Assembly: GCF_026684035.1 (NCBI RefSeq)
Contig: NZ_CP113361.1
Span: 1,984,001 to 2,048,000 of the forward strand
DNA length: 64,000 nt
Direction of reading: 5' to 3'
DNA from: Methanogenium organophilum
Lineage (GTDB): Archaea > Halobacteriota > Methanomicrobia > Methanomicrobiales > Methanomicrobiaceae
Each line of letters begins with the position of its first letter. Positions within the stretch are counted from its first letter, which is position 1. The translations under genes and the position numbers were made by a program. Below the pieces are notes generated by a model. That model worked only from the letters and a program-made list of their open reading frames with translations, was not told where the DNA came from and did no database searches. Shown piece by piece: positions 1 through 64,000 of the stretch.

Positions 1-356
1 CTGACCGAGCTTCCTGCCGCCTCCAGAATGGTGTTAGCTGATTCTTTTTTCGCAATTACAATAAGCGTTCCGCCGTTTGTAACAAAATGCCGGATACTGT
101 TTTTATCCTCTTCTTTGGGTGCAGAGTGTGGTTCAACCATGATGAACGTATTTGGAGGTGTCGAAAGGAGAGCCGGATAGGAGGTAATGGGATTGCTGCC
201 GGATCTTTCAAGCTGATCATAGAAAGATGAGGTTCCGTTCCATCCGGTGTTATAGCGGGATAGTTCAGCATCTGTCGAGGAGAGATAACTAAGTATCACA
301 ACGCCTGCGAGCACCAGGGCTGCGATTACCATTATGTTTCCTGTAGTTTGTCTCAT
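1..356 (-). CDS. DUF4350-type membrane protein, partial (C-terminus outside window)
   Basis: The reverse strand reads an N-terminus starting MRQTTGNIMVIAALVLAGVV, a single membrane-spanning helix at about residues 8-26. It continues with a soluble part containing FIMVEPHSAPKEEDK and HFVTNGGTLIVIAKK, which resembles the DUF4350 fold (a GATase-like domain that follows a membrane anchor). The ATG overlaps the stop of the upstream gene by 4 nt (ATGA), so the two are translationally coupled. The reading frame is still open at base 1, so the C-terminus is missing. DUF4350 and DUF4129 genes usually travel with MoxR ATPase and DUF58 genes, which would be expected beyond the left edge. The function is unknown. 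Confidence 0.8.
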   Translation of the reverse strand, partial: MRQTTGNIMVIAALVLAGVVILSYLSSTDAELSRYNTGWNGTSSFYDQLERSGSNPITSYPALLSTPPNTFIMVEPHSAPKEEDKNSIRHFVTNGGTLIVIAKKESANTILEAAGSSV

Positions 357-2107
357 TCATCACCCATGCACTGGATGGCTTCATCCCATGCTGAAAGGAG
401 TTCATCCTCATCCTGTGGGTCTGTACCGTACACTATTGCCTCATACAGTATTACGAATTCAATTGCCTGTTTCCTGCACGTATCATCCAGTTTTGCAGCA
501 TATTCGCGCATCGTTTCAGACGGGCTGCACTCTTGTGCAGAATATTTCTGAATGGCAGCGGTAAATCCGTCTCCCAGTATCTGTGCTGCTTTCGCAGGTG
601 TGAGCGCAGTCCTCTCTGATAAATACCTGCTGCGGTATTCCTGAACTGCAGTCACTTCTACCGGAGTGATTCCTTTATCCTCTTCTGATATGTCGGTCAG
701 TGGTTCTGACGGGATGTATTCTTCTGTTTGATCAAATATAGTTGTCTCTTTGGGAGATGGATCTTCTGATATTTCCCTACTGTTCCTGCGGCGAACAATC
801 AGGTAACCGGCACCTGTGGCAGTGATCACGAACAGTATGATATAGAGATACAGATTGCTCTGGGCAAAAGATACTATTGAATCGCTGCTTCTGCAATCAT
901 TCACCGGATAAACAGGATCTGAGAAAACAGATCTTATTGTATATTCCCCGGCTTCGACCTCTGTTTCATAGGAATATTCACCAACGCTGTCTGTATATAC
1001 GGTTGCGTTGTTTTCGTTATCCGAACTTTTAATGTAGATCGTCACCGGTGCACCGATAACAGACCTTGCTTCAGTTGTCAACCTGCCTGAAGATGACAAT
1101 GTGTTCCCGGACATGGATACATTCAGTGTCAGTACACCATCAGTCCCGGTAACAGAGAAGGGGATAATCGGTGAAAATACATCATCAATTCGTGTATAGG
1201 CCAGATGTGTGCCGGCATACATTTTTTTGATGGTAATCGGGATTTTATATTCCCCGGTGAGATTGCAGGATGATACTGTATATTCACTGCTGTCAATGTA
1301 TAGGGTAACAGGTTTTCCGGAAGAAATCTCTCCTGTTCGTGAATAGATTCCCGTTGCGTTAATCGTATCACCATATATACCGGAGGAAGGATCAATTTCA
1401 AGGGTCAGTTCTTCCTGAAATTCGATATGAATTTCTGATACCCGCTGAAGACGTTCTTCCTGAATCTGTTCAATTTCGTCCATATACTCAGCAAAGGCCT
1501 CAACCGAAAATTCGGATTGTTCAGAGTCGATGTCTACTGCTTCACCTGACGCTGCCAATGCCGCAGTGGTATTCTGGTAGTCCGCAAATTCCCGAGCGAT
1601 TTTCTTGCGAAGTGCTTCGCCTTCATAGGCAATTGAATACATTTTTCCAGGATTATTTTCATCCTGATACTGTATTTCGAGGTGGTTTAATTCCTCAAAT
1701 GCGGCAGAATCATTGACCAGCTCTTCAAGATTTTTAAGGTTTTCTGCATTTTTTCTCCTGAATTCATCAATCTCAGACTCGCTCATATCAAGATTGATGA
1801 CCATATTGTCAAACTGCTTTGCCGCCCTGCGGTATTCTTCAAGATCTTCCTGTGCATCTTCGACATTGTTTAACCGGACATTCAGAACAATCGTTCCGGA
1901 AGAGCCGATGAACTCCTGCATCAGCGGCATGAGGTCAGCGGTTTTCTCCTGTGATATCTGTTTGAGGGCGATTGGATTTTTAAAGTGACCGGCCCCTTCG
2001 ATATTATCTATGGAATATATTTCGGGTTCCGCGGCGAATGGTATAAGAAGGACTGCAAAAAGGATGGCAAGCCCGACAAAAAGTGTTGGGGCGATGTACC
2101 TTTTCAT
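353..2107 (-). CDS. DUF4129-containing membrane protein with coiled-coil and Ig-like regions
   Basis: 584 residues. A membrane anchor or signal peptide sits at residues 7-25, followed by an acidic coiled-coil-rich part (about 60-235) and beta-rich Ig-like or carboxypeptidase-regulatory-like repeats (about 240-400). A second helix lies at about 415-437 (IILFVITATGAGYLIV) before a basic stop-transfer RRR. The cytoplasmic C-terminal 100 residues (LTPAKAAQILGDG to EAIVYG) resemble DUF4129. Topology: large external domain, small internal domain. It overlaps both neighbours by 4 nt, forming a tight three-gene unit. Such proteins accompany MoxR/DUF58 systems thought to assist assembly or maturation of exported proteins; that role is inference here. 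Confidence 0.75.
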   Translation of the reverse strand: MKRYIAPTLFVGLAILFAVLLIPFAAEPEIYSIDNIEGAGHFKNPIALKQISQEKTADLMPLMQEFIGSSGTIVLNVRLNNVEDAQEDLEEYRRAAKQFDNMVINLDMSESEIDEFRRKNAENLKNLEELVNDSAAFEELNHLEIQYQDENNPGKMYSIAYEGEALRKKIAREFADYQNTTAALAASGEAVDIDSEQSEFSVEAFAEYMDEIEQIQEERLQRVSEIHIEFQEELTLEIDPSSGIYGDTINATGIYSRTGEISSGKPVTLYIDSSEYTVSSCNLTGEYKIPITIKKMYAGTHLAYTRIDDVFSPIIPFSVTGTDGVLTLNVSMSGNTLSSSGRLTTEARSVIGAPVTIYIKSSDNENNATVYTDSVGEYSYETEVEAGEYTIRSVFSDPVYPVNDCRSSDSIVSFAQSNLYLYIILFVITATGAGYLIVRRRNSREISEDPSPKETTIFDQTEEYIPSEPLTDISEEDKGITPVEVTAVQEYRSRYLSERTALTPAKAAQILGDGFTAAIQKYSAQECSPSETMREYAAKLDDTCRKQAIEFVILYEAIVYGTDPQDEDELLSAWDEAIQCMGDE

Positions 2108-2370
2108 GAGCTGATAATCTCCATAATTTTTTGAAGAACAATTATTCCAAAGAGGATTACGCCCCCTGCTGCAAGATATTTTGCGGACCTGATCATTCTT
2201 GGTTCAATGAACGGAGGGTCAGTCAGTTCAATGATTACAAGCACTCCTATCAGCCACAATACAAAGAATATTTCGATATTTACCACTTGGGCGAGGGCCA
2301 TAAACGCAAGGATGATGATCATCCAAAGGAAGATAGCACATACAGAATACGCCCTTGTGGTAATATGCAT
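2104..2370 (-). CDS. Small two-to-three-helix membrane protein
   Basis: 88 residues, almost entirely hydrophobic: helices at about 8-28, 32-48 and 64-84, with a short polar stretch (LTDPPFIEPRMIRSAK) between the second and third. It is the first gene of the unit and overlaps the next by 4 nt (ATGA). I do not recognise a named family. A small membrane protein at the head of the DUF4129/DUF4350 cluster suggests a partner in the same membrane complex, but the sequence gives no direct evidence. The gene sits behind a TATA-like element at 2388-2400. Confidence 0.7.
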   Translation of the reverse strand: MHITTRAYSVCAIFLWMIIILAFMALAQVVNIEIFFVLWLIGVLVIIELTDPPFIEPRMIRSAKYLAAGGVILFGIIVLQKIMEIISS

Positions 2371-2387
2371 ATATATAGTTCTTATTT

Positions 2388-2400
2388 GGATATTTATATG
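2388..2400 (-). promoter_or_regulatory. TATA-like box for the DUF4129 cluster
   Basis: On the minus strand the element reads CATATAAATATCC, centred about 24 nt upstream of the ATG at 2370. The transcript would therefore be leaderless or nearly so. Judged by eye only. Confidence 0.4.
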
Positions 2401-2432
2401 AATATCGGCTTTTCTCTCTTTCGTACGACAAA

Positions 2433-2443
2433 GAGATAAATAC
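2433..2443 (+). promoter_or_regulatory. TATA-like box for the secreted protein gene
   Basis: GAGATAAATAC lies about 33 nt upstream of the ATG at 2476, suiting a start site near 2465. An AGGTGAT Shine-Dalgarno sequence precedes the ATG. Confidence 0.4.
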
Positions 2444-2475
2444 TCCGCAAGCTAAACTCAAATTCAGGTGATTAT

Positions 2476-2979
2476 ATGAATTCAACCCTAAGGTTTCTTG
2501 CTGTTTTGTGCCTGATATCTGTCATTGCAGCCCCCGCATCGGCGTTTACTGCTGATTCTCTTTCAATTAATGTGCTGGAGAATGGGGATGCGACAGTCAC
2601 GTTTTCCTATAGTCTTGGCTGGGCAGAAAAGTTTGCGGTTTTTTTCCGTATTGCAGATCCTGCGAATGAACTGAAGAATGCTTTGGAGAGTAATTTTGGC
2701 AAAGAGGTTTCCGTGCAGGAAGTGACGGATAATTCTGCCGCATTCATGGTCAGTGAATATGCACATCTGAGTGATGGTGAGCATGGAGTCACATACACCA
2801 CCCCGGCAATCTCGTTTGCCAGTGCTGAAAAAATTCTTTCCGGCTACTGGTTTGCCCCCCTCATCGCAGTTGATTTGTCTCCTGCAGAGACAACAGTCGC
2901 TTTCCCCGATGGATATGCTGAAAATTTCTATGATGCAATAGATATTCCAAAAATCAGTCATACCATATCCATAGCATAA
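2476..2979 (+). CDS. Secreted hypothetical protein
   Basis: 167 residues. A clear signal peptide (hydrophobic LRFLAVLCLISVIAA, likely cleavage after APASA near residue 23) is followed by a beta-rich domain with SLSINVLENGDATVTFSY and a Thr/Ser-Pro-containing middle (GVTYTTPAISF). There is no membrane anchor at the C-terminus, which ends ISHTISIA. I do not recognise a named family; beta-rich secreted proteins of this size are common in Methanomicrobiales. The gene has its own promoter and Shine-Dalgarno sequence (AGGTGAT) and is separated from mutS by 74 bp. Confidence 0.7.
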   Translation: MNSTLRFLAVLCLISVIAAPASAFTADSLSINVLENGDATVTFSYSLGWAEKFAVFFRIADPANELKNALESNFGKEVSVQEVTDNSAAFMVSEYAHLSDGEHGVTYTTPAISFASAEKILSGYWFAPLIAVDLSPAETTVAFPDGYAENFYDAIDIPKISHTISIA

Positions 2980-3053
2980 TCTTCTTTTTTTCTTTCATAT
3001 GTTCACGTGATAAGACTCATATTACCAGACGTAGACTCCTATACAGAGTCGAG

Positions 3054-5675
3054 ATGAGCAAAGGACCCACGCCTGCAATGAAGCAGTTTTATGAGATGAA
3101 ATCCCGGTATCCCGGCTGTGTTCTATTTTTTCAGATGGGGGACTTCTATGAGACGTTTGGGGAGGATGCCGAACTTATCTCACGGGAACTTGATATTACC
3201 CTGACCTCACGGGGCAAGGATAAAAATGGAGAACGTATGCCTCTTGCTGGTGTCCCGATTCATGCAGGAGAGGCATATGTTGCCCGTATGGTGAAGAAAG
3301 GCTATCGTGTAGCTGTCTGCGAACAGGTTGAAGATCCAAAGAAAGCGAAAGGTGTTGTAAAGCGTGACGTTGTCCGTGTCATTACGCCGGGCACTGTCAT
3401 CGATTCTTCCATGGTGCCTTCAGAGGGGCAGGCATATCTGATGGCACTCGTTCCGGATGGAAAACACACCCGATTTGGGCTTGCGTTTCTGGATATCACC
3501 ACCGGTGAATTCTTCGTGACCACCTGCAGGGCAGATGACGGGGGCAATGGTCTTCTCTCCGCTGTGGACAGGGCCGGGCCGCGGGAATGCCTTCTGCCGC
3601 ATTCTCTCTCTCCCCGGCTGCAGCCCCTTCTGGAAGGCCGGGGTATTGCACTTACCCCCTGTGGTGCCGAATACTTTGATCACGTCGGAGCAGTTTCTCT
3701 CCTTACCCATCAGTTTAGTGTATCAACTCTCCAGGGATTTGGTTGTGATGATATGGATGAAGCGGTGGCTGCAGCCGGTGCCTGTCTGCGGTATGCCACA
3801 GAGACACAGAAATGTGACCTGAGCCACATCAGTTCGATGCAGACACGGATGCCTGAGCAGGGTATGCTGCTTGATGCAATCACAATGCGCAATCTTGAAC
3901 TGACGCGCAATATCCGGGATGGCAGGGCGGACCATACTCTTCTTTCTGTTCTTGACAGGACAAAGACACCCATGGGCGGCCGTCTTCTCCGCACGTTTAT
4001 TACCAGTCCCCTCACAGATGCTGCGGAGATCGGCAACCGTCTGGATGTTGTTGAGTATTGTCTGAATGAGCCGCTCCGGCGTGAGATGATACGGGATCTT
4101 TTGCACCGGTTTGCGGATACGGAACGTATCGCTGGCAGAATTGCATATGGGAATGCAGGTCCACGGGATCTCCTCACCCTCCGTGATTCATTGGAACGGT
4201 TACCTGAAGTCCGGGAGGTGTTATCATCTCATGAAACTGCCCTCCCGTCCCTGCTCACTGAGATCCGAACGCAAATCAGGGATCACAGTGAGCAGGTCTC
4301 TCTCATCAGCACTGCAATTGTCGATGACCCCCCTGTGCTTGCACGGACGGGGGGGGTGATCCGGCAGGGGTTCAGTAGTGAACTGGATGAGATCCGGAAT
4401 ATTGGCCGCACCGGGAAAGAATGGATTGCTGCCTTCCAACAGCAGGAGAGGGAACGCACCGGTATAAAATCGTTGAAGATTGGATTTAACAAAGTATTTG
4501 GGTATTATATCGAAGTGACAAAGGCCAATCTCTCGCTTGTTCCCCCGGAATATCTCAGAAAGCAGACCATGTCAAACGGTGAACGCTTTACCCTGCCGGA
4601 ACTTCAGGAGATGGAGCAGAAGATTGCGCATGCCGAAGAGCGCCAGAGTGCCCTTGAAGAAGAACTCTACACAGATGTTATCATCCGTCTGCGTGAGGCT
4701 GTCACCTCTCTCCAGGCAACCTCTCAGACAATCGCTCTGCTTGATCTGTTCTCTGCTCTTGCAGATGCTGCAGCAGAGAACGGATATACCCGTCCGGTAA
4801 TTGAAGAGTCCGGGCGCCTTTTGATCACAGACGGTCGTCATCCGGTTGTCGAAGAAACTCTTTCTTCTGTTGGATTCGTCCCGAATGATGCAGAACTGGA
4901 TACCGGCGGCGATCAAATAATCATCATCACCGGAGCCAATATGGCCGGAAAGTCCACCTACATGCGTGAGGTGGCTCTTATCTGTATTATGGCGCAGATG
5001 GGAAGTTTTGTGCCGGCACAACGGGCTGTCGTTGGAATTGTTGACCGGGTGTTTACCCGTGTAGGTGCATTTGATGACCTTGCAAGCGGGCAGTCGACAT
5101 TTATGGTTGAGATGGTGGAACTCGCGAATATTTTGAATAATGTAACCGAAAAGAGCCTTGTCATTCTGGATGAAATCGGGCGGGGCACATCAACCCTGGA
5201 TGGCTATTCAATTGCGCGGGCGGTTCTTGAATTCCTGCACGGGACTGGAAAACGTGGGCCACGTACTCTTTTTGCAACCCATTTCCACGAAATAGTAGAG
5301 GTTGAAACAGATCTGAAACGAGTGAAAAATTGCCATTTTGCGGTGAAAGAGACAGGGAGTGATGTGGTATTCCTACGAAAGCTTATACCGGGCGCAACTG
5401 ACCGAAGTTATGGCATTCATGTGGCGCGTCTTGCAGGCATTCCGGGAAAAGTGTTACAAAGAGCAGGGGAAGTGCTTGAAAAAGAACGGAACCGTGCACC
5501 GGCATCTGAAGGGAAACGTGCTCCGCGATACACCCAGATGCTGCTATTGGATGCCCCGGAAAGTGGTTGTGTTACTGAGAGTCCTGCTCTTATTGAACTG
5601 AAAAACCTGGATCCGGATTCCATGACGCCGCGTGATGCGCTTGCAAAGATCTATGAACTCCAGAAGAAGGTGTAA
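3054..5675 (+). CDS. mutS: DNA mismatch repair protein MutS
   Basis: 873 residues, the usual length of bacterial MutS1. The N-terminal mismatch-binding domain has the FYE signature (MGDFYETFGEDAE, residues 29-41) that stacks on the mispaired base. The ATPase carries Walker A GANMAGKSTY (about 627-636), Walker B DEIGRGTSTLDG and FATHFHE. It detects mismatches as a dimer and recruits MutL. Its stop codon overlaps the mutL start (TAATG), so the two genes form one operon. Bacterial-type MutS in an archaeon is thought to have been acquired by transfer and is restricted to lineages such as Methanomicrobia and Halobacteria. Convergence with the gene at 7520 ends the operon. Confidence 0.97.
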   Translation: MSKGPTPAMKQFYEMKSRYPGCVLFFQMGDFYETFGEDAELISRELDITLTSRGKDKNGERMPLAGVPIHAGEAYVARMVKKGYRVAVCEQVEDPKKAKGVVKRDVVRVITPGTVIDSSMVPSEGQAYLMALVPDGKHTRFGLAFLDITTGEFFVTTCRADDGGNGLLSAVDRAGPRECLLPHSLSPRLQPLLEGRGIALTPCGAEYFDHVGAVSLLTHQFSVSTLQGFGCDDMDEAVAAAGACLRYATETQKCDLSHISSMQTRMPEQGMLLDAITMRNLELTRNIRDGRADHTLLSVLDRTKTPMGGRLLRTFITSPLTDAAEIGNRLDVVEYCLNEPLRREMIRDLLHRFADTERIAGRIAYGNAGPRDLLTLRDSLERLPEVREVLSSHETALPSLLTEIRTQIRDHSEQVSLISTAIVDDPPVLARTGGVIRQGFSSELDEIRNIGRTGKEWIAAFQQQERERTGIKSLKIGFNKVFGYYIEVTKANLSLVPPEYLRKQTMSNGERFTLPELQEMEQKIAHAEERQSALEEELYTDVIIRLREAVTSLQATSQTIALLDLFSALADAAAENGYTRPVIEESGRLLITDGRHPVVEETLSSVGFVPNDAELDTGGDQIIIITGANMAGKSTYMREVALICIMAQMGSFVPAQRAVVGIVDRVFTRVGAFDDLASGQSTFMVEMVELANILNNVTEKSLVILDEIGRGTSTLDGYSIARAVLEFLHGTGKRGPRTLFATHFHEIVEVETDLKRVKNCHFAVKETGSDVVFLRKLIPGATDRSYGIHVARLAGIPGKVLQRAGEVLEKERNRAPASEGKRAPRYTQMLLLDAPESGCVTESPALIELKNLDPDSMTPRDALAKIYELQKKV

Positions 5676-7504
5676 TGGGATGTGTGCTGATGCCTGAAGA
5701 GAATGATGCAGGAGTGATCCGCCTCCTTGATGATGAAACCGTCAACACTATCGCTGCCGGAGAAGTAATTGAAAGACCTGCATCGGTAGTAAAAGAACTT
5801 CTGGAAAATGCGGTGGATGCCGGGGCGGATATGATAAAGGTGGATATTTCCACAGGCACCCAACATATCAGTTCCATCCAGGTCACGGATACCGGGTGTG
5901 GGATGCATCCGTCCGATGCGCAGATGTCGTTTGTGCGCCATGCGACCAGCAAGATTCGTGGCCCGGATGACCTCTCCCGGATTCATACCATGGGGTTCCG
6001 TGGTGAGGCACTGGCAAGTATTGCTGCGGTATCACGTGTTACGCTGATAACAAGAACGCAGGAGCGTGATGCAGGTACTGAAATTGTCATTGAGGGGGGA
6101 GAGATTCTCTCAGTCTCAGAGGTTTCCTCACCACAGGGCACCACGGTACGGGTTGATAATATTTTCTTCAACACGCCTGCCCGCCGCAAGTTTCTGAAGT
6201 CCCGCCAGACAGAGCTGCTCCATATATACCGTGCTGTTGAAGGAGAAGCCTTTGCGCATCCTGAGTCTGCGTTCCGCCTGAGGGTGAACGGAAAAGAGAA
6301 ACTCAGGACCCAGAAAACAACTGCCATAACGCAGACTATTGCACAGGTGTATGGAGCAGATGTGGCCCGGGAGGTAATCCCTCTTAGTGCAGGAACACCC
6401 GTGATGCGGGTGGATGGCGGGATTGTGCGCCCTGAGGCGTGCCGCCCGAATGCCGGGGAAATCCATCTCTGTGTGAACGGCCGTCCGGTTACGTCACCAC
6501 AGATTGTGAGAGGTATTCGTGCAGGATATGGGACCCTCATTCCCAAAGGGAGGTATCCGGCGGCATATCTGAACATCAGGATTGATACGTCGCTTGTTGA
6601 TGTGAATGTGCATCCTGCGAAACGGGAAATTCGACTGAGCCGGGAAAAAGATATTATCGGTGGTATTACCGGAGCTATCCGGGACACGCTTCAGACAACA
6701 GATCTGATTCATAATGATACTTCTGCCCACCCGGTAACCAGTCCGTCATCGGTATATCAGCACATTCCGGAAAACAGTCCGGTAGTCTCTGAAGCAGCAT
6801 CCGTTTTTGTTGATACATCTTCAGAGAATACTCATCCTCAGGAGAGGCTGCACATAAAATATGCAACCACAGATAAACAGTTGCGCCTCACCGGAAATCT
6901 TGATGAAGATACCGGAGTGAATCTCCTTCCATCAATGCGGATAATCGGTCAGGTGGCTGATGGATATATTCTGGCTGCCCCCGGCGACAATGACGAGTTG
7001 CTGATAATAGATCAGCATGCTGCTCATGAACGTATCCTTTATGATCAGTTGTGCGCCAGGAAAGATGCCAGTATCCGGCGGCAGGAGCTCCTTGTACCGC
7101 TCGTTGTCGAACTAAATTCCGCAGAAAAACTTGCCCTGTCTGCAAATATTGATATATTGCTGGATATGGGATTTATTGTTGATGAATTTGGGTCTGATGC
7201 ATTTGCAGTGCGGGCAGTCCCGATGGTTCTTGGCAAACGTCTGGGAATAGAGATGATCCGGGATATTGTATCTGATTTGGTCATAGAGAGCCGAAAAACA
7301 GCTGACGAACGATCTGATCGCATCACTGCAACGATTGCCTGCCGGGGAGCAATTAAGGCAGGTACTCCCCTGACACAGGAACAGATGGAACGGCTGGTTA
7401 TCCAACTGTCCCACACCAGTGAACCATACACCTGTCCGCATGGCCGTCCGGTCATTCTCTCATATTCACAGAAAGAACTTGATCGTATGTTCCACCGGAC
7501 CTGA
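5675..7504 (+). CDS. mutL: DNA mismatch repair protein MutL
   Basis: 609 residues. The N-terminal GHKL ATPase domain shows ELLENAVDAGAD, DTGCGM, RHATSKI and GFRGEALASIAAV (motifs I-IV, residues about 40-115). A variable linker (about 340-425) leads to the C-terminal dimerisation/endonuclease domain with DQHAAHERILYD, ACRGAIKAG and CPHGRP. The canonical nuclease motif is DQHA(X)2E(X)4E; here the last position is Asp, a conservative change. The other metal-site elements are present, so endonuclease activity is likely but unproven. This fits a genome without an evident MutH. The ATG overlaps the mutS stop; an in-frame ATG at 5690 is an alternative start. Confidence 0.96.
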   Translation: MGCVLMPEENDAGVIRLLDDETVNTIAAGEVIERPASVVKELLENAVDAGADMIKVDISTGTQHISSIQVTDTGCGMHPSDAQMSFVRHATSKIRGPDDLSRIHTMGFRGEALASIAAVSRVTLITRTQERDAGTEIVIEGGEILSVSEVSSPQGTTVRVDNIFFNTPARRKFLKSRQTELLHIYRAVEGEAFAHPESAFRLRVNGKEKLRTQKTTAITQTIAQVYGADVAREVIPLSAGTPVMRVDGGIVRPEACRPNAGEIHLCVNGRPVTSPQIVRGIRAGYGTLIPKGRYPAAYLNIRIDTSLVDVNVHPAKREIRLSREKDIIGGITGAIRDTLQTTDLIHNDTSAHPVTSPSSVYQHIPENSPVVSEAASVFVDTSSENTHPQERLHIKYATTDKQLRLTGNLDEDTGVNLLPSMRIIGQVADGYILAAPGDNDELLIIDQHAAHERILYDQLCARKDASIRRQELLVPLVVELNSAEKLALSANIDILLDMGFIVDEFGSDAFAVRAVPMVLGKRLGIEMIRDIVSDLVIESRKTADERSDRITATIACRGAIKAGTPLTQEQMERLVIQLSHTSEPYTCPHGRPVILSYSQKELDRMFHRT

Positions 7505-7519
7505 CAGATTATTTTTATC

Positions 7520-8149
7520 TCATCCCCCGAATTCACCTGTATCCTCAGGATTCTGTTTTGAACTGGACTGGTCTCTGAGACTACAGAGGTCGTGTGTTAT
7601 CCGGAATACAACCAGACGTTCCCCTTCTGTTGTCTCTTCTGCAACAATGAATGAAAGAAATCCTTCTTCTGCAAAGAGTTTGCGTGTTTCCTCTATACCT
7701 GTCAGGGATGAAACTAACAGTAGCGCCCGCCCGTATGGGTGCAGGATACGATGCAGCCCGGATGCAAAACGATGGATGACCGCTCTCCCGTCACGGCCCC
7801 CGTCCAGTGCATATTCCAGCCAGTCGTTTATCCGTTCATTCTCCTGGGTCGGAAGATAGGGGGGGTTGAATATTATCAGATCAAACGGCCCTTTTAGTCC
7901 GGTATAGAGGTCAGTACGGACTACCTCCACACCCATATAATGAGCCATTTTGCAGGCATGGGGATTCACATCGGTTGCCACACATCGGGCATGTTCGCTG
8001 CATGATTGTGCAATGATGCCGCTTCCGGTTCCTACTTCAAGAACCAAATCAGTATCCCGGATTTCATGTTGTACGGATGAAAGCAGCAGATAGGTGTCAG
8101 CCTCCGGCTGATACACCTGTTCATGGTATTCAGGTGTTTGTTGGTTCAT
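7520..8149 (-). CDS. Mtq2/HemK2-type protein N5-glutamine methyltransferase
   Basis: 209 residues. A Rossmann-fold methyltransferase with SAM motif I VLEVGTGSGIIAQS (about 38-51), motif II VATDVNPHACK and the NPPY signature (IIFNPPYLPT, about 95-104) of glutamine/amino-group methyltransferases. It lacks the N-terminal helical domain of bacterial PrmC, which matches the short archaeal/eukaryotic Mtq2 (HemK2) type. That type methylates the GGQ glutamine of release factor aRF1 together with Trm112. In many archaea this gene directly follows ksgA; here a HerA-like gene and about 550 bp of non-coding DNA lie between them. It converges with mutL with a 15 bp gap. Confidence 0.87.
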   Translation of the reverse strand: MNQQTPEYHEQVYQPEADTYLLLSSVQHEIRDTDLVLEVGTGSGIIAQSCSEHARCVATDVNPHACKMAHYMGVEVVRTDLYTGLKGPFDLIIFNPPYLPTQENERINDWLEYALDGGRDGRAVIHRFASGLHRILHPYGRALLLVSSLTGIEETRKLFAEEGFLSFIVAEETTEGERLVVFRITHDLCSLRDQSSSKQNPEDTGEFGG

Positions 8150-8217
8150 TCTTCTCTATCTCTTCATGTTATACATTGCATCTTCCCGAATAAGGATTCT
8201 GTGCCCCTGGATATTCC

Positions 8218-10023
8218 ATGAAAGTTATACATGAGAAGATGCCACATTACATTAGCGTTATGGATATCATCGTTGGGAAGGCAAACGGACGGGATTTTGG
8301 TATTAATGCCCAGGAACTGGTCACTGGAAGAACCTGTATTATTGCACAGTCCGGTGCGGGGAAGAGCTGGACTATTGCGGTTCTCTGTGAACAGTTATGC
8401 CGCTATCATATCGGATTCTGTCTTATTGACACGGAAGGGGAGTATTTTTCATTAAAGGACCGGTTTGACCTGACGTGGATCGGTGCGGATGATGAATGTG
8501 ATTATGATATTGAGCGGGTTGAAGGGCTCAAGGAAATTATTCGTGATTCAATCAATACAGGAATTCCGGTGATTTATGACGTATCAGAAGTCGAGATGAC
8601 AGAAAAAGTATCCCGTCTCGCAGATATTCTCTATGATTTGGCGACCGAAGAGCGCAAACCATATCTGATGATCGTTGAGGAAGCGGATAAGTTCATTCCG
8701 CAGAGCCGAGACTCCATTAAGAAAATCGAGGAAATATCGCGTAGGGGGCGAAAACGAGGCCTTGGTCTGATGGTGGCGACCCAAAGACCTGCGATTGTTA
8801 CGAAAAATGTGCTCTCCCAGTGCAACAATCAGATCATAGGAAAACTCTCGATTGAAAATGACCTGAAGGCTGTGGATCTTTTTTTTGGTTCAAAACGTGA
8901 AGTTGAGGAGCTATCGTCCCTGAATCCCGGAGATTTCTATATCATGGGAGGTCTGACCCGGGAAAAGACACGGATGCGGTTCGGGAAGCGGGAGACAAAG
9001 CACCGGGGACTCACTCCTATTCTTGCGCCGAGAAGTCCTGATCCGGTGCAAAATTATGTGGATGAAGCGCCCGAAGCGCCTGAACCGGCAGAACTGCAGG
9101 ATACACCAGAATCACCTGTTGAAACCGCCCAGGATGCACCAAATAATCAGGAAACCCAACCCGGGAAAGGTGGGGCAGCAAAGAAAAAACCTGTAGTGAC
9201 TCCTGTTTCTTCTGAACGAAAAGAAAAGAAAGAGGAAAAAGAGAAGAAACCGAAACCGCATACCCGTGTTCGCAGGAAAAAAACGCCGTCTCCCCTTGAA
9301 GAGCGTGCCCTTCCCCTGCGAATTGAAAGAGATGAGGCCCTCAACATTGCAGGAGGGAGGAAGAAGAAAGTTCTGATCTTTGGAAAGAATGAACGACTGG
9401 TCTCGGCAGCACTGGTCTACTGGCCGCTGTGCCTGTTTCATGTGCGCTATATCAGCGGAAAAATTCGAAAAATCACACAGGATACATCGTTTATCATTGA
9501 TGCAACCCAGGGGAGATGCGCGGATATATCTGACGGACTGCGGTTCCGTGCCTGTTTCAGCGACTATATCGGACTCTCGGAAGATGCAATACGTGTTTTG
9601 AATTCCTTTTCAATTTCAGGCGAGACAGCCGCAGAAATTGAGGCACAGACCCGTCTGTCTCCCGAGGTGGTTGAAGATGCCATATCTGAGTTGTCCACAA
9701 AAAAACTGATCACTGCAAGCCAGATGGCAGGAGAGCGGGAAGTATGGGTGCCACTTGTTCGCCATGGGATGCCTCGCCTTGGCACCGGTATGGTCAGGCT
9801 TCCCGCTGCACTTGAATCGCTTGATGGTGGTACTGTTCTAGAGCGAATGGTGCATGAACAGGATATCCGCACCATCCTGAAAGTGACGCAGCCAACAGCT
9901 GAGATCATTGCATGCCAATTATTTTCCTGCCCGGTGTATGAAGTGAAGATTGCGTCACCTGCCGGGGAGAGAACGGTTTATATAGATGGTTTTATGGGAA
10001 AAAATGTGCTTGTTGCACGGTAA
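8218..10023 (+). CDS. HerA/DUF87-like ATPase with low-complexity linker
   Basis: 601 residues. The N-terminal ATPase (about 1-275) has Walker A AQSGAGKS (43-50), Walker B-like LMIVEEADKF and VATQRP, typical of the HerA-FtsK superfamily of DNA pumps. A linker at about 280-365 switches from Pro/Glu-rich to Lys-rich (KEKKEEKEKKPKP) and is probably disordered. The C-terminal part (about 365-601) contains a winged-helix-like segment (ETAAEIEAQTRLSPEVVEDA). There is no partner NurA in the window. It is monocistronic on the plus strand between two minus-strand genes that are usually adjacent. Which of ATG 8218, 8239 or 8260 is used is uncertain. Confidence 0.83.
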   Translation: MKVIHEKMPHYISVMDIIVGKANGRDFGINAQELVTGRTCIIAQSGAGKSWTIAVLCEQLCRYHIGFCLIDTEGEYFSLKDRFDLTWIGADDECDYDIERVEGLKEIIRDSINTGIPVIYDVSEVEMTEKVSRLADILYDLATEERKPYLMIVEEADKFIPQSRDSIKKIEEISRRGRKRGLGLMVATQRPAIVTKNVLSQCNNQIIGKLSIENDLKAVDLFFGSKREVEELSSLNPGDFYIMGGLTREKTRMRFGKRETKHRGLTPILAPRSPDPVQNYVDEAPEAPEPAELQDTPESPVETAQDAPNNQETQPGKGGAAKKKPVVTPVSSERKEKKEEKEKKPKPHTRVRRKKTPSPLEERALPLRIERDEALNIAGGRKKKVLIFGKNERLVSAALVYWPLCLFHVRYISGKIRKITQDTSFIIDATQGRCADISDGLRFRACFSDYIGLSEDAIRVLNSFSISGETAAEIEAQTRLSPEVVEDAISELSTKKLITASQMAGEREVWVPLVRHGMPRLGTGMVRLPAALESLDGGTVLERMVHEQDIRTILKVTQPTAEIIACQLFSCPVYEVKIASPAGERTVYIDGFMGKNVLVAR

Positions 10024-10570
10024 TAATTGTGAGAAGAACACTGAATCAGTTACTGAATCAGCATGGTTAAGGGTCAGATGCCGGATACCCTGAGTTAATT
10101 CATTTTCTCATATCAACCATTTTCTTTTTATCCCATGATTCACAGCTTTACACTTTCATTGTCTCCTTTTTTACTGAACATAATTTGCCACTAAAATTTC
10201 CAAAAAACAGTCATTCTAAACGCCCCTCTCACCCGCCCGGCATACGCCGGGCTCCTCCTCTCCCCAAGGAGGGGAGAGGCAGTTCATGCGATGCAACGGT
10301 TTGATTACATCACAAAAAAATGGAAACAAAAAACGACTACAATATCAGACTCATAACGCACTACCCCGAACAGCACTCATCCGACCTTATGGGGGCTGCC
10401 CTCTGTAGGAACTCACCCTGACTCATGAAATAAAAAAATTGGAAGATATCACATCATCCATTGAAACCATCAGCCATCAGACAACCCACAACACGAATAA
10501 CAACCATATCCCACCACACAATTCAGCGGTGGACAAGAGCGGTATCTGTATATGTATCCGTCTCTGTTTT
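10024..10570. other. 547-bp non-coding region between convergent herA-like gene and ksgA
   Basis: I see no coding potential. The region holds a short direct repeat (CTGAATCAG twice near 10040-10060), AT-rich stretches and a dispersed repeat at 10221-10361 listed separately. It is much longer than other intergenic gaps in the window. Confidence 0.7.
10221..10361 (+). repeat. Dispersed intergenic repeat, copy A
   Basis: About 140 bp, roughly three-quarters identical by eye to 50864-50998 in the same orientation. It starts with a C-rich segment, then palindromic cores (CCCGGCATACGCCGGG and CTCTCCCCAAGGAGGGGAGAG). These are followed by a conserved block AACGGTTT, CATCACAAAA, CAATATCAGA. It lies between convergent genes. 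Confidence 0.75.
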
Positions 10571-11341
10571 TCAAAGAGACCCTGCATTTGATATTTTTGC
10601 AAAATCGCTCAGTTGGAGTTCTTCCGGTCTTTTTCTGAGAATTTCTTCCGGGATGTTCTCTATGATTGCTATCACCTGTTCTTTCCCAATGATACCCTGA
10701 GATATCCGCAGGGCCTTTCGTATGGTCTTTCTTCGGTGAGAGAATAGTTCACGTACGACAAGGGCGTAAAACTGATGGTCATGAATAGGATGTGGCGGGT
10801 CTCTCGGGATGATACGCATGACCCAGGACTGCACAGCGGGCGGTGGAGTAAATGCACGTTGTGAAAGCTGCATAATTGGTTTTGCCTTCGCATATGTCTG
10901 TACCATAATTGAAAGCCTGCCAACACCCGGAGTGCCGGGGGGTGCAATCATCCGCTGTCCGAATTCCTTCTGGTACATGAGCACTGCTTCCTCAAATCCT
11001 GCGTCCAGAAGTCGGAAGGTGATTTTTGAGGATGCTGAATACGGAAGGTTTGAGACTGCGATATCAAATGGTGGATATTCGCATTTTACTGCATTTCCCT
11101 GTATCAGGGTAAGGGCGCCAGACTTTATTTCCCGGTGAAAACGATCTTTCAGATATTCAACCAAATCACGATCAAGCTCGATGGCAGTGACTATTGCACC
11201 ATGATCCAGAAGTGCACGGGTCAGGGGGCCTTCTCCCGGCCCAATCTCCAGTACCCGTTTCCCTGAAATATCGGCTGCAGAGGCAATTCGTTCAATTGCC
11301 TTTTTATCCGTTAAAAAGTGTTGATCGTGAGGTGCTTTCAT
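10571..11341 (-). CDS. ksgA: rRNA adenine N6-dimethyltransferase (16S rRNA)
   Basis: 256 residues, normal for archaeal KsgA/Dim1. It shows SAM motif I LEIGPGEGPLTRALL (about 32-46) and the catalytic NLPY motif (SNLPYSASSKITF). It dimethylates two adjacent adenines in the 3'-terminal helix of 16S rRNA during small-subunit maturation. Its ATG overlaps the DUF655 stop (ATGA), and it is the last gene of the minus-strand unit L21e-rpoF-DUF655-ksgA, a conserved archaeal order. An alternative start is unlikely because MKAPHDQHFL is the usual N-terminal region with the substrate-adjacent DQHFL. Confidence 0.95.
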   Translation of the reverse strand: MKAPHDQHFLTDKKAIERIASAADISGKRVLEIGPGEGPLTRALLDHGAIVTAIELDRDLVEYLKDRFHREIKSGALTLIQGNAVKCEYPPFDIAVSNLPYSASSKITFRLLDAGFEEAVLMYQKEFGQRMIAPPGTPGVGRLSIMVQTYAKAKPIMQLSQRAFTPPPAVQSWVMRIIPRDPPHPIHDHQFYALVVRELFSHRRKTIRKALRISQGIIGKEQVIAIIENIPEEILRKRPEELQLSDFAKISNAGSL

Positions 11342-11901
11342 CGTGATGTAAAGATACGGTATTTTATATCCGGGTCTTCGATCTCTTCCAGCACTCTCTT
11401 CACAATCATCTGCTCCGGGTGGGGGATAGTTTTAATTCGTTCACTGATGTCTGAAAAACTTGTAAACGGGCGTTTTTGCCGCTCTGCAAGGATTTCCTGC
11501 ATCAATTTTTTTCCAATGCCTGGCAGGAGGTGAAGCATGTGGAGTTTAATTGAGATGGGTACAGCATCATTGTAGAAGGCAACATACCGCTTTTCATCAT
11601 CTTTGACAATGCCCTCGATGGCAAACGGTAGTTCTACTTTCGCAGTCTGGGTAAGATCTGCATAGCCGATACGACGCTTTACCCGCTCAATTTTATCACG
11701 TTCTTTGTCGCCGATGTACACCTCATCATTTATTGAAATGCTATCGACTTTCGGAACGAGTTCAAGAAGCTTGAACTGGTCTTTCCCAACAGCCTGAACA
11801 ATCGGTTCATGCTTATATTGTTGCCTCCCGCCTGCATCTCCCCTTCCTCGTGGGAGATACTCAATAACAACTGCATAGATTTCTTTTTTGTCAGATCGCA
11901 T
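11338..11901 (-). CDS. DUF655 family RNA-binding-like protein
   Basis: 187 residues from the ATG at 11901, chosen because a GAGGGGG Shine-Dalgarno sequence lies 6 nt upstream; a TTG at 11916 is in frame but less likely. The N-terminal half is a beta-rich OB-like domain (EIYAVVIEYLPRG to VYIGDKERD). The C-terminal part has a helix-hairpin-helix (LHLLPGIGKKLMQEILAER). DUF655 proteins are universal in archaea and sit next to ksgA, suggesting a role in ribosome or RNA metabolism, although the molecular function is not established. It overlaps ksgA by 4 nt. Confidence 0.9.
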   Translation of the reverse strand: MRSDKKEIYAVVIEYLPRGRGDAGGRQQYKHEPIVQAVGKDQFKLLELVPKVDSISINDEVYIGDKERDKIERVKRRIGYADLTQTAKVELPFAIEGIVKDDEKRYVAFYNDAVPISIKLHMLHLLPGIGKKLMQEILAERQKRPFTSFSDISERIKTIPHPEQMIVKRVLEEIEDPDIKYRIFTSR

Positions 11902-11912
11902 GGGTTTCCCCC

Positions 11913-12263
11913 TCAATAATGGGTGATGACCAGTTCAATTATCTCATCAAGTTCTTCACCGGAAAGCGTAAACCGTTCTTTTGCATAGATTGCCCGGAGT
12001 TCATCGCGGGTCCGTGGCATAAGATTTGCAATGCGGTATGCAATGTCTGGTTTAATCTTTTCAAGTGTCAGCAGTTTCTCCACAAGTGAACGTGCGTTCT
12101 CTGCACTTGTTTTCGTTAACTGGTTGGCATGTTCGATACTCCTGCGGAGTTCGTACGGAAGTTCACTGCCGGATTCAAGTCTGGATGACTCTACCGCGAG
12201 GAGTGTTTCCCTGACTTCGGATAATGTAATTCTCTCTTCATCGACAATTCCTTTAACATTCAT
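11913..12263 (-). CDS. rpoF: DNA-directed RNA polymerase subunit F (Rpo4)
   Basis: 116 residues, matching archaeal RpoF/Rpo4 (Rpb4 homologue). It is largely helical with the HRDC-like end NLMPRTRDELRAIYAKERF, and forms the stalk of RNA polymerase with subunit E'. It follows L21e and precedes DUF655 with an 11 nt gap, the common archaeal gene order. Rpb4 homologues are weakly conserved but the C-terminal LMPRT-DE pattern is diagnostic. Confidence 0.92.
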   Translation of the reverse strand: MNVKGIVDEERITLSEVRETLLAVESSRLESGSELPYELRRSIEHANQLTKTSAENARSLVEKLLTLEKIKPDIAYRIANLMPRTRDELRAIYAKERFTLSGEELDEIIELVITHY

Positions 12264-12285
12264 GCCAGTACCATCCCTGTGAAAA

Positions 12286-12579
12286 TTATTGTTTTTGTGG
12301 TTTTAGATGTTGTGGTTTTGAGATGACAGTTTTTGTTTTATTACCGTCACTAATCTCAAGAACCCATGCACGTCCACGCTTTCCGACAACCGTTCCGGTC
12401 TTTCCATGGAAACGTCTGTGAGGCATCCCTTTCTGAATACTGGAATCGATAACGATATGTACTTTCTGCCCCTCATCAAACGACTGAATGATGGTGGTTA
12501 CCGGTGCAATTCCGCGACGTCTGAGTGCTTTTTTGAACTTACCGCGAGTCTTTTTACGTGGACCATTGTGATGTGCCAT
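12286..12579 (-). CDS. rpl21e: 50S ribosomal protein L21e
   Basis: 97 residues, highly basic. Starts [20 protein letters not shown] and contains the L21e core [20 protein letters not shown]. It is a large-subunit protein found in archaea and eukaryotes. It lies 4 nt downstream of pus10 and 22 nt upstream of rpoF. Length and motif agree with the family. Confidence 0.97.
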
Positions 12580-12583
12580 TTAT

Positions 12584-13837
12584 TTAATCCTCCTGGAATT
12601 TATTTTCTGCTTCAGGAACAACGCCTTCGACCATGATAACGTCGAGGGCTGTTACCTTTGCGGGTGCCCCAATGCATTCAGTGAGGCTTGGATGTGTTCT
12701 CCCTTCATCGCCTGAAATGAGCTCTTTGATATAAAGGCCCGCGTCTCCAAGGACTTCAATTCTGTATTGATCGTCTTCAGTGCCTTTCAGGCAGATGTCG
12801 ATGACATTCCGCTTTCTCTCCCGGTCTGCCCTTCGGTGAGCTACCCTTTGGGGGGTGCGCTGCGAAATTGCTGCCCCTTTCAGGACAGATAGGGATGATC
12901 TGACGTCATCTTCTGAGAAATCGCCGTCAACTTCTACCAGAATGCTGTATTTCTTATGCGCTTTTCCCGATTTAATTGTTTCCACCTCGCGGCGGTCGCT
13001 GATGTGATCGAGGACAACAGATATCCGGCCATCCGCGGTGGAATTAATTGTTTCTTCAAGCACAGAAAGGGGGATACTGCGTTTAACCGGATGGACGATT
13101 TCCATGATAAATGGTCGTCCGGTACCGATCATCCGTGCATCAATGTCCTCCCTGCCGGCGCCATGAAGAATTACATCTTCAGAGCTGAATAATTCGGCGA
13201 CAGGCCGTCCGATGAGTTCTTCAACAGAATCAGCATACATCTTGCCGGTAAAGTTGCACCGCTCACACCCTGCCCCACGGCATTCGCGACAGTGCCACCT
13301 GGTCTGCGGAATACCTCGTTCGTATTTCCGATACCTTCCATAGATGTAGATGGGATTTATTTCGATATCAACAGTGTTTTCGGCAGGATTACAGACTGCA
13401 ACAACATCCGGGCGTTTGAAATCAACTTCTGATCCGCTTCTGGCGGAGAAGGCCTTACCGACTTCTCGGTTGAACTGTGCTTTCAGCGTTTCCGGAGATG
13501 TGAGGCCGAGATCGCTCCAGACCATCTCTTCACTCTCTGCCATAATGGGAGGTACCCGGCAGCCAACCAACAGTGTTGAAAATTCAATGCCCTGTACACT
13601 CTCTTCGATTCTCTCGGCCCATGTATCCGTTTCATCAAACATGTTTCCACAGATCCAGCAGGGTTTTATCTCTTCTGTGTACGGCTCATTATCTTCAAGT
13701 GCAAGTACTGTTCGCAGGGATCTGCCCCGTTCTTCATTGGTGAGTCCGAATGACTGTTTACCAAAGAACCTTCCAAGGCAGTGGTTGCATATTGTTCCAT
13801 ATGCAAGGATTTCCCGTGTTTCTTCGATTACTCCGAT
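12584..13837 (-). CDS. pus10: tRNA pseudouridine(54/55) synthase Pus10, apparent AUC start
   Basis: Pus10 makes pseudouridine at tRNA positions 54 and 55 in archaea. The frame continues 65 codons upstream of the first ATG (13642) and encodes the expected N-terminal zinc module with cysteine pairs C17/C20 (ICNHCLGRFFGKQ) and C60/C63 (CWICG). A THUMP-like part and the catalytic domain with GREDIDARMIGTGRPF (Asp nucleophile) follow. No ATG, GTG or TTG lies in frame between the upstream TGA and 13642. An AUC at 13837-13835 sits 6 nt behind a GGAGGGG Shine-Dalgarno sequence, and the gene overlaps the trmY stop by 10 nt. 417 residues from AUC. A sequencing frameshift is the alternative explanation. 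Confidence 0.88.
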   Translation of the reverse strand: MGVIEETREILAYGTICNHCLGRFFGKQSFGLTNEERGRSLRTVLALEDNEPYTEEIKPCWICGNMFDETDTWAERIEESVQGIEFSTLLVGCRVPPIMAESEEMVWSDLGLTSPETLKAQFNREVGKAFSARSGSEVDFKRPDVVAVCNPAENTVDIEINPIYIYGRYRKYERGIPQTRWHCRECRGAGCERCNFTGKMYADSVEELIGRPVAELFSSEDVILHGAGREDIDARMIGTGRPFIMEIVHPVKRSIPLSVLEETINSTADGRISVVLDHISDRREVETIKSGKAHKKYSILVEVDGDFSEDDVRSSLSVLKGAAISQRTPQRVAHRRADRERKRNVIDICLKGTEDDQYRIEVLGDAGLYIKELISGDEGRTHPSLTECIGAPAKVTALDVIMVEGVVPEAENKFQED

Positions 13838-14406
13838 GTTTTTCCCCTCCTGTCCATTTCATTGAGCACCACAGTGATAGTGTGGTCGGCATGCAGTACT
13901 GCAGGGCCGACTGAAACCTGTTGCAGATGCTCAGTCATTGCACTCTCACTCTCCGAAAAATTCTGGTGGTCGGAGAGGAGATAGGCCGACGGAAGCTCCT
14001 CAATATCCCTTATGTCAGTGCCCCCCTCATCGAGAATGGCAGGGTTGCATTCGGAAAGGATTTGTTCCAATCCTCCCCTGCGGACAAAGACTCCGGGTGT
14101 TGATTCGCGGAATTCTTCGTCACATGGTAGTGCAAGTGCTTTTTTGATGAGCGATCCTGCACTCCGTTCGTCCGGGCTGAGATACCTGAGCGTATCTCCT
14201 CTGAAAAGAATGGTCTTTGGAGGATCCGGTTCTCCCAGCAGGACAAGATAGCACTCCGCATCACGTCTAAGGTCATGGGAAAGAAAAAACGATGAATTCA
14301 CACACCTGCAGAGGACATCCATTCGACCTGCCCCCCCTGGCATGTCATTGAGGGAAAAGTCTCCGTCTGTCCGGGCGCGGTGCCCGATGACGATAAACTG
14401 TTTCAT
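13828..14406 (-). CDS. trmY: tRNA (pseudouridine(54)-N1)-methyltransferase TrmY
   Basis: 192 residues of the archaeal TrmY family, SPOUT superfamily. Signature segments are GHRARTDGDFSLNDMPG (about 8-24) and the C-terminal knot region LLSDHQNFSESE with VGPAVLHADHTI. It N1-methylates pseudouridine 54 in the T-loop, the product of the next gene, pus10; the two enzymes act in sequence and their genes overlap by 10 nt. It follows srp54 with a 5 nt gap. The TGA/ATG context gives no ambiguity in the start MKQFIVIGHRA. Confidence 0.93.
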   Translation of the reverse strand: MKQFIVIGHRARTDGDFSLNDMPGGAGRMDVLCRCVNSSFFLSHDLRRDAECYLVLLGEPDPPKTILFRGDTLRYLSPDERSAGSLIKKALALPCDEEFRESTPGVFVRRGGLEQILSECNPAILDEGGTDIRDIEELPSAYLLSDHQNFSESESAMTEHLQQVSVGPAVLHADHTITVVLNEMDRRGKTSE

Positions 14407-14411
14407 AACTC

Positions 14412-15731
14412 TTACATCCCACCAAATTTCTTCATCATGCGCTGCATGTTGAACTTACCCTGTCCACCACGCATTGTCTTCAGGGTGCGCTGCATTGTCT
14501 TGTAATATTTGATTAACTCGCGCACTTCATCCGGTGAGGTTCCGGACCCCATGGATATACGCTGAATCCGTGAACCGCTGATAACACCCGGATTGTCAAG
14601 TTCTTCACTTGTCATTGAATCCATGATATATTTGAAGCGGTCCATTTTTACAGACGTCACATCAAAGGCATCCTGGGGGAGATCAACATTTCCCAGCGGC
14701 AGCATTCCCATTACCTGCTTTAAGGGCCCCATTTTTTTAAGGGCCTCAAGTTGTTTGTACATGTCGCGAAGGGTAAATTTCCCTTTGAGCATTGCATTGA
14801 CATCGACATCCTCGGGAGAAATTGCCTCCTCGGCACGTTCAATGAGCGCCCGAAGGTCCCCCATTCCAAGCAGGCGGGATATGAACCCGTCCGGGTCAAA
14901 GCGTTCAAGATCCTCAATGGTCTCACCGCTTCCGACAAAAACAATCCCGGAACCAGTCTCTGCTACAGCAGAAAGAGCACCGCCTCCCTTTGCAGTACCA
15001 TCCATCTTTGTTATGATGACACCGTCAATATCGATTGCTTCATGGAATCTGCGCGCCTGTTCGCGTGCCTGCTGACCGAGTGCAGCATCGATAACAAGCC
15101 AGCGGTGTGTCGCGGACGACAGTTCGTTGAGCGCAATGATCTCTTCGATGAGTTCGTCCTCAAGTGCATGTCGGCCCTGTGTATCGATGATCAGGACTTC
15201 AGTGCCTGCCAGTTCCTCCATCCCGCGTGTGACAATACCAACGGCATCTGTCTCACCCGGCTCCCCATAACAGGGAACATTAACCTTCTGACAGAGCGTG
15301 GTAAGCTGATCATATGCACCGGGGCGGAATACATCAGCACAGATAACACCAACGCGGAGCCCCTTTCTCTGGAAATAGCGTGCAAGTTTGCCGGTTGTAG
15401 TTGTTTTCCCACTTCCCTGCAGGCCTGCCATGAGAATTGTCTGGGATTCAAGTCTGACATCGACCTCCTCTCCCATCAGGTGAACAAGTTCCTCGTACAC
15501 AATTCTGAGGACATGCTCACGTGCACCCATTCCCTTTGGTGGTTCTTCCTCCAGAGATCGTTTTTTGATGGTTGTTGTGAGCTCCATAACGAGCTTCACA
15601 TTTACATCCGACTGAATGAGCACTCTTTGCAGATCACGAACCAGTTCATCGACCGCTGCTTTGTCGATGACAGATTTCCCTGCAAGTTTTTTTACAGCGT
15701 CTTTAAGACCAGTACCGAACCTGTCCAGCAT
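14412..15731 (-). CDS. srp54: Signal recognition particle protein SRP54
   Basis: 439 residues with the N, G and M domains of SRP54. G-domain motifs: [16 protein letters not shown] (G1, about 101-116), DTQGRH (G3; Gln in place of the usual Ala), TKMDG (G4) and GSGE. The M domain ends with the methionine-rich [15 protein letters not shown] that binds signal sequences and SRP RNA. It directs ribosomes carrying membrane or secretory proteins to FtsY. It lies 2 nt downstream of ftsY, so receptor and particle protein are co-expressed. Confidence 0.97.
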
Positions 15732-15733
15732 TG

Positions 15734-16843
15734 TTATTCATCTCCGAGAAGGTCACTGACTAAGGTTTCAGGCTCGAATGGAATAATATTCGTATATTCC
15801 TGCCCTGTTCCAAGGAACATGATTGGTCTTCCAATTGTGTGCGCGATTGAAATTGCTGCACCACCCTTTGTGTCCATATCAGCTTTTGTCAGTACAACAA
15901 CATCTGTCCCTACAGCATTGTTAAATTCTTCTGCACGGATGACCGCATCATTCCCGGCAACGGCCTCGTCTACATACGCAACGATGTCCGGCTTGAAGAC
16001 ACGTTTTATCTTTGCCAGCTGATTCATCAGGTTTGCCCGGTTGTGGAATCTTCCTGCGGTATCTGCGAGGACAACATCGATGTCATGGGCCTTTGCGTAT
16101 TCAACCGCGTCATAGAGGACCGCAGATGGATCAGCACCTTCCTGGTGGCGAATGACTTTAACACCGACACGGTCGGCATGTGTCTTCATCTGTTCATTTG
16201 CACCAGCCCGGAATGTATCTCCGGAACCGATTACGACAGAATACCCTTCTGCTTTCAGATAGGCTGCAACCTTTGCAATGGTTGTTGTTTTTCCTGCGCC
16301 ATTTACCCCGGTAAAGAGAACCTTTACCGGATGGTCATGTGTGCTAATGTATGAGGTGAGTGAGAACCCTTCGCCAAGAACGTCCAAAAGTGCATCTCTC
16401 AGGGCATCCATTACCATATTGTCAATGGATGAACCGATTTTTTTGGTACTTCCGGTCAGTTCGCTACGCATCTGGGTTGATATTGCATCAACTGTCTGTA
16501 GCGCAACATCGTTTTCGAGCAGAATAATTTCAAGTTCCTGAAGGGGTCCTTCAATCTTCTTTTCAGAGATGTGTACTTCCCGATCTTTTAAGAGGGTTCG
16601 AACTTTTGCAGAAAAGGCGACTTTGTCCTTCTTTATTTCCGAAGGAACTTTAGGTTCTGGTGTTTCAGATGCCTCAGGTATGTCCGAAGACTCTGTCTCG
16701 GCTGAAACCTCTTTGGAGGCAGTTAGGGGTGTGGGTGAAGAAATCTCTTCATCAAGAGAGACCTCTTCAATAAAAGATTCCTCAATTTCACGGGAAAATC
16801 TGCTACGTACCCCTTTCAGTTTTGATTTCAGAGAATCAAACAT
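15734..16843 (-). CDS. ftsY: Signal recognition particle receptor FtsY
   Basis: 369 residues. An acidic, low-complexity N-terminal part (about 18-72, rich in Glu/Ser/Pro) precedes the NG GTPase domain with [15 protein letters not shown] (G1), [12 protein letters not shown] (G3) and [10 protein letters not shown] (G4). It docks SRP-bound ribosomes at the membrane. The gene lies 6 nt downstream of pfdA and 2 nt upstream of srp54. The arrangement pfdA-ftsY-srp54 is common in archaea. Confidence 0.97.
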
Positions 16844-16849
16844 GCCCTA

Positions 16850-17296
16850 TCAGCCCTGAATCCCATGTGTCATCCGGCTCTGGGCCTGTGAATATGCCGA
16901 TTCCAATTTTGCGGCAACATCATGGGCCTGTTTCTGGATCTGTTCGATGGATTCAGCTATTTTTTTGGCAAGCGCTTCCATTTCTGTCATGCGCTCTTCA
17001 AGATATTTCACTGTTTCAGCGTTTGTCCGTTCAACAACCACATCGGAACCAATGTTTAAGAGAACAGTGTCTGTATCAGGCACATGTACTCTTAGGCTTG
17101 CACCGCCACCGATCTGGAGAAGTACTGTGGGTTCTTCCTGGTCAGCAAGAGTTTTCAGCGTTTCAACTGCAGTAGCAGTTTCCATTCGCCGGTTATCCAG
17201 CATTTCAAGCTGACGGGAGTATGCTTCAACCTGCTGTGTGAACTGTTCAAGATACTGTTGCAGCATCTGGAGTTCGCGGGCGTCAACATTCTCCAT
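16850..17296 (-). CDS. pfdA: Prefoldin subunit alpha
   Basis: 148 residues from the ATG at 17296 (MENVDARELQMLQQYLEQF), preferred because a GGTGA Shine-Dalgarno sequence lies 5 nt upstream; ATG 17308 is also in frame. Two long coiled coils flank a beta-hairpin region (VLLQIGGGASLRVHVPDTD, VLLNIGSDVVVERT), the prefoldin alpha architecture. The hexameric chaperone hands unfolded proteins to the thermosome. It lies downstream of the LX gene. Confidence 0.94.
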   Translation of the reverse strand: MENVDARELQMLQQYLEQFTQQVEAYSRQLEMLDNRRMETATAVETLKTLADQEEPTVLLQIGGGASLRVHVPDTDTVLLNIGSDVVVERTNAETVKYLEERMTEMEALAKKIAESIEQIQKQAHDVAAKLESAYSQAQSRMTHGIQG

Positions 17297-17297
17297 A

Positions 17298-17489
17298 TTA
17301 TTCACCATCAGTCAGTGTAATTGCGTTGATTTTTATATAGTTTCTCTTCAGGCGGTGTTTACTGCCGATGACTGTGAATGCCCGCTCTTCAGCGACTTTC
17401 TCATTCGGTGCTGCAATTACTTTGGTAAAAGGTTTCCATTCATCGCGTTCCCGGTAATCACCGGTGATTTCAAAATTTTTGTCTTCCAT
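17298..17489 (-). CDS. rplX: 50S ribosomal protein LX (L18Ae/L20A)
   Basis: 63 residues from the ATG at 17489. A GGAG Shine-Dalgarno sequence 8 nt upstream decides this start over ATG 17495 and GTG 17498. KNFEITGDYRERDEW and FTVIGSKHRLKRNYIKI are typical of archaeal LX, a single ubiquitin-like domain homologous to half of eukaryotic L18A. It follows aIF6 immediately in the usual archaeal order. Confidence 0.93.
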   Translation of the reverse strand: MEDKNFEITGDYRERDEWKPFTKVIAAPNEKVAEERAFTVIGSKHRLKRNYIKINAITLTDGE

Positions 17490-17494
17490 CACCA

Positions 17495-18157
17495 TCACTC
17501 CACAAATCCAAATACTTCTTCAATTCTGCCAAGCTCATATCCGCTTGTCGCACTTCCGGCAATATAGCCGGATTTGTTTGCAACGAGGCCGGTTCCAATG
17601 AGATTGGTACCCATGTTTACTGTTCCGGTACCGACTGGTAAGTCAGTATGCTCTTCAATTGCCTCTATCTCCTGCCGGGATGCCCGGGTGGGGAGAAGAA
17701 TGCCGCGGCTGGTCGCAACAGCAGTCATTCCGACTGTTGGTACGCCACCAATTGGCATCATGAGGACCGGAACTTCAAGAAATTCTGCGATCTCCTCCGC
17801 AAAGCGATCAGGCATATCCGGATGAACTACTGCAATGTCATCATTAGCAAGAATGATATTTCCGGCAGCGTTCATGCCCCGTTCCAGCAGTAATACGTCA
17901 CGGTATTCCTGAAGTACTGCTATCTCATCAGGCGTTGCCATGCCGCTTACAATGAATCCACGGTTGTTTCCCACAAGAAGTGAGCCGATAATTGAACATC
18001 CCTGTATTGTTGTACGTACAACCGGTACTGAGAGTTCTTCTCCAACCACCTCAATAAACCGGTCGGGAGCATCAGATGCGGCAAAGACCACATCATCAAA
18101 TGCCCTGCAGTATACACCGATATGTTCGTTGCCTGCGATATCGATCGTTTCAGTCAT
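17495..18157 (-). CDS. eif6: Translation initiation factor aIF6
   Basis: 220 residues, the standard length. The pentein fold consists of five similar repeats; visible repeat elements are GSLLVGNNRGFIVSG, VPTVGMTAVATSRGILL and TGLVANKSGYIAGS. aIF6 binds L14e/L23 on the large subunit and prevents premature subunit joining. It is placed between L31e (2 nt gap) and LX. Confidence 0.97.
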   Translation of the reverse strand: MTETIDIAGNEHIGVYCRAFDDVVFAASDAPDRFIEVVGEELSVPVVRTTIQGCSIIGSLLVGNNRGFIVSGMATPDEIAVLQEYRDVLLLERGMNAAGNIILANDDIAVVHPDMPDRFAEEIAEFLEVPVLMMPIGGVPTVGMTAVATSRGILLPTRASRQEIEAIEEHTDLPVGTGTVNMGTNLIGTGLVANKSGYIAGSATSGYELGRIEEVFGFVE

Positions 18158-18159
18158 TG

Positions 18160-18423
18160 TTACTCTTCCGCAAGTTCAGCCTGTACCTGTCCGTCCTCGA
18201 ATTTCATGGCTCGGATACGAATCTTGCGGGGTGGTTTCTCGGATCCCCGTTCCCAGACTTTTTCATTGATTGTCTGGTCAAGTTTCACGTCTTCGCTCTT
18301 CATGTGTTTCATGAGGTACGAACGGATCTCTTTCATTGCACGCTGGCTCCTTCTCCACCGGGGAACCTTCTTGACATCCCTGAGGGGGATGATGTAAATC
18401 TGTTCATTGAGAATGTCAGCCAT
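18160..18423 (-). CDS. rpl31e: 50S ribosomal protein L31e
   Basis: 87 residues. [20 protein letters not shown] and [13 protein letters not shown] are L31e signatures. It is located near the exit tunnel of the large subunit. It lies 4 nt downstream of L39e and 2 nt upstream of aIF6. Confidence 0.97.
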
Positions 18424-18427
18424 TATC

Positions 18428-18580
18428 TTACACCTTCAGAGTGCTGCGTCTCCAGTTACGACGGCGTGGATGGCTGACCACGCTGCGCTTGGTCTTTACC
18501 ATCACCCATGCCGGAACACGGCGGTTCTGTTCACATGCTTTCGCAAGCCGAATCTTTCGGCCTTTTGTTGGTTTACTCAT
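18428..18580 (-). CDS. rpl39e: 50S ribosomal protein L39e
   Basis: 50 residues, very basic: [20 protein letters not shown] at the N-terminus, then [20 protein letters not shown], and an NWRR end, matching L39e throughout. It lines the polypeptide exit tunnel. The ATG overlaps the 3' end of the PP-loop gene by 8 nt. Confidence 0.97.
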
Positions 18581-19187
18581 GGTTTATCACCAGTTTTGTC
18601 TGATCTTTCCATCCGGTCACCAGGGACTGCTGGTGGCGGTTTGGGAATATCGTATACGGATCGATACCCCGTGCGTTGAATGCTGCCCGGATTTCGTGTT
18701 CATAGTCTCCGTTGTGGATTGAGCCGGTTTCACCATAGGATATGGTGAAATGCCTGTTCGCCAGGCGCTCGACTTCTGCTTTTCCGAATCCGAGCAGAGG
18801 GCGCACGTAGGAACACTCATGCCTTGCCTCAAGGCTCTGAACCTCTGGTAAGCTGAGCATTGGAACACGGTCATTCAGCCGTGTCCCATCCCCTATTACG
18901 TCATAATACCCTGCAAGGGTTGTGACGGCGTTCCTGTGCACGAGGTTAATAGCATCATTGGGATATCCCGCCGACACCATCATTTCGACAACCGTGCCCA
19001 GAAATTCCGGTTCAAATACTCTCTTCCTGAAAGAAAATCCAAGGGCATCTGCCGTATTCTCAAGCTCTGGAACGTTCCTCGATTCGTCAAAGACGAACGT
19101 ATTTAGTTCCACCTCATAATCTCTGGAGAGCATGAGGGCCGCAAGAGAGCTGTCTTTTCCTCCGGAGAAGAGTATTCCTGCCTTCAT
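18573..19187 (-). CDS. PP-loop superfamily ATPase (asparagine synthase/diphthamide ligase-like)
   Basis: 204 residues. The N-terminal PP-loop [16 protein letters not shown] (about 5-20) is the adenylating ATP-pyrophosphatase motif, followed by a Rossmann-like alpha-hydrolase core and [15 protein letters not shown] near the C-terminus. Archaeal members of this type are adenylating enzymes of unknown substrate, often embedded in translation clusters. Its ATG overlaps the PDCD5 stop (ATGA), and its end overlaps L39e. A tRNA or translation-factor modification role is plausible from context only. Confidence 0.85.
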
Positions 19188-19525
19188 TTCCGGGTAATCT
19201 TGTAATCTTTCTTCTGTGGCATAAGCTGTGTGAGAAGGTTTTTAAGCATCTCGTCAGAGATCTTGCCGCGAAGGCGTCCGCTCTGTGCGAGGATGACCAG
19301 TTGCTGCTCAACAGCTTTTGCAAAATCAGGACGGGTCAGTTTGATGGTGTTCAACCGCTCCCGTGCCTCCGGCTCCAGGATCTGCATGAGGATCATGTGG
19401 ATCTGCGCTTCCTGCTGCTGCTGTTGGCGTGCCATTTCCTCTTCCATGGCACCCTGCTGCTGCTGTTGGCGCTGGAGGTCCTCCATTCTTCTCCGGCGGA
19501 GTTCGTTCAGCTCGTCGTCTCCCAT
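19184..19525 (-). CDS. PDCD5-family DNA-binding protein with two poly-Gln tracts
   Basis: 113 residues from the ATG at 19525, chosen for the GAGGAGA Shine-Dalgarno sequence upstream; the TTG at 19552 is in frame but unlikely. [15 protein letters not shown] and [14 protein letters not shown] are PDCD5 family (TFAR19) signatures, and the C-terminus is basic ([11 protein letters not shown]). Two five-residue Gln tracts in the N-terminal helix are encoded by pure CAG runs within a short tandem duplication. It follows S19e, as in other archaea. The precise function is unknown; nucleic-acid binding is reported for the family. Confidence 0.92.
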
Positions 19526-19538
19526 CTTCCTTCTCTCC

Positions 19539-19988
19539 TCAGTATTTTGCAAGTGCCGGGTTCTGCTCTACGACATCTGCTTTGAGGCCGTGTGCAACAC
19601 CATCAAGGAATGATTTTCCTTTTGCGGTAATGTGGCGACCTTTTTCACCGTTTTCAACAAGTCCTTCCCCTTCAAGCTGCTGAACAACTTTCCGGATGAC
19701 GGATCCGGATCCTTTCCGGAACTTGTCTGGGTTTGAACCACGGTTCTGCTTTCCGCCGTAGAATGATCTCAGTCTCTCTACACCAATCGGGCCATCCACA
19801 TAGATACGGCGCAGAACTGCTGCCGCACGGGTGTACCACCAGTCTTCATCGTATGGTGGTGCCTGTTTGTGGACACCTGTCTTGGCAAATGCTGCCCAGT
19901 CCGGTGCTTCCACTGCTTCCATTGCCCTGAGTTCTTCAGCCGCTTTACGGATCAGAATATCTGCGGGCAAATCATATACGGTTGTCAT
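19539..19988 (-). CDS. rps19e: 30S ribosomal protein S19e
   Basis: 149 residues. [18 protein letters not shown], then [17 protein letters not shown] and the winged-helix part [19 protein letters not shown] are diagnostic. It is required for small-subunit maturation. A TATA-like element lies about 60 nt upstream of the ATG, so this gene probably opens the S19e-to-ksgA transcription unit. Confidence 0.97.
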
Positions 19989-20044
19989 TTGTTTACCACT
20001 CTCTAGTATGCCTATTAGCAGTCTTTACATATTAGTCAGGTATT

Positions 20045-20056
20045 GATTTAAATATT
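20045..20056 (-). promoter_or_regulatory. TATA-like box upstream of S19e
   Basis: On the minus strand the element reads ATATTTAAATCA, about 60 nt upstream of the S19e ATG. It is placed in the gap after yhbY and suggests that the cluster is split into two transcripts here. Confidence 0.4.
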
Positions 20057-20082
20057 CCGAGAATAGGTGGGTGGCGGGATGG

Positions 20083-20310
20083 TTATCTTCGCCGGGCAAG
20101 TACCATGGTTCGGCCCCGAGTCTGGACAAGTTCCACACCACAGGCAGCAGCAATTCCTGTCGGATCCACTTCTACACTTCTGAGCCACTTTATTTTTACC
20201 ATGCCACGATCTTTGATCTGACGCCTGATCTCTTCGTATGTCTGCTCTGTAACTCCGTTTTTTCCAATCCATATGGTCGCTTTTAATTGCGATGCTGCTT
20301 TTTTATCGAT
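20083..20310 (-). CDS. yhbY: YhbY/CRS1-domain RNA-binding protein, apparent AUC start
   Basis: 75 residues of a single CRS1-YhbY domain. QLKATIWIGKNGVTEQTYEE matches the family GKNG(V/I)T core, KIKWLRSVEVDP follows, and the C-terminus reads RGRTMVLARR. YhbY proteins bind pre-50S ribosomes or structured RNA. The first in-frame ATG is deep inside the domain (GMVKIK), and no GTG or TTG exists between it and the upstream TAA. An AUC at 20310 (with another AUC just before it) lies 7 nt behind GGGAGG, giving (M)DKKAASQLKAT, the expected N-terminus. The start overlaps the rnp4 stop by 8 nt. Confidence 0.87.
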   Translation of the reverse strand: MDKKAASQLKATIWIGKNGVTEQTYEEIRRQIKDRGMVKIKWLRSVEVDPTGIAAACGVELVQTRGRTMVLARRR

Positions 20311-20626
20311 GATATCGCCTCCCGACGGGGCAACGCCACTGTCTGCCGCAAATCTGGCATGTGATTATGACCCTGTTCTGGTGAATTCGTATACGTGCAT
20401 TTATTCCGGGAATGAGAAATGATGAACAGTTCCGGCAGAATTTTCGTTTCCATACCGGAGGTATTGCAACTTTTTCTCTCATTGCGATACGGCGCGCCCG
20501 TCGTATATATTCTCGTGCCCGGTCCGGATCATCGCGCGCAGCAATTTCTGCCTCTGTAAAGAGGATTTCAATACGTTCCTTCGCAATCGGACGCCTTGAT
20601 CTTTGCTGCCGTCTTTTTCCGCCCAT
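20303..20626 (-). CDS. rnp4: Ribonuclease P protein component 4
   Basis: 107 residues, homologue of human Rpp21. A basic N-terminus (GGKRRQQRSRRPIAKERIE), a helical part (AREYIRRARRIAMRE) and a four-cysteine zinc ribbon (CRNCSS and CQICGRQWRCP) are visible. It is part of the archaeal RNase P holoenzyme that trims tRNA 5' leaders. It precedes yhbY with an 8 nt overlap, an arrangement seen in other archaea. Confidence 0.95.
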   Translation of the reverse strand: MGGKRRQQRSRRPIAKERIEILFTEAEIAARDDPDRAREYIRRARRIAMREKVAIPPVWKRKFCRNCSSFLIPGINARIRIHQNRVIITCQICGRQWRCPVGRRYHR

Positions 20627-20662
20627 TTGTTCCTGTAATGTTGTCTTCAGTGATTATGAACT

Positions 20663-21286
20663 TCACTCACTCGGGGTATCATGAACGATAACCCTTCTGC
20701 CGTCGATCTCCAGCCGGTCCTCACAGAAGAGTTTCACCGCATGAGGAAGCGCCTGATGCTCAAATTCCATGATTCTCTCTGCAAGTGAGTCTTCGGTATC
20801 ATTGTTTAGCACAACGACCGGGGACTGGAGAATAATCGGTCCCGTGTCCATACCTTCATCGACAAAATGAACGGTGCACCCGGCAATCTTCACGCCATAA
20901 TCCAGTGCCTGCTTCTGTGCATGGAGGCCGGAAAAACTTGGCAGAAGGGCGGGATGAATGTTGATCATCTTTCCGGAAAAGGTCCGTACTGTTTCTGGTT
21001 TTAAGAGGCGCATGTACCCCGCAAGAACAAAGAGGTCGGCCCCGCATTTTATCATTGTTTTTTCAAGTGCCTGATTGTACTGTTCACGGTCCGGATAGTC
21101 TGAAAAACTGATGACCGATACCGGAATATTATGGTTTCCGGCCCGTTCAATTGCATATGCAGATGGATTATCGGTGATGAGGCAGACAATCTCTGCCGGG
21201 ATAGTCCCGTCTGAGACCTTGTCAATTATAGCCTGAAAATTGGAACCTCTTCCTGACGCCAGCACCGCAATGCGTTTCATACTCAT
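20663..21286 (-). CDS. purN: Phosphoribosylglycinamide formyltransferase
   Basis: About 207 residues from ATG 21286; the family start is the MKRIAVLASGRGSNFQAI segment, so ATG 21280 (205 residues) is equally possible. The catalytic His-Asp region appears as MINIHPALLPSFSG and VDEGMDTGPII, where NIHP(A/S)LLP is the formyl-folate binding signature. It transfers a formyl group from 10-formyl-THF (or a tetrahydromethanopterin-linked donor) to GAR in purine synthesis. It sits after the CNNM gene and before rnp4 with a 36 nt gap. Confidence 0.93.
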   Translation of the reverse strand: MSMKRIAVLASGRGSNFQAIIDKVSDGTIPAEIVCLITDNPSAYAIERAGNHNIPVSVISFSDYPDREQYNQALEKTMIKCGADLFVLAGYMRLLKPETVRTFSGKMINIHPALLPSFSGLHAQKQALDYGVKIAGCTVHFVDEGMDTGPIILQSPVVVLNNDTEDSLAERIMEFEHQALPHAVKLFCEDRLEIDGRRVIVHDTPSE

Positions 21287-21305
21287 ATGTTGGCATAATT
21301 TCATC

Positions 21306-22574
21306 TTAACGATTCGTGTGTATGCCCTTATCCATTGGTACTATGAGTTTGATATTTTCGATACGGCGGTCGTTCATCTTCATCACCATAAGACGGATTC
21401 CTGATTCTGAAATTGTCACCACTTCACCTTTGTTCGGGATATGGCCCAGTTGATCGATAATCAGGCCGCCGATTGTTTCATAGGATTCGCTTGTGGGAAG
21501 TGATGTTTTCAGCTCTTCATTGACACGATCAACCCATGCGCGTGCATCTATAAGATACACCCAGTCATTGATTTTCTGGATGTCGGGTTCTTCTTCATCG
21601 AATTCATCCATAATCTCTCCGACAAGTTCCTCCAGAATGTCCTCCACCGTGACAATCCCTGCGAACGTCCCGTATTCGTCCACAACGATTGCCTGGTGAA
21701 TCTTGCGTTTCTGCATTTCGCGCAGGAGATCGTCAATCTCCTTTGATTCGGGAACAAAGTAGGCTTCGTATACCAGATCTGTTATGTCAGCATTTGGTCC
21801 TGGTGAATATATCACCCCAAAGACGTCCTTTACGTTTAGTATGCCAATGATGTTGTCTATCTGTTCTTCGTAAACAGGAAGGCGAGTGAATCCGGTCTCG
21901 TTGAATATATTGATGGAGTCTTCGAGAGAGCTTTTCCGGCTGATCATTACCACGTCCGCCCGTGGGGTCATAACTTCTTTTGCTCTGGTATCCGAGAATG
22001 CAAATACCCGGTAGAGCATCTCATATTCTTCCTCTTCGATGGTGCCTTCTTCTTCACCCACATCAATCCACTGTTTTATTTCATCTTCTGTGACTGTTGG
22101 TTTCACTTCACGGTTGCGTGAAAAAATTCTTTTTCCGGCATCAATGACCCAGAATAATGGATAAAGAGTATATGACAACCATAATATCGGGCGGGATACC
22201 ATGAGAGCAACCCGTTCTGTCGATCGGGTTGCATATGTCTTGGGAAGGATTTCACCGAATGTCAGCATCAGAATCGTGGTTGCAAATGTTGCAATACCTA
22301 TTCCAATCTCTCCCCAGATGGCAATGGCAACAGCTGTTGCAATTGATGCTGCGGCAATATTTACCAGATTATTACCTATAAGGATGGTGATGAGCAGGCG
22401 GTCAGGATCTGCTTTAAGGTGTTCAAGTGCCTTAGACCCGGTCATTTTCTGTTCAACAAGGGTACGTACCTTTGCAGGGTTTATTGAGATCAGCGCAACT
22501 TCTGACCCCGAAAAAAATCCGGAGAAGAGAAGGCACACCATAAAAATAATCAGTGCAAAACTGTATTCTATCAT
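21306..22574 (-). CDS. CNNM/CorC-family membrane protein (DUF21, CBS pair, CorC_HlyC)
   Basis: 422 residues. The N-terminal DUF21 domain has three to four membrane helices (about 5-30, 60-85, 90-115 and 130-145, with GSEVALISINPAKVR). Two CBS domains follow (EVMTPRADVVMISRK and YFVPESKEIDDLLREMQKR, with ending VVDEYGTFAGIVTVEDILEEL), and a C-terminal CorC_HlyC domain. This architecture is associated with magnesium or divalent-cation export or sensing; the substrate here is inferred. The gene is monocistronic or leads into purN, whose start lies about 20 nt downstream. Confidence 0.9.
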   Translation of the reverse strand: MIEYSFALIIFMVCLLFSGFFSGSEVALISINPAKVRTLVEQKMTGSKALEHLKADPDRLLITILIGNNLVNIAAASIATAVAIAIWGEIGIGIATFATTILMLTFGEILPKTYATRSTERVALMVSRPILWLSYTLYPLFWVIDAGKRIFSRNREVKPTVTEDEIKQWIDVGEEEGTIEEEEYEMLYRVFAFSDTRAKEVMTPRADVVMISRKSSLEDSINIFNETGFTRLPVYEEQIDNIIGILNVKDVFGVIYSPGPNADITDLVYEAYFVPESKEIDDLLREMQKRKIHQAIVVDEYGTFAGIVTVEDILEELVGEIMDEFDEEEPDIQKINDWVYLIDARAWVDRVNEELKTSLPTSESYETIGGLIIDQLGHIPNKGEVVTISESGIRLMVMKMNDRRIENIKLIVPMDKGIHTNR

Positions 22575-22668
22575 TGCACTATGCCGCCTCCGGCGGTCAC
22601 TAATATCATTTGATTCATATATGGGTTACTCTCTGATTTATGCACTTTTTCCCAGATAAAGGCAGCGC

Positions 22669-23490
22669 TCATTCAAAAAAAGTTCGGATCCAGGCTGTTT
22701 CATCTGCAATGATTTCTATTTTTTTACTGAGGGGCAGATCCGGCTGAAATGTGAGGTCCTCAATTTCAAGAATGAGCGGTCCTGTATACCCGCATTCTGC
22801 AAGAAGGGTGAGTACCTGTGCCACATCGGAATTATCCTTCGCCCTGCAGTGCATTCTATCATTCACACAGGCACTGACATGAACCACTGCAATGCGGTTA
22901 TAGAGATGCTCAATATACTCTGCTGCCTCATCGGTGTTTCCGGCGAAGGTATGAGCAATATCAAGTGTAAAAGAGAGCCATGGTTCTTTCTCCAAGAGAA
23001 CAATGAGATCCTGTGGGGTCGGGAGAAGAGAATTTATTTTTGTTTCCATATTTTCAAGTGCAACGAGGACACCGGAAGATGTTGAACAGGTGTACACTTC
23101 TGAGAGATAATGTGCCAGACGCCTTTTATCTGCGAGGGATACCGGGCGTTTTGCGGTTCTTCTTCCCGGATGAATGGTGACAGCGCGGGCATTGATCTGT
23201 TCTGCGATAGCGATTGCCCGGCAGGCCCATGTAAGAGAGATCTCTGCCACATCGGGGTTGACAGAACAGGGATTCAGGTCAAGGACAGGGGCATGCACAC
23301 TGACGGATCGAATGGTGGGGTGAGTATGGATGGCCTCATGAAGAGTTGGTATCGGCAGACCTTTAAGCCAGAATGAGGGTGTTTCCAGCCAGAATTCCAC
23401 AGCATCACACCCTGCGTCCCTAAGAGCATCGAAGATGATGTCAACCGTGTACTCATGGAAAAACATGGTTGATGCACCAACCGCTGCCAT
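22669..23490 (-). CDS. Sugar phosphate isomerase/epimerase (xylose isomerase-like TIM barrel)
   Basis: 273 residues from the ATG at 23490, preceded by GAGGA 5 nt upstream; the in-frame codon 15 nt further up has no good Shine-Dalgarno sequence. Metal and substrate residues of the AP-endonuclease-2/xylose-isomerase fold are visible: DAVEFWLE, VTIHPGRR, VALENMET, SFTLDIAHTF, VVHVSACVND and LILEIED. The true substrate is not predictable. It is transcribed divergently from xseA with a 73-88 bp gap. Confidence 0.85.
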   Translation of the reverse strand: MAAVGASTMFFHEYTVDIIFDALRDAGCDAVEFWLETPSFWLKGLPIPTLHEAIHTHPTIRSVSVHAPVLDLNPCSVNPDVAEISLTWACRAIAIAEQINARAVTIHPGRRTAKRPVSLADKRRLAHYLSEVYTCSTSSGVLVALENMETKINSLLPTPQDLIVLLEKEPWLSFTLDIAHTFAGNTDEAAEYIEHLYNRIAVVHVSACVNDRMHCRAKDNSDVAQVLTLLAECGYTGPLILEIEDLTFQPDLPLSKKIEIIADETAWIRTFFE

Positions 23491-23578
23491 GTTTTCCTCT
23501 TTCACTCATTCCCTATTAGCCTTTTACCTCTACAAATGGTTGGTAATGATACAAGGTATTCATATGGGAATGCACTAA

Positions 23579-24829
23579 ATGGTGTTCATGCGACCAATGG
23601 GAGATGTCGGGCCTGATGGTTCCGGTGTGTTTTCAGTCTCTACCCTGACAGCACTCATTTCCTCTCTCCTGGATGACCACCGTATCAAAAACATCTGGGT
23701 TGAAGGAGAGATCACAAACTATACTCATCATCGTTCAGGGCACCGGTATTTTTCTCTTTCTGAGGATCCGGGCACCACACGTCCCTCGGTGATCCGCTGC
23801 GCGATGTGGAAAAGTTATGCGCGCGAACTGACATTTTCCCCGGAGAACGGGATGCGTGTTCGGGTGTATGGGTCTGTGGATCTCTATGAACCCAGTGGTG
23901 AGTACAAATTCATCACAATGGAGATGGAGGAAGCGGGGCGGGGTGAGCTGTACCGGCGGGTGAACCAGTGGAAACGTATGCTTGAAGAAGAAGGCATCTT
24001 CTCGCTTGCTAAAAAAAAGGCATTGCCCCGGTATCCACAGATAGTGGGGGTCGTGACTGCAGAGACTGGCGCTGCGCGCCGGGATATTGAACATGTGATC
24101 GCGCGCCGGTTTCCTGTGACTCTTTTACTCTCGCCATGCAGAGTGCAGGGATCGGGGTCAGAGCATGAAATCGCTGATGCAATACGGGCCATTGACGGAA
24201 AAGCTGATGTAATCATTGTCGGGCGGGGTGGAGGTTCATTTGAAGATCTCTTCTCTTTTAACCATCCTGAGGTGGTCCGGGCGGTGGGTGCCTGCCGGAC
24301 ACCGGTTGTCAGTGCTGTTGGACATGAAGTGGATACTACGCTCATCGATTATGCAGCGGACATGCGGGCGCCAACTCCGTCCGCCGCTGCAGAAATTGTT
24401 GTTCCGGATCGGGAGGAGCTGAAACAGGAGATCGTTACCCTCTCCATGCGTATGTCAGACAGTACTTGGCGATCCATTGTTCGTTTCCAGTCGGAGATTG
24501 AGGATTTACGGCTGCGTCTTCGTCCGGAAAGACTTCTCGCAAATGTGTCACGTGAACAGGAGTATATGAATGAAATGTGTGAGCGTATACTGTTACTGGC
24601 AAACCGCGAATGCGAAAAAAAACGTATGATTCTTACGACTGATAAGACACAACTGGCTGCTCTAGATCCCTATGCACCCGTACGGCGGGGGTATGTGCTT
24701 GTTGAAAAAGACGGCGTGCTCGTAAAATCCGTGTGCTCTCTTCGTCCTGGTGATGAAGTTTCCCTCAGTTTCAGGGATGGTTCTGCACGGGCTGATATCC
24801 ATGAGGTGACGTATGACACAGACATATGA
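23579..24829 (+). CDS. xseA: Exodeoxyribonuclease VII large subunit
   Basis: 416 residues. The N-terminal OB fold is seen in IKNIWVEGEITNYTHHRSGH. The nuclease core shows VGVVTAETGAARRDI, a variant of the VI(T/S)S.TGAA.RD motif, then DVIIVGRGGGSFEDLFSFN and SAVGHEVDTTLIDYAADMRA. The C-terminal coiled coil and final domain (VRRGYVLVEKDG) complete the family. It degrades single-stranded DNA to oligonucleotides with XseB. It is a bacterial enzyme present in some Methanomicrobia. The start is ATG 23579 or ATG 23588. Confidence 0.94.
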   Translation: MVFMRPMGDVGPDGSGVFSVSTLTALISSLLDDHRIKNIWVEGEITNYTHHRSGHRYFSLSEDPGTTRPSVIRCAMWKSYARELTFSPENGMRVRVYGSVDLYEPSGEYKFITMEMEEAGRGELYRRVNQWKRMLEEEGIFSLAKKKALPRYPQIVGVVTAETGAARRDIEHVIARRFPVTLLLSPCRVQGSGSEHEIADAIRAIDGKADVIIVGRGGGSFEDLFSFNHPEVVRAVGACRTPVVSAVGHEVDTTLIDYAADMRAPTPSAAAEIVVPDREELKQEIVTLSMRMSDSTWRSIVRFQSEIEDLRLRLRPERLLANVSREQEYMNEMCERILLLANRECEKKRMILTTDKTQLAALDPYAPVRRGYVLVEKDGVLVKSVCSLRPGDEVSLSFRDGSARADIHEVTYDTDI

Positions 24830-24995
24830 AGATAATCTGAATGAACTCAAAGAAATTATCCGGAGACTTGAATCCGGGTCGATCCCGCTTGAAGAAACGC
24901 TTACTCTGTATGAACGGGGTATGGAACTTATACGAAATTGTGAAAAAATGCTTGAATCTGCGGAACTGAAGATCGCTCTTCTTCAGGAATCGTGA
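24813..24995 (+). CDS. xseB: Exodeoxyribonuclease VII small subunit
   Basis: 60 residues. YEDNLNELKEIIRRLESG and PLEETLTLYERGMELIRNCE are the XseB family signature, forming a helical hairpin that coats the XseA coiled coil. Its ATG lies 17 nt inside xseA. The last 68 nt overlap the end of the convergent DUF371 gene. Confidence 0.94.
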   Translation: MTQTYEDNLNELKEIIRRLESGSIPLEETLTLYERGMELIRNCEKMLESAELKIALLQES

Positions 24996-25416
24996 AAATT
25001 TTCATATCAACTGTCATTTTTTCTTCTTTGACAAGTGCAGCAACAAGATTTCGTGGAAGTGTTTCTGCCGTATTATCAGCATGGATCGCAATTGTCCTAC
25101 TGTCAATATAGGAGCTTCTTCTCCATACCAGATCAGTCGGATGATTCAATATCAGCCTGCTGCTTCCCCGTGCCTTGATCGTGCAGGACTCGGTTCCCGC
25201 GGTGAGAGTCGTCACCAGAAGCGCAGAATCTGATGCGAGTGCAGTTCTGAATTTTGAATCAAGTTCACATATGCCTTTATCTGCCTGAATGGCAATAATG
25301 CATGTTCCACTTGATGTAAGACTTTCTTCTTTTGTAATTTCGAATGTGGACCTGTGCAGTGCCCGGACATTTGAGTGGCCATAGCAGATCAGCCTCTCGC
25401 ACGGAAGATTCTTCAT
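24928..25416 (-). CDS. DUF371 family protein
   Basis: 162 residues. CYGHSNVRALHRSTFEITKE and HPTDLVWRRSSYIDSRT match DUF371, an archaeal family of small beta-barrel proteins with no known function. The last 22 residues (PEEERSSVPQIQAFFHNFV included) are read antisense to xseB and probably reflect a lost original stop codon. It is divergent from the zinc-finger gene at 25506. Confidence 0.88.
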   Translation of the reverse strand: MKNLPCERLICYGHSNVRALHRSTFEITKEESLTSSGTCIIAIQADKGICELDSKFRTALASDSALLVTTLTAGTESCTIKARGSSRLILNHPTDLVWRRSSYIDSRTIAIHADNTAETLPRNLVAALVKEEKMTVDMKIFTIPEEERSSVPQIQAFFHNFV

Positions 25417-25505
25417 TGACTTAAACAGTATTTAACCGGAATGTTCAAATTATTACCTGCGTTCAGGCTCAGGTTAATCTCATTATACTACCAATTACAT
25501 AGCCA

Positions 25506-26081
25506 ATGACATATGAAGTACACTGCCCCATCTGTGGGGAAGAGACCACTCACAATATCCTGAAGGAGTCATCTGACCTTCTGGTCCAGTGTGTTGTATG
25601 CAGCCATGTACATCGTGTACCCTGCCCCCCCCGTCCCGAACCGGTTGTTGTCCGTGCAATTGTCAGTGATGAGGATAGCTCAACAGTCGGGACCATTGAA
25701 TTAAAGGATTCTGATGTCTGTTATATCGGGGATTTTTTTGTCGCTGAGATTGAAGATGAGATTGCTACTGTTGAGGTCTGTGGGATTGAGGTGGGAGATC
25801 GCCGTCCGTCCCGTGCGCGGGCCACAGATATCTCTACTCTGTGGACACGGGTTATAGACAACGTAGTTGTAAAAATATCTGCTCATGATGACAGACGCAC
25901 GATTCCCTGTTATGTCCGCTGTGATGGTGAACGCGATTTTCAGATTGGGAGCGTGGAGAATATTGATGGTATGAACGTTCGCATAACTCACATTAAACTG
26001 CGGAACGGGTCGATGATGAGAAAAGAAGGATGGAAAGCATATGCACGAAAAATCCGCCGTGTATATGGTACCCGCCTATAA
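25506..26081 (+). CDS. HVO_0476-type zinc finger protein
   Basis: 191 residues. An N-terminal zinc ribbon (CPICGEETTHNILKE and CVVCSHVHRV) is followed by beta-rich domains (VGTIELKDSDVCYIGDFFV; GSVENIDGMNVRITHIKLR) ending in a basic tail. It matches the archaeal HVO_0476 family, universal in euryarchaea and suspected to be linked to translation or RNA, without known function. Its end overlaps the convergent thioredoxin-like gene by 6 nt. Confidence 0.88.
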   Translation: MTYEVHCPICGEETTHNILKESSDLLVQCVVCSHVHRVPCPPRPEPVVVRAIVSDEDSSTVGTIELKDSDVCYIGDFFVAEIEDEIATVEVCGIEVGDRRPSRARATDISTLWTRVIDNVVVKISAHDDRRTIPCYVRCDGERDFQIGSVENIDGMNVRITHIKLRNGSMMRKEGWKAYARKIRRVYGTRL

Positions 26082-26342
26082 CCAGACATACTTTTTTAGT
26101 GTTTCTTCAAGGGTGTTACCTGGTGTGATTCCTTCAAATCGTTCTTTTTCTGTATCATCGACAAGAATCAGAATGGTGGGTGTAACCTTCAGTGTATATT
26201 TCTGAATGGCTCCTTCGGTTCGTACCGCATCAATATCTTTTATTGAAATTCCCAGTTTTTCTTCAATTTCCTGATTGATTGCTTTTTGTTCATCGCACCC
26301 AGAACACCCGTCCTGATGGAAACAAAGTATCTCTACTGACAT
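26076..26342 (-). CDS. Thioredoxin/glutaredoxin-like protein (CSGC)
   Basis: 88 residues. A thioredoxin fold with redox motif CSGC (QDGCSGCDEQK, C14/C17) and the cis-proline segment KVTPTILIL. It may reduce disulfides in the cytoplasm; methanogens have several such short redoxins. It is probably co-directional with the FKBP-like gene upstream (41 bp gap). Confidence 0.85.
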   Translation of the reverse strand: MSVEILCFHQDGCSGCDEQKAINQEIEEKLGISIKDIDAVRTEGAIQKYTLKVTPTILILVDDTEKERFEGITPGNTLEETLKKYVWL

Positions 26343-26382
26343 ATTGATAAAATGGAAAAAAGAGTATTTGAAAGTGTTCGTT

Positions 26383-27060
26383 TCAGACTATCTGCTCGAT
26401 AGCAATGTCTGCAGATGCATATCCATACTGCACAGTCAAAGTGTCGTTCTCCATTTCAACGATCTTTGCCATCCTGGTAGCAACAGTCTCAGGCGCTGTT
26501 TCATTGTCGAGGACAATTTCCGGTTGTGGTGCAAATCCGAGCGGAATCCACATTCCTATTTCTGCTTCTGAATAGTTGCCACCGATGAGCGTATACTGTT
26601 CTGCTGTCATATCCCGAACCATTGCCTCTCCGAATGGGAAGGGAACCGTCTTTGTATCCCCTTCATGCATACCTTTTGCTCCATCGGCAATGGCAGTCAG
26701 TTCCGGTTCAAAGAGGGCATAGGATGTAACACCGGCAGGGTACATATACACCTCAATTGGAACAATAAAGTCAGAATAATTCTGACCTATGACCATCTGC
26801 ATGGGTTGTGAGACGCCTGCTATTACGCCTTCATTTTCAATTATTGTTTCTTCTGATGAAAGGACAGGCACGCCGCTATCGTCACGGATTGTGTAACTGA
26901 CAACGATACCTGATCCATCTGCTGCTGTTTTAAATATCGAGAAAAAACCCATTGTAAGGGTAAACCCGAGCACACATGATATCAGAATGAAGACAACAAA
27001 TACCCGAGTAAGGGTTTTTGTCCAGTCATCATTTTTCTTTGCGCTCTTCTGTTTTGCCAT
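26383..27060 (-). CDS. Membrane-anchored FKBP-like protein
   Basis: 225 residues. A basic N-terminus (MAKQKSAKKNDD), one membrane helix (about 17-42), then an external domain starting VVSYTIRDDSGVPVLSS. The segment KGMHEGDTKTVPFPFGEAM resembles the FKBP flap (G(M/L)..G..K.V.VPPE.A.G) seen in slow FKBP-type prolyl isomerases. The insert-in-flap architecture is plausible but cannot be shown by eye. It would act outside the membrane in folding exported proteins. Confidence 0.65.
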   Translation of the reverse strand: MAKQKSAKKNDDWTKTLTRVFVVFILISCVLGFTLTMGFFSIFKTAADGSGIVVSYTIRDDSGVPVLSSEETIIENEGVIAGVSQPMQMVIGQNYSDFIVPIEVYMYPAGVTSYALFEPELTAIADGAKGMHEGDTKTVPFPFGEAMVRDMTAEQYTLIGGNYSEAEIGMWIPLGFAPQPEIVLDNETAPETVATRMAKIVEMENDTLTVQYGYASADIAIEQIV

Positions 27061-27225
27061 TAGTATTATTTCAACCCTTTACCGTATTAAACATGTATAT
27101 TGTCGTATGTCTGTTCGGCCAATCATGGGATTTAAGTCAGGAAACATTTATCCCGTTTACTGTCGGTATCAGTATCTGTCGATCTGTGGTTATGGCGGAG
27201 GATCGTCGGTAATGGAGAAGGTAGT

Positions 27226-27696
27226 ATGATTCGAAGAAGGAGATATCCGTTTGCTCTTCTCTGGAATGAAATTGATGAACTGATGGCAGAATGGGAGTCG
27301 CGTGTGCAGAACACGGTGGCTACCGGAGCATCGCTTCCTTCAATGGTCGGACCAGCGCTTAAACGGGAATTCAGGGTTGATGTGAGAGAGGAAATGGACG
27401 AAGTAATTGTCACTGCAGACCTCCCCGGGGTTGATAAAAACAATGTTGTTATTCGACTGGTAACGCCTCTCAATATCGAAATATCTGTTGCGAAAAAGAC
27501 AGAACCTACGGAGGAGGGGGCTGATGTATATGACTATTATACCCGCGAACGTCTTTCAGGCAACCTGCATCGCATTGTTTCTCTTCCGGCAGAAGTAATA
27601 GATGAGAACGCCAGTGCATCTTTCCGTAACGGGGTGCTGGAAATACGTCTCAGAAAAGCAATTCCAGAGTCCGGGAGTGTCATTCCCATTGATTAA
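27226..27696 (+). CDS. hsp20: Small heat-shock protein (Hsp20/alpha-crystallin)
   Basis: 156 residues. The alpha-crystallin domain includes FRVDVREEMDEVIVTADLPG and the C-terminal strand ASFRNGVLEIRLRKA, followed by the IxI-type tail SVIPID. The divergent 165 bp region shared with the FKBP-like gene probably contains both promoters; GGAGAAGGTAGT precedes the ATG. It is an ATP-independent chaperone holdase. Confidence 0.95.
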   Translation: MIRRRRYPFALLWNEIDELMAEWESRVQNTVATGASLPSMVGPALKREFRVDVREEMDEVIVTADLPGVDKNNVVIRLVTPLNIEISVAKKTEPTEEGADVYDYYTRERLSGNLHRIVSLPAEVIDENASASFRNGVLEIRLRKAIPESGSVIPID

Positions 27697-27760
27697 TATT
27701 TTTGGTTAATTGAAGGGCCTTTTCCCGAATAATTATGTCTGGTTGGAGTAAATAGTGTGA

Positions 27761-28549
27761 ATGATGGACAAAAAGAAGGTCCGCGATTATATGACATACG
27801 ATGTTGTCTCTATTGATGCGCAGGGGACGGCAAAAGATATCATAAATGCAATTCGTGATACGCATCATGATGGATTTCCTGTGATTGATAACCGGAAGGT
27901 GGTTGGTTATGTTTCTGCCCGTGATATTCTCTTTGTTTATCCTCATACTCCGGTTGAGAGGATCATGTCCCGTCACCTGATTGTGGCAGCCCCGGATATG
28001 GATATTAATGACGCTGCCCGTGTTATATTCAGGTCTGGTATCCAGAAACTCCCTGTGGTTGATGATGAGAACAATCTCATCGGGATTATTTCAAATGCTG
28101 ATGTAATCCGTTCTCAGATTGAACATGTGTCACCGGATAAGGTGTTCAAGTTCATCGATACGCTTCGACAGCTGCATGATGTAGATCCTGCACTGGTTCG
28201 GGAACGAGTACCGATAAATGACCTTCTCCCCACGCAGTCAAAGATTTACCAGGATGAACTCGAAGGGAGAATGTATGAAATAAAAAAAGGCCTTGCCGAA
28301 CCTCTTATTGTTGTCCGACGTCCCGGAAGGCTTGTTCTTGTAGATGGGCACCACCGGGCTGTTGCAGCCCACCGCCTCGGGATACAGGAATTGGATGCCT
28401 ATATTATCGAAATTGATGAGGATATTGAACTCGGTCTTGAACGAACGGCCCGGGAAATGAAACTCTCAACTCTTGATGACATTAAAATCCTCGACTATGC
28501 ACGTCATCCCCTTGTTGCGGTGACCCACCGGCTGGTCAGGCACAGTTAA
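27761..28549 (+). CDS. CBS-domain pair fused to ParB-like domain
   Basis: 262 residues. Two CBS domains (VRDYMTYDVVSIDAQGTAKD and IMSRHLIVAAPDMDIND) are followed by a ParB/sulfiredoxin-like domain at about 140-240 (VPINDLLPTQSKIYQ; VRRPGRLVLVDGHHRAVAAH). The fusion is known in archaea and is thought to sense an adenine nucleotide and act on an unknown substrate. An ATG at 27764 immediately follows the first ATG. It converges with the nucleotidyltransferase gene, overlapping by 4 nt. Confidence 0.88.
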   Translation: MMDKKKVRDYMTYDVVSIDAQGTAKDIINAIRDTHHDGFPVIDNRKVVGYVSARDILFVYPHTPVERIMSRHLIVAAPDMDINDAARVIFRSGIQKLPVVDDENNLIGIISNADVIRSQIEHVSPDKVFKFIDTLRQLHDVDPALVRERVPINDLLPTQSKIYQDELEGRMYEIKKGLAEPLIVVRRPGRLVLVDGHHRAVAAHRLGIQELDAYIIEIDEDIELGLERTAREMKLSTLDDIKILDYARHPLVAVTHRLVRHS

Positions 28550-29736
28550 GAGCCTGAAGAGTGTGTTTCATAGTCAGGATTTAGATAGTCCTCGGTAACG
28601 ACACTCTGTTCCGGAATAACTGCTTCCGGCCATATCCGCGTTTTTGAGTGTACGATGCTGCCCCGTTTTATGACAGAACGGGGCCCGATAACCGTATCAT
28701 TTTCAATATTACACTGTTCGCGTATCGCTGCCTCGTTATCAATAATGCTCCCGCTGATTGTAGTGTCTGTCCCGATGTGGACATTATCATAAATTGATGA
28801 CGAGAATATTTTTACACCTTCACGAATAACGCAGTCATTTCCAAGAGATGTATAAGGGCCGATTATGACACTGTTACCAATAACAGTGCCGGATCCAATG
28901 GATACAGGGCCGATGATCTTTGAACTTTCCCCAATTACAACGCCTTCGCCGAAATGAACCGGTCCATGAACAGTTGCCCCCTTAATGGTGATATCACCGG
29001 ATATATTGGTGTATGACATCTCCTGAAGTTTCCAGTGCTCTGCTTCGCGCAGGGAACGGGGACTTCCCACATCAGACCAGTTGCCCCGTGCAAGCCACCC
29101 AGAAATATGGGTTTGCGGTTGTTCCATCAGAATGGGGAAGAGATTTTTGGCAAAGTCGAACTTCGTATTTTCCGGGATATAGTCGAAGATCTCCGGATTA
29201 CATACATAGATACCCGTACTCGCAAGATTTGAAAAGATCTGGCCCGGAGATGGTTTCTCCGCAAAACGCTTGATTTCATAATTGACATCAATCTCTGCAA
29301 TACCGTATTCAGACGGCTCGTCAATCGAGATAAGACCGATTGAAACAGTTGCATCCCCACGGAGATGTTCCCGGTAGAACTGGAGGAGATCGATGTCTGT
29401 GATATGGTCTCCCCCCACCACCAGAAATGGTGAATCGTTTAAGTATTCCTCCGCATTTTTTACACTCCCTGCCGTTCCCAGTTTGACAGGGTCGCGCACA
29501 TAGGTAATGTCGGCGCCAAAGAGTGAGCCGTCACCAAGAGTATTTTGTATGTCGTCCCCCTTGTAGCCCAGTGTGACCACAATATCGGTAAACCCGAGAT
29601 TCGCCAGATGGTCAACGAGGTGGATTATTGAAGGGGTATTAACAATTGGGATGCAGGGTTTTGGCCGTTCAAAGGTCAGCGGCCGCAGGCGGGTCCCCTC
29701 CCCGCCGCACATGATGCATACCTTCATACAACACAT
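28546..29736 (-). CDS. NDP-sugar pyrophosphorylase (GlmU/GMPP-like)
   Basis: 396 residues from ATG 29736 (MCCMKVCIMCGGEGTRLRPL), chosen because GAGGT lies 8 nt upstream; the longer frame to 29805 adds 23 residues without homology. The nucleotidyltransferase domain shows GGEGTRLRPLTFERPKP and VVGGDHITDID; the C-terminal part is a left-handed beta-helix of hexapeptide repeats (about 250-380). It activates a sugar 1-phosphate (mannose-1-P or glucose-1-P) for glycan or cell-envelope synthesis. The exact substrate is unknown. Confidence 0.88.
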   Translation of the reverse strand: MCCMKVCIMCGGEGTRLRPLTFERPKPCIPIVNTPSIIHLVDHLANLGFTDIVVTLGYKGDDIQNTLGDGSLFGADITYVRDPVKLGTAGSVKNAEEYLNDSPFLVVGGDHITDIDLLQFYREHLRGDATVSIGLISIDEPSEYGIAEIDVNYEIKRFAEKPSPGQIFSNLASTGIYVCNPEIFDYIPENTKFDFAKNLFPILMEQPQTHISGWLARGNWSDVGSPRSLREAEHWKLQEMSYTNISGDITIKGATVHGPVHFGEGVVIGESSKIIGPVSIGSGTVIGNSVIIGPYTSLGNDCVIREGVKIFSSSIYDNVHIGTDTTISGSIIDNEAAIREQCNIENDTVIGPRSVIKRGSIVHSKTRIWPEAVIPEQSVVTEDYLNPDYETHSSGS

Positions 29737-29828
29737 GTTGTCGTACCTCGGGTTAAATCCTGTCGGTATGGGTGTGCGATGTGGGCAAAACCGATAGAAT
29801 AACATAGGATTCCTCCCATTCTCCAGAT

Positions 29829-30311
29829 ATGGAGCATGAGGATTTCACCTGCACGATGTGTGGCAGGTGCTGCTTTGGTATGGGTAAATATGTGAAGGCG
29901 ATTGGACAGATGGGGGCCGGCCAGGTTGCCGTGAAACATGAAATATCGGGAGAAACCTGTTATGCAACGATACCCCGGAAATATCGCGATGATTTTGATT
30001 TTGCAGAGGCACGTTCGGTAACCGAAGGGTGGTGCCCGTTTCTTATTGAGGAGGACGGCGAGTATCCCTGTATCATCTTTGATACTGCTCCAAAGTTCTG
30101 CAGGGATTTTCAGTGCTGCAGAATGAGGGTATTTGATGCGGATGGAACACCTGTTGCACGGGTAAAAGGGAAAGGTTCCGTTCTCACAGATGATAATGTG
30201 TTCTCTGAATGGTGGAAGACAACAATTGCTACGCTGCCTGATGATAGCTGGGAAGAAGGGGCTTCATCGCTTTTGAAACAAAAGGGATACCGTGCGGTCT
30301 GGTATGAATGA
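29829..30311 (+). CDS. YkgJ-type cysteine-cluster protein
   Basis: 160 residues with CTMCGRCCFGMG near the N-terminus and further cysteines WCPFL, YPCII and FCRDFQCCRMR: the CxxCxxCC...C pattern of the YkgJ/UPF0153 zinc- or Fe-binding family. Its end overlaps the start of the next small gene by 8 nt, so the two are probably translated together. The function is unknown. Confidence 0.83.
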   Translation: MEHEDFTCTMCGRCCFGMGKYVKAIGQMGAGQVAVKHEISGETCYATIPRKYRDDFDFAEARSVTEGWCPFLIEEDGEYPCIIFDTAPKFCRDFQCCRMRVFDADGTPVARVKGKGSVLTDDNVFSEWWKTTIATLPDDSWEEGASSLLKQKGYRAVWYE

Positions 30312-30570
30312 GAAAGAATACCGGTTACTGAAAACAGTCGATGGTACGGTTCAGTGCCTGCCGGGAAAAAAGGAAGAAATTGTCCGGTGCAGGTTCTGTA
30401 TCCATTCAAAACAGTTCCTCCAGGGGAGAAGGTGGGTTCCCTCCCCTGCAAGAGCGTTCTGTCTTGCATCACGCACAACGACGAATGTCGATCTCAGTTG
30501 TGTGACTGCAGTATGCTGCAACGATATGCGTGGTGAGGGTTTCTCCAGTGTGTTAAATGTCATCAGCTGA
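30304..30570 (+). CDS. Small cysteine-containing protein
   Basis: 88 residues, MNEKEYRLLKTVDGTVQCLP at the N-terminus. A pair VRCRFCIHSKQ (CxxC) and later LSCVTAVCCND suggest a metal-binding module. The start overlaps the stop of the YkgJ-type gene and the end overlaps the convergent cobQ by 18 nt. I do not recognise the family; spacing and cysteine pattern argue that it is real rather than a shadow. Confidence 0.55.
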   Translation: MNEKEYRLLKTVDGTVQCLPGKKEEIVRCRFCIHSKQFLQGRRWVPSPARAFCLASRTTTNVDLSCVTAVCCNDMRGEGFSSVLNVIS

Positions 30571-32049
30571 AGGTCTGCTTTCCGGATCCGGAACGCCTGT
30601 CTGTGCAATTGCAATGAGTGTTTCTATATCCAGGGAAATTTCATACCGGTGTGCCACGGCATCATATATGGTGTCATCATATATTGGATTGGCCGCTTCG
30701 GCAGGGATGTATTCTCTGCCTTTTTTCTCAGAAATACAGGAAAGAAGCGCATGCACAGCATTTTGGTTCAGAAAGAGGCCATGCATGTATGTCCCAAATA
30801 CCTGTCCGTCATGAGAAACCGCCCCCTCATCTTCAAACGCTCTTCTGCATTCTCCTACTGAGGTCTCTCCGGAGTGTATTTCATACCCGCTGACACTGCC
30901 CATTCTCCGGAGAATCGGGGAATGTTCGAGGGGCGTGCGGGTAACCTGAACGGTTGTTTTTGTATATTCAGAAAATGTTGTTGTGATATCCAGTAGTCCG
31001 AGACCCTGGTATGTCCCAACGTGTGATTCGTGGCCGGAATCGATGATTGTTTTGCCCAGTATCTGGTATCCGCCGCAGATGCCGATGATAGGGATGCCGG
31101 ATGTATGAGCGTCAGATATCTGGTCTGCACATCCCGAATCATACAGATGTTGCAGGTCTGCAATGGTGTTTTTTGTGCCGGGGATAATGATGCAGTCAAA
31201 GGATGAGAGTACTGCACCCGGCTGTACGTATTCAACAGATGCCTGCTGTTCCAAAAGTTCAAAATCGGTGAAATTAGATATCTGTGGGAGACGAAGTATC
31301 GCAATTCTGATGCCTGTTTTATCTGTCTTTTTGTCTTTGAGAGAAAGAGAATCCTCACTTGGCAAAGCGATGTCAAAGAAGGGAATGACTCCCAGAACAG
31401 GGATCCCGGATTGTTCTTCAATGAATTGTTTCCCTTTTTCAAAAAGCCGGAAATCCCCGCAGAATTTGTTGATGATGATACCACGTACATTCTGGCGGAC
31501 ATCATCCGGCAACAGCATCAGGGTTCCCAACACCTGTGCGAACACCCCACCGCGTTCAATGTCAGCAACAAGAATGATGGGAAGGCGGAGATTTTGTGCA
31601 AGGAGGATATTTGCAATGTCGCGGTCATACAGATTGCATTCTGCAGCCCCGCCTGCGCCTTCAATCACAACCATGTCATGTGCGTCCTGGAGTTCCCAGA
31701 ATGCCTGGAGGGCAATATTCAAAAGAGTCTCTGTTTCTTGATAATATTCTCCAATGCGTACATCACGGAACGGCTTGCCAAGAAGAACAATCTGTGATTC
31801 TCCATCTCCTTTTGGTTTCAGAAGTATAGGGTTCATTCTGGCAGAGGGTATTATCCGTGACGCGAATGCCTGGACTGCCTGGGCAATGCCAATTTCATCA
31901 CCAGATGGTGTCACATATGAATTCAGGCTCATATTCTGTGATTTGAACGGTGCAACATGATATCCGTGATTTGTGAGAATCCGGCATATGGCAGTGGCAG
32001 TGATACTTTTCCCAACGTGGGATGCAGTTCCAAGAATCATCAGGGACAT
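30553..32049 (-). CDS. cobQ: Cobyric acid synthase
   Basis: About 498 residues from ATG 32049 (MSLMILGTASHVGKSITATA); ATG 32067 is in frame but lacks homology. The N-terminal P-loop-like amidotransferase ATPase domain (SHVGKS; SQNMSLNSYVT) precedes a class-I GATase with Cys nucleophile in IIGICGGYQILGK and catalytic His in GTYMHGLF. It amidates adenosylcobyrinic acid a,c-diamide four times on the way to adenosylcobalamin or the methanogen corrinoid. It is divergent from the eIF1 gene. Confidence 0.95.
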   Translation of the reverse strand: MSLMILGTASHVGKSITATAICRILTNHGYHVAPFKSQNMSLNSYVTPSGDEIGIAQAVQAFASRIIPSARMNPILLKPKGDGESQIVLLGKPFRDVRIGEYYQETETLLNIALQAFWELQDAHDMVVIEGAGGAAECNLYDRDIANILLAQNLRLPIILVADIERGGVFAQVLGTLMLLPDDVRQNVRGIIINKFCGDFRLFEKGKQFIEEQSGIPVLGVIPFFDIALPSEDSLSLKDKKTDKTGIRIAILRLPQISNFTDFELLEQQASVEYVQPGAVLSSFDCIIIPGTKNTIADLQHLYDSGCADQISDAHTSGIPIIGICGGYQILGKTIIDSGHESHVGTYQGLGLLDITTTFSEYTKTTVQVTRTPLEHSPILRRMGSVSGYEIHSGETSVGECRRAFEDEGAVSHDGQVFGTYMHGLFLNQNAVHALLSCISEKKGREYIPAEAANPIYDDTIYDAVAHRYEISLDIETLIAIAQTGVPDPESRPSADDI

Positions 32050-32171
32050 GTCGATTAAACAATTCAATTTTATATGTGGTAAATATTTTTGATTTGTTTC
32101 CGGTCCGTAACATTGTAGAATAGTATTCCGGATCTGGATTGATGAACGAATATTCAGCTACCCATGCCAAC

Positions 32172-32182
32172 AAATATATAAC
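32172..32182 (+). promoter_or_regulatory. TATA-like box for the eIF1-like gene
   Basis: AAATATATAAC lies about 25-33 nt upstream of the ATG at 32205. Confidence 0.45.
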
Positions 32183-32204
32183 CAAAGCATGAAGGTACAT
32201 GGTA

Positions 32205-32510
32205 ATGACTGGAGGTATATGTCCAAAGTGCGGACTGCCAAAAGAGCTCTGTATCTGTGAAGAAGTAGCTAAAGAACAGCAGCAGATTAGTGTTAAGATA
32301 AACCGGCGCCGGTACGGCAAAGAGGTTACTGTGGTTGATGGTCTTGATCCATATGACATTGACCTTGATGAACTGCAGAAGTACCTCAAGGGAAAACTTG
32401 CCTGTGGCGGTACCGTAAAAGGAAATTCAATTGAGCTTCAGGGGAATCATCGCGAACGAGTGAAGAAACTTCTCCTTGATAAAGGATATAAGCTCGATAA
32501 TATCAACTGA
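32205..32510 (+). CDS. sui1: Translation initiation factor aIF1 (SUI1)
   Basis: 101 residues. ATG 32205 is preferred because AAGGT lies 8 nt upstream; ATG 32199 is also in frame. A zinc-binding [13 protein letters not shown] start precedes the SUI1 fold ([40 protein letters not shown]). aIF1 monitors start-codon selection on the small subunit. The transcript is followed by a strong hairpin at 32526-32563. Confidence 0.95.
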
Positions 32511-32525
32511 TTAAATGGAGACCGT

Positions 32526-32563
32526 GTGATAATTTTCCTCTAATCGTTAAGGGAAATTATCAC
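32526..32563 (+). terminator. Hairpin downstream of aIF1
   Basis: 13-bp stem (GTGATAATTTTCC with GGGAAATTATCAC, one G-U pair) with a 12-nt loop, beginning 16 nt after the stop codon. No T-run follows directly, so it may stabilise the 3' end rather than terminate. Confidence 0.55.
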
Positions 32564-32632
32564 CTGCCTGCCACCATGAAATGAACAGTCTATTATGGCT
32601 GAACAGGGCCTGAAACATTTGTTTAGGGTTCC

Positions 32633-32647
32633 TTTTTTTAAAAAAAG
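32633..32647. terminator. Bidirectional T/A-tract between convergent genes
   Basis: A TTTTTTTAAAAAAA palindrome lies between the end of the aIF1 transcript (plus) and the end of the T2SF gene (minus). It would provide a T-run on both strands, which archaeal polymerase terminates on. Confidence 0.5.
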
Positions 32648-32661
32648 ATTAACGGGTATTT

Positions 32662-33672
32662 TCAGATGAAGAGTCTGAATGCAACCCATCCTATGATTAC
32701 CATGACAACAGAGTATTTCAGCCCGGCAACTGCCCGTCCCTCACCCATCTGTCCCGCTACAAGACCTGAAAAAAAGCCCTGAATGACGGATGCATGGAGG
32801 AAAAGACGTCGGTAAAATTCCATGTCAATTGCCGCTCCAAACCCGGTTCCACTGCCTCCGGACTGTGTTACTGCCTCGCCTGCCTCTGCCATTGTATCCA
32901 GAAATGTTCCGGTCATGACAGCAATCACGAAGAGGAAGACAAGATAGGAAACAAGTACGATAATCACATAAATGAGCATATTATTGCGTCGCTCTGTTTC
33001 AAGGTTGACAAACTCATAACTGTCATTTGCGGCAGCACGCAGGACTTCACTCACATCCCCACCTGCCCTGCTCGCTTTTGCGATGAGATCAACACTCCTC
33101 TGCGCAAGTGGTGTGCCTATCCGCTCACCAAACTGGTAGATTGCATCGACGAAGGGAATATTCCATGACATCTCTGCGTCCAGTTTTTTGATATACTGGG
33201 TGAGGGTTCCATATTCACCATCTGCAACAACATGAATCGCATTGGGGAGTGTCATTCCGCTTTCATTCATACCTGCCACATCACGGAAAAAATTCGGCAG
33301 CGTAATATTGAGATTTCTCATTCTTGTTGAGTCTTTTAGATCCAGTATGGCAAGGGGAATTGTTGCAATCAGCACTGCCAGAAGGAAGTAATCATCAATA
33401 CCAGTTGTCGTTAGTGCAAGGAAAACTCCTAATTTACTCACCTGGATTATCAACCCGATCATGAATACAATGATTGCGATTGGGATTGTGAGAATCAGAA
33501 TATTTATTGGTTTTTCGGTAAGCATCTGAACCGGATGATGCAGGAATTTTCCCATGCCCTCCGTTGAACGGTGCCGCTCTTCCACCCGTGCAATTATATC
33601 TTCATCCTTTTGGATTTCTTGTGTATTTTCGCGTGTATTGTCTTCCGGTTTTTTTGTATCAAATATTTTCAT
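32662..33672 (-). CDS. FlaJ/TadC-like type II secretion F-domain membrane protein
   Basis: 336 residues. A T2SF-like helical domain (about 125-235) sits between membrane helices at about 55-80, 90-110, 230-255 and 310-335. The cytoplasmic N-terminus (1-50) is charged. The domain segment GMTLPNAIHVVADGEYG is T2SF-like. In archaeal pili and archaella, FlaJ forms the platform under the ATPase; here two half-size proteins replace one. It is the last gene of the minus-strand run, 1 nt after the previous one. Confidence 0.78.
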   Translation of the reverse strand: MKIFDTKKPEDNTRENTQEIQKDEDIIARVEERHRSTEGMGKFLHHPVQMLTEKPINILILTIPIAIIVFMIGLIIQVSKLGVFLALTTTGIDDYFLLAVLIATIPLAILDLKDSTRMRNLNITLPNFFRDVAGMNESGMTLPNAIHVVADGEYGTLTQYIKKLDAEMSWNIPFVDAIYQFGERIGTPLAQRSVDLIAKASRAGGDVSEVLRAAANDSYEFVNLETERRNNMLIYVIIVLVSYLVFLFVIAVMTGTFLDTMAEAGEAVTQSGGSGTGFGAAIDMEFYRRLFLHASVIQGFFSGLVAGQMGEGRAVAGLKYSVVMVIIGWVAFRLFI

Positions 33673-33673
33673 T

Positions 33674-34615
33674 CTACACCTCCGGAGTCATTGAGCTGAT
33701 AAGAATCACAAACATGATGCTGCCCAGTGGAATTATTGCATAAATCACCGCATACAGAAACAGGGGGTCTGTTTCACCGCTGATTGTTGACATGATTGAC
33801 TGAAGAATGATAAGAAACAGTGTTCCCGCAACCAGTGCTGTTACATACGACTCCGAGATTAATCCAAGAGTTTCAAGGAATGTCTTCTGTTCCAGCCGGT
33901 TTTCCCGGGTATATTGTTCTGACTTGGTACGGAAATATTCTGTCAGATTACTTCCTGATGAAATACTTGCCGTTGCCCCCTGGAGAAAGTCACGCATTCT
34001 GCCACTGGGAGTATACTGACCGGCAATTCTCAGGGCATCCAGAAGGTCTTTTCCAAAAATATCAATTTCACGGGATATATATCGCGCTTCGACAGCACTT
34101 TCTCCATAGATCTTACTCTGTCCGAGCAGTCGGAATACTTCTGCCGGGGTGATTCCTGCTGTTGACATCGCAGTAATGTAGTTAATTGCATACGGAAGCG
34201 TTGCATCGATGTTTCTCTTTCTCTCTCCTGCCATGATTCCAGGGTATATGAGAAATACCGCATATGTAATTCCTCCGAATACAAGGAGGCAGACAGCCAT
34301 AACGATTGCCGCACCGATTACAATTTTAAACGGGTTGAGGGCCATGATGAAATCGGGCAGACTTCCATAATAGACGATTAAGTCCGGAAGGCGGAATATG
34401 TATGTCACAAAACCAATCAGAAGTCCGAATATCAGTCCGACAATTGCTGACGTGATATAAGCCGTTGACATATATGCTTCAAACGGCACGGTCATCCGTG
34501 CGCGCATCATGTCATTACGTAAAAAGAGAAAGTCATCTCTTTTTGCTTTCATACGCTCTCCAAGAAGGTTGAAACACACTCTCTCGTAACTATTCATAGA
34601 GGTCACTCCTGACAA
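33674..34615 (-). CDS. FlaJ/TadB-like type II secretion F-domain membrane protein
   Basis: 313 residues. Membrane helices at about 45-75, 95-125, 240-265 and 280-305; T2SF-like segment TAGITPAEVFRLLGQSKIYG. Its start overlaps the end of the ATPase gene by 26 nt, indicating coupled translation. With the next gene it makes a two-gene platform (TadB/TadC-like arrangement). No helix pattern suggests a pilin. Confidence 0.78.
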   Translation of the reverse strand: MSGVTSMNSYERVCFNLLGERMKAKRDDFLFLRNDMMRARMTVPFEAYMSTAYITSAIVGLIFGLLIGFVTYIFRLPDLIVYYGSLPDFIMALNPFKIVIGAAIVMAVCLLVFGGITYAVFLIYPGIMAGERKRNIDATLPYAINYITAMSTAGITPAEVFRLLGQSKIYGESAVEARYISREIDIFGKDLLDALRIAGQYTPSGRMRDFLQGATASISSGSNLTEYFRTKSEQYTRENRLEQKTFLETLGLISESYVTALVAGTLFLIILQSIMSTISGETDPLFLYAVIYAIIPLGSIMFVILISSMTPEV

Positions 34616-37568
34616 GTTCCATTACCGTCTCCGGATCACGATAGTATGAGAGCAATACTTTTCCAACTTCCTGGAAGTGACGAATCTTCTTGATACGCAT
34701 CCATTCAAGTATTTCCTGGCGGCGTTTGAGCTCTTCGCGCATACGGGAATCGCTCCACCCTTTCAGTTCCATGATATCTTCAAGGATGTAGGATTTTCCG
34801 GAGAACCGGATCTCATCAGACGCTGCATTCCATTTGAATACTTCGTTAGTGATCAGTTCATTTGTCCGGGGGTCAATATCAAGGATCTCGATGAGTGTTT
34901 TATTTCGCCGGATTCTCTGACCACCAAATCGTGCCTGCACCTGCACACTGACCAGATCAAGCGCACTGAGCATATTGCGGGGTACATCCATGGGCGGATT
35001 TTCGAACCGGTGAACCACACTCGCAACTGAATCTGCGTGTGTTGTCGCATACGTTACGTGGCCTGTGCTCATGGCCTGGAAGAGGGTTTGTGCCTCTTTT
35101 CCACGGACTTCACCGACAAGGATATATTCCGGCCGCTGACGAAGTGCTGCACGCAGCAGTTCATACATATCTATTGAGCCTTTTCCACCGGAATCAAATG
35201 ATTCTCTGGTAATGGAGGGAATCCAGTTCTTATGCGGCAGTTTCAGTTCACGAGTATCTTCAAGTGTGACAATCTTTGCAAGAGGTGGAATGAACAGGGA
35301 TATTGCATTCAGGGATGTGGTTTTTCCTGATGCTGTACCTCCTGCAAATATACACGATTTGCCATTTTCCACAGCAAGCCACAAAAATGCAATTGAAAGC
35401 GGGGAATATGTGCCCCATTCAATGAGATCTGTTGGGGTGATCGGTTCATCCTTGAATTTACGGATGGTAAATGTGGAACCATGGGCGGTAACTTCGTGAC
35501 CCAGAGTCATCTGAATACGCGATCCATCTGCCATCGTTGCGTCCAGCATCGGTTCAGCGATTGAGATATACTTGCCGGCACGCTGGGCAAGTTTGGTTAC
35601 AAATGAATCGAGATCGTCAGGACGGGTATACGATAGGTTTGTCTGGATTGATTCATAATTCGAATGGAATACAAATATCGGGGCATTTACTCCATCACAG
35701 GAGATATCCTCAATATATTTGTCATGCATGATGGCGTCAATAAGACCGTCCCCAATGAAATTTTTGTGAATATGATACAGGATTTTTTCCCGCGATACCG
35801 GATCCAGTTTTATGGCGTAATCAAAGATAATATTGTCAACTGCCTCTGTGAGGGCAGAACGTGCCCGTTCTTTTGTGAGGTCTTTGGTGTTGATGTCGAG
35901 AGTCTCAAACAATCGCTGTGTCAGTTCCTGTACAAGTATTTTTTCTCCTTCTGAGAGTTCAGGTTCAATTACCGTGTAAAGATATTCATGAGAATTATGA
36001 TCAAAGATGATGCGTATGTAGGCATAGGGTTCATTCACCGGATATAATTCGATCTCTTCGATTCCATCAGCACTGTCATGTGCGAGATTGATAAGGGAAC
36101 CGTGGATTGCCGGGTCATATTGGACAACTTTGCCCCTAATCTTCCCAAAAATTCCCTGACCAAATTTTTTCTTCTGATCTACCTGTTCGGGACCTTCTTC
36201 GGAAAGAGATTCTGCCGGTCTCATTTTAGAAAGATCGAGACTTTCAAGATCACCCTCAACGATTTCATCCAGTGCTGATATGATATCTGTTCTGTTGCTC
36301 ATCTCAAAAATTCGGGAACTATCCGAGATATGAAAATCTTCAAGATCAAGCTCCGCACCGCCTGATAAAATCAGATCCGAAAAATTTGCAGCTTCTTCAG
36401 CACTAATAATTCCATCGTTTCTTCTTCTTTTCCTTTCGACTTTTTCTTGATGTGAGTTGACGGTGTCAGGGGTTATTTCAATCTTCTCTTTGCGAATATT
36501 TTTGACTCCCTCACTCGATATTTCTTCGATAATTCTGGTAATTCTTGTTGAAGAATTTTGTGAGTTTGATATATCCGGAACCTGTTCTGCATCGTCATAT
36601 CTTTGAACCAGTTCATTTATGAGATCATCCGGATTCTCCTGAGAGGTATTTTCGGTTTCTTCATCTTCTGAATTCTGTATCTCATGAATCATTGAACTGA
36701 GAGTCGCCGTTTGTGTGCTTCCTGTATCTTCATTAAAGAAGTTTTCTTTTGGAGTTTCCCGATTATTACTGAGCAATTCACGAATGATGCCATCAATTTT
36801 TTCCCCATGTTCACTGTCCGGTTCTTCGTATGGTTCCTGTACGGGTGAGGGCATGGTATTTTGCTGCACGTCAGCAATCAGTGAATCGAGATGGGAAGGG
36901 GTTTTTGCTGAGGTTTCGTCATCCCTGGTAACTGAGTGTTCGGAGATTTCTCCAATAGATTCTGTTTTTTGTGGCTCATCAGCAGTTTTTTCAGCAGTAA
37001 ATTCCTCTACAATCTGACCGATTGTTGCGTTTGCGTTGTCCTCCTCTGTGGCTTTTGGAATCTCCTCCCCATTTGTAATCCCGGAAGAAATTTCGTTCTC
37101 TTCTTTCAGGAAAGAACTGTCACTGTTGATTTTATCCTCAGGTTCCGGTTCATGGGAGACAGATATATTTTCAGAATTAGTCTTCCGAATCCCTGCAATA
37201 ATGTCCTTGAGAGTGACGTCCCCGTCTCCTGACTCATTGCCTGGCGATATTACATCATTATCCTGTGGAGTTGCTGTTGCAACATTTTCATCTGTTTCTG
37301 CTACCCCATGCTCGGTTTTGCGTATATCAGACAGGAGATTTGCAAAAGTCTCATTCGGCCGTGTATGTTCTGAGATAATTTTTTCATCAGATTCATCAGA
37401 CGATTTTTCTGTTTCGGGAATGGTTATTTTATCAGCAATTATCTGGCTCGTTTCCTGCTCAGCATATACGTTTTCTTCTGTTTTTTCTTCTATAGAGACA
37501 GCATCACCAGTTTCTTTCTGCTTATTTCCACGACGCAATCCCCCAAAAAATGATTTTTTCTCTTTCAT
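34590..37568 (-). CDS. FlaI/TadA-like secretion ATPase with long disordered N-terminal tail
   Basis: 992 residues from ATG 37568, chosen because GAGGT lies just upstream; ATG 37589 adds 7 residues. The first 400 or so residues are acidic, low-complexity and contain eight short helix motifs (see findings). The ATPase half contains FAGGTASGKTTS (Walker A, about 742-752), VTLEDTREL (Asp box) and GHVTYATTHADS (His box), a GspE/FlaI-type hexameric ATPase. It powers assembly or secretion through the T2SF platform. Only related ATPases lack this tail. Confidence 0.85.
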   Translation of the reverse strand: MKEKKSFFGGLRRGNKQKETGDAVSIEEKTEENVYAEQETSQIIADKITIPETEKSSDESDEKIISEHTRPNETFANLLSDIRKTEHGVAETDENVATATPQDNDVISPGNESGDGDVTLKDIIAGIRKTNSENISVSHEPEPEDKINSDSSFLKEENEISSGITNGEEIPKATEEDNANATIGQIVEEFTAEKTADEPQKTESIGEISEHSVTRDDETSAKTPSHLDSLIADVQQNTMPSPVQEPYEEPDSEHGEKIDGIIRELLSNNRETPKENFFNEDTGSTQTATLSSMIHEIQNSEDEETENTSQENPDDLINELVQRYDDAEQVPDISNSQNSSTRITRIIEEISSEGVKNIRKEKIEITPDTVNSHQEKVERKRRRNDGIISAEEAANFSDLILSGGAELDLEDFHISDSSRIFEMSNRTDIISALDEIVEGDLESLDLSKMRPAESLSEEGPEQVDQKKKFGQGIFGKIRGKVVQYDPAIHGSLINLAHDSADGIEEIELYPVNEPYAYIRIIFDHNSHEYLYTVIEPELSEGEKILVQELTQRLFETLDINTKDLTKERARSALTEAVDNIIFDYAIKLDPVSREKILYHIHKNFIGDGLIDAIMHDKYIEDISCDGVNAPIFVFHSNYESIQTNLSYTRPDDLDSFVTKLAQRAGKYISIAEPMLDATMADGSRIQMTLGHEVTAHGSTFTIRKFKDEPITPTDLIEWGTYSPLSIAFLWLAVENGKSCIFAGGTASGKTTSLNAISLFIPPLAKIVTLEDTRELKLPHKNWIPSITRESFDSGGKGSIDMYELLRAALRQRPEYILVGEVRGKEAQTLFQAMSTGHVTYATTHADSVASVVHRFENPPMDVPRNMLSALDLVSVQVQARFGGQRIRRNKTLIEILDIDPRTNELITNEVFKWNAASDEIRFSGKSYILEDIMELKGWSDSRMREELKRRQEILEWMRIKKIRHFQEVGKVLLSYYRDPETVMELVRSDLYE

Positions 37569-37578
37569 CTCTTCAACC

Positions 37579-38190
37579 TCAAATTTCAATTACTGTATCA
37601 ATCAGTTCATCATTAAACTCAATACGGTATTTGTGAACATCCCCGGTTCTGTCTACAATTATGCAGTCATACACTCCATGAACGAGTTTAAATCCCACAA
37701 TCCCATCCGGTCCGCTGACTTCGCTCAGAAGAAGCTGTCTGCCTTTTCTCATGGAGACTCTTGCTCCGGCAAGCGGCTCACCTCCGGAAGTGATCCGGAG
37801 TCTGATGGACCCCCTTCCTTTTTTCTGTTCACCAATTTCCGGGATTTCTTCCAGATGGCTGCTTTGAATATGCCCCTTGTCATATATTCTGCAACCGGCA
37901 GCCACAGATTCTGCAATGGATTTACCGGTAAGATAGATTTTGAATTTTAAATTGTTGTCACAGAGATAGATTGCTTTATCTCCATAGAGATTTCCCTCTT
38001 TTCCCAAAAGGGCGGCTCCTTCAACAGTGCCATCAATAAATATTAATAAAAATTGTTCATCTCCCCCAATAGAAACTGCAAGCCCGGATCGTCCGGATGG
38101 CTGCATTTTTCGAATAAGATCTTCAGATTCAAACTCGCCGGCATACTGAGCATCCTCAACCACTTTGAATATGTCGTTTTCTATATTCAT
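37579..38190 (-). CDS. DUF2226-like/carboxypeptidase-regulatory-like protein
   Basis: 203 residues. An N-terminal domain (FLLIFIDGTVEGAALLGKEG, LYGDKAIYLC) has the pattern also seen in the next upstream gene. The C-terminal part (about 125-203) is a beta-sandwich (RLRITSGGEPLAGARVSMRK) of carboxypeptidase-regulatory type. It overlaps neither neighbour and lies 37 nt downstream of the 220-residue gene. The function is unknown. Confidence 0.65.
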   Translation of the reverse strand: MNIENDIFKVVEDAQYAGEFESEDLIRKMQPSGRSGLAVSIGGDEQFLLIFIDGTVEGAALLGKEGNLYGDKAIYLCDNNLKFKIYLTGKSIAESVAAGCRIYDKGHIQSSHLEEIPEIGEQKKGRGSIRLRITSGGEPLAGARVSMRKGRQLLLSEVSGPDGIVGFKLVHGVYDCIIVDRTGDVHKYRIEFNDELIDTVIEI

Positions 38191-38227
38191 CTCCTCTCAC
38201 ATCCCCTATACTATGATTATAACACAG

Positions 38228-38890
38228 TTACTGCACCCCTTTTATTGCAAGACGGATCAGTCCCAGATTAGCTCCTGTTGACGTAAGTACAACAAGGAAG
38301 AGATCTCCAAATGGTGCAAGAATGCATTTTCCCTCTGGCGTTTCAAGAATTATCTGTTCAAGCAGTCCAATTTCAAGATCATCTGATATCTTCGCACCTG
38401 CACGGAGGAGATCTTCAGCGATTGCTGCAACATGTTCGAAATCCCCATTTCCCCGTGAATTAACAGGAAAACCTTCATAAAATGATGAGACTGCAATCAC
38501 TCCGGGCTGCCGGAGTATTCGGTCAAGCTTCTCATCTTCTGAAAGTGCAGTCTCATCTTCATCCGGAAGAGATGCATAATCAACAAGCCATTTGTTCCGT
38601 ATTGAATGAGTTATCACTGTTCTCAGTTCAGATTCGGTATAGGATGATACTGTATATTCTAAATGTGGCTGTTCCCTAAAGAAAATGATTGCATCATTTC
38701 CTCTGAGATCTGTCCCATTTTCATTGTATTGGGCAACCGCAGGAGTCCCTTTCTCGATGAGAAGATACCCTTCTCCATTTGGTCCGCGTGCTGAAACTCC
38801 GGCAATAATCTCTCCGGTGAACTCAATCAGTTCTTTATATGGACCTTTGAGATTTGCAACCCCCCTGCCTTCCGGAAGCATATCTATCAC
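38228..38890 (-). CDS. DUF2226-like protein with possible Roadblock-like C-terminus
   Basis: 220 residues. The N-terminal pattern GEGYLLIEKGTPAVAQYN, DLRGNDAIIFF resembles the neighbour at 37579-38190, and the C-terminal LIRLAIKGVQ follows a segment (APFGDLFLVVLTSTGANLG) that looks like the last strand of a Roadblock/LC7 fold. The assignment is by eye. It overlaps the upstream Roadblock gene by 4 nt. Confidence 0.6.
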   Translation of the reverse strand: MIDMLPEGRGVANLKGPYKELIEFTGEIIAGVSARGPNGEGYLLIEKGTPAVAQYNENGTDLRGNDAIIFFREQPHLEYTVSSYTESELRTVITHSIRNKWLVDYASLPDEDETALSEDEKLDRILRQPGVIAVSSFYEGFPVNSRGNGDFEHVAAIAEDLLRAGAKISDDLEIGLLEQIILETPEGKCILAPFGDLFLVVLTSTGANLGLIRLAIKGVQ

Positions 38891-39243
38891 AGTGCTGCAG
38901 TAATGCGTTCACGGTTTTTCTTTAGTTCATACCGAATTCTTCCAATGTTTACATCTTTTTCAGCAACTATTGCAATGAGTTCATCATCAGAGAGCGGTGA
39001 AAGGAGGATTGGTCCGTTTTCACATTCCACAAGCATCTGGATCATCTCTCCCTGACCAAGTTCGGCGCCCATGGCTTCAGATGTTCCCATTCCGGTAGAA
39101 GCCATTGCACCGAGCGCCTCCGTATCGATATTCCCTTTTTCTGCACTTTCTATGACAAATCCGTCCCTTCCGATTACCACTGACGCTGTAATCCCATCAA
39201 GTCTGAGAAATTCCATCAATATTGATTTAAGCATCTCCAACAC
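38887..39243 (-). CDS. Roadblock/LC7 domain protein
   Basis: 118 residues. GITASVVIGRDGFVIESAEK, ALGAMASTGMGTSEAMG and the terminal NIGRIRYELKKNRE match the Roadblock/LC7 (MglB-like) fold. Such proteins act as dimeric adaptors or GTPase-activating partners of small GTPases, but no MglA-type GTPase is visible in the window. It lies 10 nt downstream of the hydrogenase large subunit gene. Confidence 0.85.
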   Translation of the reverse strand: MLEMLKSILMEFLRLDGITASVVIGRDGFVIESAEKGNIDTEALGAMASTGMGTSEAMGAELGQGEMIQMLVECENGPILLSPLSDDELIAIVAEKDVNIGRIRYELKKNRERITAAL

Positions 39244-39253
39244 CTAATCCTGT

Positions 39254-40645
39254 TTACGGTTTTGTTGAATTAAAACCCTTTCTTTTTGGCACGATGTTCC
39301 ATTTGAGTGGCATTCTGCCGATTGCATGGGTGGCACATGATATACAGGGATCATACGCGCGAATTACCATCTCAATCTGATTTTTGCCGCTCTCTGAGAT
39401 GTTTCCGTTGGAAACAATTTTTCGTGCAACATTTTCAACGCCCCTGTCCATCGCCCAGTTATTCTGGCAGGTTGCAACAATGAGATTACAGTTTTCCAAA
39501 AATCCCTCTTCATTTACTGTGTAATCGTGTATCAGCGTTCCACGCGGGGCCTCAATGATTCCAACACCTCGGGTATTTACCACACTCCCGACTTCTGCAC
39601 GTACATCATTTGATGTAATTGATGGTTCGCTGAGAATTTGTACCGCACGTTCGCATGATGCCAGGAATTCAATATATCGTGCAGGATTGTATGCGAGAGT
39701 TGTCTGTACATACCGGCCGAATTTATCCCTGTACTCATCAAGGGCGGCATCTGCTGCAGGCGTCCCCATAGAATCAACAATATTAAGACGGGCGAGAGGA
39801 CCAACACGATAATACTGTCCATCTTTCAGACGGGAAAATTTGAGGTACGACCAGTCTTCAGAATATTCTTCGATATTGTTTAGATATTCCTCTCCGGAGA
39901 ATGAGGTTATCGGAGATCCGCCCGCGTCAATTACCTTTGTTCTTCCACCAGACACAGAGTATCTGCCATTTTCTGTTGAACCCATGAATGCTGTGTCAAC
40001 AGCTCCAAATGATAGATCTGTTTTATCCAGAATATCACGTGCAAGAATCCAGCATTCCTCTGCTATCTTCCTTGCCTCTTCTGCCATTTCAAGCAGTTCC
40101 TTTCTCTGGTTTTCTGTAATGGGATGTGACATGCCACCCGGAATGGCTGATGACGGATGAATGGGTTTTCCCCCAATGGCCTCTGTCAGCCGCTGACCAA
40201 ACTTTCGAACCCGAATGGCATTTTTTGCAATTTCCGGTTCTTTTTTAACCAGGCCAAGAATATTTCTTTCTTCCGGGGGTACATCATGTCCAATGAGAAA
40301 GTCCGGTGCGGCGAGCATAAAAAAGTGCAGGGAATGTGAGTGTACATATTGACCATGCATCAGAAGTTCACGAAGATATTTTGCTGTGTCCGGGATTTGT
40401 GCACCATAGATCTGATCGCATGCCATTGCGGAAGCCACATGATGGGAAGTCGGGCAGATTCCACAGATTCGTGGAGTAATTCTTGGTGCTTCCTCAACTG
40501 CTGCACCAATCATGAATTTCTCAAATCCTCGAAGTTCAACAACATTGAAATGTGCGGTTTCAACACCTCCACTCTCATCAAGATCGATGCGCACTTCTGC
40601 ATGACCTTCAATACGGGTGACCGGACTAATATTTATCCTGGTCAT
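39254..40645 (-). CDS. mvhA: NiFe-hydrogenase large subunit (group 3, MvhA-like)
   Basis: 463 residues. L1 motif RICGICPTSHH (C61/C64/H68) and L2 motif DPCISCATH (C434/C437/H440) hold the Ni-Fe site. The 23 residues after H440 would be removed by maturation protease. Sequence class fits F420-non-reducing or related group 3 enzymes. It overlaps the small subunit gene by 4 nt. Neither mvhD nor hdrABC is present, unlike the usual heterodisulfide reductase-linked operon. Confidence 0.88.
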   Translation of the reverse strand: MTRINISPVTRIEGHAEVRIDLDESGGVETAHFNVVELRGFEKFMIGAAVEEAPRITPRICGICPTSHHVASAMACDQIYGAQIPDTAKYLRELLMHGQYVHSHSLHFFMLAAPDFLIGHDVPPEERNILGLVKKEPEIAKNAIRVRKFGQRLTEAIGGKPIHPSSAIPGGMSHPITENQRKELLEMAEEARKIAEECWILARDILDKTDLSFGAVDTAFMGSTENGRYSVSGGRTKVIDAGGSPITSFSGEEYLNNIEEYSEDWSYLKFSRLKDGQYYRVGPLARLNIVDSMGTPAADAALDEYRDKFGRYVQTTLAYNPARYIEFLASCERAVQILSEPSITSNDVRAEVGSVVNTRGVGIIEAPRGTLIHDYTVNEEGFLENCNLIVATCQNNWAMDRGVENVARKIVSNGNISESGKNQIEMVIRAYDPCISCATHAIGRMPLKWNIVPKRKGFNSTKP

Positions 40646-41562
40646 CTGTTCCCCTCCTGGGAGATTACTTCACGGATTTTTGATATCTCTTTATCTTCCA
40701 TTACTTCGCTTCCCATCGTAAACGCATACATGATGTGTCCAACATCATAGAGCTCTTTTTCAATCTCTTTTGATGGAATATCTGTTAGATCAGCGATTCT
40801 CCTGACCATTAGATTATATATGTCCCGGCAGGGTTCCCTGAGTATATCCAGAGATGGTCCGTTGCACCCGTGACAGGGAACATTATTCTTGGGACATGCT
40901 GCATTACATCCACAGAATGTCACCGGACCAAGACAGAGATATCCTTGTCCAAGAAGGCATGTGTTTCTGTCTGGAATTCCTACATGGCGGCGTTTTAGTG
41001 ACCAGTCCTTTACTTCACCCATTTTGCGGTCGCATTCCGAGCAGACAGACTTGCGTGACAGACGTATGGTATCCCCCTTAATCAAAGGAAGGATAATTTC
41101 TCTCAGTCGTGCCTCTTTTGGAGGACATCCGGGAATATAATAATCAATTTTTACCATGTCTCCTACAGCAAAGACACGGTACAGGAATTCCGGCACATCG
41201 TGGGGAATTTTGCCGTCTTCTTTGACGGTATCAACTCCGGTATATATCATTTTGAAGAGATCTTCTCTTCCGCTCATCATGGACAGCCCTGATATTCCTC
41301 CATAACACGCGCAGGTACCGAGAGCTACCAGAACCCGGGAATTTTTCCGGATTTTTTTCAGCCGCTCCTGGTTTTCCTCGTTACGCACTGCCCCTGTCAC
41401 AAATGCAATGTCAATATCTTCAGGAGGTTCTTTCACATCCATTATTACCGGGGAATATACGATGTCTGCTTCTTCAACCAGATCCAGAATTGTTTCATGG
41501 AGGTCAAGAACAGCAATTGTACAGCCGGAACATCCGGCCAGTTCTTCTATTGCAATTTTCAT
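40642..41562 (-). CDS. mvhG: NiFe-hydrogenase small subunit (MvhG-like)
   Basis: 306 residues. N-terminal CSGC (C11/C14), GTCACYGG and GCPP form the proximal [4Fe-4S] cluster; a cysteine-rich C-terminal part (CLLGQGYLCLG, CGCNAACPKNN, CHGCNG) binds the further clusters. It conducts electrons from the Ni-Fe site to the partner. It is 12 nt downstream of the V4R-like gene and overlaps mvhA by 4 nt. The specific physiological partner is not encoded here except for the upstream ferredoxin. Confidence 0.9.
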   Translation of the reverse strand: MKIAIEELAGCSGCTIAVLDLHETILDLVEEADIVYSPVIMDVKEPPEDIDIAFVTGAVRNEENQERLKKIRKNSRVLVALGTCACYGGISGLSMMSGREDLFKMIYTGVDTVKEDGKIPHDVPEFLYRVFAVGDMVKIDYYIPGCPPKEARLREIILPLIKGDTIRLSRKSVCSECDRKMGEVKDWSLKRRHVGIPDRNTCLLGQGYLCLGPVTFCGCNAACPKNNVPCHGCNGPSLDILREPCRDIYNLMVRRIADLTDIPSKEIEKELYDVGHIMYAFTMGSEVMEDKEISKIREVISQEGNR

Positions 41563-41574
41563 CAGTGTCCTCCA

Positions 41575-42168
41575 TTATTTCAGAATAAGTTTTTTGAGAC
41601 ACGCGTTGGGACCGGTATGAATAATCTCCAGTTTTCCTCGCTTTCCGGTGATTTCTTCGACAGCGCCAACAACATAGCCACACAGTGTCTGGCAGAACGG
41701 GCCTCCCTGCTCTTCACCGATTCGTCTCAGTGTCTGACGGACAATGCAATCATGAAATACCAGATAAATGAATGTCCCACTCTCATCTTTGACAATGTAG
41801 TCGTCTTTATCGCCTGGTTTCCATGGTTCGAAGGAGTATTGTCCATGCAGAATGTACGAGAGTTCACGAAGTGCTTCCTCAACATCCTCCTTTTTCTCGA
41901 AATACTTCGCAACTTCGTGGCCAAATTTTTTCCCTGCCCGGTAGGTTACAGCATTTGCTCCCCTTCCTGCAATCTCTTCCAGGGATTTTATGATATAGCC
42001 ATTCATCTGCATGAGGCCATGGAGTGTGACCTCAAACTCTGCAGCAGGAGGATCGCACCGGAGCGGTACATCTTCCGTTTTAAAAACAAGATCCGTTCGG
42101 AACTGCTTCTTTGCTTCATCAATATAACTAGCAGGCACTCTTAGATCACCTTTCGAAGCATGTTGCAT
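41575..42168 (-). CDS. V4R-like domain protein
   Basis: 197 residues. TYRAGKKFGHEVAKYF and the cysteine-containing C-terminus (FHDCIVRQTL, GPFCQTLCGYVVG, PNACLKK) resemble V4R (4-vinyl-reductase/hydrocarbon-binding) domains, known as sensors or chaperones with bound ligands or zinc. The resemblance is by eye. It overlaps the end of the ferredoxin gene by 28 nt and precedes mvhG, so it is probably part of the hydrogenase operon. Confidence 0.6.
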   Translation of the reverse strand: MQHASKGDLRVPASYIDEAKKQFRTDLVFKTEDVPLRCDPPAAEFEVTLHGLMQMNGYIIKSLEEIAGRGANAVTYRAGKKFGHEVAKYFEKKEDVEEALRELSYILHGQYSFEPWKPGDKDDYIVKDESGTFIYLVFHDCIVRQTLRRIGEEQGGPFCQTLCGYVVGAVEEITGKRGKLEIIHTGPNACLKKLILK

Positions 42169-42386
42169 ACTTTCATGCTGATGTACATTCTTCTGGACGG
42201 CACTGCCCCCTTATGTTCAAGGGCCTGGGCCGGGCAGATCTCATGGCATGATAGGCATCCCATACAATTTTCCGGATGTGCCGGATAACAAACACCATTT
42301 TGTAATTGAAGTACTTCCATTGGGCAGTCTTTTACGCATAGGCCACACCCGACGCAGGCATCTTCATCAACCCTGATTTCTATCAT
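42141..42386 (-). CDS. 2[4Fe-4S] ferredoxin
   Basis: 81 residues. Two clusters are marked by CVGCGLCVKDCP (C11, C14, C17, C21) and CMGCLSCHEICP (C41, C44, C47, C51). It is likely the electron acceptor or donor of the adjacent hydrogenase. It is the first gene of the minus-strand run; the promoter region at 42387-42661 is upstream. Confidence 0.93.
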   Translation of the reverse strand: MIEIRVDEDACVGCGLCVKDCPMEVLQLQNGVCYPAHPENCMGCLSCHEICPAQALEHKGAVPSRRMYISMKVCNMLRKVI

Positions 42387-42431
42387 GTATCAACCCTCCA
42401 CACACAAAGAAGAATAAAAGCCTCTTCATTC

Positions 42432-42443
42432 CTGATTTGACAG
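42432..42443 (+). promoter_or_regulatory. Operator-like motif, copy 1
   Basis: CTGATTTGACAG, an exact inverted counterpart of 42618-42629. Confidence 0.6.
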
Positions 42444-42521
42444 TAATGATTAAATGGTGTGGTTTATCACTAAAAGTCCTTCCGATGGATGACTGGGGTA
42501 TTATTTATATGTCTAATTGTT

Positions 42522-42530
42522 TGATTTGAC
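42522..42530 (+). promoter_or_regulatory. Operator-like motif, copy 2
   Basis: TGATTTGAC, in the same orientation as copy 1 and close to the minus-strand TATA-like element. Confidence 0.5.
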
Positions 42531-42617
42531 GTTTAATTGGTCTATTTTTTAAAACAGGGGCCATTATAAATAACAACTCGATTTCTCACATATATGCATA
42601 TTGATATTCAATAGTAT

Positions 42618-42629
42618 CTGTCAAATCAG
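42618..42629 (-). promoter_or_regulatory. Operator-like motif, copy 3
   Basis: CTGTCAAATCAG on the plus strand, exact reverse complement of copy 1; lies just upstream of the prepilin peptidase ATG. Confidence 0.6.
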
Positions 42630-42661
42630 CATCATCTCTATCATGATCATTAAGTGGAGGG

Positions 42662-43480
42662 ATGGAGAAACAACATATAGTTATGATATATCCGGCACTT
42701 GTTCTTTCTTCAGTGGCCATAGGTCTGACCCTTCTGTATGCATCGGTCCTGGACCTGCGTGAGCGAAGGGTTCCATTCAGAACATGGTATCCGATGCTTT
42801 TCGTTGCAGTTCCCATGGCAATACTTACCTATACAGGATTATTCAGTGATGCTTTTCGGTTTGCAGCCGGTCTTTTCCTCTTATCGGCAATGCTCTGTTT
42901 TTTCTATTATTTTGCCTCTGCATATCTGCATCTTTTTGGAGGCGCGGATGCATGGGCCATGATCTTCATTACCGCATGCATACCCCTTTTCCCCTTTGAG
43001 CCGTATGTCGGTTATCCGTTCATTGCATATTTTCCCTTGTCGGTCATTATGAATGCTGTTCTTCTCAATCTCGTGACTCCTTTGGGAATCTTTGCAACGA
43101 ACTGCTTTCGGAGAAACCGCGGCCCCCTCAGGTATATGTTTATAGGATTCCCCGTTGACGGAAAAACTATTCAGGATGAATTTGGATTTGTCATGGAGGA
43201 GTTTACTGAAGATGAGGATGGTAGAGTCACACGCCGGTACCTTTCGTTTGCCGAGGCGATTCGCAGAATGATCCGTGGGGAGCGGAGGTTGTATACGCGG
43301 GATTTCAAACGAAACCCAGAGGAATATGCGGAAGAAATGAGATTATATCGGAAAGCTGGTGTAGTATGGATCTCGTATGGTGTTCCGTTTATCATACCTA
43401 TCTGTGCGGGTTTTCTCTCTGCAATATTTATTGGTGATATTATGACAATACTAATACAGACACTATCCGGAGTTGTCTGA
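42662..43480 (+). CDS. Archaeal prepilin peptidase (A24, FlaK/EppA type)
   Basis: 272 residues with membrane helices at about 10-28, 42-60, 66-90, 98-110, 115-145 and 245-270. The two catalytic aspartates are in ASVLDLRERRVP and the GxGD-like GGADAW. It cleaves class III signal peptides of pilins or archaellins. A GGAGG Shine-Dalgarno sequence lies within a few nt of the ATG; ATG 42683 is an alternative. hisI follows 3 nt downstream. Confidence 0.87.
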   Translation: MEKQHIVMIYPALVLSSVAIGLTLLYASVLDLRERRVPFRTWYPMLFVAVPMAILTYTGLFSDAFRFAAGLFLLSAMLCFFYYFASAYLHLFGGADAWAMIFITACIPLFPFEPYVGYPFIAYFPLSVIMNAVLLNLVTPLGIFATNCFRRNRGPLRYMFIGFPVDGKTIQDEFGFVMEEFTEDEDGRVTRRYLSFAEAIRRMIRGERRLYTRDFKRNPEEYAEEMRLYRKAGVVWISYGVPFIIPICAGFLSAIFIGDIMTILIQTLSGVV

Positions 43481-43483
43481 TGA

Positions 43484-43852
43484 ATGGAGATTAAATATAA
43501 TAGATCCGGGCTTGTTCCTGTGATTGCACAGGATATGGAGACGGGGCGTGTTCTGATGCTTGCATATGCAAATGCTGAAGCTCTTTCTCTGTCTCAGTCC
43601 ACAGGGTATGCGCATTATTTTTCGCGGAGCAGAGATCGTATCTGGAAAAAGGGTGAAGAATCCGGACACCTTCAGAAGATTGAACATATACGGGTTGACT
43701 GTGATGGAGACACGCTGTTATATCTCGTGCACCAGACCGGTGCGCCCTGTCATACCGGATATGAAACATGCTTTTTCCGTGAATTGGACGGTACAGTCAT
43801 TGCGCGGAGGCTTGTGGATCCGGATGAGGTATATGATAAAAAGGATGAGTGA
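43484..43852 (+). CDS. hisI: Phosphoribosyl-AMP cyclohydrolase
   Basis: 122 residues. The signatures [20 protein letters not shown] and the metal-binding [11 protein letters not shown] with [14 protein letters not shown] match HisI. It opens the purine ring in histidine synthesis, zinc-dependent. It is 3 nt downstream of the prepilin peptidase and 26 nt upstream of the PIN-ATPase gene, but the functional link is unclear. Confidence 0.95.
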
Positions 43853-43878
43853 CATCATACTAGATTGGTGATATTTTT

Positions 43879-45837
43879 ATGAAATTAGTACCCGATACAA
43901 GCGTCGTTATAGATGGGCGCATAACCTCCATGATACGGGAGGGAGAATATAATGGATCTACAATAATAATACCGGAAGCCGTTGTGGCTGAACTTGAATC
44001 GCAGGCAAACCAGGGACGTGAAATAGGATTCAGCGGATTAATAGAACTTCAGCAACTTTCAGATATGGCTGGTGAAGGAATTATTGAATTAGAGTACACC
44101 GGAAAACGCCCCAGTCTTGAACAGGTGAAGCTGGCTAGTGGTGGAGAAATAGATGCATTGATACGCGATGTGGCACTGGAATATGAGGATGTACGGTTTA
44201 TTACCAGCGATATTGTTCAGGCAGAGGTGGCAAAGGCGAAAGGGTTGGATGTTCTCTATCTGAAACCACAGGTAGGTGAATTTTCACCCCTGGGTATAGA
44301 CCAGTTTTTTGATGAGACAACCATTTCTGTCCATCTGAAGGAACGGGTTGAACCTTTTGCACGAAAAGGAACAATAGAACATTCAGAGATGGTCCATCTT
44401 CGCGAAACACCACTTTCGGAATATGAACTCCGTCAGATGGCACAGGAGATCCTTGAACGCGCCAAACGCGACCCGGATGGATTTGTTGAGGTTGAACGCA
44501 AGGGAGTAACCATTGTCCAGATCGGTTCGATGAGAATATCAATTGTCCGCAGGCCATTTTCTGATGGTATGGAAATTACTGCGTTCAGGCCTGTTCTCAG
44601 AGGGCAGTATGATATGTCCTCTCTGTCTTCGGAAATAAAAGAACGTCTTGCCCGAAAATCATCCGGTATTCTTATTGCAGGTCCCCCTGGCTCTGGAAAA
44701 ACCACACTGGCTGAGGCAATTGCTTCATATTTCCTAACGTCAGGGCAGCAGGTCTGTACTGTTGAAAATCCACGGGATCTTCAGGTTCCTGATTCAGTCA
44801 CACAGTTTTCTGCGCTTGACGGAAGTATGAAGAAAACCGCAGAGGTGCTTGTTCTTATCCGTCCGGATCATGTGATATTTGATGGAATTCGTGTGGATGA
44901 AGATTTTCAGGTATACATGGACATGCGTCTTGCAGGGGTTGGAACAATTGGCGTTGTCCATTCCCGTACTCCCTGGGATGCAATACAGCGGTTCATTAAC
45001 CGGGTTGATTTCAGCACCGTAGCAAATGCTGTGGATACGCTGATATTTGTTGATGATTCGAATATATCCGTTTATGATATTAGCCTGGTAATTGGAATTC
45101 CAACGGGGATGGAGGATGTGTCAAAGAGTTGCCCGATAATCAGGCTATCAAATGGTACTGATGGGACTGTTGTATGCGATGTCTTCTGTCATGAAGGGCA
45201 GGTCATTGTTCTCCCTGCCGGAGTGCATGAAGTAACGCCGGTTTCCCCTCCCAAAAAGGAAGTGCCAGCTCCAGTAAAAGAAATGCCAAAAGAAATTCCT
45301 GAGGAGAAGGAAGAAGTAATTCCAGATGAGGAAAACCTCGCGTGGAAGTTGGCAGAGCGTGAAATAAAACAGGAAATTGGTCGTTTTACAGATGGGCCTG
45401 TAGAAGTGAAGATGCTTTCTGATAATAAGGCAGTTGTGTATATTGACGACAGGGATGTGCCTGCAGCGATAGGCAAAGGAGGTAAAAATGTTGCAGGTAT
45501 TGTCAATAAACTAAGTATTGGTATTGATATTAAACCACTTTCTGAGTTTGAAACGGCAAAAGAAGAAACTTCTTTTAACGGAACACCCTCGAGTGAAGGT
45601 GCTGGGGCAAACGGGCAGTCCATCGAACTTAATGTCGACAAAAAGAACCTCGTGGTGATGTCGCCGCAAAACAGTGGTAAGATCGTCGATGTGTTCGGTG
45701 GAAAAGAATATCTTTTTACCGCTACTGTGAATGATAATGGTGAAATTAGCATCGCAAAAAGCAGTGGAATTGCTCAGGATATGCTCCGCCGGTATCAGGA
45801 TGGTGAATCAATCCGCCTGAAACCGGTAGGAAACTAA
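43879..45837 (+). CDS. PIN domain-ATPase-KH protein
   Basis: 652 residues. A PIN nuclease-like domain ([34 protein letters not shown]-like acidic positions) is followed by an AAA/PilT-like ATPase with [14 protein letters not shown] (about 265-280) and a KH domain ([15 protein letters not shown], about 525-540). This architecture (VapC9-like, YacL/PIN-Kh-type ATPase) is conserved in archaea; the function is unknown. It is translated after hisI and 59 nt before leuS. Confidence 0.87.
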
Positions 45838-45896
45838 AATTATTTTGGGAACACAATATTTTTTGGGATTACATTTCTTTAGAGTGGGGCGATATA

Positions 45897-48674
45897 GTGC
45901 AAACATTTGATCTGAAAAACTTTGAACAAGAATATAAAGAAATCTGGCGGTCACAGTTTGAATCTGACCCGTGTACGAATGAAAAATTCTATCTGAATGT
46001 TGCATACCCGTATCCATCAGGGGCAATGCATGTCGGACATGGGAGAACGTACATTGTGCCGGATGTTATCGGCCGTTACTGGAGAATGAAAGGGCGCCAG
46101 GTGCTCTATCCGATGGCGTTTCATGTTACCGGCACTCCGGTAATTGGTATTTCACGCAGGATTGCAGCAGATGATGAGAAGACCATCAAACTCTATAAAG
46201 ACCTGTATCGGGTACCGCAGGAGACAATAGAAACCTTCACTGAACCGATGGCAATTGTTCGTCATTTCAGTAAGGAATATGAACGGGTAATGAGCCGTTG
46301 TGGTCTTTCCATCGACTGGAGACGCCGGTTTACAACGGTGGACCCGACGTATTCTAAATTTATCGAATGGCAGTATCTTCATCTGTATGATGAAAACAAG
46401 GTTGTGAGAGGTGCCCATCCGGTAAAATACTGTATGGGGTGCGATAATCCGGTTGGAGATCATGACCTCCTGGAAGGGGAAAAAGCGGAAATTGTCAAAT
46501 ATGTTCTGGTAATGTTCAGCTGGAATGATTACACAATTCCCTGTGCCACGCTGAGGCCGGAGACAACGTATGGCGTGACAAATCTCTGGGTGAATCCCGA
46601 TGTCATGTACCAGAAAGTCCGGGTGGACGGTCAGAACTGGATTCTGTCTCCTGAAGCAACAGAAAAGATACGCCTGCAGGATCATGATGTCATTGTTGAA
46701 GGGGAAATATCAGGTTCTGAGCTGGTTGATCAGACCGTCACGAATCCACTAAGCGGAGACGTGCCGATCCTGCCAGCTACCTTTGTTGACTCGGATATGG
46801 CAACAGGTATTGTGATGAGTGTGCCTGCTCATGCACCATTTGACTATATTGCTCTTCGTGACCTTCAGAAACAGGGGAAATATTCAGATATCACTCCTGT
46901 GCCCCTCATTGCTGTTGAAGGATATGGTACATGCCCTGCCCAGGATGCTGTCGAACGGTCTGGTATTGCTGATCAGAATGATCCTGCGATGGAAGTCCTT
47001 ACTCAGGAAGTATATAATGCAGAACATTCAAAAGGTCGGATGCTTCCGAAATATGGTGGAAAGCCGGTAAAAGAAGCACGAGAAGAGATTGCTGATCTTA
47101 TGCTCGAGCGGTATGGCTCTGCGGTAATGTTTGAATTTGACAACAGGGATGTCGTCTGCCGTTGTGGGACCCGGGTGTACGTGAGGATTTTACATGACCA
47201 GTGGTTCCTGAAATATAGTGATCCGGAATGGAAAGAGCACGTGCACAACGACCTGGAGTCCATTACTCTGGTACCTCCTGAGGTCAGGGCGGAATTTTCC
47301 CGCACAATTGACTGGCTCAATGACTGGGCGTGCACACGAAGAATCGGCCTTGGTACCAAACTGCCGTGGGATAAAGACTGGCTGGTTGAACCCCTGTCCG
47401 ATTCGACAATGTATATGTCATACTATACGATTTCCCACAAAATCCGGGAAATCGAGCCCGAACTGCTCACGCCGGATGTGTTTGATTATATTTTCCTGGG
47501 TATAGGAGATCCACAGGGTATTCCCCGTGAGACCCTGGATGACCTGAGGAATGAGTTCCTCTACTGGTATCCCTATGATTTCCGGTTCTCTGCCAAAGAT
47601 CTCATATCTAACCATCTGACGTTCCAGATGTTCCATCATGATGCGCTTTTCCCACCCGAACTGCGTCCGCAGGGTATGGTTATCTTTGGGATGGGTCTTT
47701 TGGAAGGGGCCAAGATGTCTTCTTCAAAAGGAAATGTGATTCTTCTTGAAGATGCTCTTGATGAATTTGGTGCTGATACCGTTCGGATGTTTTTGGTCGG
47801 CAGCGCAGAACCGTGGCAGGACTTTGACTGGAGGAACGAACTGGTTTCTTCTGTTCGAAAACAGATCGAGCGATTCTGGAACACAATCACCGAAGGCCTT
47901 GAATCAAAGGAGGCCTATGATATCGATGCGTGGGTCCTTTCACGTATGCAGAAGCATATTGAGATGACAACTAAGGCCCTTGAAGCGTTCCAGACCCGTC
48001 AGGCACTGCAGGAGGCGTACTTCAGTATAGAATCGGATCTGAAGTGGTACCGCCGCCGTCTTCCGGAGGGTGTCCGCACTTCAACGGTTATAAACACCAT
48101 TGCACCGGTTTGGGTACGGTTGCTTGCACCGTTTATTCCATATACCTGCGAGGCACTCTGGACAACGGTGGGGACGGATGAACCCGTTGGATTTGCATCA
48201 TGGCCACAGCCAGATCCCTCACTTATTGACACCAATCTTGAACTCTCAGAGGAACTTCTTTCAAGAACGGTGGAAGATATTGAATCCATTATGCGTCTGA
48301 TTCAGATTGAGACAGAATCTATTACTCTCTACGTGGCACCGGAATGGAAATGGGATCTATTCCAAATTATTGCCTCTGCCTCTGACAGGAAGAAGGTGAT
48401 GGGTGAGATCATGAAGAACGAGGATATGAGGAGCCGTGGGAAAGAGGCTACTGACGCTGCAAAACAGATCACCAATCAGATACACCGGTTCCCGCCTGAA
48501 CTGGTATCTTCCATTGCTGAGACACAGATGGATGAGGTTGCGGTATTTAGTGAAGTACGGGACTTCCTGCAGCGTGAATTTGGTGTACCAGTCTCCGTTA
48601 TCAATGCTGAGGAAAGTTCTCATCCCAAGGCACGGGCTGCACTTCCATTCAAACCCGCGATTGTAGTAAAATAG
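45897..48674 (+). CDS. leuS: Leucyl-tRNA synthetase
   Basis: 925 residues, archaeal LeuRS. The HIGH-type motif is PSGAMHVGHGRTY (about 39-51) and the KMSKS motif is AKMSSSKGN; an editing CP1 domain lies between. The start is GTG at 45897 behind a G-rich AGTGGGGCG segment; no ATG is near, so a GTG start is likely. It charges tRNA-Leu. Confidence 0.96.
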   Translation: MQTFDLKNFEQEYKEIWRSQFESDPCTNEKFYLNVAYPYPSGAMHVGHGRTYIVPDVIGRYWRMKGRQVLYPMAFHVTGTPVIGISRRIAADDEKTIKLYKDLYRVPQETIETFTEPMAIVRHFSKEYERVMSRCGLSIDWRRRFTTVDPTYSKFIEWQYLHLYDENKVVRGAHPVKYCMGCDNPVGDHDLLEGEKAEIVKYVLVMFSWNDYTIPCATLRPETTYGVTNLWVNPDVMYQKVRVDGQNWILSPEATEKIRLQDHDVIVEGEISGSELVDQTVTNPLSGDVPILPATFVDSDMATGIVMSVPAHAPFDYIALRDLQKQGKYSDITPVPLIAVEGYGTCPAQDAVERSGIADQNDPAMEVLTQEVYNAEHSKGRMLPKYGGKPVKEAREEIADLMLERYGSAVMFEFDNRDVVCRCGTRVYVRILHDQWFLKYSDPEWKEHVHNDLESITLVPPEVRAEFSRTIDWLNDWACTRRIGLGTKLPWDKDWLVEPLSDSTMYMSYYTISHKIREIEPELLTPDVFDYIFLGIGDPQGIPRETLDDLRNEFLYWYPYDFRFSAKDLISNHLTFQMFHHDALFPPELRPQGMVIFGMGLLEGAKMSSSKGNVILLEDALDEFGADTVRMFLVGSAEPWQDFDWRNELVSSVRKQIERFWNTITEGLESKEAYDIDAWVLSRMQKHIEMTTKALEAFQTRQALQEAYFSIESDLKWYRRRLPEGVRTSTVINTIAPVWVRLLAPFIPYTCEALWTTVGTDEPVGFASWPQPDPSLIDTNLELSEELLSRTVEDIESIMRLIQIETESITLYVAPEWKWDLFQIIASASDRKKVMGEIMKNEDMRSRGKEATDAAKQITNQIHRFPPELVSSIAETQMDEVAVFSEVRDFLQREFGVPVSVINAEESSHPKARAALPFKPAIVVK

Positions 48675-48680
48675 AAATAA

Positions 48681-49028
48681 TTATTTTGTTTTTTTGGCAG
48701 CTTGTTCTGCCTTCTTTTTTCGCTCTTTTGTGTTATATCCGGTAACAAATTCCAGGTACTGGCGGAAGCGTCTGTTTGTATCAAGTACCATCTCATTTGC
48801 CTCCTCTTCACTGAGACGATCAAATATGGACATGTCCGAGTCAGAGTCGACAATCAGTGTTTTTCCTTTTTCACCGGTGTATACTTCAAGACGTGCAAAA
48901 GATCCATAGGCGATGCGGTAGTGCCCATCAATTTCTTCTGCTGTCTCTTCAAAGAATTCAGTCAGACCGTCTACCATCCGAGTGGCAAATTCTTTGGTAT
49001 ATCCTCTCTTTATTGGATATTCCTGCAT
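48681..49028 (-). CDS. DUF5611 family protein
   Basis: 115 residues. MQEYPIKRGYTKEFATRMVD and EEANEMVLDTNRRFRQYLEF match a small family of methanogens; the C-terminus is Lys-rich. Its function is unknown. It converges with leuS (6 nt gap) and is divergent from the PAC2 gene. Confidence 0.83.
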   Translation of the reverse strand: MQEYPIKRGYTKEFATRMVDGLTEFFEETAEEIDGHYRIAYGSFARLEVYTGEKGKTLIVDSDSDMSIFDRLSEEEANEMVLDTNRRFRQYLEFVTGYNTKERKKKAEQAAKKTK

Positions 49029-49173
49029 ACCCAGATGTATAGACGTCAGATGTTATGAGTGTTGGTTCCTGTACATGTCGGGATCATCCTGTGATATTCG
49101 TTTCTACGGAAATCCTTTTTACCATTCATGTCTACCCATAATCATTGCATACTTTTCAAGGACGGTGATAATA

Positions 49174-49890
49174 ATGGAGGAGATACGAATAAAATCCAGC
49201 GACCCTGAAGGGGAGAATCTTGTTGTATTACTGGGATTCCCCGGCAGCGGTCTTGTTGGAAGTATTGCACTTGCTCATATGATCGATGAACTGGAGTTCA
49301 CACATATTGGAAACATTACCAGCAAATATTTCCCGCCGCTTGCGATGATGGTTGATGGAATTGTCAATGCGCCGATGCGGATTTTCCAGAAAGGGGAGTA
49401 TGTCCTGGTAATTTCAGATGTGCCCATTCATCCGATGATCTGTTATGAAGTTGGCAATGGCATTCTGGAATGGCTGTCTGCGTTTCCAGTGCGTGAAGTC
49501 GTGGTTGTGGCGGGGATAGTGACAAATGATGTCGAAAAACGTGTGTTTGGGGTTGCAACCGATCAGACAGGTCTTGAAATGATTAACGATAAAACAGAAA
49601 TTCTGCCGATGGGGAGTATCACAGGAATTGCGGGGACGATTCTTACAGAATGTAAAGTAAATGGTGTGACGGCTATCGGGCTGATGGGAGAATCGGTGAA
49701 TGCACCGGACCCGCGGGCTGCTGCATCGGTAATGACTGTTCTCAATGATCTGTATGGATTTGGTGTAAGTATTGATCCCCTGATTGAACAGGCAACGGAA
49801 ATTGAAGCCTCTCTGCAGCAGATGGCTGAACAGGTTGAACAGGCAGAACAGCAACCGGTGAAAAAGGAACACCTTCCGATGTACGGGTGA
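49174..49890 (+). CDS. PAC2-family proteasome-assembly-chaperone-like protein
   Basis: 238 residues from ATG 49174; the frame is open 192 nt further up but overlaps the antisense DUF5611 gene. The PAC2 pattern is LVVLLGFPGSGLVGSIALAHMIDEL, GMPA-like region VVVVAGIVTNDVEKRVFGVA, and LMGESVNAPDPRAAASV. It ends with a Glu/Gln-rich coiled coil. These proteins are homologues of eukaryotic PAC2, related to proteasome assembly or amino-acid binding; function in archaea is unproven. Confidence 0.85.
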   Translation: MEEIRIKSSDPEGENLVVLLGFPGSGLVGSIALAHMIDELEFTHIGNITSKYFPPLAMMVDGIVNAPMRIFQKGEYVLVISDVPIHPMICYEVGNGILEWLSAFPVREVVVVAGIVTNDVEKRVFGVATDQTGLEMINDKTEILPMGSITGIAGTILTECKVNGVTAIGLMGESVNAPDPRAAASVMTVLNDLYGFGVSIDPLIEQATEIEASLQQMAEQVEQAEQQPVKKEHLPMYG

Positions 49891-49892
49891 TA

Positions 49893-50300
49893 ATGATGAA
49901 CTGTACGCTTAAGTGTATTGCACTCACTGGTATCGGACCACATGTTATTGAAGAGCTGAAGAAGGGGAAGCCACGGACACTGGAACTTCAGAGTGCACAT
50001 AATCTGATTTCTCTTACGGTAGTATCACCTGGTGACGTTATGTTGCTCACACCGGTTGATCTGGATGATTTTACTGGCGGAGATCGTGGAATCATTGTGC
50101 AGGTGATCTCACTTACGATAAATATGAAGAGGCTGGTTGAATATGCGGCTCCTTATCACTATGAGGAACGGGAGAGGATGTCTGCGCGGATTCAGGTGCG
50201 ATATATGGATGGAGCTATAGCAAAGTCAGTAGAGGGCACCAGATGGGGAGAACCTACGTTTGCAGAAGTACTCCGGCCATCGCATTACCGTGCCGGATGA
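49893..50300 (+). CDS. DUF473 family protein
   Basis: 135 residues from ATG 49893 (or 49896). LKCIALTGIGPHVIEELKKG and LLTPVDLDDFTGGDRGIIVQ match DUF473, an archaeal family of unknown function. It starts inside the stop region of the PAC2 gene; a GTG at 49887 is also in frame. Next, after 58 nt, is tRNA-Arg. Confidence 0.88.
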   Translation: MMNCTLKCIALTGIGPHVIEELKKGKPRTLELQSAHNLISLTVVSPGDVMLLTPVDLDDFTGGDRGIIVQVISLTINMKRLVEYAAPYHYEERERMSARIQVRYMDGAIAKSVEGTRWGEPTFAEVLRPSHYRAG

Positions 50301-50357
50301 TCTCCTATCCATTCATTTTATTATCCCTGAAAGCGACCTAATAACGCAGAATGTGTT

Positions 50358-50432
50358 GGATCTGTGGCTTAGCCAGGATATAGCGCCGGGCTTCTAACCC
50401 GGACGTCGGGGGTTCGAATCCCTCCAGGTCCG
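50358..50432 (+). tRNA. tRNA-Arg(TCT)
   Basis: 75 nt. Acceptor stem GGATCTG with CAGGTCC, D arm GCT/AGC with TAGCCAGG-type loop, anticodon stem CCGGG/CCCGG with loop CTTCTAA (anticodon TCT), variable loop ACGTC and T arm GGGGG-TTCGAAT-CCCTC. Discriminator G; no encoded CCA. It is followed by TTTTT at 50442-50446. Confidence 0.95.
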
Positions 50433-50441
50433 TATTCTTTG

Positions 50442-50446
50442 TTTTT
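50442..50446 (+). terminator. T-run after tRNA-Arg
   Basis: TTTTT 10 nt past the tRNA 3' end, a typical archaeal termination signal. Confidence 0.4.
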
Positions 50447-50524
50447 ATGTGATGTATATTATTGAATCGTGATGTATTTTCGGATAATCTTTGTTGTCCT
50501 GAGATACGGTTCTGTGTCAGAGAT

Positions 50525-50550
50525 TGGGGGGTTCCTTCCCTCCATTCCGT
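50525..50550 (+). other. Degenerate copy of tRNA-Arg 3' end
   Basis: GGGGGGTTCCTTCCCTCCAT then TCCGT resembles the T arm and acceptor end of the tRNA-Arg located about 115 nt upstream. It may be a remnant of an integration site (att) or coincidence. Confidence 0.35.
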
Positions 50551-50863
50551 GACTCATTTTAAGGAAATCGGGGTATAAATTGGGCGTATTTTTGCTGGAA
50601 ATGTTCAGTTGAAAAAATACGGGTATAATGCTCGTTATTTGCCAAAAATATGATTAATTGCGAATTGCCATGGGGTCGCTATTGTTAGGGATTTTGAGAG
50701 GATGTGTTGGTCGGGTAAGGGTGAGATCAGCTCACTCCGTGCTTCTGTGTATGTCTGGATTTGTGATGTAAATATGTGTTTATTGCTAAATTAAGGCGAT
50801 TTTTAAAATTATTTGGCGTGTCTGTTGAAAAATGGAATATATCAACATAATCATCCATATTTC

Positions 50864-50998
50864 CGACCCCCCTCACCCGGCCGGCATGAACCGGGCCCTC
50901 CTTTCCCCAAGAGGAGAGGTAGTTCAAGTGATGGAACGGTTTACTAAACATCACAAAATGTGAACAAAACAATACCTGCAATATCAGATGTCTCGCAC
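50864..50998 (+). repeat. Dispersed intergenic repeat, copy B
   Basis: About 135 bp similar to 10221-10361 in the same orientation. Shared blocks are CTCACCC, CCGGCAT, CCCCAAG, GAGAGG, AGTTCA, AACGGTTT, CATCACAAAA and CAATATCAGA. It also lies between convergent transcription units (tRNA-Arg and metG). Confidence 0.75.
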
Positions 50999-51044
50999 AA
51001 TCACATGGTATCTGTGTGAATAGAGATTTTTCAGGGAAAAAATA

Positions 51045-53060
51045 TTAAAGAATTTCTGTTCCGGGGAGAACATCTTCATTCGGAATCAGGAGCGATGCAT
51101 TATCTCCCGCTGCAAGAATCATGCCATCGCTCTCCACGCCAAAGAGTTTTGCTTTCTTCAGGTTAGTCACTACGACAACGGACTTCCCCGCCAGTTCTTC
51201 AGGAGTGTAATACTGTGCAATACCACTGACAATCTGTCGTTCCTCATCTCCAAGAGTCACCTGGATTTTGAGCAGCTTCTTTGACCCCTCAATTTTTTCT
51301 GCTGAGAGTATCTTTGCAACCTTCATTTCAACCCGTGCAAATTCATCAATGGTGATCCGTTCGTCTGTCTGAACTTCCGTAATCTGATTATCTGTATTTT
51401 CGCTCATTTCTGCTTCCTCAATTCGTTTTTTCATGATATCGTCAAGGGTATTTCGTGTATCGTCTTCGATTTTTGCAAATAGAATGGAAGGTTTGGGAAG
51501 ATTATTGTGTGCAAATCCTTCTGTCGCTTCTGCAATACTGTGTTTTGTGATACTGTCGGTGTATCCCAGCATTTCCCAACCTTTCTGGGATTCTTCCGGA
51601 AGAAGTGCGTCAAAGAGCAGGGTACACGCCTTTGCAATCTGCAGACAGTTCAGGATCACCTTTTCTGCAGCTTCGCGGTCCTCTTTGATAAGTTTCCATG
51701 GCGCATTGTTCTGGATATAGGAGTTGCCATATGAGGCGAGTGCCATCATCTCATCGATTGCATTCTTGAACTCATACCTTTCCATCTCATCTCCGACAGC
51801 ATCCAGTGTCTGCTGAATTCTCTTGCAGATTTCAGTGTCTGCCTCGCCATCCGGAATGCCTCCCAGTTTATTTGCGGCAAAATGCATCGTGCGATACAGG
51901 AAATTCCCGAGTGTGTCCACCAGTTCGTTATTGATTCGTTCCTGAAATATTTCCCAAGAGAAGTTGAGTTCCTTGGTATGTGACGTATAGGCAAGCAGAT
52001 AATACCGGAGATAATCAGCGGGAAGTCCCTGATCCAGATAATCATCATTTGTCCAGATTACATATCCTCTGGACTTGGAGAAGGTCTTGTCATTAATTTT
52101 GACCATGCCGCTTGCGACTACAGCGTCAGGAGTTGCATATCCTGCACCCTTCAGAATTGCCGGCCAGAATACGCAGTGGTGATAGATGATGTCCTGTCCA
52201 ATAAAATGGACAATCGGCTGGTCGCCGCGCCAGAATTGTTCCCAGTTGCCATTGTTCTCTTTGGCCCACTCTTCAGTGAATGCCATGTACCCGATAGGAG
52301 CGTCAACCCAGACATAGACAACTAGATTATCATGTCCTGGGAATTTTACTCCCCAGTCAAGTGTTCGTGTGATACACCAGTCATGAAGTCCTTCTTTAAG
52401 CCACCCCATGGCGTAATTTCGTGCATTTGTTGTGCCTTTCAAAGTGGGCAGATATTCCTGCAGGAATTCGCTGAAATCACCCAGCTTAAAGAAATAATGG
52501 TCTTGTTCTCTCAGTTCGGCTTTCCCTCTGCATACCTTACATACGGGTTCGGTGATTTCACCGGGCTCCAGGTGTTTCCCGCATCCCTGGTCACATTCAT
52601 CTCCACGCGCATGGGCACCACAGTATGGGCAGATGCCCTCCACATATCTGTCCGGGAGAAACATCTTACAATTCGGGCAATAGCTCTGGCTGATCGTTTT
52701 CTGGTAGACATGCCCGTTATCGATGAGTGACTGTACAATTATTTTAGTTCGCTGGTGGTTTGCAGGATCATCGGTCATACCAAACCGGTCAAAAAAGACA
52801 TTCATTCGTTTAAATGTCTGATCAAAGTGGTTGTGGTAGATTTCAGATATTTCACGGGGGGTCTTGCCGCTCTGGTCTGCAGAGATGACAATGGGTGTCC
52901 CGTGATTGTCCGAACCACAAATAAAGACAACCTCTTTTCCGATATGACGGAGATACCGGACGTAGAAGTCCGCAGGGACATAGGTCCGCAGGTGTCCGAT
53001 ATGGCATTGTCCATTGGTGTACGGAAGTCCGCAGGTTACCAACAGGGGTGAATCACTCAT
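51045..53060 (-). CDS. metG: Methionyl-tRNA synthetase with C-terminal tRNA-binding domain
   Basis: 671 residues. HIGH motif CHIGHLRTYV, zinc knuckles (CPNCKMF, CPYCG, CDQGCGKH, CKVCRG), KMSKS-type FSKSRGYVIW and a C-terminal EMAPII/Trbp-like OB domain (DEFARVEMKVAKILSAE). It charges initiator and elongator tRNA-Met. It is divergent from the gene at 53103 and converges with tRNA-Arg. Confidence 0.96.
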   Translation of the reverse strand: MSDSPLLVTCGLPYTNGQCHIGHLRTYVPADFYVRYLRHIGKEVVFICGSDNHGTPIVISADQSGKTPREISEIYHNHFDQTFKRMNVFFDRFGMTDDPANHQRTKIIVQSLIDNGHVYQKTISQSYCPNCKMFLPDRYVEGICPYCGAHARGDECDQGCGKHLEPGEITEPVCKVCRGKAELREQDHYFFKLGDFSEFLQEYLPTLKGTTNARNYAMGWLKEGLHDWCITRTLDWGVKFPGHDNLVVYVWVDAPIGYMAFTEEWAKENNGNWEQFWRGDQPIVHFIGQDIIYHHCVFWPAILKGAGYATPDAVVASGMVKINDKTFSKSRGYVIWTNDDYLDQGLPADYLRYYLLAYTSHTKELNFSWEIFQERINNELVDTLGNFLYRTMHFAANKLGGIPDGEADTEICKRIQQTLDAVGDEMERYEFKNAIDEMMALASYGNSYIQNNAPWKLIKEDREAAEKVILNCLQIAKACTLLFDALLPEESQKGWEMLGYTDSITKHSIAEATEGFAHNNLPKPSILFAKIEDDTRNTLDDIMKKRIEEAEMSENTDNQITEVQTDERITIDEFARVEMKVAKILSAEKIEGSKKLLKIQVTLGDEERQIVSGIAQYYTPEELAGKSVVVVTNLKKAKLFGVESDGMILAAGDNASLLIPNEDVLPGTEIL

Positions 53061-53102
53061 GCCTAATTTTTTTGCATTTGATGGTATAAATACATAATAT
53101 CA

Positions 53103-53888
53103 ATGAAAAAACGCAGAAATCTTCCGGTCTGGTCGTTTGGCGGGGAAGAGCCTGACCCAAATCTGTCTGTCCTTGCCGCCTGGGCGGGTAGACAGAAGGG
53201 TGCATCATGCGATCTGCTCTCATTTAAGGTGGAGCATTCACTCCAGGATCAGATCGGGCTTGACCGTCTTGCCTATGGAGGTATGTTCTATGCAGACCGG
53301 ATGCGCGAATCAATTGGAGGAATACGTTCAGGGTTTCTGCGCGAAGAGCCTTGGACATCTCCTGATTCTCTTCGGGATGATGCTGCACGTGCGTCTGCAA
53401 TCTCCCGGAATGTCTGGGCCGTCCTGCCGTCTCCTCTGCATCTGAAAATTGACGATGGGATATACTCTGACAGGGAGGAATATGAGAGTGCTCTCTGCCG
53501 TATGTATGGCCTTCTGATGCGTGAGATTCGTGACGCCGGAGTATATGGGACCATCATCATCGGTGAACAGTTCTCTGCTCTTGAACGGGAAATGCTTCCC
53601 GGAAGACGTGTCCGTCTCCATTCACTTTCAGGTACTTCGCGCGCACTCTCTGGAATTCTTGAAGTCCAGAACTCCCTTTCACTGTCTGCAAAACGCCTCA
53701 TTATTCTCCCCGATCTTCTGGATGAATATGAAATTCGGTCGGTGAGTGTGATTGATGGGACGGAAAAGGATTTTGCCGGTTTGCTCTCGTACTTTGACCC
53801 TGGTGACATAACTGCAGGGGGCTTCTCTCTGGCCGGAGGAAAAAAATATTGGGACGGAGTGCATGAGCACGCCTTTGTTTTTGTTTGA
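53103..53888 (+). CDS. Hypothetical protein, mixed alpha/beta
   Basis: 261 residues. Starts MKKRRNLPVWSFGGEEPDPN and contains a long stretch with LDRLAYGGMFYADRM, VYGTIIIGEQFSALE and LIILPDLLDEYE. No membrane helix or signal peptide. It looks like a soluble enzyme-like protein, but I do not recognise the family. The 42 bp divergent gap to metG may contain both promoters. Confidence 0.7.
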   Translation: MKKRRNLPVWSFGGEEPDPNLSVLAAWAGRQKGASCDLLSFKVEHSLQDQIGLDRLAYGGMFYADRMRESIGGIRSGFLREEPWTSPDSLRDDAARASAISRNVWAVLPSPLHLKIDDGIYSDREEYESALCRMYGLLMREIRDAGVYGTIIIGEQFSALEREMLPGRRVRLHSLSGTSRALSGILEVQNSLSLSAKRLIILPDLLDEYEIRSVSVIDGTEKDFAGLLSYFDPGDITAGGFSLAGGKKYWDGVHEHAFVFV

Positions 53889-53900
53889 TCGGTTGGATTT

Positions 53901-54608
53901 TCAGAGAATATCAAGCATGTTTCTGCCTGACTGTGTCATTCCCGGAACTGCTACTTTTCTTTCAATGAGCATAACCGCAATTGTTGTAATGGTGACCAGA
54001 AGCAGGTAGATTGCTCCTACAATCACGAATACTTCGGTGTATTCAAAGTATTTTGTTGCAACCATTTTTCCTGCACCTGTCAGTTCAATGACGGTGAGCA
54101 TGTAGGCAAGGGACGAATATTTGATGAGATAAATAAATTCATTTGAAAGTCCCGGTATAGCCCGTATGAGTGCCTGGGGGAGAATGATGTGGCGGACTGC
54201 CTGCATCCTTGTCATGCCAAGGGCCTGTGCTGCAATTATTTGTCCTTCTTTTATTGAACTGATTGCACCCCTGATATATTCAGAATTGTAAGCACCATTA
54301 CACATGACAAAACCGACCAGTGACGCCATAAATGCTGACAGTGTAATTCCAACAGAGGGAAGGCCAAAATACAGGATGAAGAGCATCAACAGAAGTGGTG
54401 TACCCTTGATAAATGCGACAGCACCTTTACAGATAAGTGAGATGTTTTTTGACCCGTATACTCGTCCGACAGCGACAAGAATGCCAAGAACAAGGCCAAA
54501 AGGGGCAGTGAGCACGATCAGTTTCAGGGTAACTGCCAATCCGTCCATAAGGACAGGGAGGAGTATCTGGAATAAGAATTCTGCCTGGTCCATTGCTTTA
54601 GTCACCAC
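53901..54608 (-). CDS. Polar amino-acid ABC transporter permease (HisM-type)
   Basis: 235 residues with about five membrane helices. The EAA loop is AQALGMTRMQAVRHIILPQA (about 130-149), followed by RAIPGLSNEF. It partners with the permease at 55355 and the ATPase at 54598, forming the transmembrane channel. It overlaps the ATPase gene by 11 nt. Confidence 0.92.
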   Translation of the reverse strand: MVTKAMDQAEFLFQILLPVLMDGLAVTLKLIVLTAPFGLVLGILVAVGRVYGSKNISLICKGAVAFIKGTPLLLMLFILYFGLPSVGITLSAFMASLVGFVMCNGAYNSEYIRGAISSIKEGQIIAAQALGMTRMQAVRHIILPQALIRAIPGLSNEFIYLIKYSSLAYMLTVIELTGAGKMVATKYFEYTEVFVIVGAIYLLLVTITTIAVMLIERKVAVPGMTQSGRNMLDIL

Positions 54609-55353
54609 TGATGTCGTTGAACTGACCTATGAAATTCTTGCAGCGCTCAAACTTCGTTTCGCTCATAAGTTCGTCAGGTGAACCCTGTTCTTTGATCTCT
54701 CCGTGTTCCATGAACATGATACGGTTTGCAACATTACAGGCAAATCCCATTTCATGGGTTACAACAAGCATTGTCATCCCGGCATGTGCCAGTTTCTTCA
54801 TGACTTCCAGAACTTCGCGTGTCAGTTCCGGGTCAAGGGCAGACGTCGGCTCATCAAAGAGGATGACATCGGGGTCCATTGCAAGGGCACGTGCGATTGA
54901 GACACGTTGTGCCTGACCGCCCGATAGTTCTGCAGGGTAGTGCTCTGCCCACTCTTCCATACCCACCTGTCTGAGTTCATAGAGTGCTTTTTCCCTGGCC
55001 TCTTTTGGATTCATTCCTTTGACTTTGATGAGTGCTACTTCCACATTGCGGACTGCTGTCAGGTGATCAAAGAGGAAAAAATTCTGGAAGACCATTCCGA
55101 TTTTCTGCCTGAAATGATTGATATTCTTTCCGGAGTTGGTGACTTCTTTGTCGCCAAGCCATACCGTACCCTGATCCGGCTGGGTCAGCAGGTTAATGCA
55201 GCGCAGAAGGGTGCTCTTCCCGGTACCGGAAGGGCCAATGAAACAAATGGTTTCTCCCTTTGTTACCTCAAATGATACTCCTTTCAGTACCTCAAGATCT
55301 CCAAAAGATTTGTGAATATTTTCAACTCTGAGTATTGTTTCTGTATTGTCCAT
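54598..55353 (-). CDS. Polar amino-acid ABC transporter ATP-binding protein (GlnQ/HisP-type)
   Basis: 251 residues. Walker A GPSGTGKST (about 38-46), signature LSGGQAQRVSIARAL and Walker B VILFDEPTSALDPE with switch His in VVTHEMGFA are intact. It belongs to the GlnQ/HisP family. It ends 2 nt after the first permease gene and overlaps the second. Confidence 0.95.
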   Translation of the reverse strand: MDNTETILRVENIHKSFGDLEVLKGVSFEVTKGETICFIGPSGTGKSTLLRCINLLTQPDQGTVWLGDKEVTNSGKNINHFRQKIGMVFQNFFLFDHLTAVRNVEVALIKVKGMNPKEAREKALYELRQVGMEEWAEHYPAELSGGQAQRVSIARALAMDPDVILFDEPTSALDPELTREVLEVMKKLAHAGMTMLVVTHEMGFACNVANRIMFMEHGEIKEQGSPDELMSETKFERCKNFIGQFNDISGD

Positions 55354-55354
55354 A

Positions 55355-56029
55355 TTATGCAGCTCCTGTTCCGAATCCTGGGATCTCTATCTTCTTCTCA
55401 ATCTGGTGAAGTACTCTCATACCTGCATAGTTCAGGAGAATGAATATGCCTGCGCAGAGAAGATAAATCGGCATCGTTATGTAGGTCTGTGAGACGATCT
55501 GTGATGTCCGTGTCATAAGTTCCATTACCCCGATTGCGTAACAGATTGAAGAATCAGTAAGGATGTTGGGGTACTCATTTGACCATCCCGGAAGGGCTAC
55601 TCGTACCGCCTGGGGAAGTATGACATTTTGTATGCTCTGAAGTTTTGTCATTCCTACAGAACGTGCTGCAATCATCTGTCCCTCGCTGACGGATTGGATT
55701 GCACCGCGGAATATCTGTGACTGGTAGGCGGCCCCTCTCAGCCCGAGCACGGTAGCACCTACAAAGAATGCCGGAACGTCCATTCCCAGTCCCGGAAAGA
55801 TGCCGAAGTAGAAGAGGAATAACAGGACAAGAACCGGGAGACCACGAAAGAACCAAACAAAAATGCCGACCAGAAAACGGATTGGACGTTTGCCATATAC
55901 CTGTGCGACTGCCATTGGCAGGCCAAAGAGCACACCCAGAAGCAGTGCAGATCCGACAAGTCCGAGGGTGGCAAAGATTCCCCCTATAAGATATGGGAAC
56001 CATTCTGTAATTACTGCTGAGAAATCCAT
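55355..56029 (-). CDS. Polar amino-acid ABC transporter permease (GlnP-type)
   Basis: About 224 residues from ATG 56029 (MDFSAVITEWFPYLIGGI), chosen because the in-frame sequence up to 56092 lies over the palindrome at 56073-56090 and has no homology. Membrane helices and the EAA loop AARSVGMTKLQSIQNVILPQ are seen. It makes a heterodimer with the HisM-type permease. Confidence 0.9.
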   Translation of the reverse strand: MDFSAVITEWFPYLIGGIFATLGLVGSALLLGVLFGLPMAVAQVYGKRPIRFLVGIFVWFFRGLPVLVLLFLFYFGIFPGLGMDVPAFFVGATVLGLRGAAYQSQIFRGAIQSVSEGQMIAARSVGMTKLQSIQNVILPQAVRVALPGWSNEYPNILTDSSICYAIGVMELMTRTSQIVSQTYITMPIYLLCAGIFILLNYAGMRVLHQIEKKIEIPGFGTGAA

Positions 56030-56072
56030 TATTACAACACTTGAAATCCCGTTTTTCCTAAACGCATGTAAT

Positions 56073-56090
56073 GCTGTGTATATACATAGC
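56073..56090. promoter_or_regulatory. Palindrome/TATA element upstream of GlnP-type permease
   Basis: GCTGTGTATATACATAGC, with a perfect core TGTATATACA. It lies 44 nt upstream of the permease ATG on the minus strand and can act as TATA box, operator or both. Confidence 0.4.
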
Positions 56091-56135
56091 ACATCATGCC
56101 TTTACAAAATAGTGTGCGGTCGTATGCAATAGAAG

Positions 56136-56158
56136 TTGTGGAGTTTATTTCTCCACAA
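56136..56158 (-). terminator. Stem-loop between binding-protein and permease genes
   Basis: TTGTGGAG with CTCCACAA (8 bp stem, 7 nt loop) begins 11 nt after the binding-protein stop codon. It may terminate or stabilise the upstream mRNA so that binding protein is made in excess. Confidence 0.55.
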
Positions 56159-56168
56159 TTTCTGTCTT

Positions 56169-56969
56169 TTACTCGGCCATTTCGTACTTTATCTTCAGTT
56201 CTTCCCAGTATGGGTCTGCCATGAGTGTGGTGATGCCCTCATTCATGGAGTTTAAGAGGTCGACATCACCCTTCCGGATGGCCACACCATACTCTTCACC
56301 AGTGTTAATTTCCCCTACGATAACAATGGGTTTCCCTGCAATTGCATCCAGCATGGGAGGTTTGTCGTAGATTGCTGCATCTAAACGTCCGTTTTTCAGA
56401 TCCTCTGCAACCAGTGGGAAATTGTCATAGGTTTTCAGGTTATCCTTTGACATGAGGCCGGTTTCAATGAGATTTTTTTCAACCCACATCTGACCGGTGG
56501 TGCCGCGCTGTGCACCAATAACGAGCGTTCCGTTCTTGAAGTCATCAAGGGTGTATCCGGAGTCTTCCTGGACTGCAACCGACTGGTTTACCACCCAGTA
56601 CGGGATAGAAAAGTTCACTTTTTCCTTCCGTTCGTCAGTGATTGTCAATCCGGAATAGACCATGTCGATCTTGCCGTTCACGAGTGCCGGAATGATGCCG
56701 TCCCAAGCCATTGGCTGGATTTTAACCTCAAATCCCTGATTTTCTGCGATCCACCTGACTGATTCGACGTCAAATCCCTGAGGATTTCCTTCCGAGTCAA
56801 TGTAACTGTATGGAGGATACTCTCCATCAATTCCAACAATAAATATGGTTGTTTCCGGTACATCTCCCTGCGCTGGCGCAGGAGTCTCTTCAGATGATGT
56901 ACAGCCAGCAAATGCGACTGCCACTGCAATGATGAGAACAAGAACCAATCCCAATCCTTTGTGATTCAT
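56169..56969 (-). CDS. Polar amino-acid ABC transporter substrate-binding lipoprotein
   Basis: 266 residues. A lipobox (FAGCTSS, about residue 22) anchors it at the outer membrane face. The periplasmic-binding-type-3 domain has IFIVGIDGEYPPYSYIDSEG, GFDVESVRWIAEN and GLTITDERKEKVNFSIPYW. It captures the amino acid for the permeases downstream. It is the first gene of the ABC operon. Confidence 0.93.
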   Translation of the reverse strand: MNHKGLGLVLVLIIAVAVAFAGCTSSEETPAPAQGDVPETTIFIVGIDGEYPPYSYIDSEGNPQGFDVESVRWIAENQGFEVKIQPMAWDGIIPALVNGKIDMVYSGLTITDERKEKVNFSIPYWVVNQSVAVQEDSGYTLDDFKNGTLVIGAQRGTTGQMWVEKNLIETGLMSKDNLKTYDNFPLVAEDLKNGRLDAAIYDKPPMLDAIAGKPIVIVGEINTGEEYGVAIRKGDVDLLNSMNEGITTLMADPYWEELKIKYEMAE

Positions 56970-56987
56970 CAGACTTTTTTTTGCAGA

Positions 56988-57001
56988 GATATTTATTATA
57001 T
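56988..57001 (-). promoter_or_regulatory. TATA-like box for the ABC transporter operon
   Basis: On the minus strand ATATAATAAATATC, about 25 nt upstream of the ATG at 56969. Confidence 0.4.
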
Positions 57002-57042
57002 GTTATGAATTGTGTTTTTGGAAAAATATTCAATGTTGGTAT

Positions 57043-58017
57043 TTATTCTGCTGTTGCAGTATCTGCCACCTGGACCAGTTCATTGAAGCATCTCGATTTT
57101 TTCAGGAATAACAGGGACATTTTATCTTTTAGGGTAAATGTGAATGTGCCGCCTGCGGCAGGAGGATGACCTCCACCGGAGAATTTTCGTGCAATAAGAT
57201 GACTGATGGGAGGTACAGAACGGATGGAAAATCTCCCGTTCTTTCCATATATTACTTCAATGTCGGTATTGAACTCGTCCCGTATCTCATGAGCCGTTTC
57301 GCTGGGATATCCATGAAGGGGAGCAAATGCAACCCGGTACCGGGATTCAATAATTTTCATTCCTCTGATGCTCTTTTTAATTGCATCCTTCCGCTCAGTT
57401 TCAATATTCCGGTATTCTTCATTAATCCAGTCATCTGTGATGATGCCTTTGGTAAGTCTGTCGCGGACCGGATTGAGGTTAACACGTTTTGTACAAATCT
57501 GGCCCAGCATCTTTGCGCGTGGGTCATTATGTTTCCAAAGGTCATAGTCGCAGACAACACGGGCGACTTCTTCTGCTATTGTATCACCGGGCATAAGGTC
57601 CCCTGCACATATCGCGGTGGCACACCGGGTGGTGTCTACAATACAGATTGCACCGGTATTCTCTATACTGCATAGTTCCTTGTCTGTCCACCGGTGGTGA
57701 TCACGCCAGCAGATCCTCCATCCGTTTTTTACGGCTTTCTCCACCAGTTTATCTGCGTCTTTGCAGTATCCCAGGTCAGATATGCTGAGGAGGTGCCCTT
57801 TTCCCGGCAGTGCACTGATGTCGCGCAGCATTGACGGGAACGAACCGACTGATGACCATATCGTGAATATTTCACTGTATTTCATGCGATGAACTGCATC
57901 ACATCCTGCTGCGTCAAGGTCATTGTGCGAAAGGTGAACAATCTCTGATTTGCGTTCAGAAACGGCTTTCAGAAGATTATCTCTCTTTGAGTTAGAATTT
58001 CCCTTTTTCTCCCCCAT
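57043..58017 (-). CDS. DHH-superfamily phosphoesterase
   Basis: 324 residues. DHH-type motifs: SHNDLDAAGCDAV (about 28-40), ICWRDHHRW (DHH) and the C-terminal DHHA1 GGGHPPAAGG. It probably hydrolyses short RNA or cyclic dinucleotides or single-stranded DNA; the actual substrate is unknown. It has its own upstream region at 58018-58122 that contains a CTATTTATCTC TATA-like element. Confidence 0.87.
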   Translation of the reverse strand: MGEKKGNSNSKRDNLLKAVSERKSEIVHLSHNDLDAAGCDAVHRMKYSEIFTIWSSVGSFPSMLRDISALPGKGHLLSISDLGYCKDADKLVEKAVKNGWRICWRDHHRWTDKELCSIENTGAICIVDTTRCATAICAGDLMPGDTIAEEVARVVCDYDLWKHNDPRAKMLGQICTKRVNLNPVRDRLTKGIITDDWINEEYRNIETERKDAIKKSIRGMKIIESRYRVAFAPLHGYPSETAHEIRDEFNTDIEVIYGKNGRFSIRSVPPISHLIARKFSGGGHPPAAGGTFTFTLKDKMSLLFLKKSRCFNELVQVADTATAE

Positions 58018-58122
58018 AGTATCTGATAATGTTTTGGGGTGGGGAGATAAATAGACTGAGTAAGTCTCTCTGAAATCAAATAGGAGGATTTATTGCCATG
58101 TGCGTGCAATGTTAATACCCAA

Positions 58123-58196
58123 GCCTTAGTAGCTCAGACTGGGAGAGCGCCAGACTGAAGATCTGGTTGTCGCCGGTTCAAATCCGGCCTGAGGCA
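58123..58196 (+). tRNA. tRNA-Phe(GAA)
   Basis: 74 nt. Acceptor GCCTTAG with CTGAGGC, anticodon arm CCAGA/TCTGG with loop CTGAAGA (anticodon GAA) and T arm GCCGG-TTCAAAT-CCGGC. Discriminator A; no encoded CCA. A T-run (58201-58205) follows. An AT-rich TTTATTG element lies about 30 nt upstream. Confidence 0.95.
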
Positions 58197-58200
58197 CTCG

Positions 58201-58205
58201 TTTTT
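58201..58205 (+). terminator. T-run after tRNA-Phe
   Basis: TTTTT starting 5 nt after the tRNA 3' end. Confidence 0.4.
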
Positions 58206-58371
58206 CACGGGATTGTTTTGTAAGGTTACTGTTCTTTCTAATATTCTTTCATCACTGCAGTTCCCTTGGGCATGTTTCTCCTGTCGTGCAATGGTTTTTA
58301 TTCTGGTATGGGCAGGAGTATGCATGATCCGGAATAATGCCCTTTTGCTGTTTGATGCGTGTGCAGGTGCG

Positions 58372-58818
58372 ATGTACAGGACAACACATATATGGCGGTC
58401 CGATAAGGAATGGAGTGAGATTCTTTCTCCGGATGTGTTTCTTGTAGCACGGAAGGAAGGTACAGAGCCTCCCTTCAGTGGAAAATACACCGAATGCCAT
58501 ACAAAAGGGATATATGCGTGCGTCTGCTGTGGGACCCATCTCTTCTTTTCCGGTGACAAATTTGATTCGGGTACGGGATGGCCGAGTTTTTCACAACCTG
58601 TCTGCCGGGATAACATCGAATTGTCTGAAGACAGGTCACTTGGGATGAGGCGTACAGAAGTTCTATGCCGTCGATGTGGGGCCCACCTTGGACATGTTTT
58701 TGACGATGGTCCGCCACCGACCGGAAAGCGGTATTGTATTAACTCCCTCTCTCTTGTCCTTATTGAATGCGAAACGTCGGGGTTTGATACCAATATGGCT
58801 AAATCCGGGCATGAATAA
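58372..58818 (+). CDS. msrB: Peptide-methionine (R)-S-oxide reductase
   Basis: 148 residues from ATG 58372, preceded by AGGTG; the open frame back to 58213 has no homology. MsrB signatures are SGTGWPSFSQPV, zinc ligands in CVCCGTHLF and CRRCGAHLGHVFDDGP, and the catalytic Cys in KRYCINSLSL. It repairs methionine-R-sulfoxide. It is followed 10 nt later by the RibD-type reductase gene. Confidence 0.94.
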   Translation: MYRTTHIWRSDKEWSEILSPDVFLVARKEGTEPPFSGKYTECHTKGIYACVCCGTHLFFSGDKFDSGTGWPSFSQPVCRDNIELSEDRSLGMRRTEVLCRRCGAHLGHVFDDGPPPTGKRYCINSLSLVLIECETSGFDTNMAKSGHE

Positions 58819-58828
58819 ACTCTAGTAT

Positions 58829-59521
58829 ATGCGCCCTCATGTGTTTGTCAATCTGGCAATGAGTGCTGATGGGAAACTTTCAACAATAGAACGCAGACAG
58901 GTCCGAATTTCCGGAGATGCGGATTTCAGGCGTGTCGACCTGATAAAATCGCAGTCAGATGCGATTATGGTGGGAATAGGGACCGTACTCGCAGATGACC
59001 CTTCTCTTACGGTGAAGGATGCCACGCTCAGAAAGGAGCGGGCAGATGATGGGCGGGATGAAAATCCTGTACGTATTGTCATTGACAGCAGGGCAAGAAC
59101 ACCTGTAGATGCGGATATCCTCCACAAAGGCCCCGGAAGAAGGATTATTGTTGTTTCCAATTCTGCAGACCCTGCAAAGACTGCTCTTCTCTCTGAATAT
59201 GCGGATATTCAGGTGTTTGGCGATGAACGGGTGGATATGTCTGCTTTTTTGGAATACCTGGGAACTCTTGGAATCCGGAGTCTTATGGTGGAGGGGGGCG
59301 GCACGCTGATCTGGTCTCTTTTTGCAGAGGGTCTTGTTGATGAATTGTATACCTGTGTTGGAAATGTCATCATTGGCGGCGCAGATGCTCCCACTCCTGC
59401 AGATGGGGATGGGTTCATAAATGAAGCTGATTTTCCCTCTCTTGTTCTCAAGGATGCAAAACGAATTGATGATGGGATTCTTCTGTGTTGGAGTGTCAAA
59501 AAAAAGGATGGGGGGGAGTAA
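58829..59521 (+). CDS. 2,5-diamino-6-ribosylaminopyrimidinone 5'-phosphate reductase (RibD C-terminal type)
   Basis: 230 residues. RPHVFVNLAMSADGKLST, SQSDAIMVGIGTVLADDPSL and RSLMVEGGGTLIWSL match the archaeal reductase of riboflavin/F420 precursor synthesis (dihydrofolate-reductase fold, NADPH). It converts the open pyrimidine ribose to the ribitol form. The gene converges with the lipoprotein gene. Confidence 0.92.
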   Translation: MRPHVFVNLAMSADGKLSTIERRQVRISGDADFRRVDLIKSQSDAIMVGIGTVLADDPSLTVKDATLRKERADDGRDENPVRIVIDSRARTPVDADILHKGPGRRIIVVSNSADPAKTALLSEYADIQVFGDERVDMSAFLEYLGTLGIRSLMVEGGGTLIWSLFAEGLVDELYTCVGNVIIGGADAPTPADGDGFINEADFPSLVLKDAKRIDDGILLCWSVKKKDGGE

Positions 59522-59528
59522 CCGGTTT

Positions 59529-60014
59529 TTAGTTTGTGGTCCTGCTTCGGGAAAGGGTGTCATCGTAGATTTTGTAACTCGTTCCGTCGTAGAAGGAAAC
59601 AGTGACCATAATCCTGTCCTCTCCTTTTGTTGCCTCGCCATCGTCCACAGTGAATACTGCTTCCGCATTGACATTTGGCTCGATGTATTTGGTGGTTGTG
59701 GCGCCACTGGCTGAAATTACTGTCGCTTTGATGTCATTGACCTGATCCTGACCTTTTCCGCCCCTGAATGTGACGGTAATATCGCCTGTTATCGGGTCTT
59801 TTGAAGCGGCTACTTCCACAAACTGTGTTGTTGGCACAACATCGGTTGGCTGGGGCATCAAATCCGGTGCCGGGGCGCTCGTTGTAGATGCGGTCGTTTC
59901 AACAGGCAGGACCGTGGGTGTGGGCGTAGTCTCCCCAGAGTCGGAAGTACATCCGGCAATACATATCATTCCAATGAAAAGAACAATTAGAATAATTGAT
60001 ACCTTTTTAATCAT
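59529..60014 (-). CDS. Lipoprotein with Thr/Pro-rich linker
   Basis: 161 residues. Lipobox IAGC at residue 21, then a TPTPT/ASTTSAP-rich linker and a beta-rich domain (DITVTFRGGKGQDQVNDIKA) ending KIYDDTLSRSRTTN. Secreted lipoproteins of this type are common in Methanomicrobiales, function unknown. It has a TATA-like element at 60034-60047. Confidence 0.75.
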   Translation of the reverse strand: MIKKVSIILIVLFIGMICIAGCTSDSGETTPTPTVLPVETTASTTSAPAPDLMPQPTDVVPTTQFVEVAASKDPITGDITVTFRGGKGQDQVNDIKATVISASGATTTKYIEPNVNAEAVFTVDDGEATKGEDRIMVTVSFYDGTSYKIYDDTLSRSRTTN

Positions 60015-60033
60015 ATCATTTCATTCGGAAATG

Positions 60034-60047
60034 CTGTATATATTCTT
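60034..60047 (-). promoter_or_regulatory. TATA-like box for the lipoprotein gene
   Basis: On the minus strand AAGAATATATACAG, about 26 nt upstream of the ATG at 60014. Confidence 0.4.
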
Positions 60048-60110
60048 ATCGGACACCTTCGGTGAGTGGTGTTGGTATGGAATGCCAGTATCCGGGAGTA
60101 GTATAACAAT

Positions 60111-60854
60111 ATGGCAAAATTATTCAGCTGGGAAATGAAACTTGCACTTTTTCTGGTGGCGGCATCGGTCGCTATTTATTCAACAAAGATGCTCGTGCTA
60201 CATAATCCTGAAAATACGATAGATTACCTCTTTAATTCCATAGGTTTTCTTCCTATCAGTGTCCTTCTGGTAACTGTCGTCCTAAACCGCCTGCTGACAA
60301 TCCGCTCAACGCAGGAAAAAATGCAGAAACTCAATGTGGTCATCGGGACATTTTTTGCCGAGGTGGGTAATCACCTTCTGGTAGTATTTTCTGATTTTGA
60401 TGAAGATGTTTCTGTTCTGCGAAACAAGCTCATCATTAGCGATGAATGGGGTGATGACCGGTTTCGCGCGGTGTTAAAATCAATTGAAGATTATCCGTTC
60501 TCTGTGAACTGGGATGAAGTAGATTTTGCAGAGTTGGACCTGTTTTTGATGCAGAAACGTGATTTTCTTCTTCGTATGCTTGAAAACCCTGTCCTCCTCG
60601 AGAATCAGACGTTTACAGAGCTTTTACGTGCTGTATTTCATCTGAATGAAGAGTTACAGCGCCGTCCCGGGTTTGAATGCCTTCCTGAAAGTGACTGCCA
60701 GCATATCGGGGGGGATATCAACCGTGTGTATAAAGAACTTGTCTCAGAATGGATTCGGTACATGGAGTATCTCAAAAATAACTATCCCTATATGTATTCG
60801 CTTGCCCTTAGGACCAATCCATTTGATGAAGAGGCGGTGGCTATTGTGCAGTGA
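60111..60854 (+). CDS. Membrane protein of unknown function
   Basis: 247 residues. Two membrane helices (about 8-27 and 44-63) followed by a soluble helical domain (about 75-247) with acidic segments (FSDFDEDVSVLRNKLI). I do not recognise a family. It precedes the 2-oxoacid oxidoreductase genes by 66 nt and may be in the same unit, but the connection is speculative. Confidence 0.65.
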   Translation: MAKLFSWEMKLALFLVAASVAIYSTKMLVLHNPENTIDYLFNSIGFLPISVLLVTVVLNRLLTIRSTQEKMQKLNVVIGTFFAEVGNHLLVVFSDFDEDVSVLRNKLIISDEWGDDRFRAVLKSIEDYPFSVNWDEVDFAELDLFLMQKRDFLLRMLENPVLLENQTFTELLRAVFHLNEELQRRPGFECLPESDCQHIGGDINRVYKELVSEWIRYMEYLKNNYPYMYSLALRTNPFDEEAVAIVQ

Positions 60855-60920
60855 GGGAGGGCTCCCGGACAGAACTATTATCTCTTTTCATAGGCATGCA
60901 GAACGTGGGAGTTGTTATCG

Positions 60921-62588
60921 ATGGATGGGTGTTCGGTACTAATTGGGGGAAAGGCAGGGTCAGGAATTAACCGTGCAGGTCAGACAATTGCCCGCATGTT
61001 TACCCAACTGGGGTATTATGCATATATGCATTATGACTATCCGTCACTGATTCGTGGCGGCCACAATTTTTCTCTCATTCGTGCCAGCACGTATCCGGTG
61101 GGAACACACCGTTCAGGAATTGATATTCTTCTTGCAATGGACTCTCCCACGCTCAGCCTTCATCGGCACCACTGCAAACGCGACGCCCTGGTCATCTATA
61201 ACTCCGATACGGTGCGATCCGATACCGGTTCTGCGATCCCTCTGAAGAGTATTGTTGCAAGGAATGACGGGATGCATGTCATGGAAAATACAGCGATGAT
61301 CGGTGCTCTGGCGTCTGCCATTGGTATGGACTGGGATGACTGTGGATATGTAATCTCACAAGAAATGCGCAAATTCACACAAAAAAACCTGGCGATTGCG
61401 AGGGATGCATTCCGGATGCAGAGTGAGAAAAAAGAACTGAAGCGCCTGTCACAATCTCCGGGTATTCTTCTCTCCGGAAATGATGCAGTCTCTCTTGGAT
61501 TGCTCTCTGCCGGGCTGGACGGATATATTGCCTATCCGATGAGTCCGTCAACGGGTATTCTTCATTTCATGGCGGATGCTTCCGGTGAGACTGGTATACA
61601 GGTTTTTCAGCCGGAGAGCGAAATTGCGGCGATTACGATGGCAGAGGGAATGGCATATGCCGGGGCAAAGGCTGCTGTTGGCACATCAGGTGGTGGTTTC
61701 TGCCTGATGACTGAAGCACTCTCTATGGCAGGAATGGCAGAAATTCCGATAACCATTGTGCTTGCACAGAGGAGCGGTCCCTCTACCGGCACTCCCACAT
61801 ATACCGCTCAGTCAGACCTTCATTTTGCAATTCATGCAGGTCATGGTGAATTTCCCCGGTTTGTAATTGCTCCCGGGGATGCTGAACAGGCATATGTCTG
61901 GGCGGGGCATGCATTGTCGCTGTCCTGGCAGTTTCAGGTACCCTCCATTCTGCTGACAGATAATACCCTTTCAGAAGGGGTGTACACCGTTCCTCCGGAT
62001 ATGCTGCAGAAACGGATACCGGCCAGCCGGCCTGTTTCAGTTCATTTGTGGGAAGGGACGGAAGAGTATCAGAGATATCGTGATACTGAAGATGGCATAT
62101 CTCCCTATGCATCTCCCCCTCTTTTTGGGGCTGTCATTAAAGGGAACAGCAAGTCACATGACGAGTGGGGAATATCAGTTGACGATGGGATGCAGCTTGC
62201 ATCGATGACACGCAAGCAGATGAAAAAGATTCCCTCCATGAAAGATAGTGTTTCACAGCTGAAACCGGTCCTGATTGGAGGCAATCCGGATTCTGATATC
62301 TGTCTTATATCCTGGGGTTCAAATGCACCACTCTGCCGTGAGGCAGCACAGGTTATGGGAATAAAATCGGTTCAGCCAATTGTTGTGCATCCGTTTCCAG
62401 CATCTGAGATGACTGCAGCGACCTGTTGTTCTGTGATGACATTTCTTCTTGAGGATAACTATTCCGGTCAACTCGCGGATATCTGTGAGGCGCATGGTAT
62501 TCCGGTCGATATTCGTCTCCCGCGTTTTGATGGAAGGCCATCTGCAATCGATCAACTGATCGAAGACCTGTGGGGGCTGGTTGGATGA
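60921..62588 (+). CDS. korA: 2-oxoacid:ferredoxin oxidoreductase, fused gamma/alpha subunit
   Basis: 555 residues from ATG 60921, with GGGAG 9 nt upstream. The gamma domain at the N-terminus (IGGKAGSGINRAGQTIARMF) is followed by the alpha domain (GNDAVSLGLLSAGLDGYIAYPMSPSTG; EIAAITMAEGMAYAGAKAAV). The class oxidises a 2-oxoacid (such as 2-oxoglutarate) with ferredoxin and CoA. Its stop overlaps the beta gene (ATGA). Confidence 0.87.
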   Translation: MDGCSVLIGGKAGSGINRAGQTIARMFTQLGYYAYMHYDYPSLIRGGHNFSLIRASTYPVGTHRSGIDILLAMDSPTLSLHRHHCKRDALVIYNSDTVRSDTGSAIPLKSIVARNDGMHVMENTAMIGALASAIGMDWDDCGYVISQEMRKFTQKNLAIARDAFRMQSEKKELKRLSQSPGILLSGNDAVSLGLLSAGLDGYIAYPMSPSTGILHFMADASGETGIQVFQPESEIAAITMAEGMAYAGAKAAVGTSGGGFCLMTEALSMAGMAEIPITIVLAQRSGPSTGTPTYTAQSDLHFAIHAGHGEFPRFVIAPGDAEQAYVWAGHALSLSWQFQVPSILLTDNTLSEGVYTVPPDMLQKRIPASRPVSVHLWEGTEEYQRYRDTEDGISPYASPPLFGAVIKGNSKSHDEWGISVDDGMQLASMTRKQMKKIPSMKDSVSQLKPVLIGGNPDSDICLISWGSNAPLCREAAQVMGIKSVQPIVVHPFPASEMTAATCCSVMTFLLEDNYSGQLADICEAHGIPVDIRLPRFDGRPSAIDQLIEDLWGLVG

Positions 62589-63433
62589 CGAAAGGGCTTA
62601 TTACCGATGCCCAAAATACCTGGTGCCCGGGATGCGGCAATTTTGCCATACAGCATGCATTAAAAGACGTTATTCTGCGTCTGGAATCAGAGGGAGTTCC
62701 TCGCGAAAATATTGTTCTTGTTGTGGGTATCGGATGCCACGCAAAGATGGCAGATTACCTGAATGTAAATTCATTATATGCTCTTCACGGGAGGGCGGTT
62801 TCATTTGCGACAGGGATTTGCATTGCCCGTCCTGACCTGTTTGTGATCTGCTGTGTGGGGGACGGCGATGCATATGCGGAAGGTATTGCTCATCTGCTGT
62901 TTGCAGCAAAACGGAATGTGAATATGACTGTTCTTGTGCACAATAATCGTGTATATGGGCTGACGAAGGGGCAGGTAACACCAACCTCGCCTCTGGAGTA
63001 TCACGGAAAGTCGAATCCTGATTCCAGAGAGGGAATCGCGCTGAATCCTCCTGAACTACTGTTATCGGTCGGTTGTAGTTATATTGCGCGGGGATACAGC
63101 CGGCGACAGGAGGAGCTGAAAGGACTGATTTATGATGGCATCGTGCATCCAGGTTTTTCCTGTATTGACATCCTTCAGATTTGTGCAAGTTTTCTGGATA
63201 AAACAAAGGAGTATGATCGCCAGGTGTATGTTCCTCTTGATCATAATCCTGAAGATTTTGATGCAGCCTGTCGTCTGGTGCGGGAATATTCCTATGAAGA
63301 TTCCGGAAATATCCCTCTGGGGGTGGTATTTCATGAGGAACGGGATATCTTCCATGTAGGTACTCCTTTCTCTCGTCAGAGATATACTGATAAAAAGGGG
63401 TTCATTCTGCGTTTCATTGAAGAACGTAAATAA
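62585..63433 (+). CDS. korB: 2-oxoacid:ferredoxin oxidoreductase beta subunit
   Basis: 282 residues. Thiamine-pyrophosphate motifs are WCPGCGNFAI, VGIGCHAKMADYL, CCVGDGDAYAEG and NNRVYGLTKGQ. The cysteines in WCPGCG and GIGC hold an [4Fe-4S] cluster. With the fused alpha/gamma subunit it makes a two-subunit enzyme; a separate delta ferredoxin subunit is absent. Confidence 0.9.
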   Translation: MTKGLITDAQNTWCPGCGNFAIQHALKDVILRLESEGVPRENIVLVVGIGCHAKMADYLNVNSLYALHGRAVSFATGICIARPDLFVICCVGDGDAYAEGIAHLLFAAKRNVNMTVLVHNNRVYGLTKGQVTPTSPLEYHGKSNPDSREGIALNPPELLLSVGCSYIARGYSRRQEELKGLIYDGIVHPGFSCIDILQICASFLDKTKEYDRQVYVPLDHNPEDFDAACRLVREYSYEDSGNIPLGVVFHEERDIFHVGTPFSRQRYTDKKGFILRFIEERK

Positions 63434-63510
63434 ATTCTGCCTTTTCAATGCATAGGTATTTATGTTACGCATTGTTAATGAGCAGTGTTGACGTCATTCG
63501 AGGTGATGAG

Positions 63511-64000
63511 ATGATGAATCAGAGAATTCTTGAGACAATCAATGAGCAGATAAAATGGGAGCTGTATTCCTCCTATCTGTATCTTTCCATGTCGGCATGG
63601 TATGATTCAATTGGACTGCGGGGGTTTGCAAACTGGGAACGGATTCAGGCGATGGAAGAACGTGACCATGCACTGAAATTTTATGATTATGTACTTGCCC
63701 GTGGCGGAGTTATTGAGCTTCAGAGTATTGATGCCCCCCCTTCTTCCTGGGAATCTCCGGAAAAGGCATTTGAGTTTCAGTATGCGCATGAACAGTCCGT
63801 TACTGCAAAGATCAACAATCTTGTTGAGATTGCACTTGAAGAGCGTGATCATGCAACATATAACATGCTGCAGTACTTTGTGGATGAACAGGTTGAAGAG
63901 GAGGACAATGCACATACTGTTCTCGAACAGTTGAGGATGGTCAGCGATGAAGCGGGGAAGAGCATTCTCTTCATGATTGATAAGGACCTTGCCGCAAGGG
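63511..64000 (+). CDS. ftnA: Ferritin, partial (C-terminus outside window)
   Basis: About 163 residues are visible. ETINEQIKWELYSSYLYLSM, ERIQAMEERDHALKFYDYV and IALEERDHATYNMLQYFVDE carry the ferroxidase glutamates and histidines of non-haem ferritin. The start ATG (63511, with another ATG at 63514) follows an AGGTGATG Shine-Dalgarno sequence. It stores iron as a 24-mer. The frame is still open at the right edge. Confidence 0.93.
   Translation, partial: MMNQRILETINEQIKWELYSSYLYLSMSAWYDSIGLRGFANWERIQAMEERDHALKFYDYVLARGGVIELQSIDAPPSSWESPEKAFEFQYAHEQSVTAKINNLVEIALEERDHATYNMLQYFVDEQVEEEDNAHTVLEQLRMVSDEAGKSILFMIDKDLAAR

Follow-up and report, generated by a model that had tools for sequence, protein, structure and literature searches.

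The frame and the question it raises

At which codon does translation of pus10 begin when the first ATG of its frame stands at 13642, well inside the gene, and the codons from the upstream TGA to that point include no GTG or TTG? This is the situation in the window, by which we mean the whole 64,000-nucleotide stretch analysed here, taken from the Methanogenium organophilum genome (2.65 Mb, single contig). The stop-to-stop frame (13858..12584, minus strand) has 424 codons. Its product matches the archaeal Pus10 profile TIGR01213 over the full length (538.5 bits against a cut-off of 200; frame residues 13-411, model positions 2-402 of 402), the Pus10 THUMP domain (PF22023) and the C-terminal catalytic domain (PF21238) are both above their cut-offs, and two N-terminal Cys pairs, CNHC and CWIC, are found upstream of the first ATG; on these grounds it was assigned to archaeal Pus10. 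The first-pass annotation had described 65 Pus10 codons ahead of ATG 13642 with no ATG, GTG or TTG among them, which agrees with both our reading of the frame and the TIGR01213 match, and it had placed zinc cysteines at C17/C20 and C60/C63, the same positions that we found when counting from the AUC. Visual inspection places pus10 and trmY in a tightly packed group of genes on one strand (11338-16843), in which ffh (SRP54) and ftsY-like genes appear to precede them and a gene for an L21e-like ribosomal protein to follow.

The comparative analysis leads us to propose, with a probability of roughly 0.84, that pus10 in nine related methane-producing archaea starts at an AUC, a codon at which proteins hardly ever begin, located at 13837 in the window (Table 1).

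Table 1. Features of the trmY-pus10 junction, and a second gene with a candidate near-cognate start.
Feature	Position	Strand	Remarks
pus10 CDS, proposed AUC to stop, 417 aa	12584..13837	-	TIGR01213 match; Pus10_C and archaeal Pus10 THUMP domains
pus10 N-terminal part upstream of first ATG, 65 codons, with CNHC and CWIC	13645..13837	-	pN/pS
First in-frame ATG of pus10, too internal for a start	13640..13642	-	after second Cys pair; upstream codons conserved
Proposed AUC start codon of pus10	13835..13837	-	ATC in 9/9 species of two genera; 16 codons before CxxC
Shine-Dalgarno sequence AGGAGGGG, GGAGG core 8 nt from AUC	13844..13851	-	AGGAGGG identical in 9/9
trmY, tRNA pseudouridine-54 N1-methyltransferase	13828..14406	-	NF002560, 240.7 bits (cut-off 183); ORF
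2Fe-2S thioredoxin-like ferredoxin gene (PF01257), loci L219-L224	G000:C1:1597649-1598113	+	outside the window

Conservation among relatives

The comparison set consisted of nine species, seven of Methanogenium and two represented by sister-genus genomes (G009 and G021). None of the nine has a standard start codon ahead of its first Cys pair, and all share a common frame, ...CAG GAG GGR ... ATC GGA GTW ATM..., in which the ATC is identical and the codon preceding it differs (AAC, ATC, CCC or ACC). A gap without start codons is therefore conserved in nine species of two genera together with the same ATC and the same Shine-Dalgarno sequence AGGAGGG. Other Methanomicrobiales carry the same gene with its start at nearly the same place; in contrast to the nine, theirs is ATG, rarely TTG or GTG. 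In 83 of 92 readable Methanomicrobiales loci such a codon precedes the first Cys pair by 13-18 codons, the nine exceptions being exactly the clade that joins Methanogenium to its sister genus, and the site occupied by ATC, 16 codons before CxxC, is that of the ATG in 58 other loci. In the Pus10 tree the nine ATC sequences form one clade (support 100/99), so that a single loss of AUG, after which AUC was kept, is the simplest history. At a few of the other Methanomicrobiales loci (L029, L031, L130) the apparent start is TTG or GTG at the same position, which suggests that the pus10 start is weak in several lineages.

The first-pass annotation had proposed examining the same region in close relatives, and the recurrence of the gap and the ATC in eight further species is more than chance. 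The same recurrence bears on whether the missing start codon results from a sequencing error or from decay of the gene. No support for either was found at pus10; nine genomes obtained separately, strains of M. marinum and M. cariaci among them, agree in this state, and decay is further contradicted by an open frame under purifying selection throughout. An insertion or deletion hiding an ATG, which had been named as an observation that could overturn the AUC start, is unlikely when the assemblies of eight other species have the same gap. Sequencing error was thus rejected as the cause, and the chance that error or decay accounts for the gap is close to nil.

Selection on the upstream codons and on the end of trmY

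For six gapless Methanogenium sequences (L007, which has an insertion, was left out), pN/pS was 0.138 for pus10 codons 12-71 and 0.144 for the remainder. Since the two values are equal for practical purposes, the stretch ahead of the first ATG is, as judged from the pattern of substitution, translated and constrained. This bears directly on ATG 13642, which is the first standard start codon of the frame and would give a Pus10 without the N-terminal zinc module. Codons 12-71 are as constrained as the rest and belong to the TIGR01213 model, and a start at 13642, which had also been named as an outcome that would count against the AUC, would leave strongly constrained zinc-finger codons unexplained; we regard it as very hard to credit.

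The end of trmY, whose stop TAA occupies 13830-13828, overlaps the proposed start of pus10 by 10 nt (ATCGGAGTAA). Of 39 trmY codons ahead of the junction, 1 had an invariant third base, against 7 of the 9 codons at the junction itself (Fisher p 4e-6, to be taken as indicative only, given the small number of codons, the choice of blocks after the data had been seen and the relatedness of the species). The seven invariant wobble sites fall in two blocks, GAAATGGACAGGAGG, at the Shine-Dalgarno sequence, and ATCGGAG. Furthermore, the trmY codon whose wobble base supplies the A of the AUC varies between ACA, TCA and CCA, yet this base is A in all nine species. The first block (13846-13860, the trmY end up to the Shine-Dalgarno sequence) is identical in 9/9 over its whole length, of which the Shine-Dalgarno sequence accounts only for the AGGAGG end.

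The first-pass annotation had placed GGAGGGG 6 nt before AUC 13837, at an overlap with the trmY stop, and these coordinates are correct: GGAGGGG occupies 13850-13844, with a gap to the AUC of 6 nt, or 8 nt when counted from the GGAGG core. Among 697 genes of the window genome with conserved starts, GGAGG precedes 67, mostly at 6-10 nt (mode 7 nt, maximum 14 nt), and the 8 nt at pus10 is therefore normal. No conserved RNA structure was detected at the pus10 start: folding there is weaker than in shuffled versions of the region (z +1.46), and a comparison across the nine species yielded no recurring structure.

Initiation might use another near-cognate codon nearby, namely GUA 13831, AUC 13828, AUC 13810 or, in six species, the first ATC of an ATCATC. 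These codons are in frame and partly conserved; however, only ATC 13837 is identical in all nine. In the sister genus, GUA 13831 is replaced by GTT and ATC 13828 by ATA; the first ATC of ATCATC reads AAC, CCC or ACC in three species. For AUC 13828 the distance to GGAGG would be 17 nt, and none of the 67 GGAGG genes exceeds 14 nt. A start at one of these codons is thus unlikely, although it is the least unlikely of the alternatives. A programmed -1 frameshift from trmY into pus10, yielding a TrmY-Pus10 fusion, is another alternative; the two frames stand in the right relation, and the trmY frame of the window contains G_GGA_AAA. The slip site would have to lie between 13858 and 13828, where this heptamer occurs only in the window; the other species mostly have GAG_AAA_TCA, GAA_AAA_TCA or GAG_AAA_CCA at the site, which are mostly non-slippery, and no conserved slippery heptamer was found in the trmY frame among the nine species. 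Frameshifting would also leave the invariant ATCGGAG and the normal Shine-Dalgarno spacing unexplained, and we consider it quite improbable. The start at AUC 13837, as first suggested from the window by itself, is supported by the ATC of nine species, the position of the AUG in relatives, purifying selection, the frozen trmY wobble sites at the Shine-Dalgarno sequence and the AUC, and the normal spacing between these two.

How initiation at AUC might proceed

At this AUC, sequence and conservation are what was observed, and from them we infer initiation itself. The unusually strong Shine-Dalgarno sequence inside the coding end of trmY would position the initiating ribosome at AUC 13837, where the initiator tRNA would pair through the first two bases. 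Initiation is expected to be weak, as AUC matches AUG at two bases. In E. coli, AUC is a very inefficient start codon. For AUU, a related near-cognate, about 0.3% of the AUG level has been cited (PMC10666635), and it has been reported that non-AUG starts tend toward stronger Shine-Dalgarno sequences (PMC5622118). The latter survey, which covered 61,358 ancestral AUG starts, listed no switch to AUC, a codon that annotation rarely permits (PMC5622118). Our literature searches on AUC starts in archaea, near-cognate starts in Haloferax and Methanogenium start codons found no prior report.

Because the pus10 start lies within the last trmY codons, ribosomes that end TrmY can probably restart at the AUC. 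Such a restart would offset the weakness of the codon, and Pus10 output would be lower than that of TrmY and tied to it. Translation coupling of this kind is probable by analogy, as it fits the geometry of the junction and published archaeal termination-reinitiation, which in Haloferax volcanii operates where genes overlap and declines over some 20 nt (PMC10666635). TrmY methylates the pseudouridine-54 made by Pus10 (PMC7912444), and tying the output of the two genes would therefore be sensible.

On this reading, an ancestral AUG would have given way to AUC a single time, before Methanogenium and its sister genus separated, with AUC retained in both thereafter. In genera with the ATG one codon upstream, it overlaps the trmY stop as ATGA, and a single G-to-C change would remove both. 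Six Methanogenium species read ATCATC at that site, which fits, but does not prove, loss of the AUG by such a change.

Pus10 and TrmY modify tRNA positions 54 and 55. The initiator tRNA of the window genome has U54 and U55 and may therefore be a substrate of Pus10 and TrmY. It is conceivable, though we think it improbable, that the AUC serves as a regulatory device, in which under-modification of the initiator tRNA, or lax checking of the start codon, raises Pus10 output, as an archaeal counterpart of the infC feedback.

A possible further near-cognate start in the genome

A scan of 934 ortholog pairs, comparing 1.2 Mb of the window genome with 1.2 Mb of a second genome (G006), found only two genes, pus10 and one other, in which convincing coding sequence precedes all standard starts. 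The scan detects genes whose next standard start lies well inside, and about 58% of genes have at least 10 codons of such room; candidate families f5 and f6 were read in part. Many other candidates were rejected as antisense frames, rRNA or upstream noncoding conservation. The second gene encodes the ferredoxin-like protein of Table 1; counted from the upstream stop, some 35 conserved codons of its frame include no ATG, GTG or TTG. Behind a Shine-Dalgarno-like sequence, five Methanogenium species and one further genus share an ACG that is likely, from its conservation, to be a second near-cognate start. Under the improbable regulatory reading given above, near-cognate starts might even be a wider device in the lineage.

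If the AUC start is true, archaeal initiation retains near-cognate starts over genus-level time, and a conserved archaeal AUC offers a natural test case for start-codon checking by aIF1. Annotation limited to ATG, GTG and TTG would truncate or lose such genes and miss the true beginning of pus10; a comparison of two genomes is able to find them.

Comparison with known systems

Conserved near-cognate starts are already known. For example, bacterial infC has an AUU start that serves IF3 autoregulation and is conserved over many species. Like infC, pus10 is a translation-related gene that combines a conserved candidate near-cognate start with a good Shine-Dalgarno sequence. In contrast, pus10 would use AUC instead of AUU, is archaeal and codes for a tRNA modifier, and autoregulation is a property of infC. 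Archaea lack IF3, and aIF1 checks the start codon. The arrangement at trmY-pus10 also resembles termination-reinitiation in Haloferax volcanii, in that the proposed start falls among the final codons of the preceding gene, at a working reinitiation distance (PMC10666635), but the restart would occur at AUC, and trmY and pus10 overlap by 10 nt where 4 or 1 is usual.
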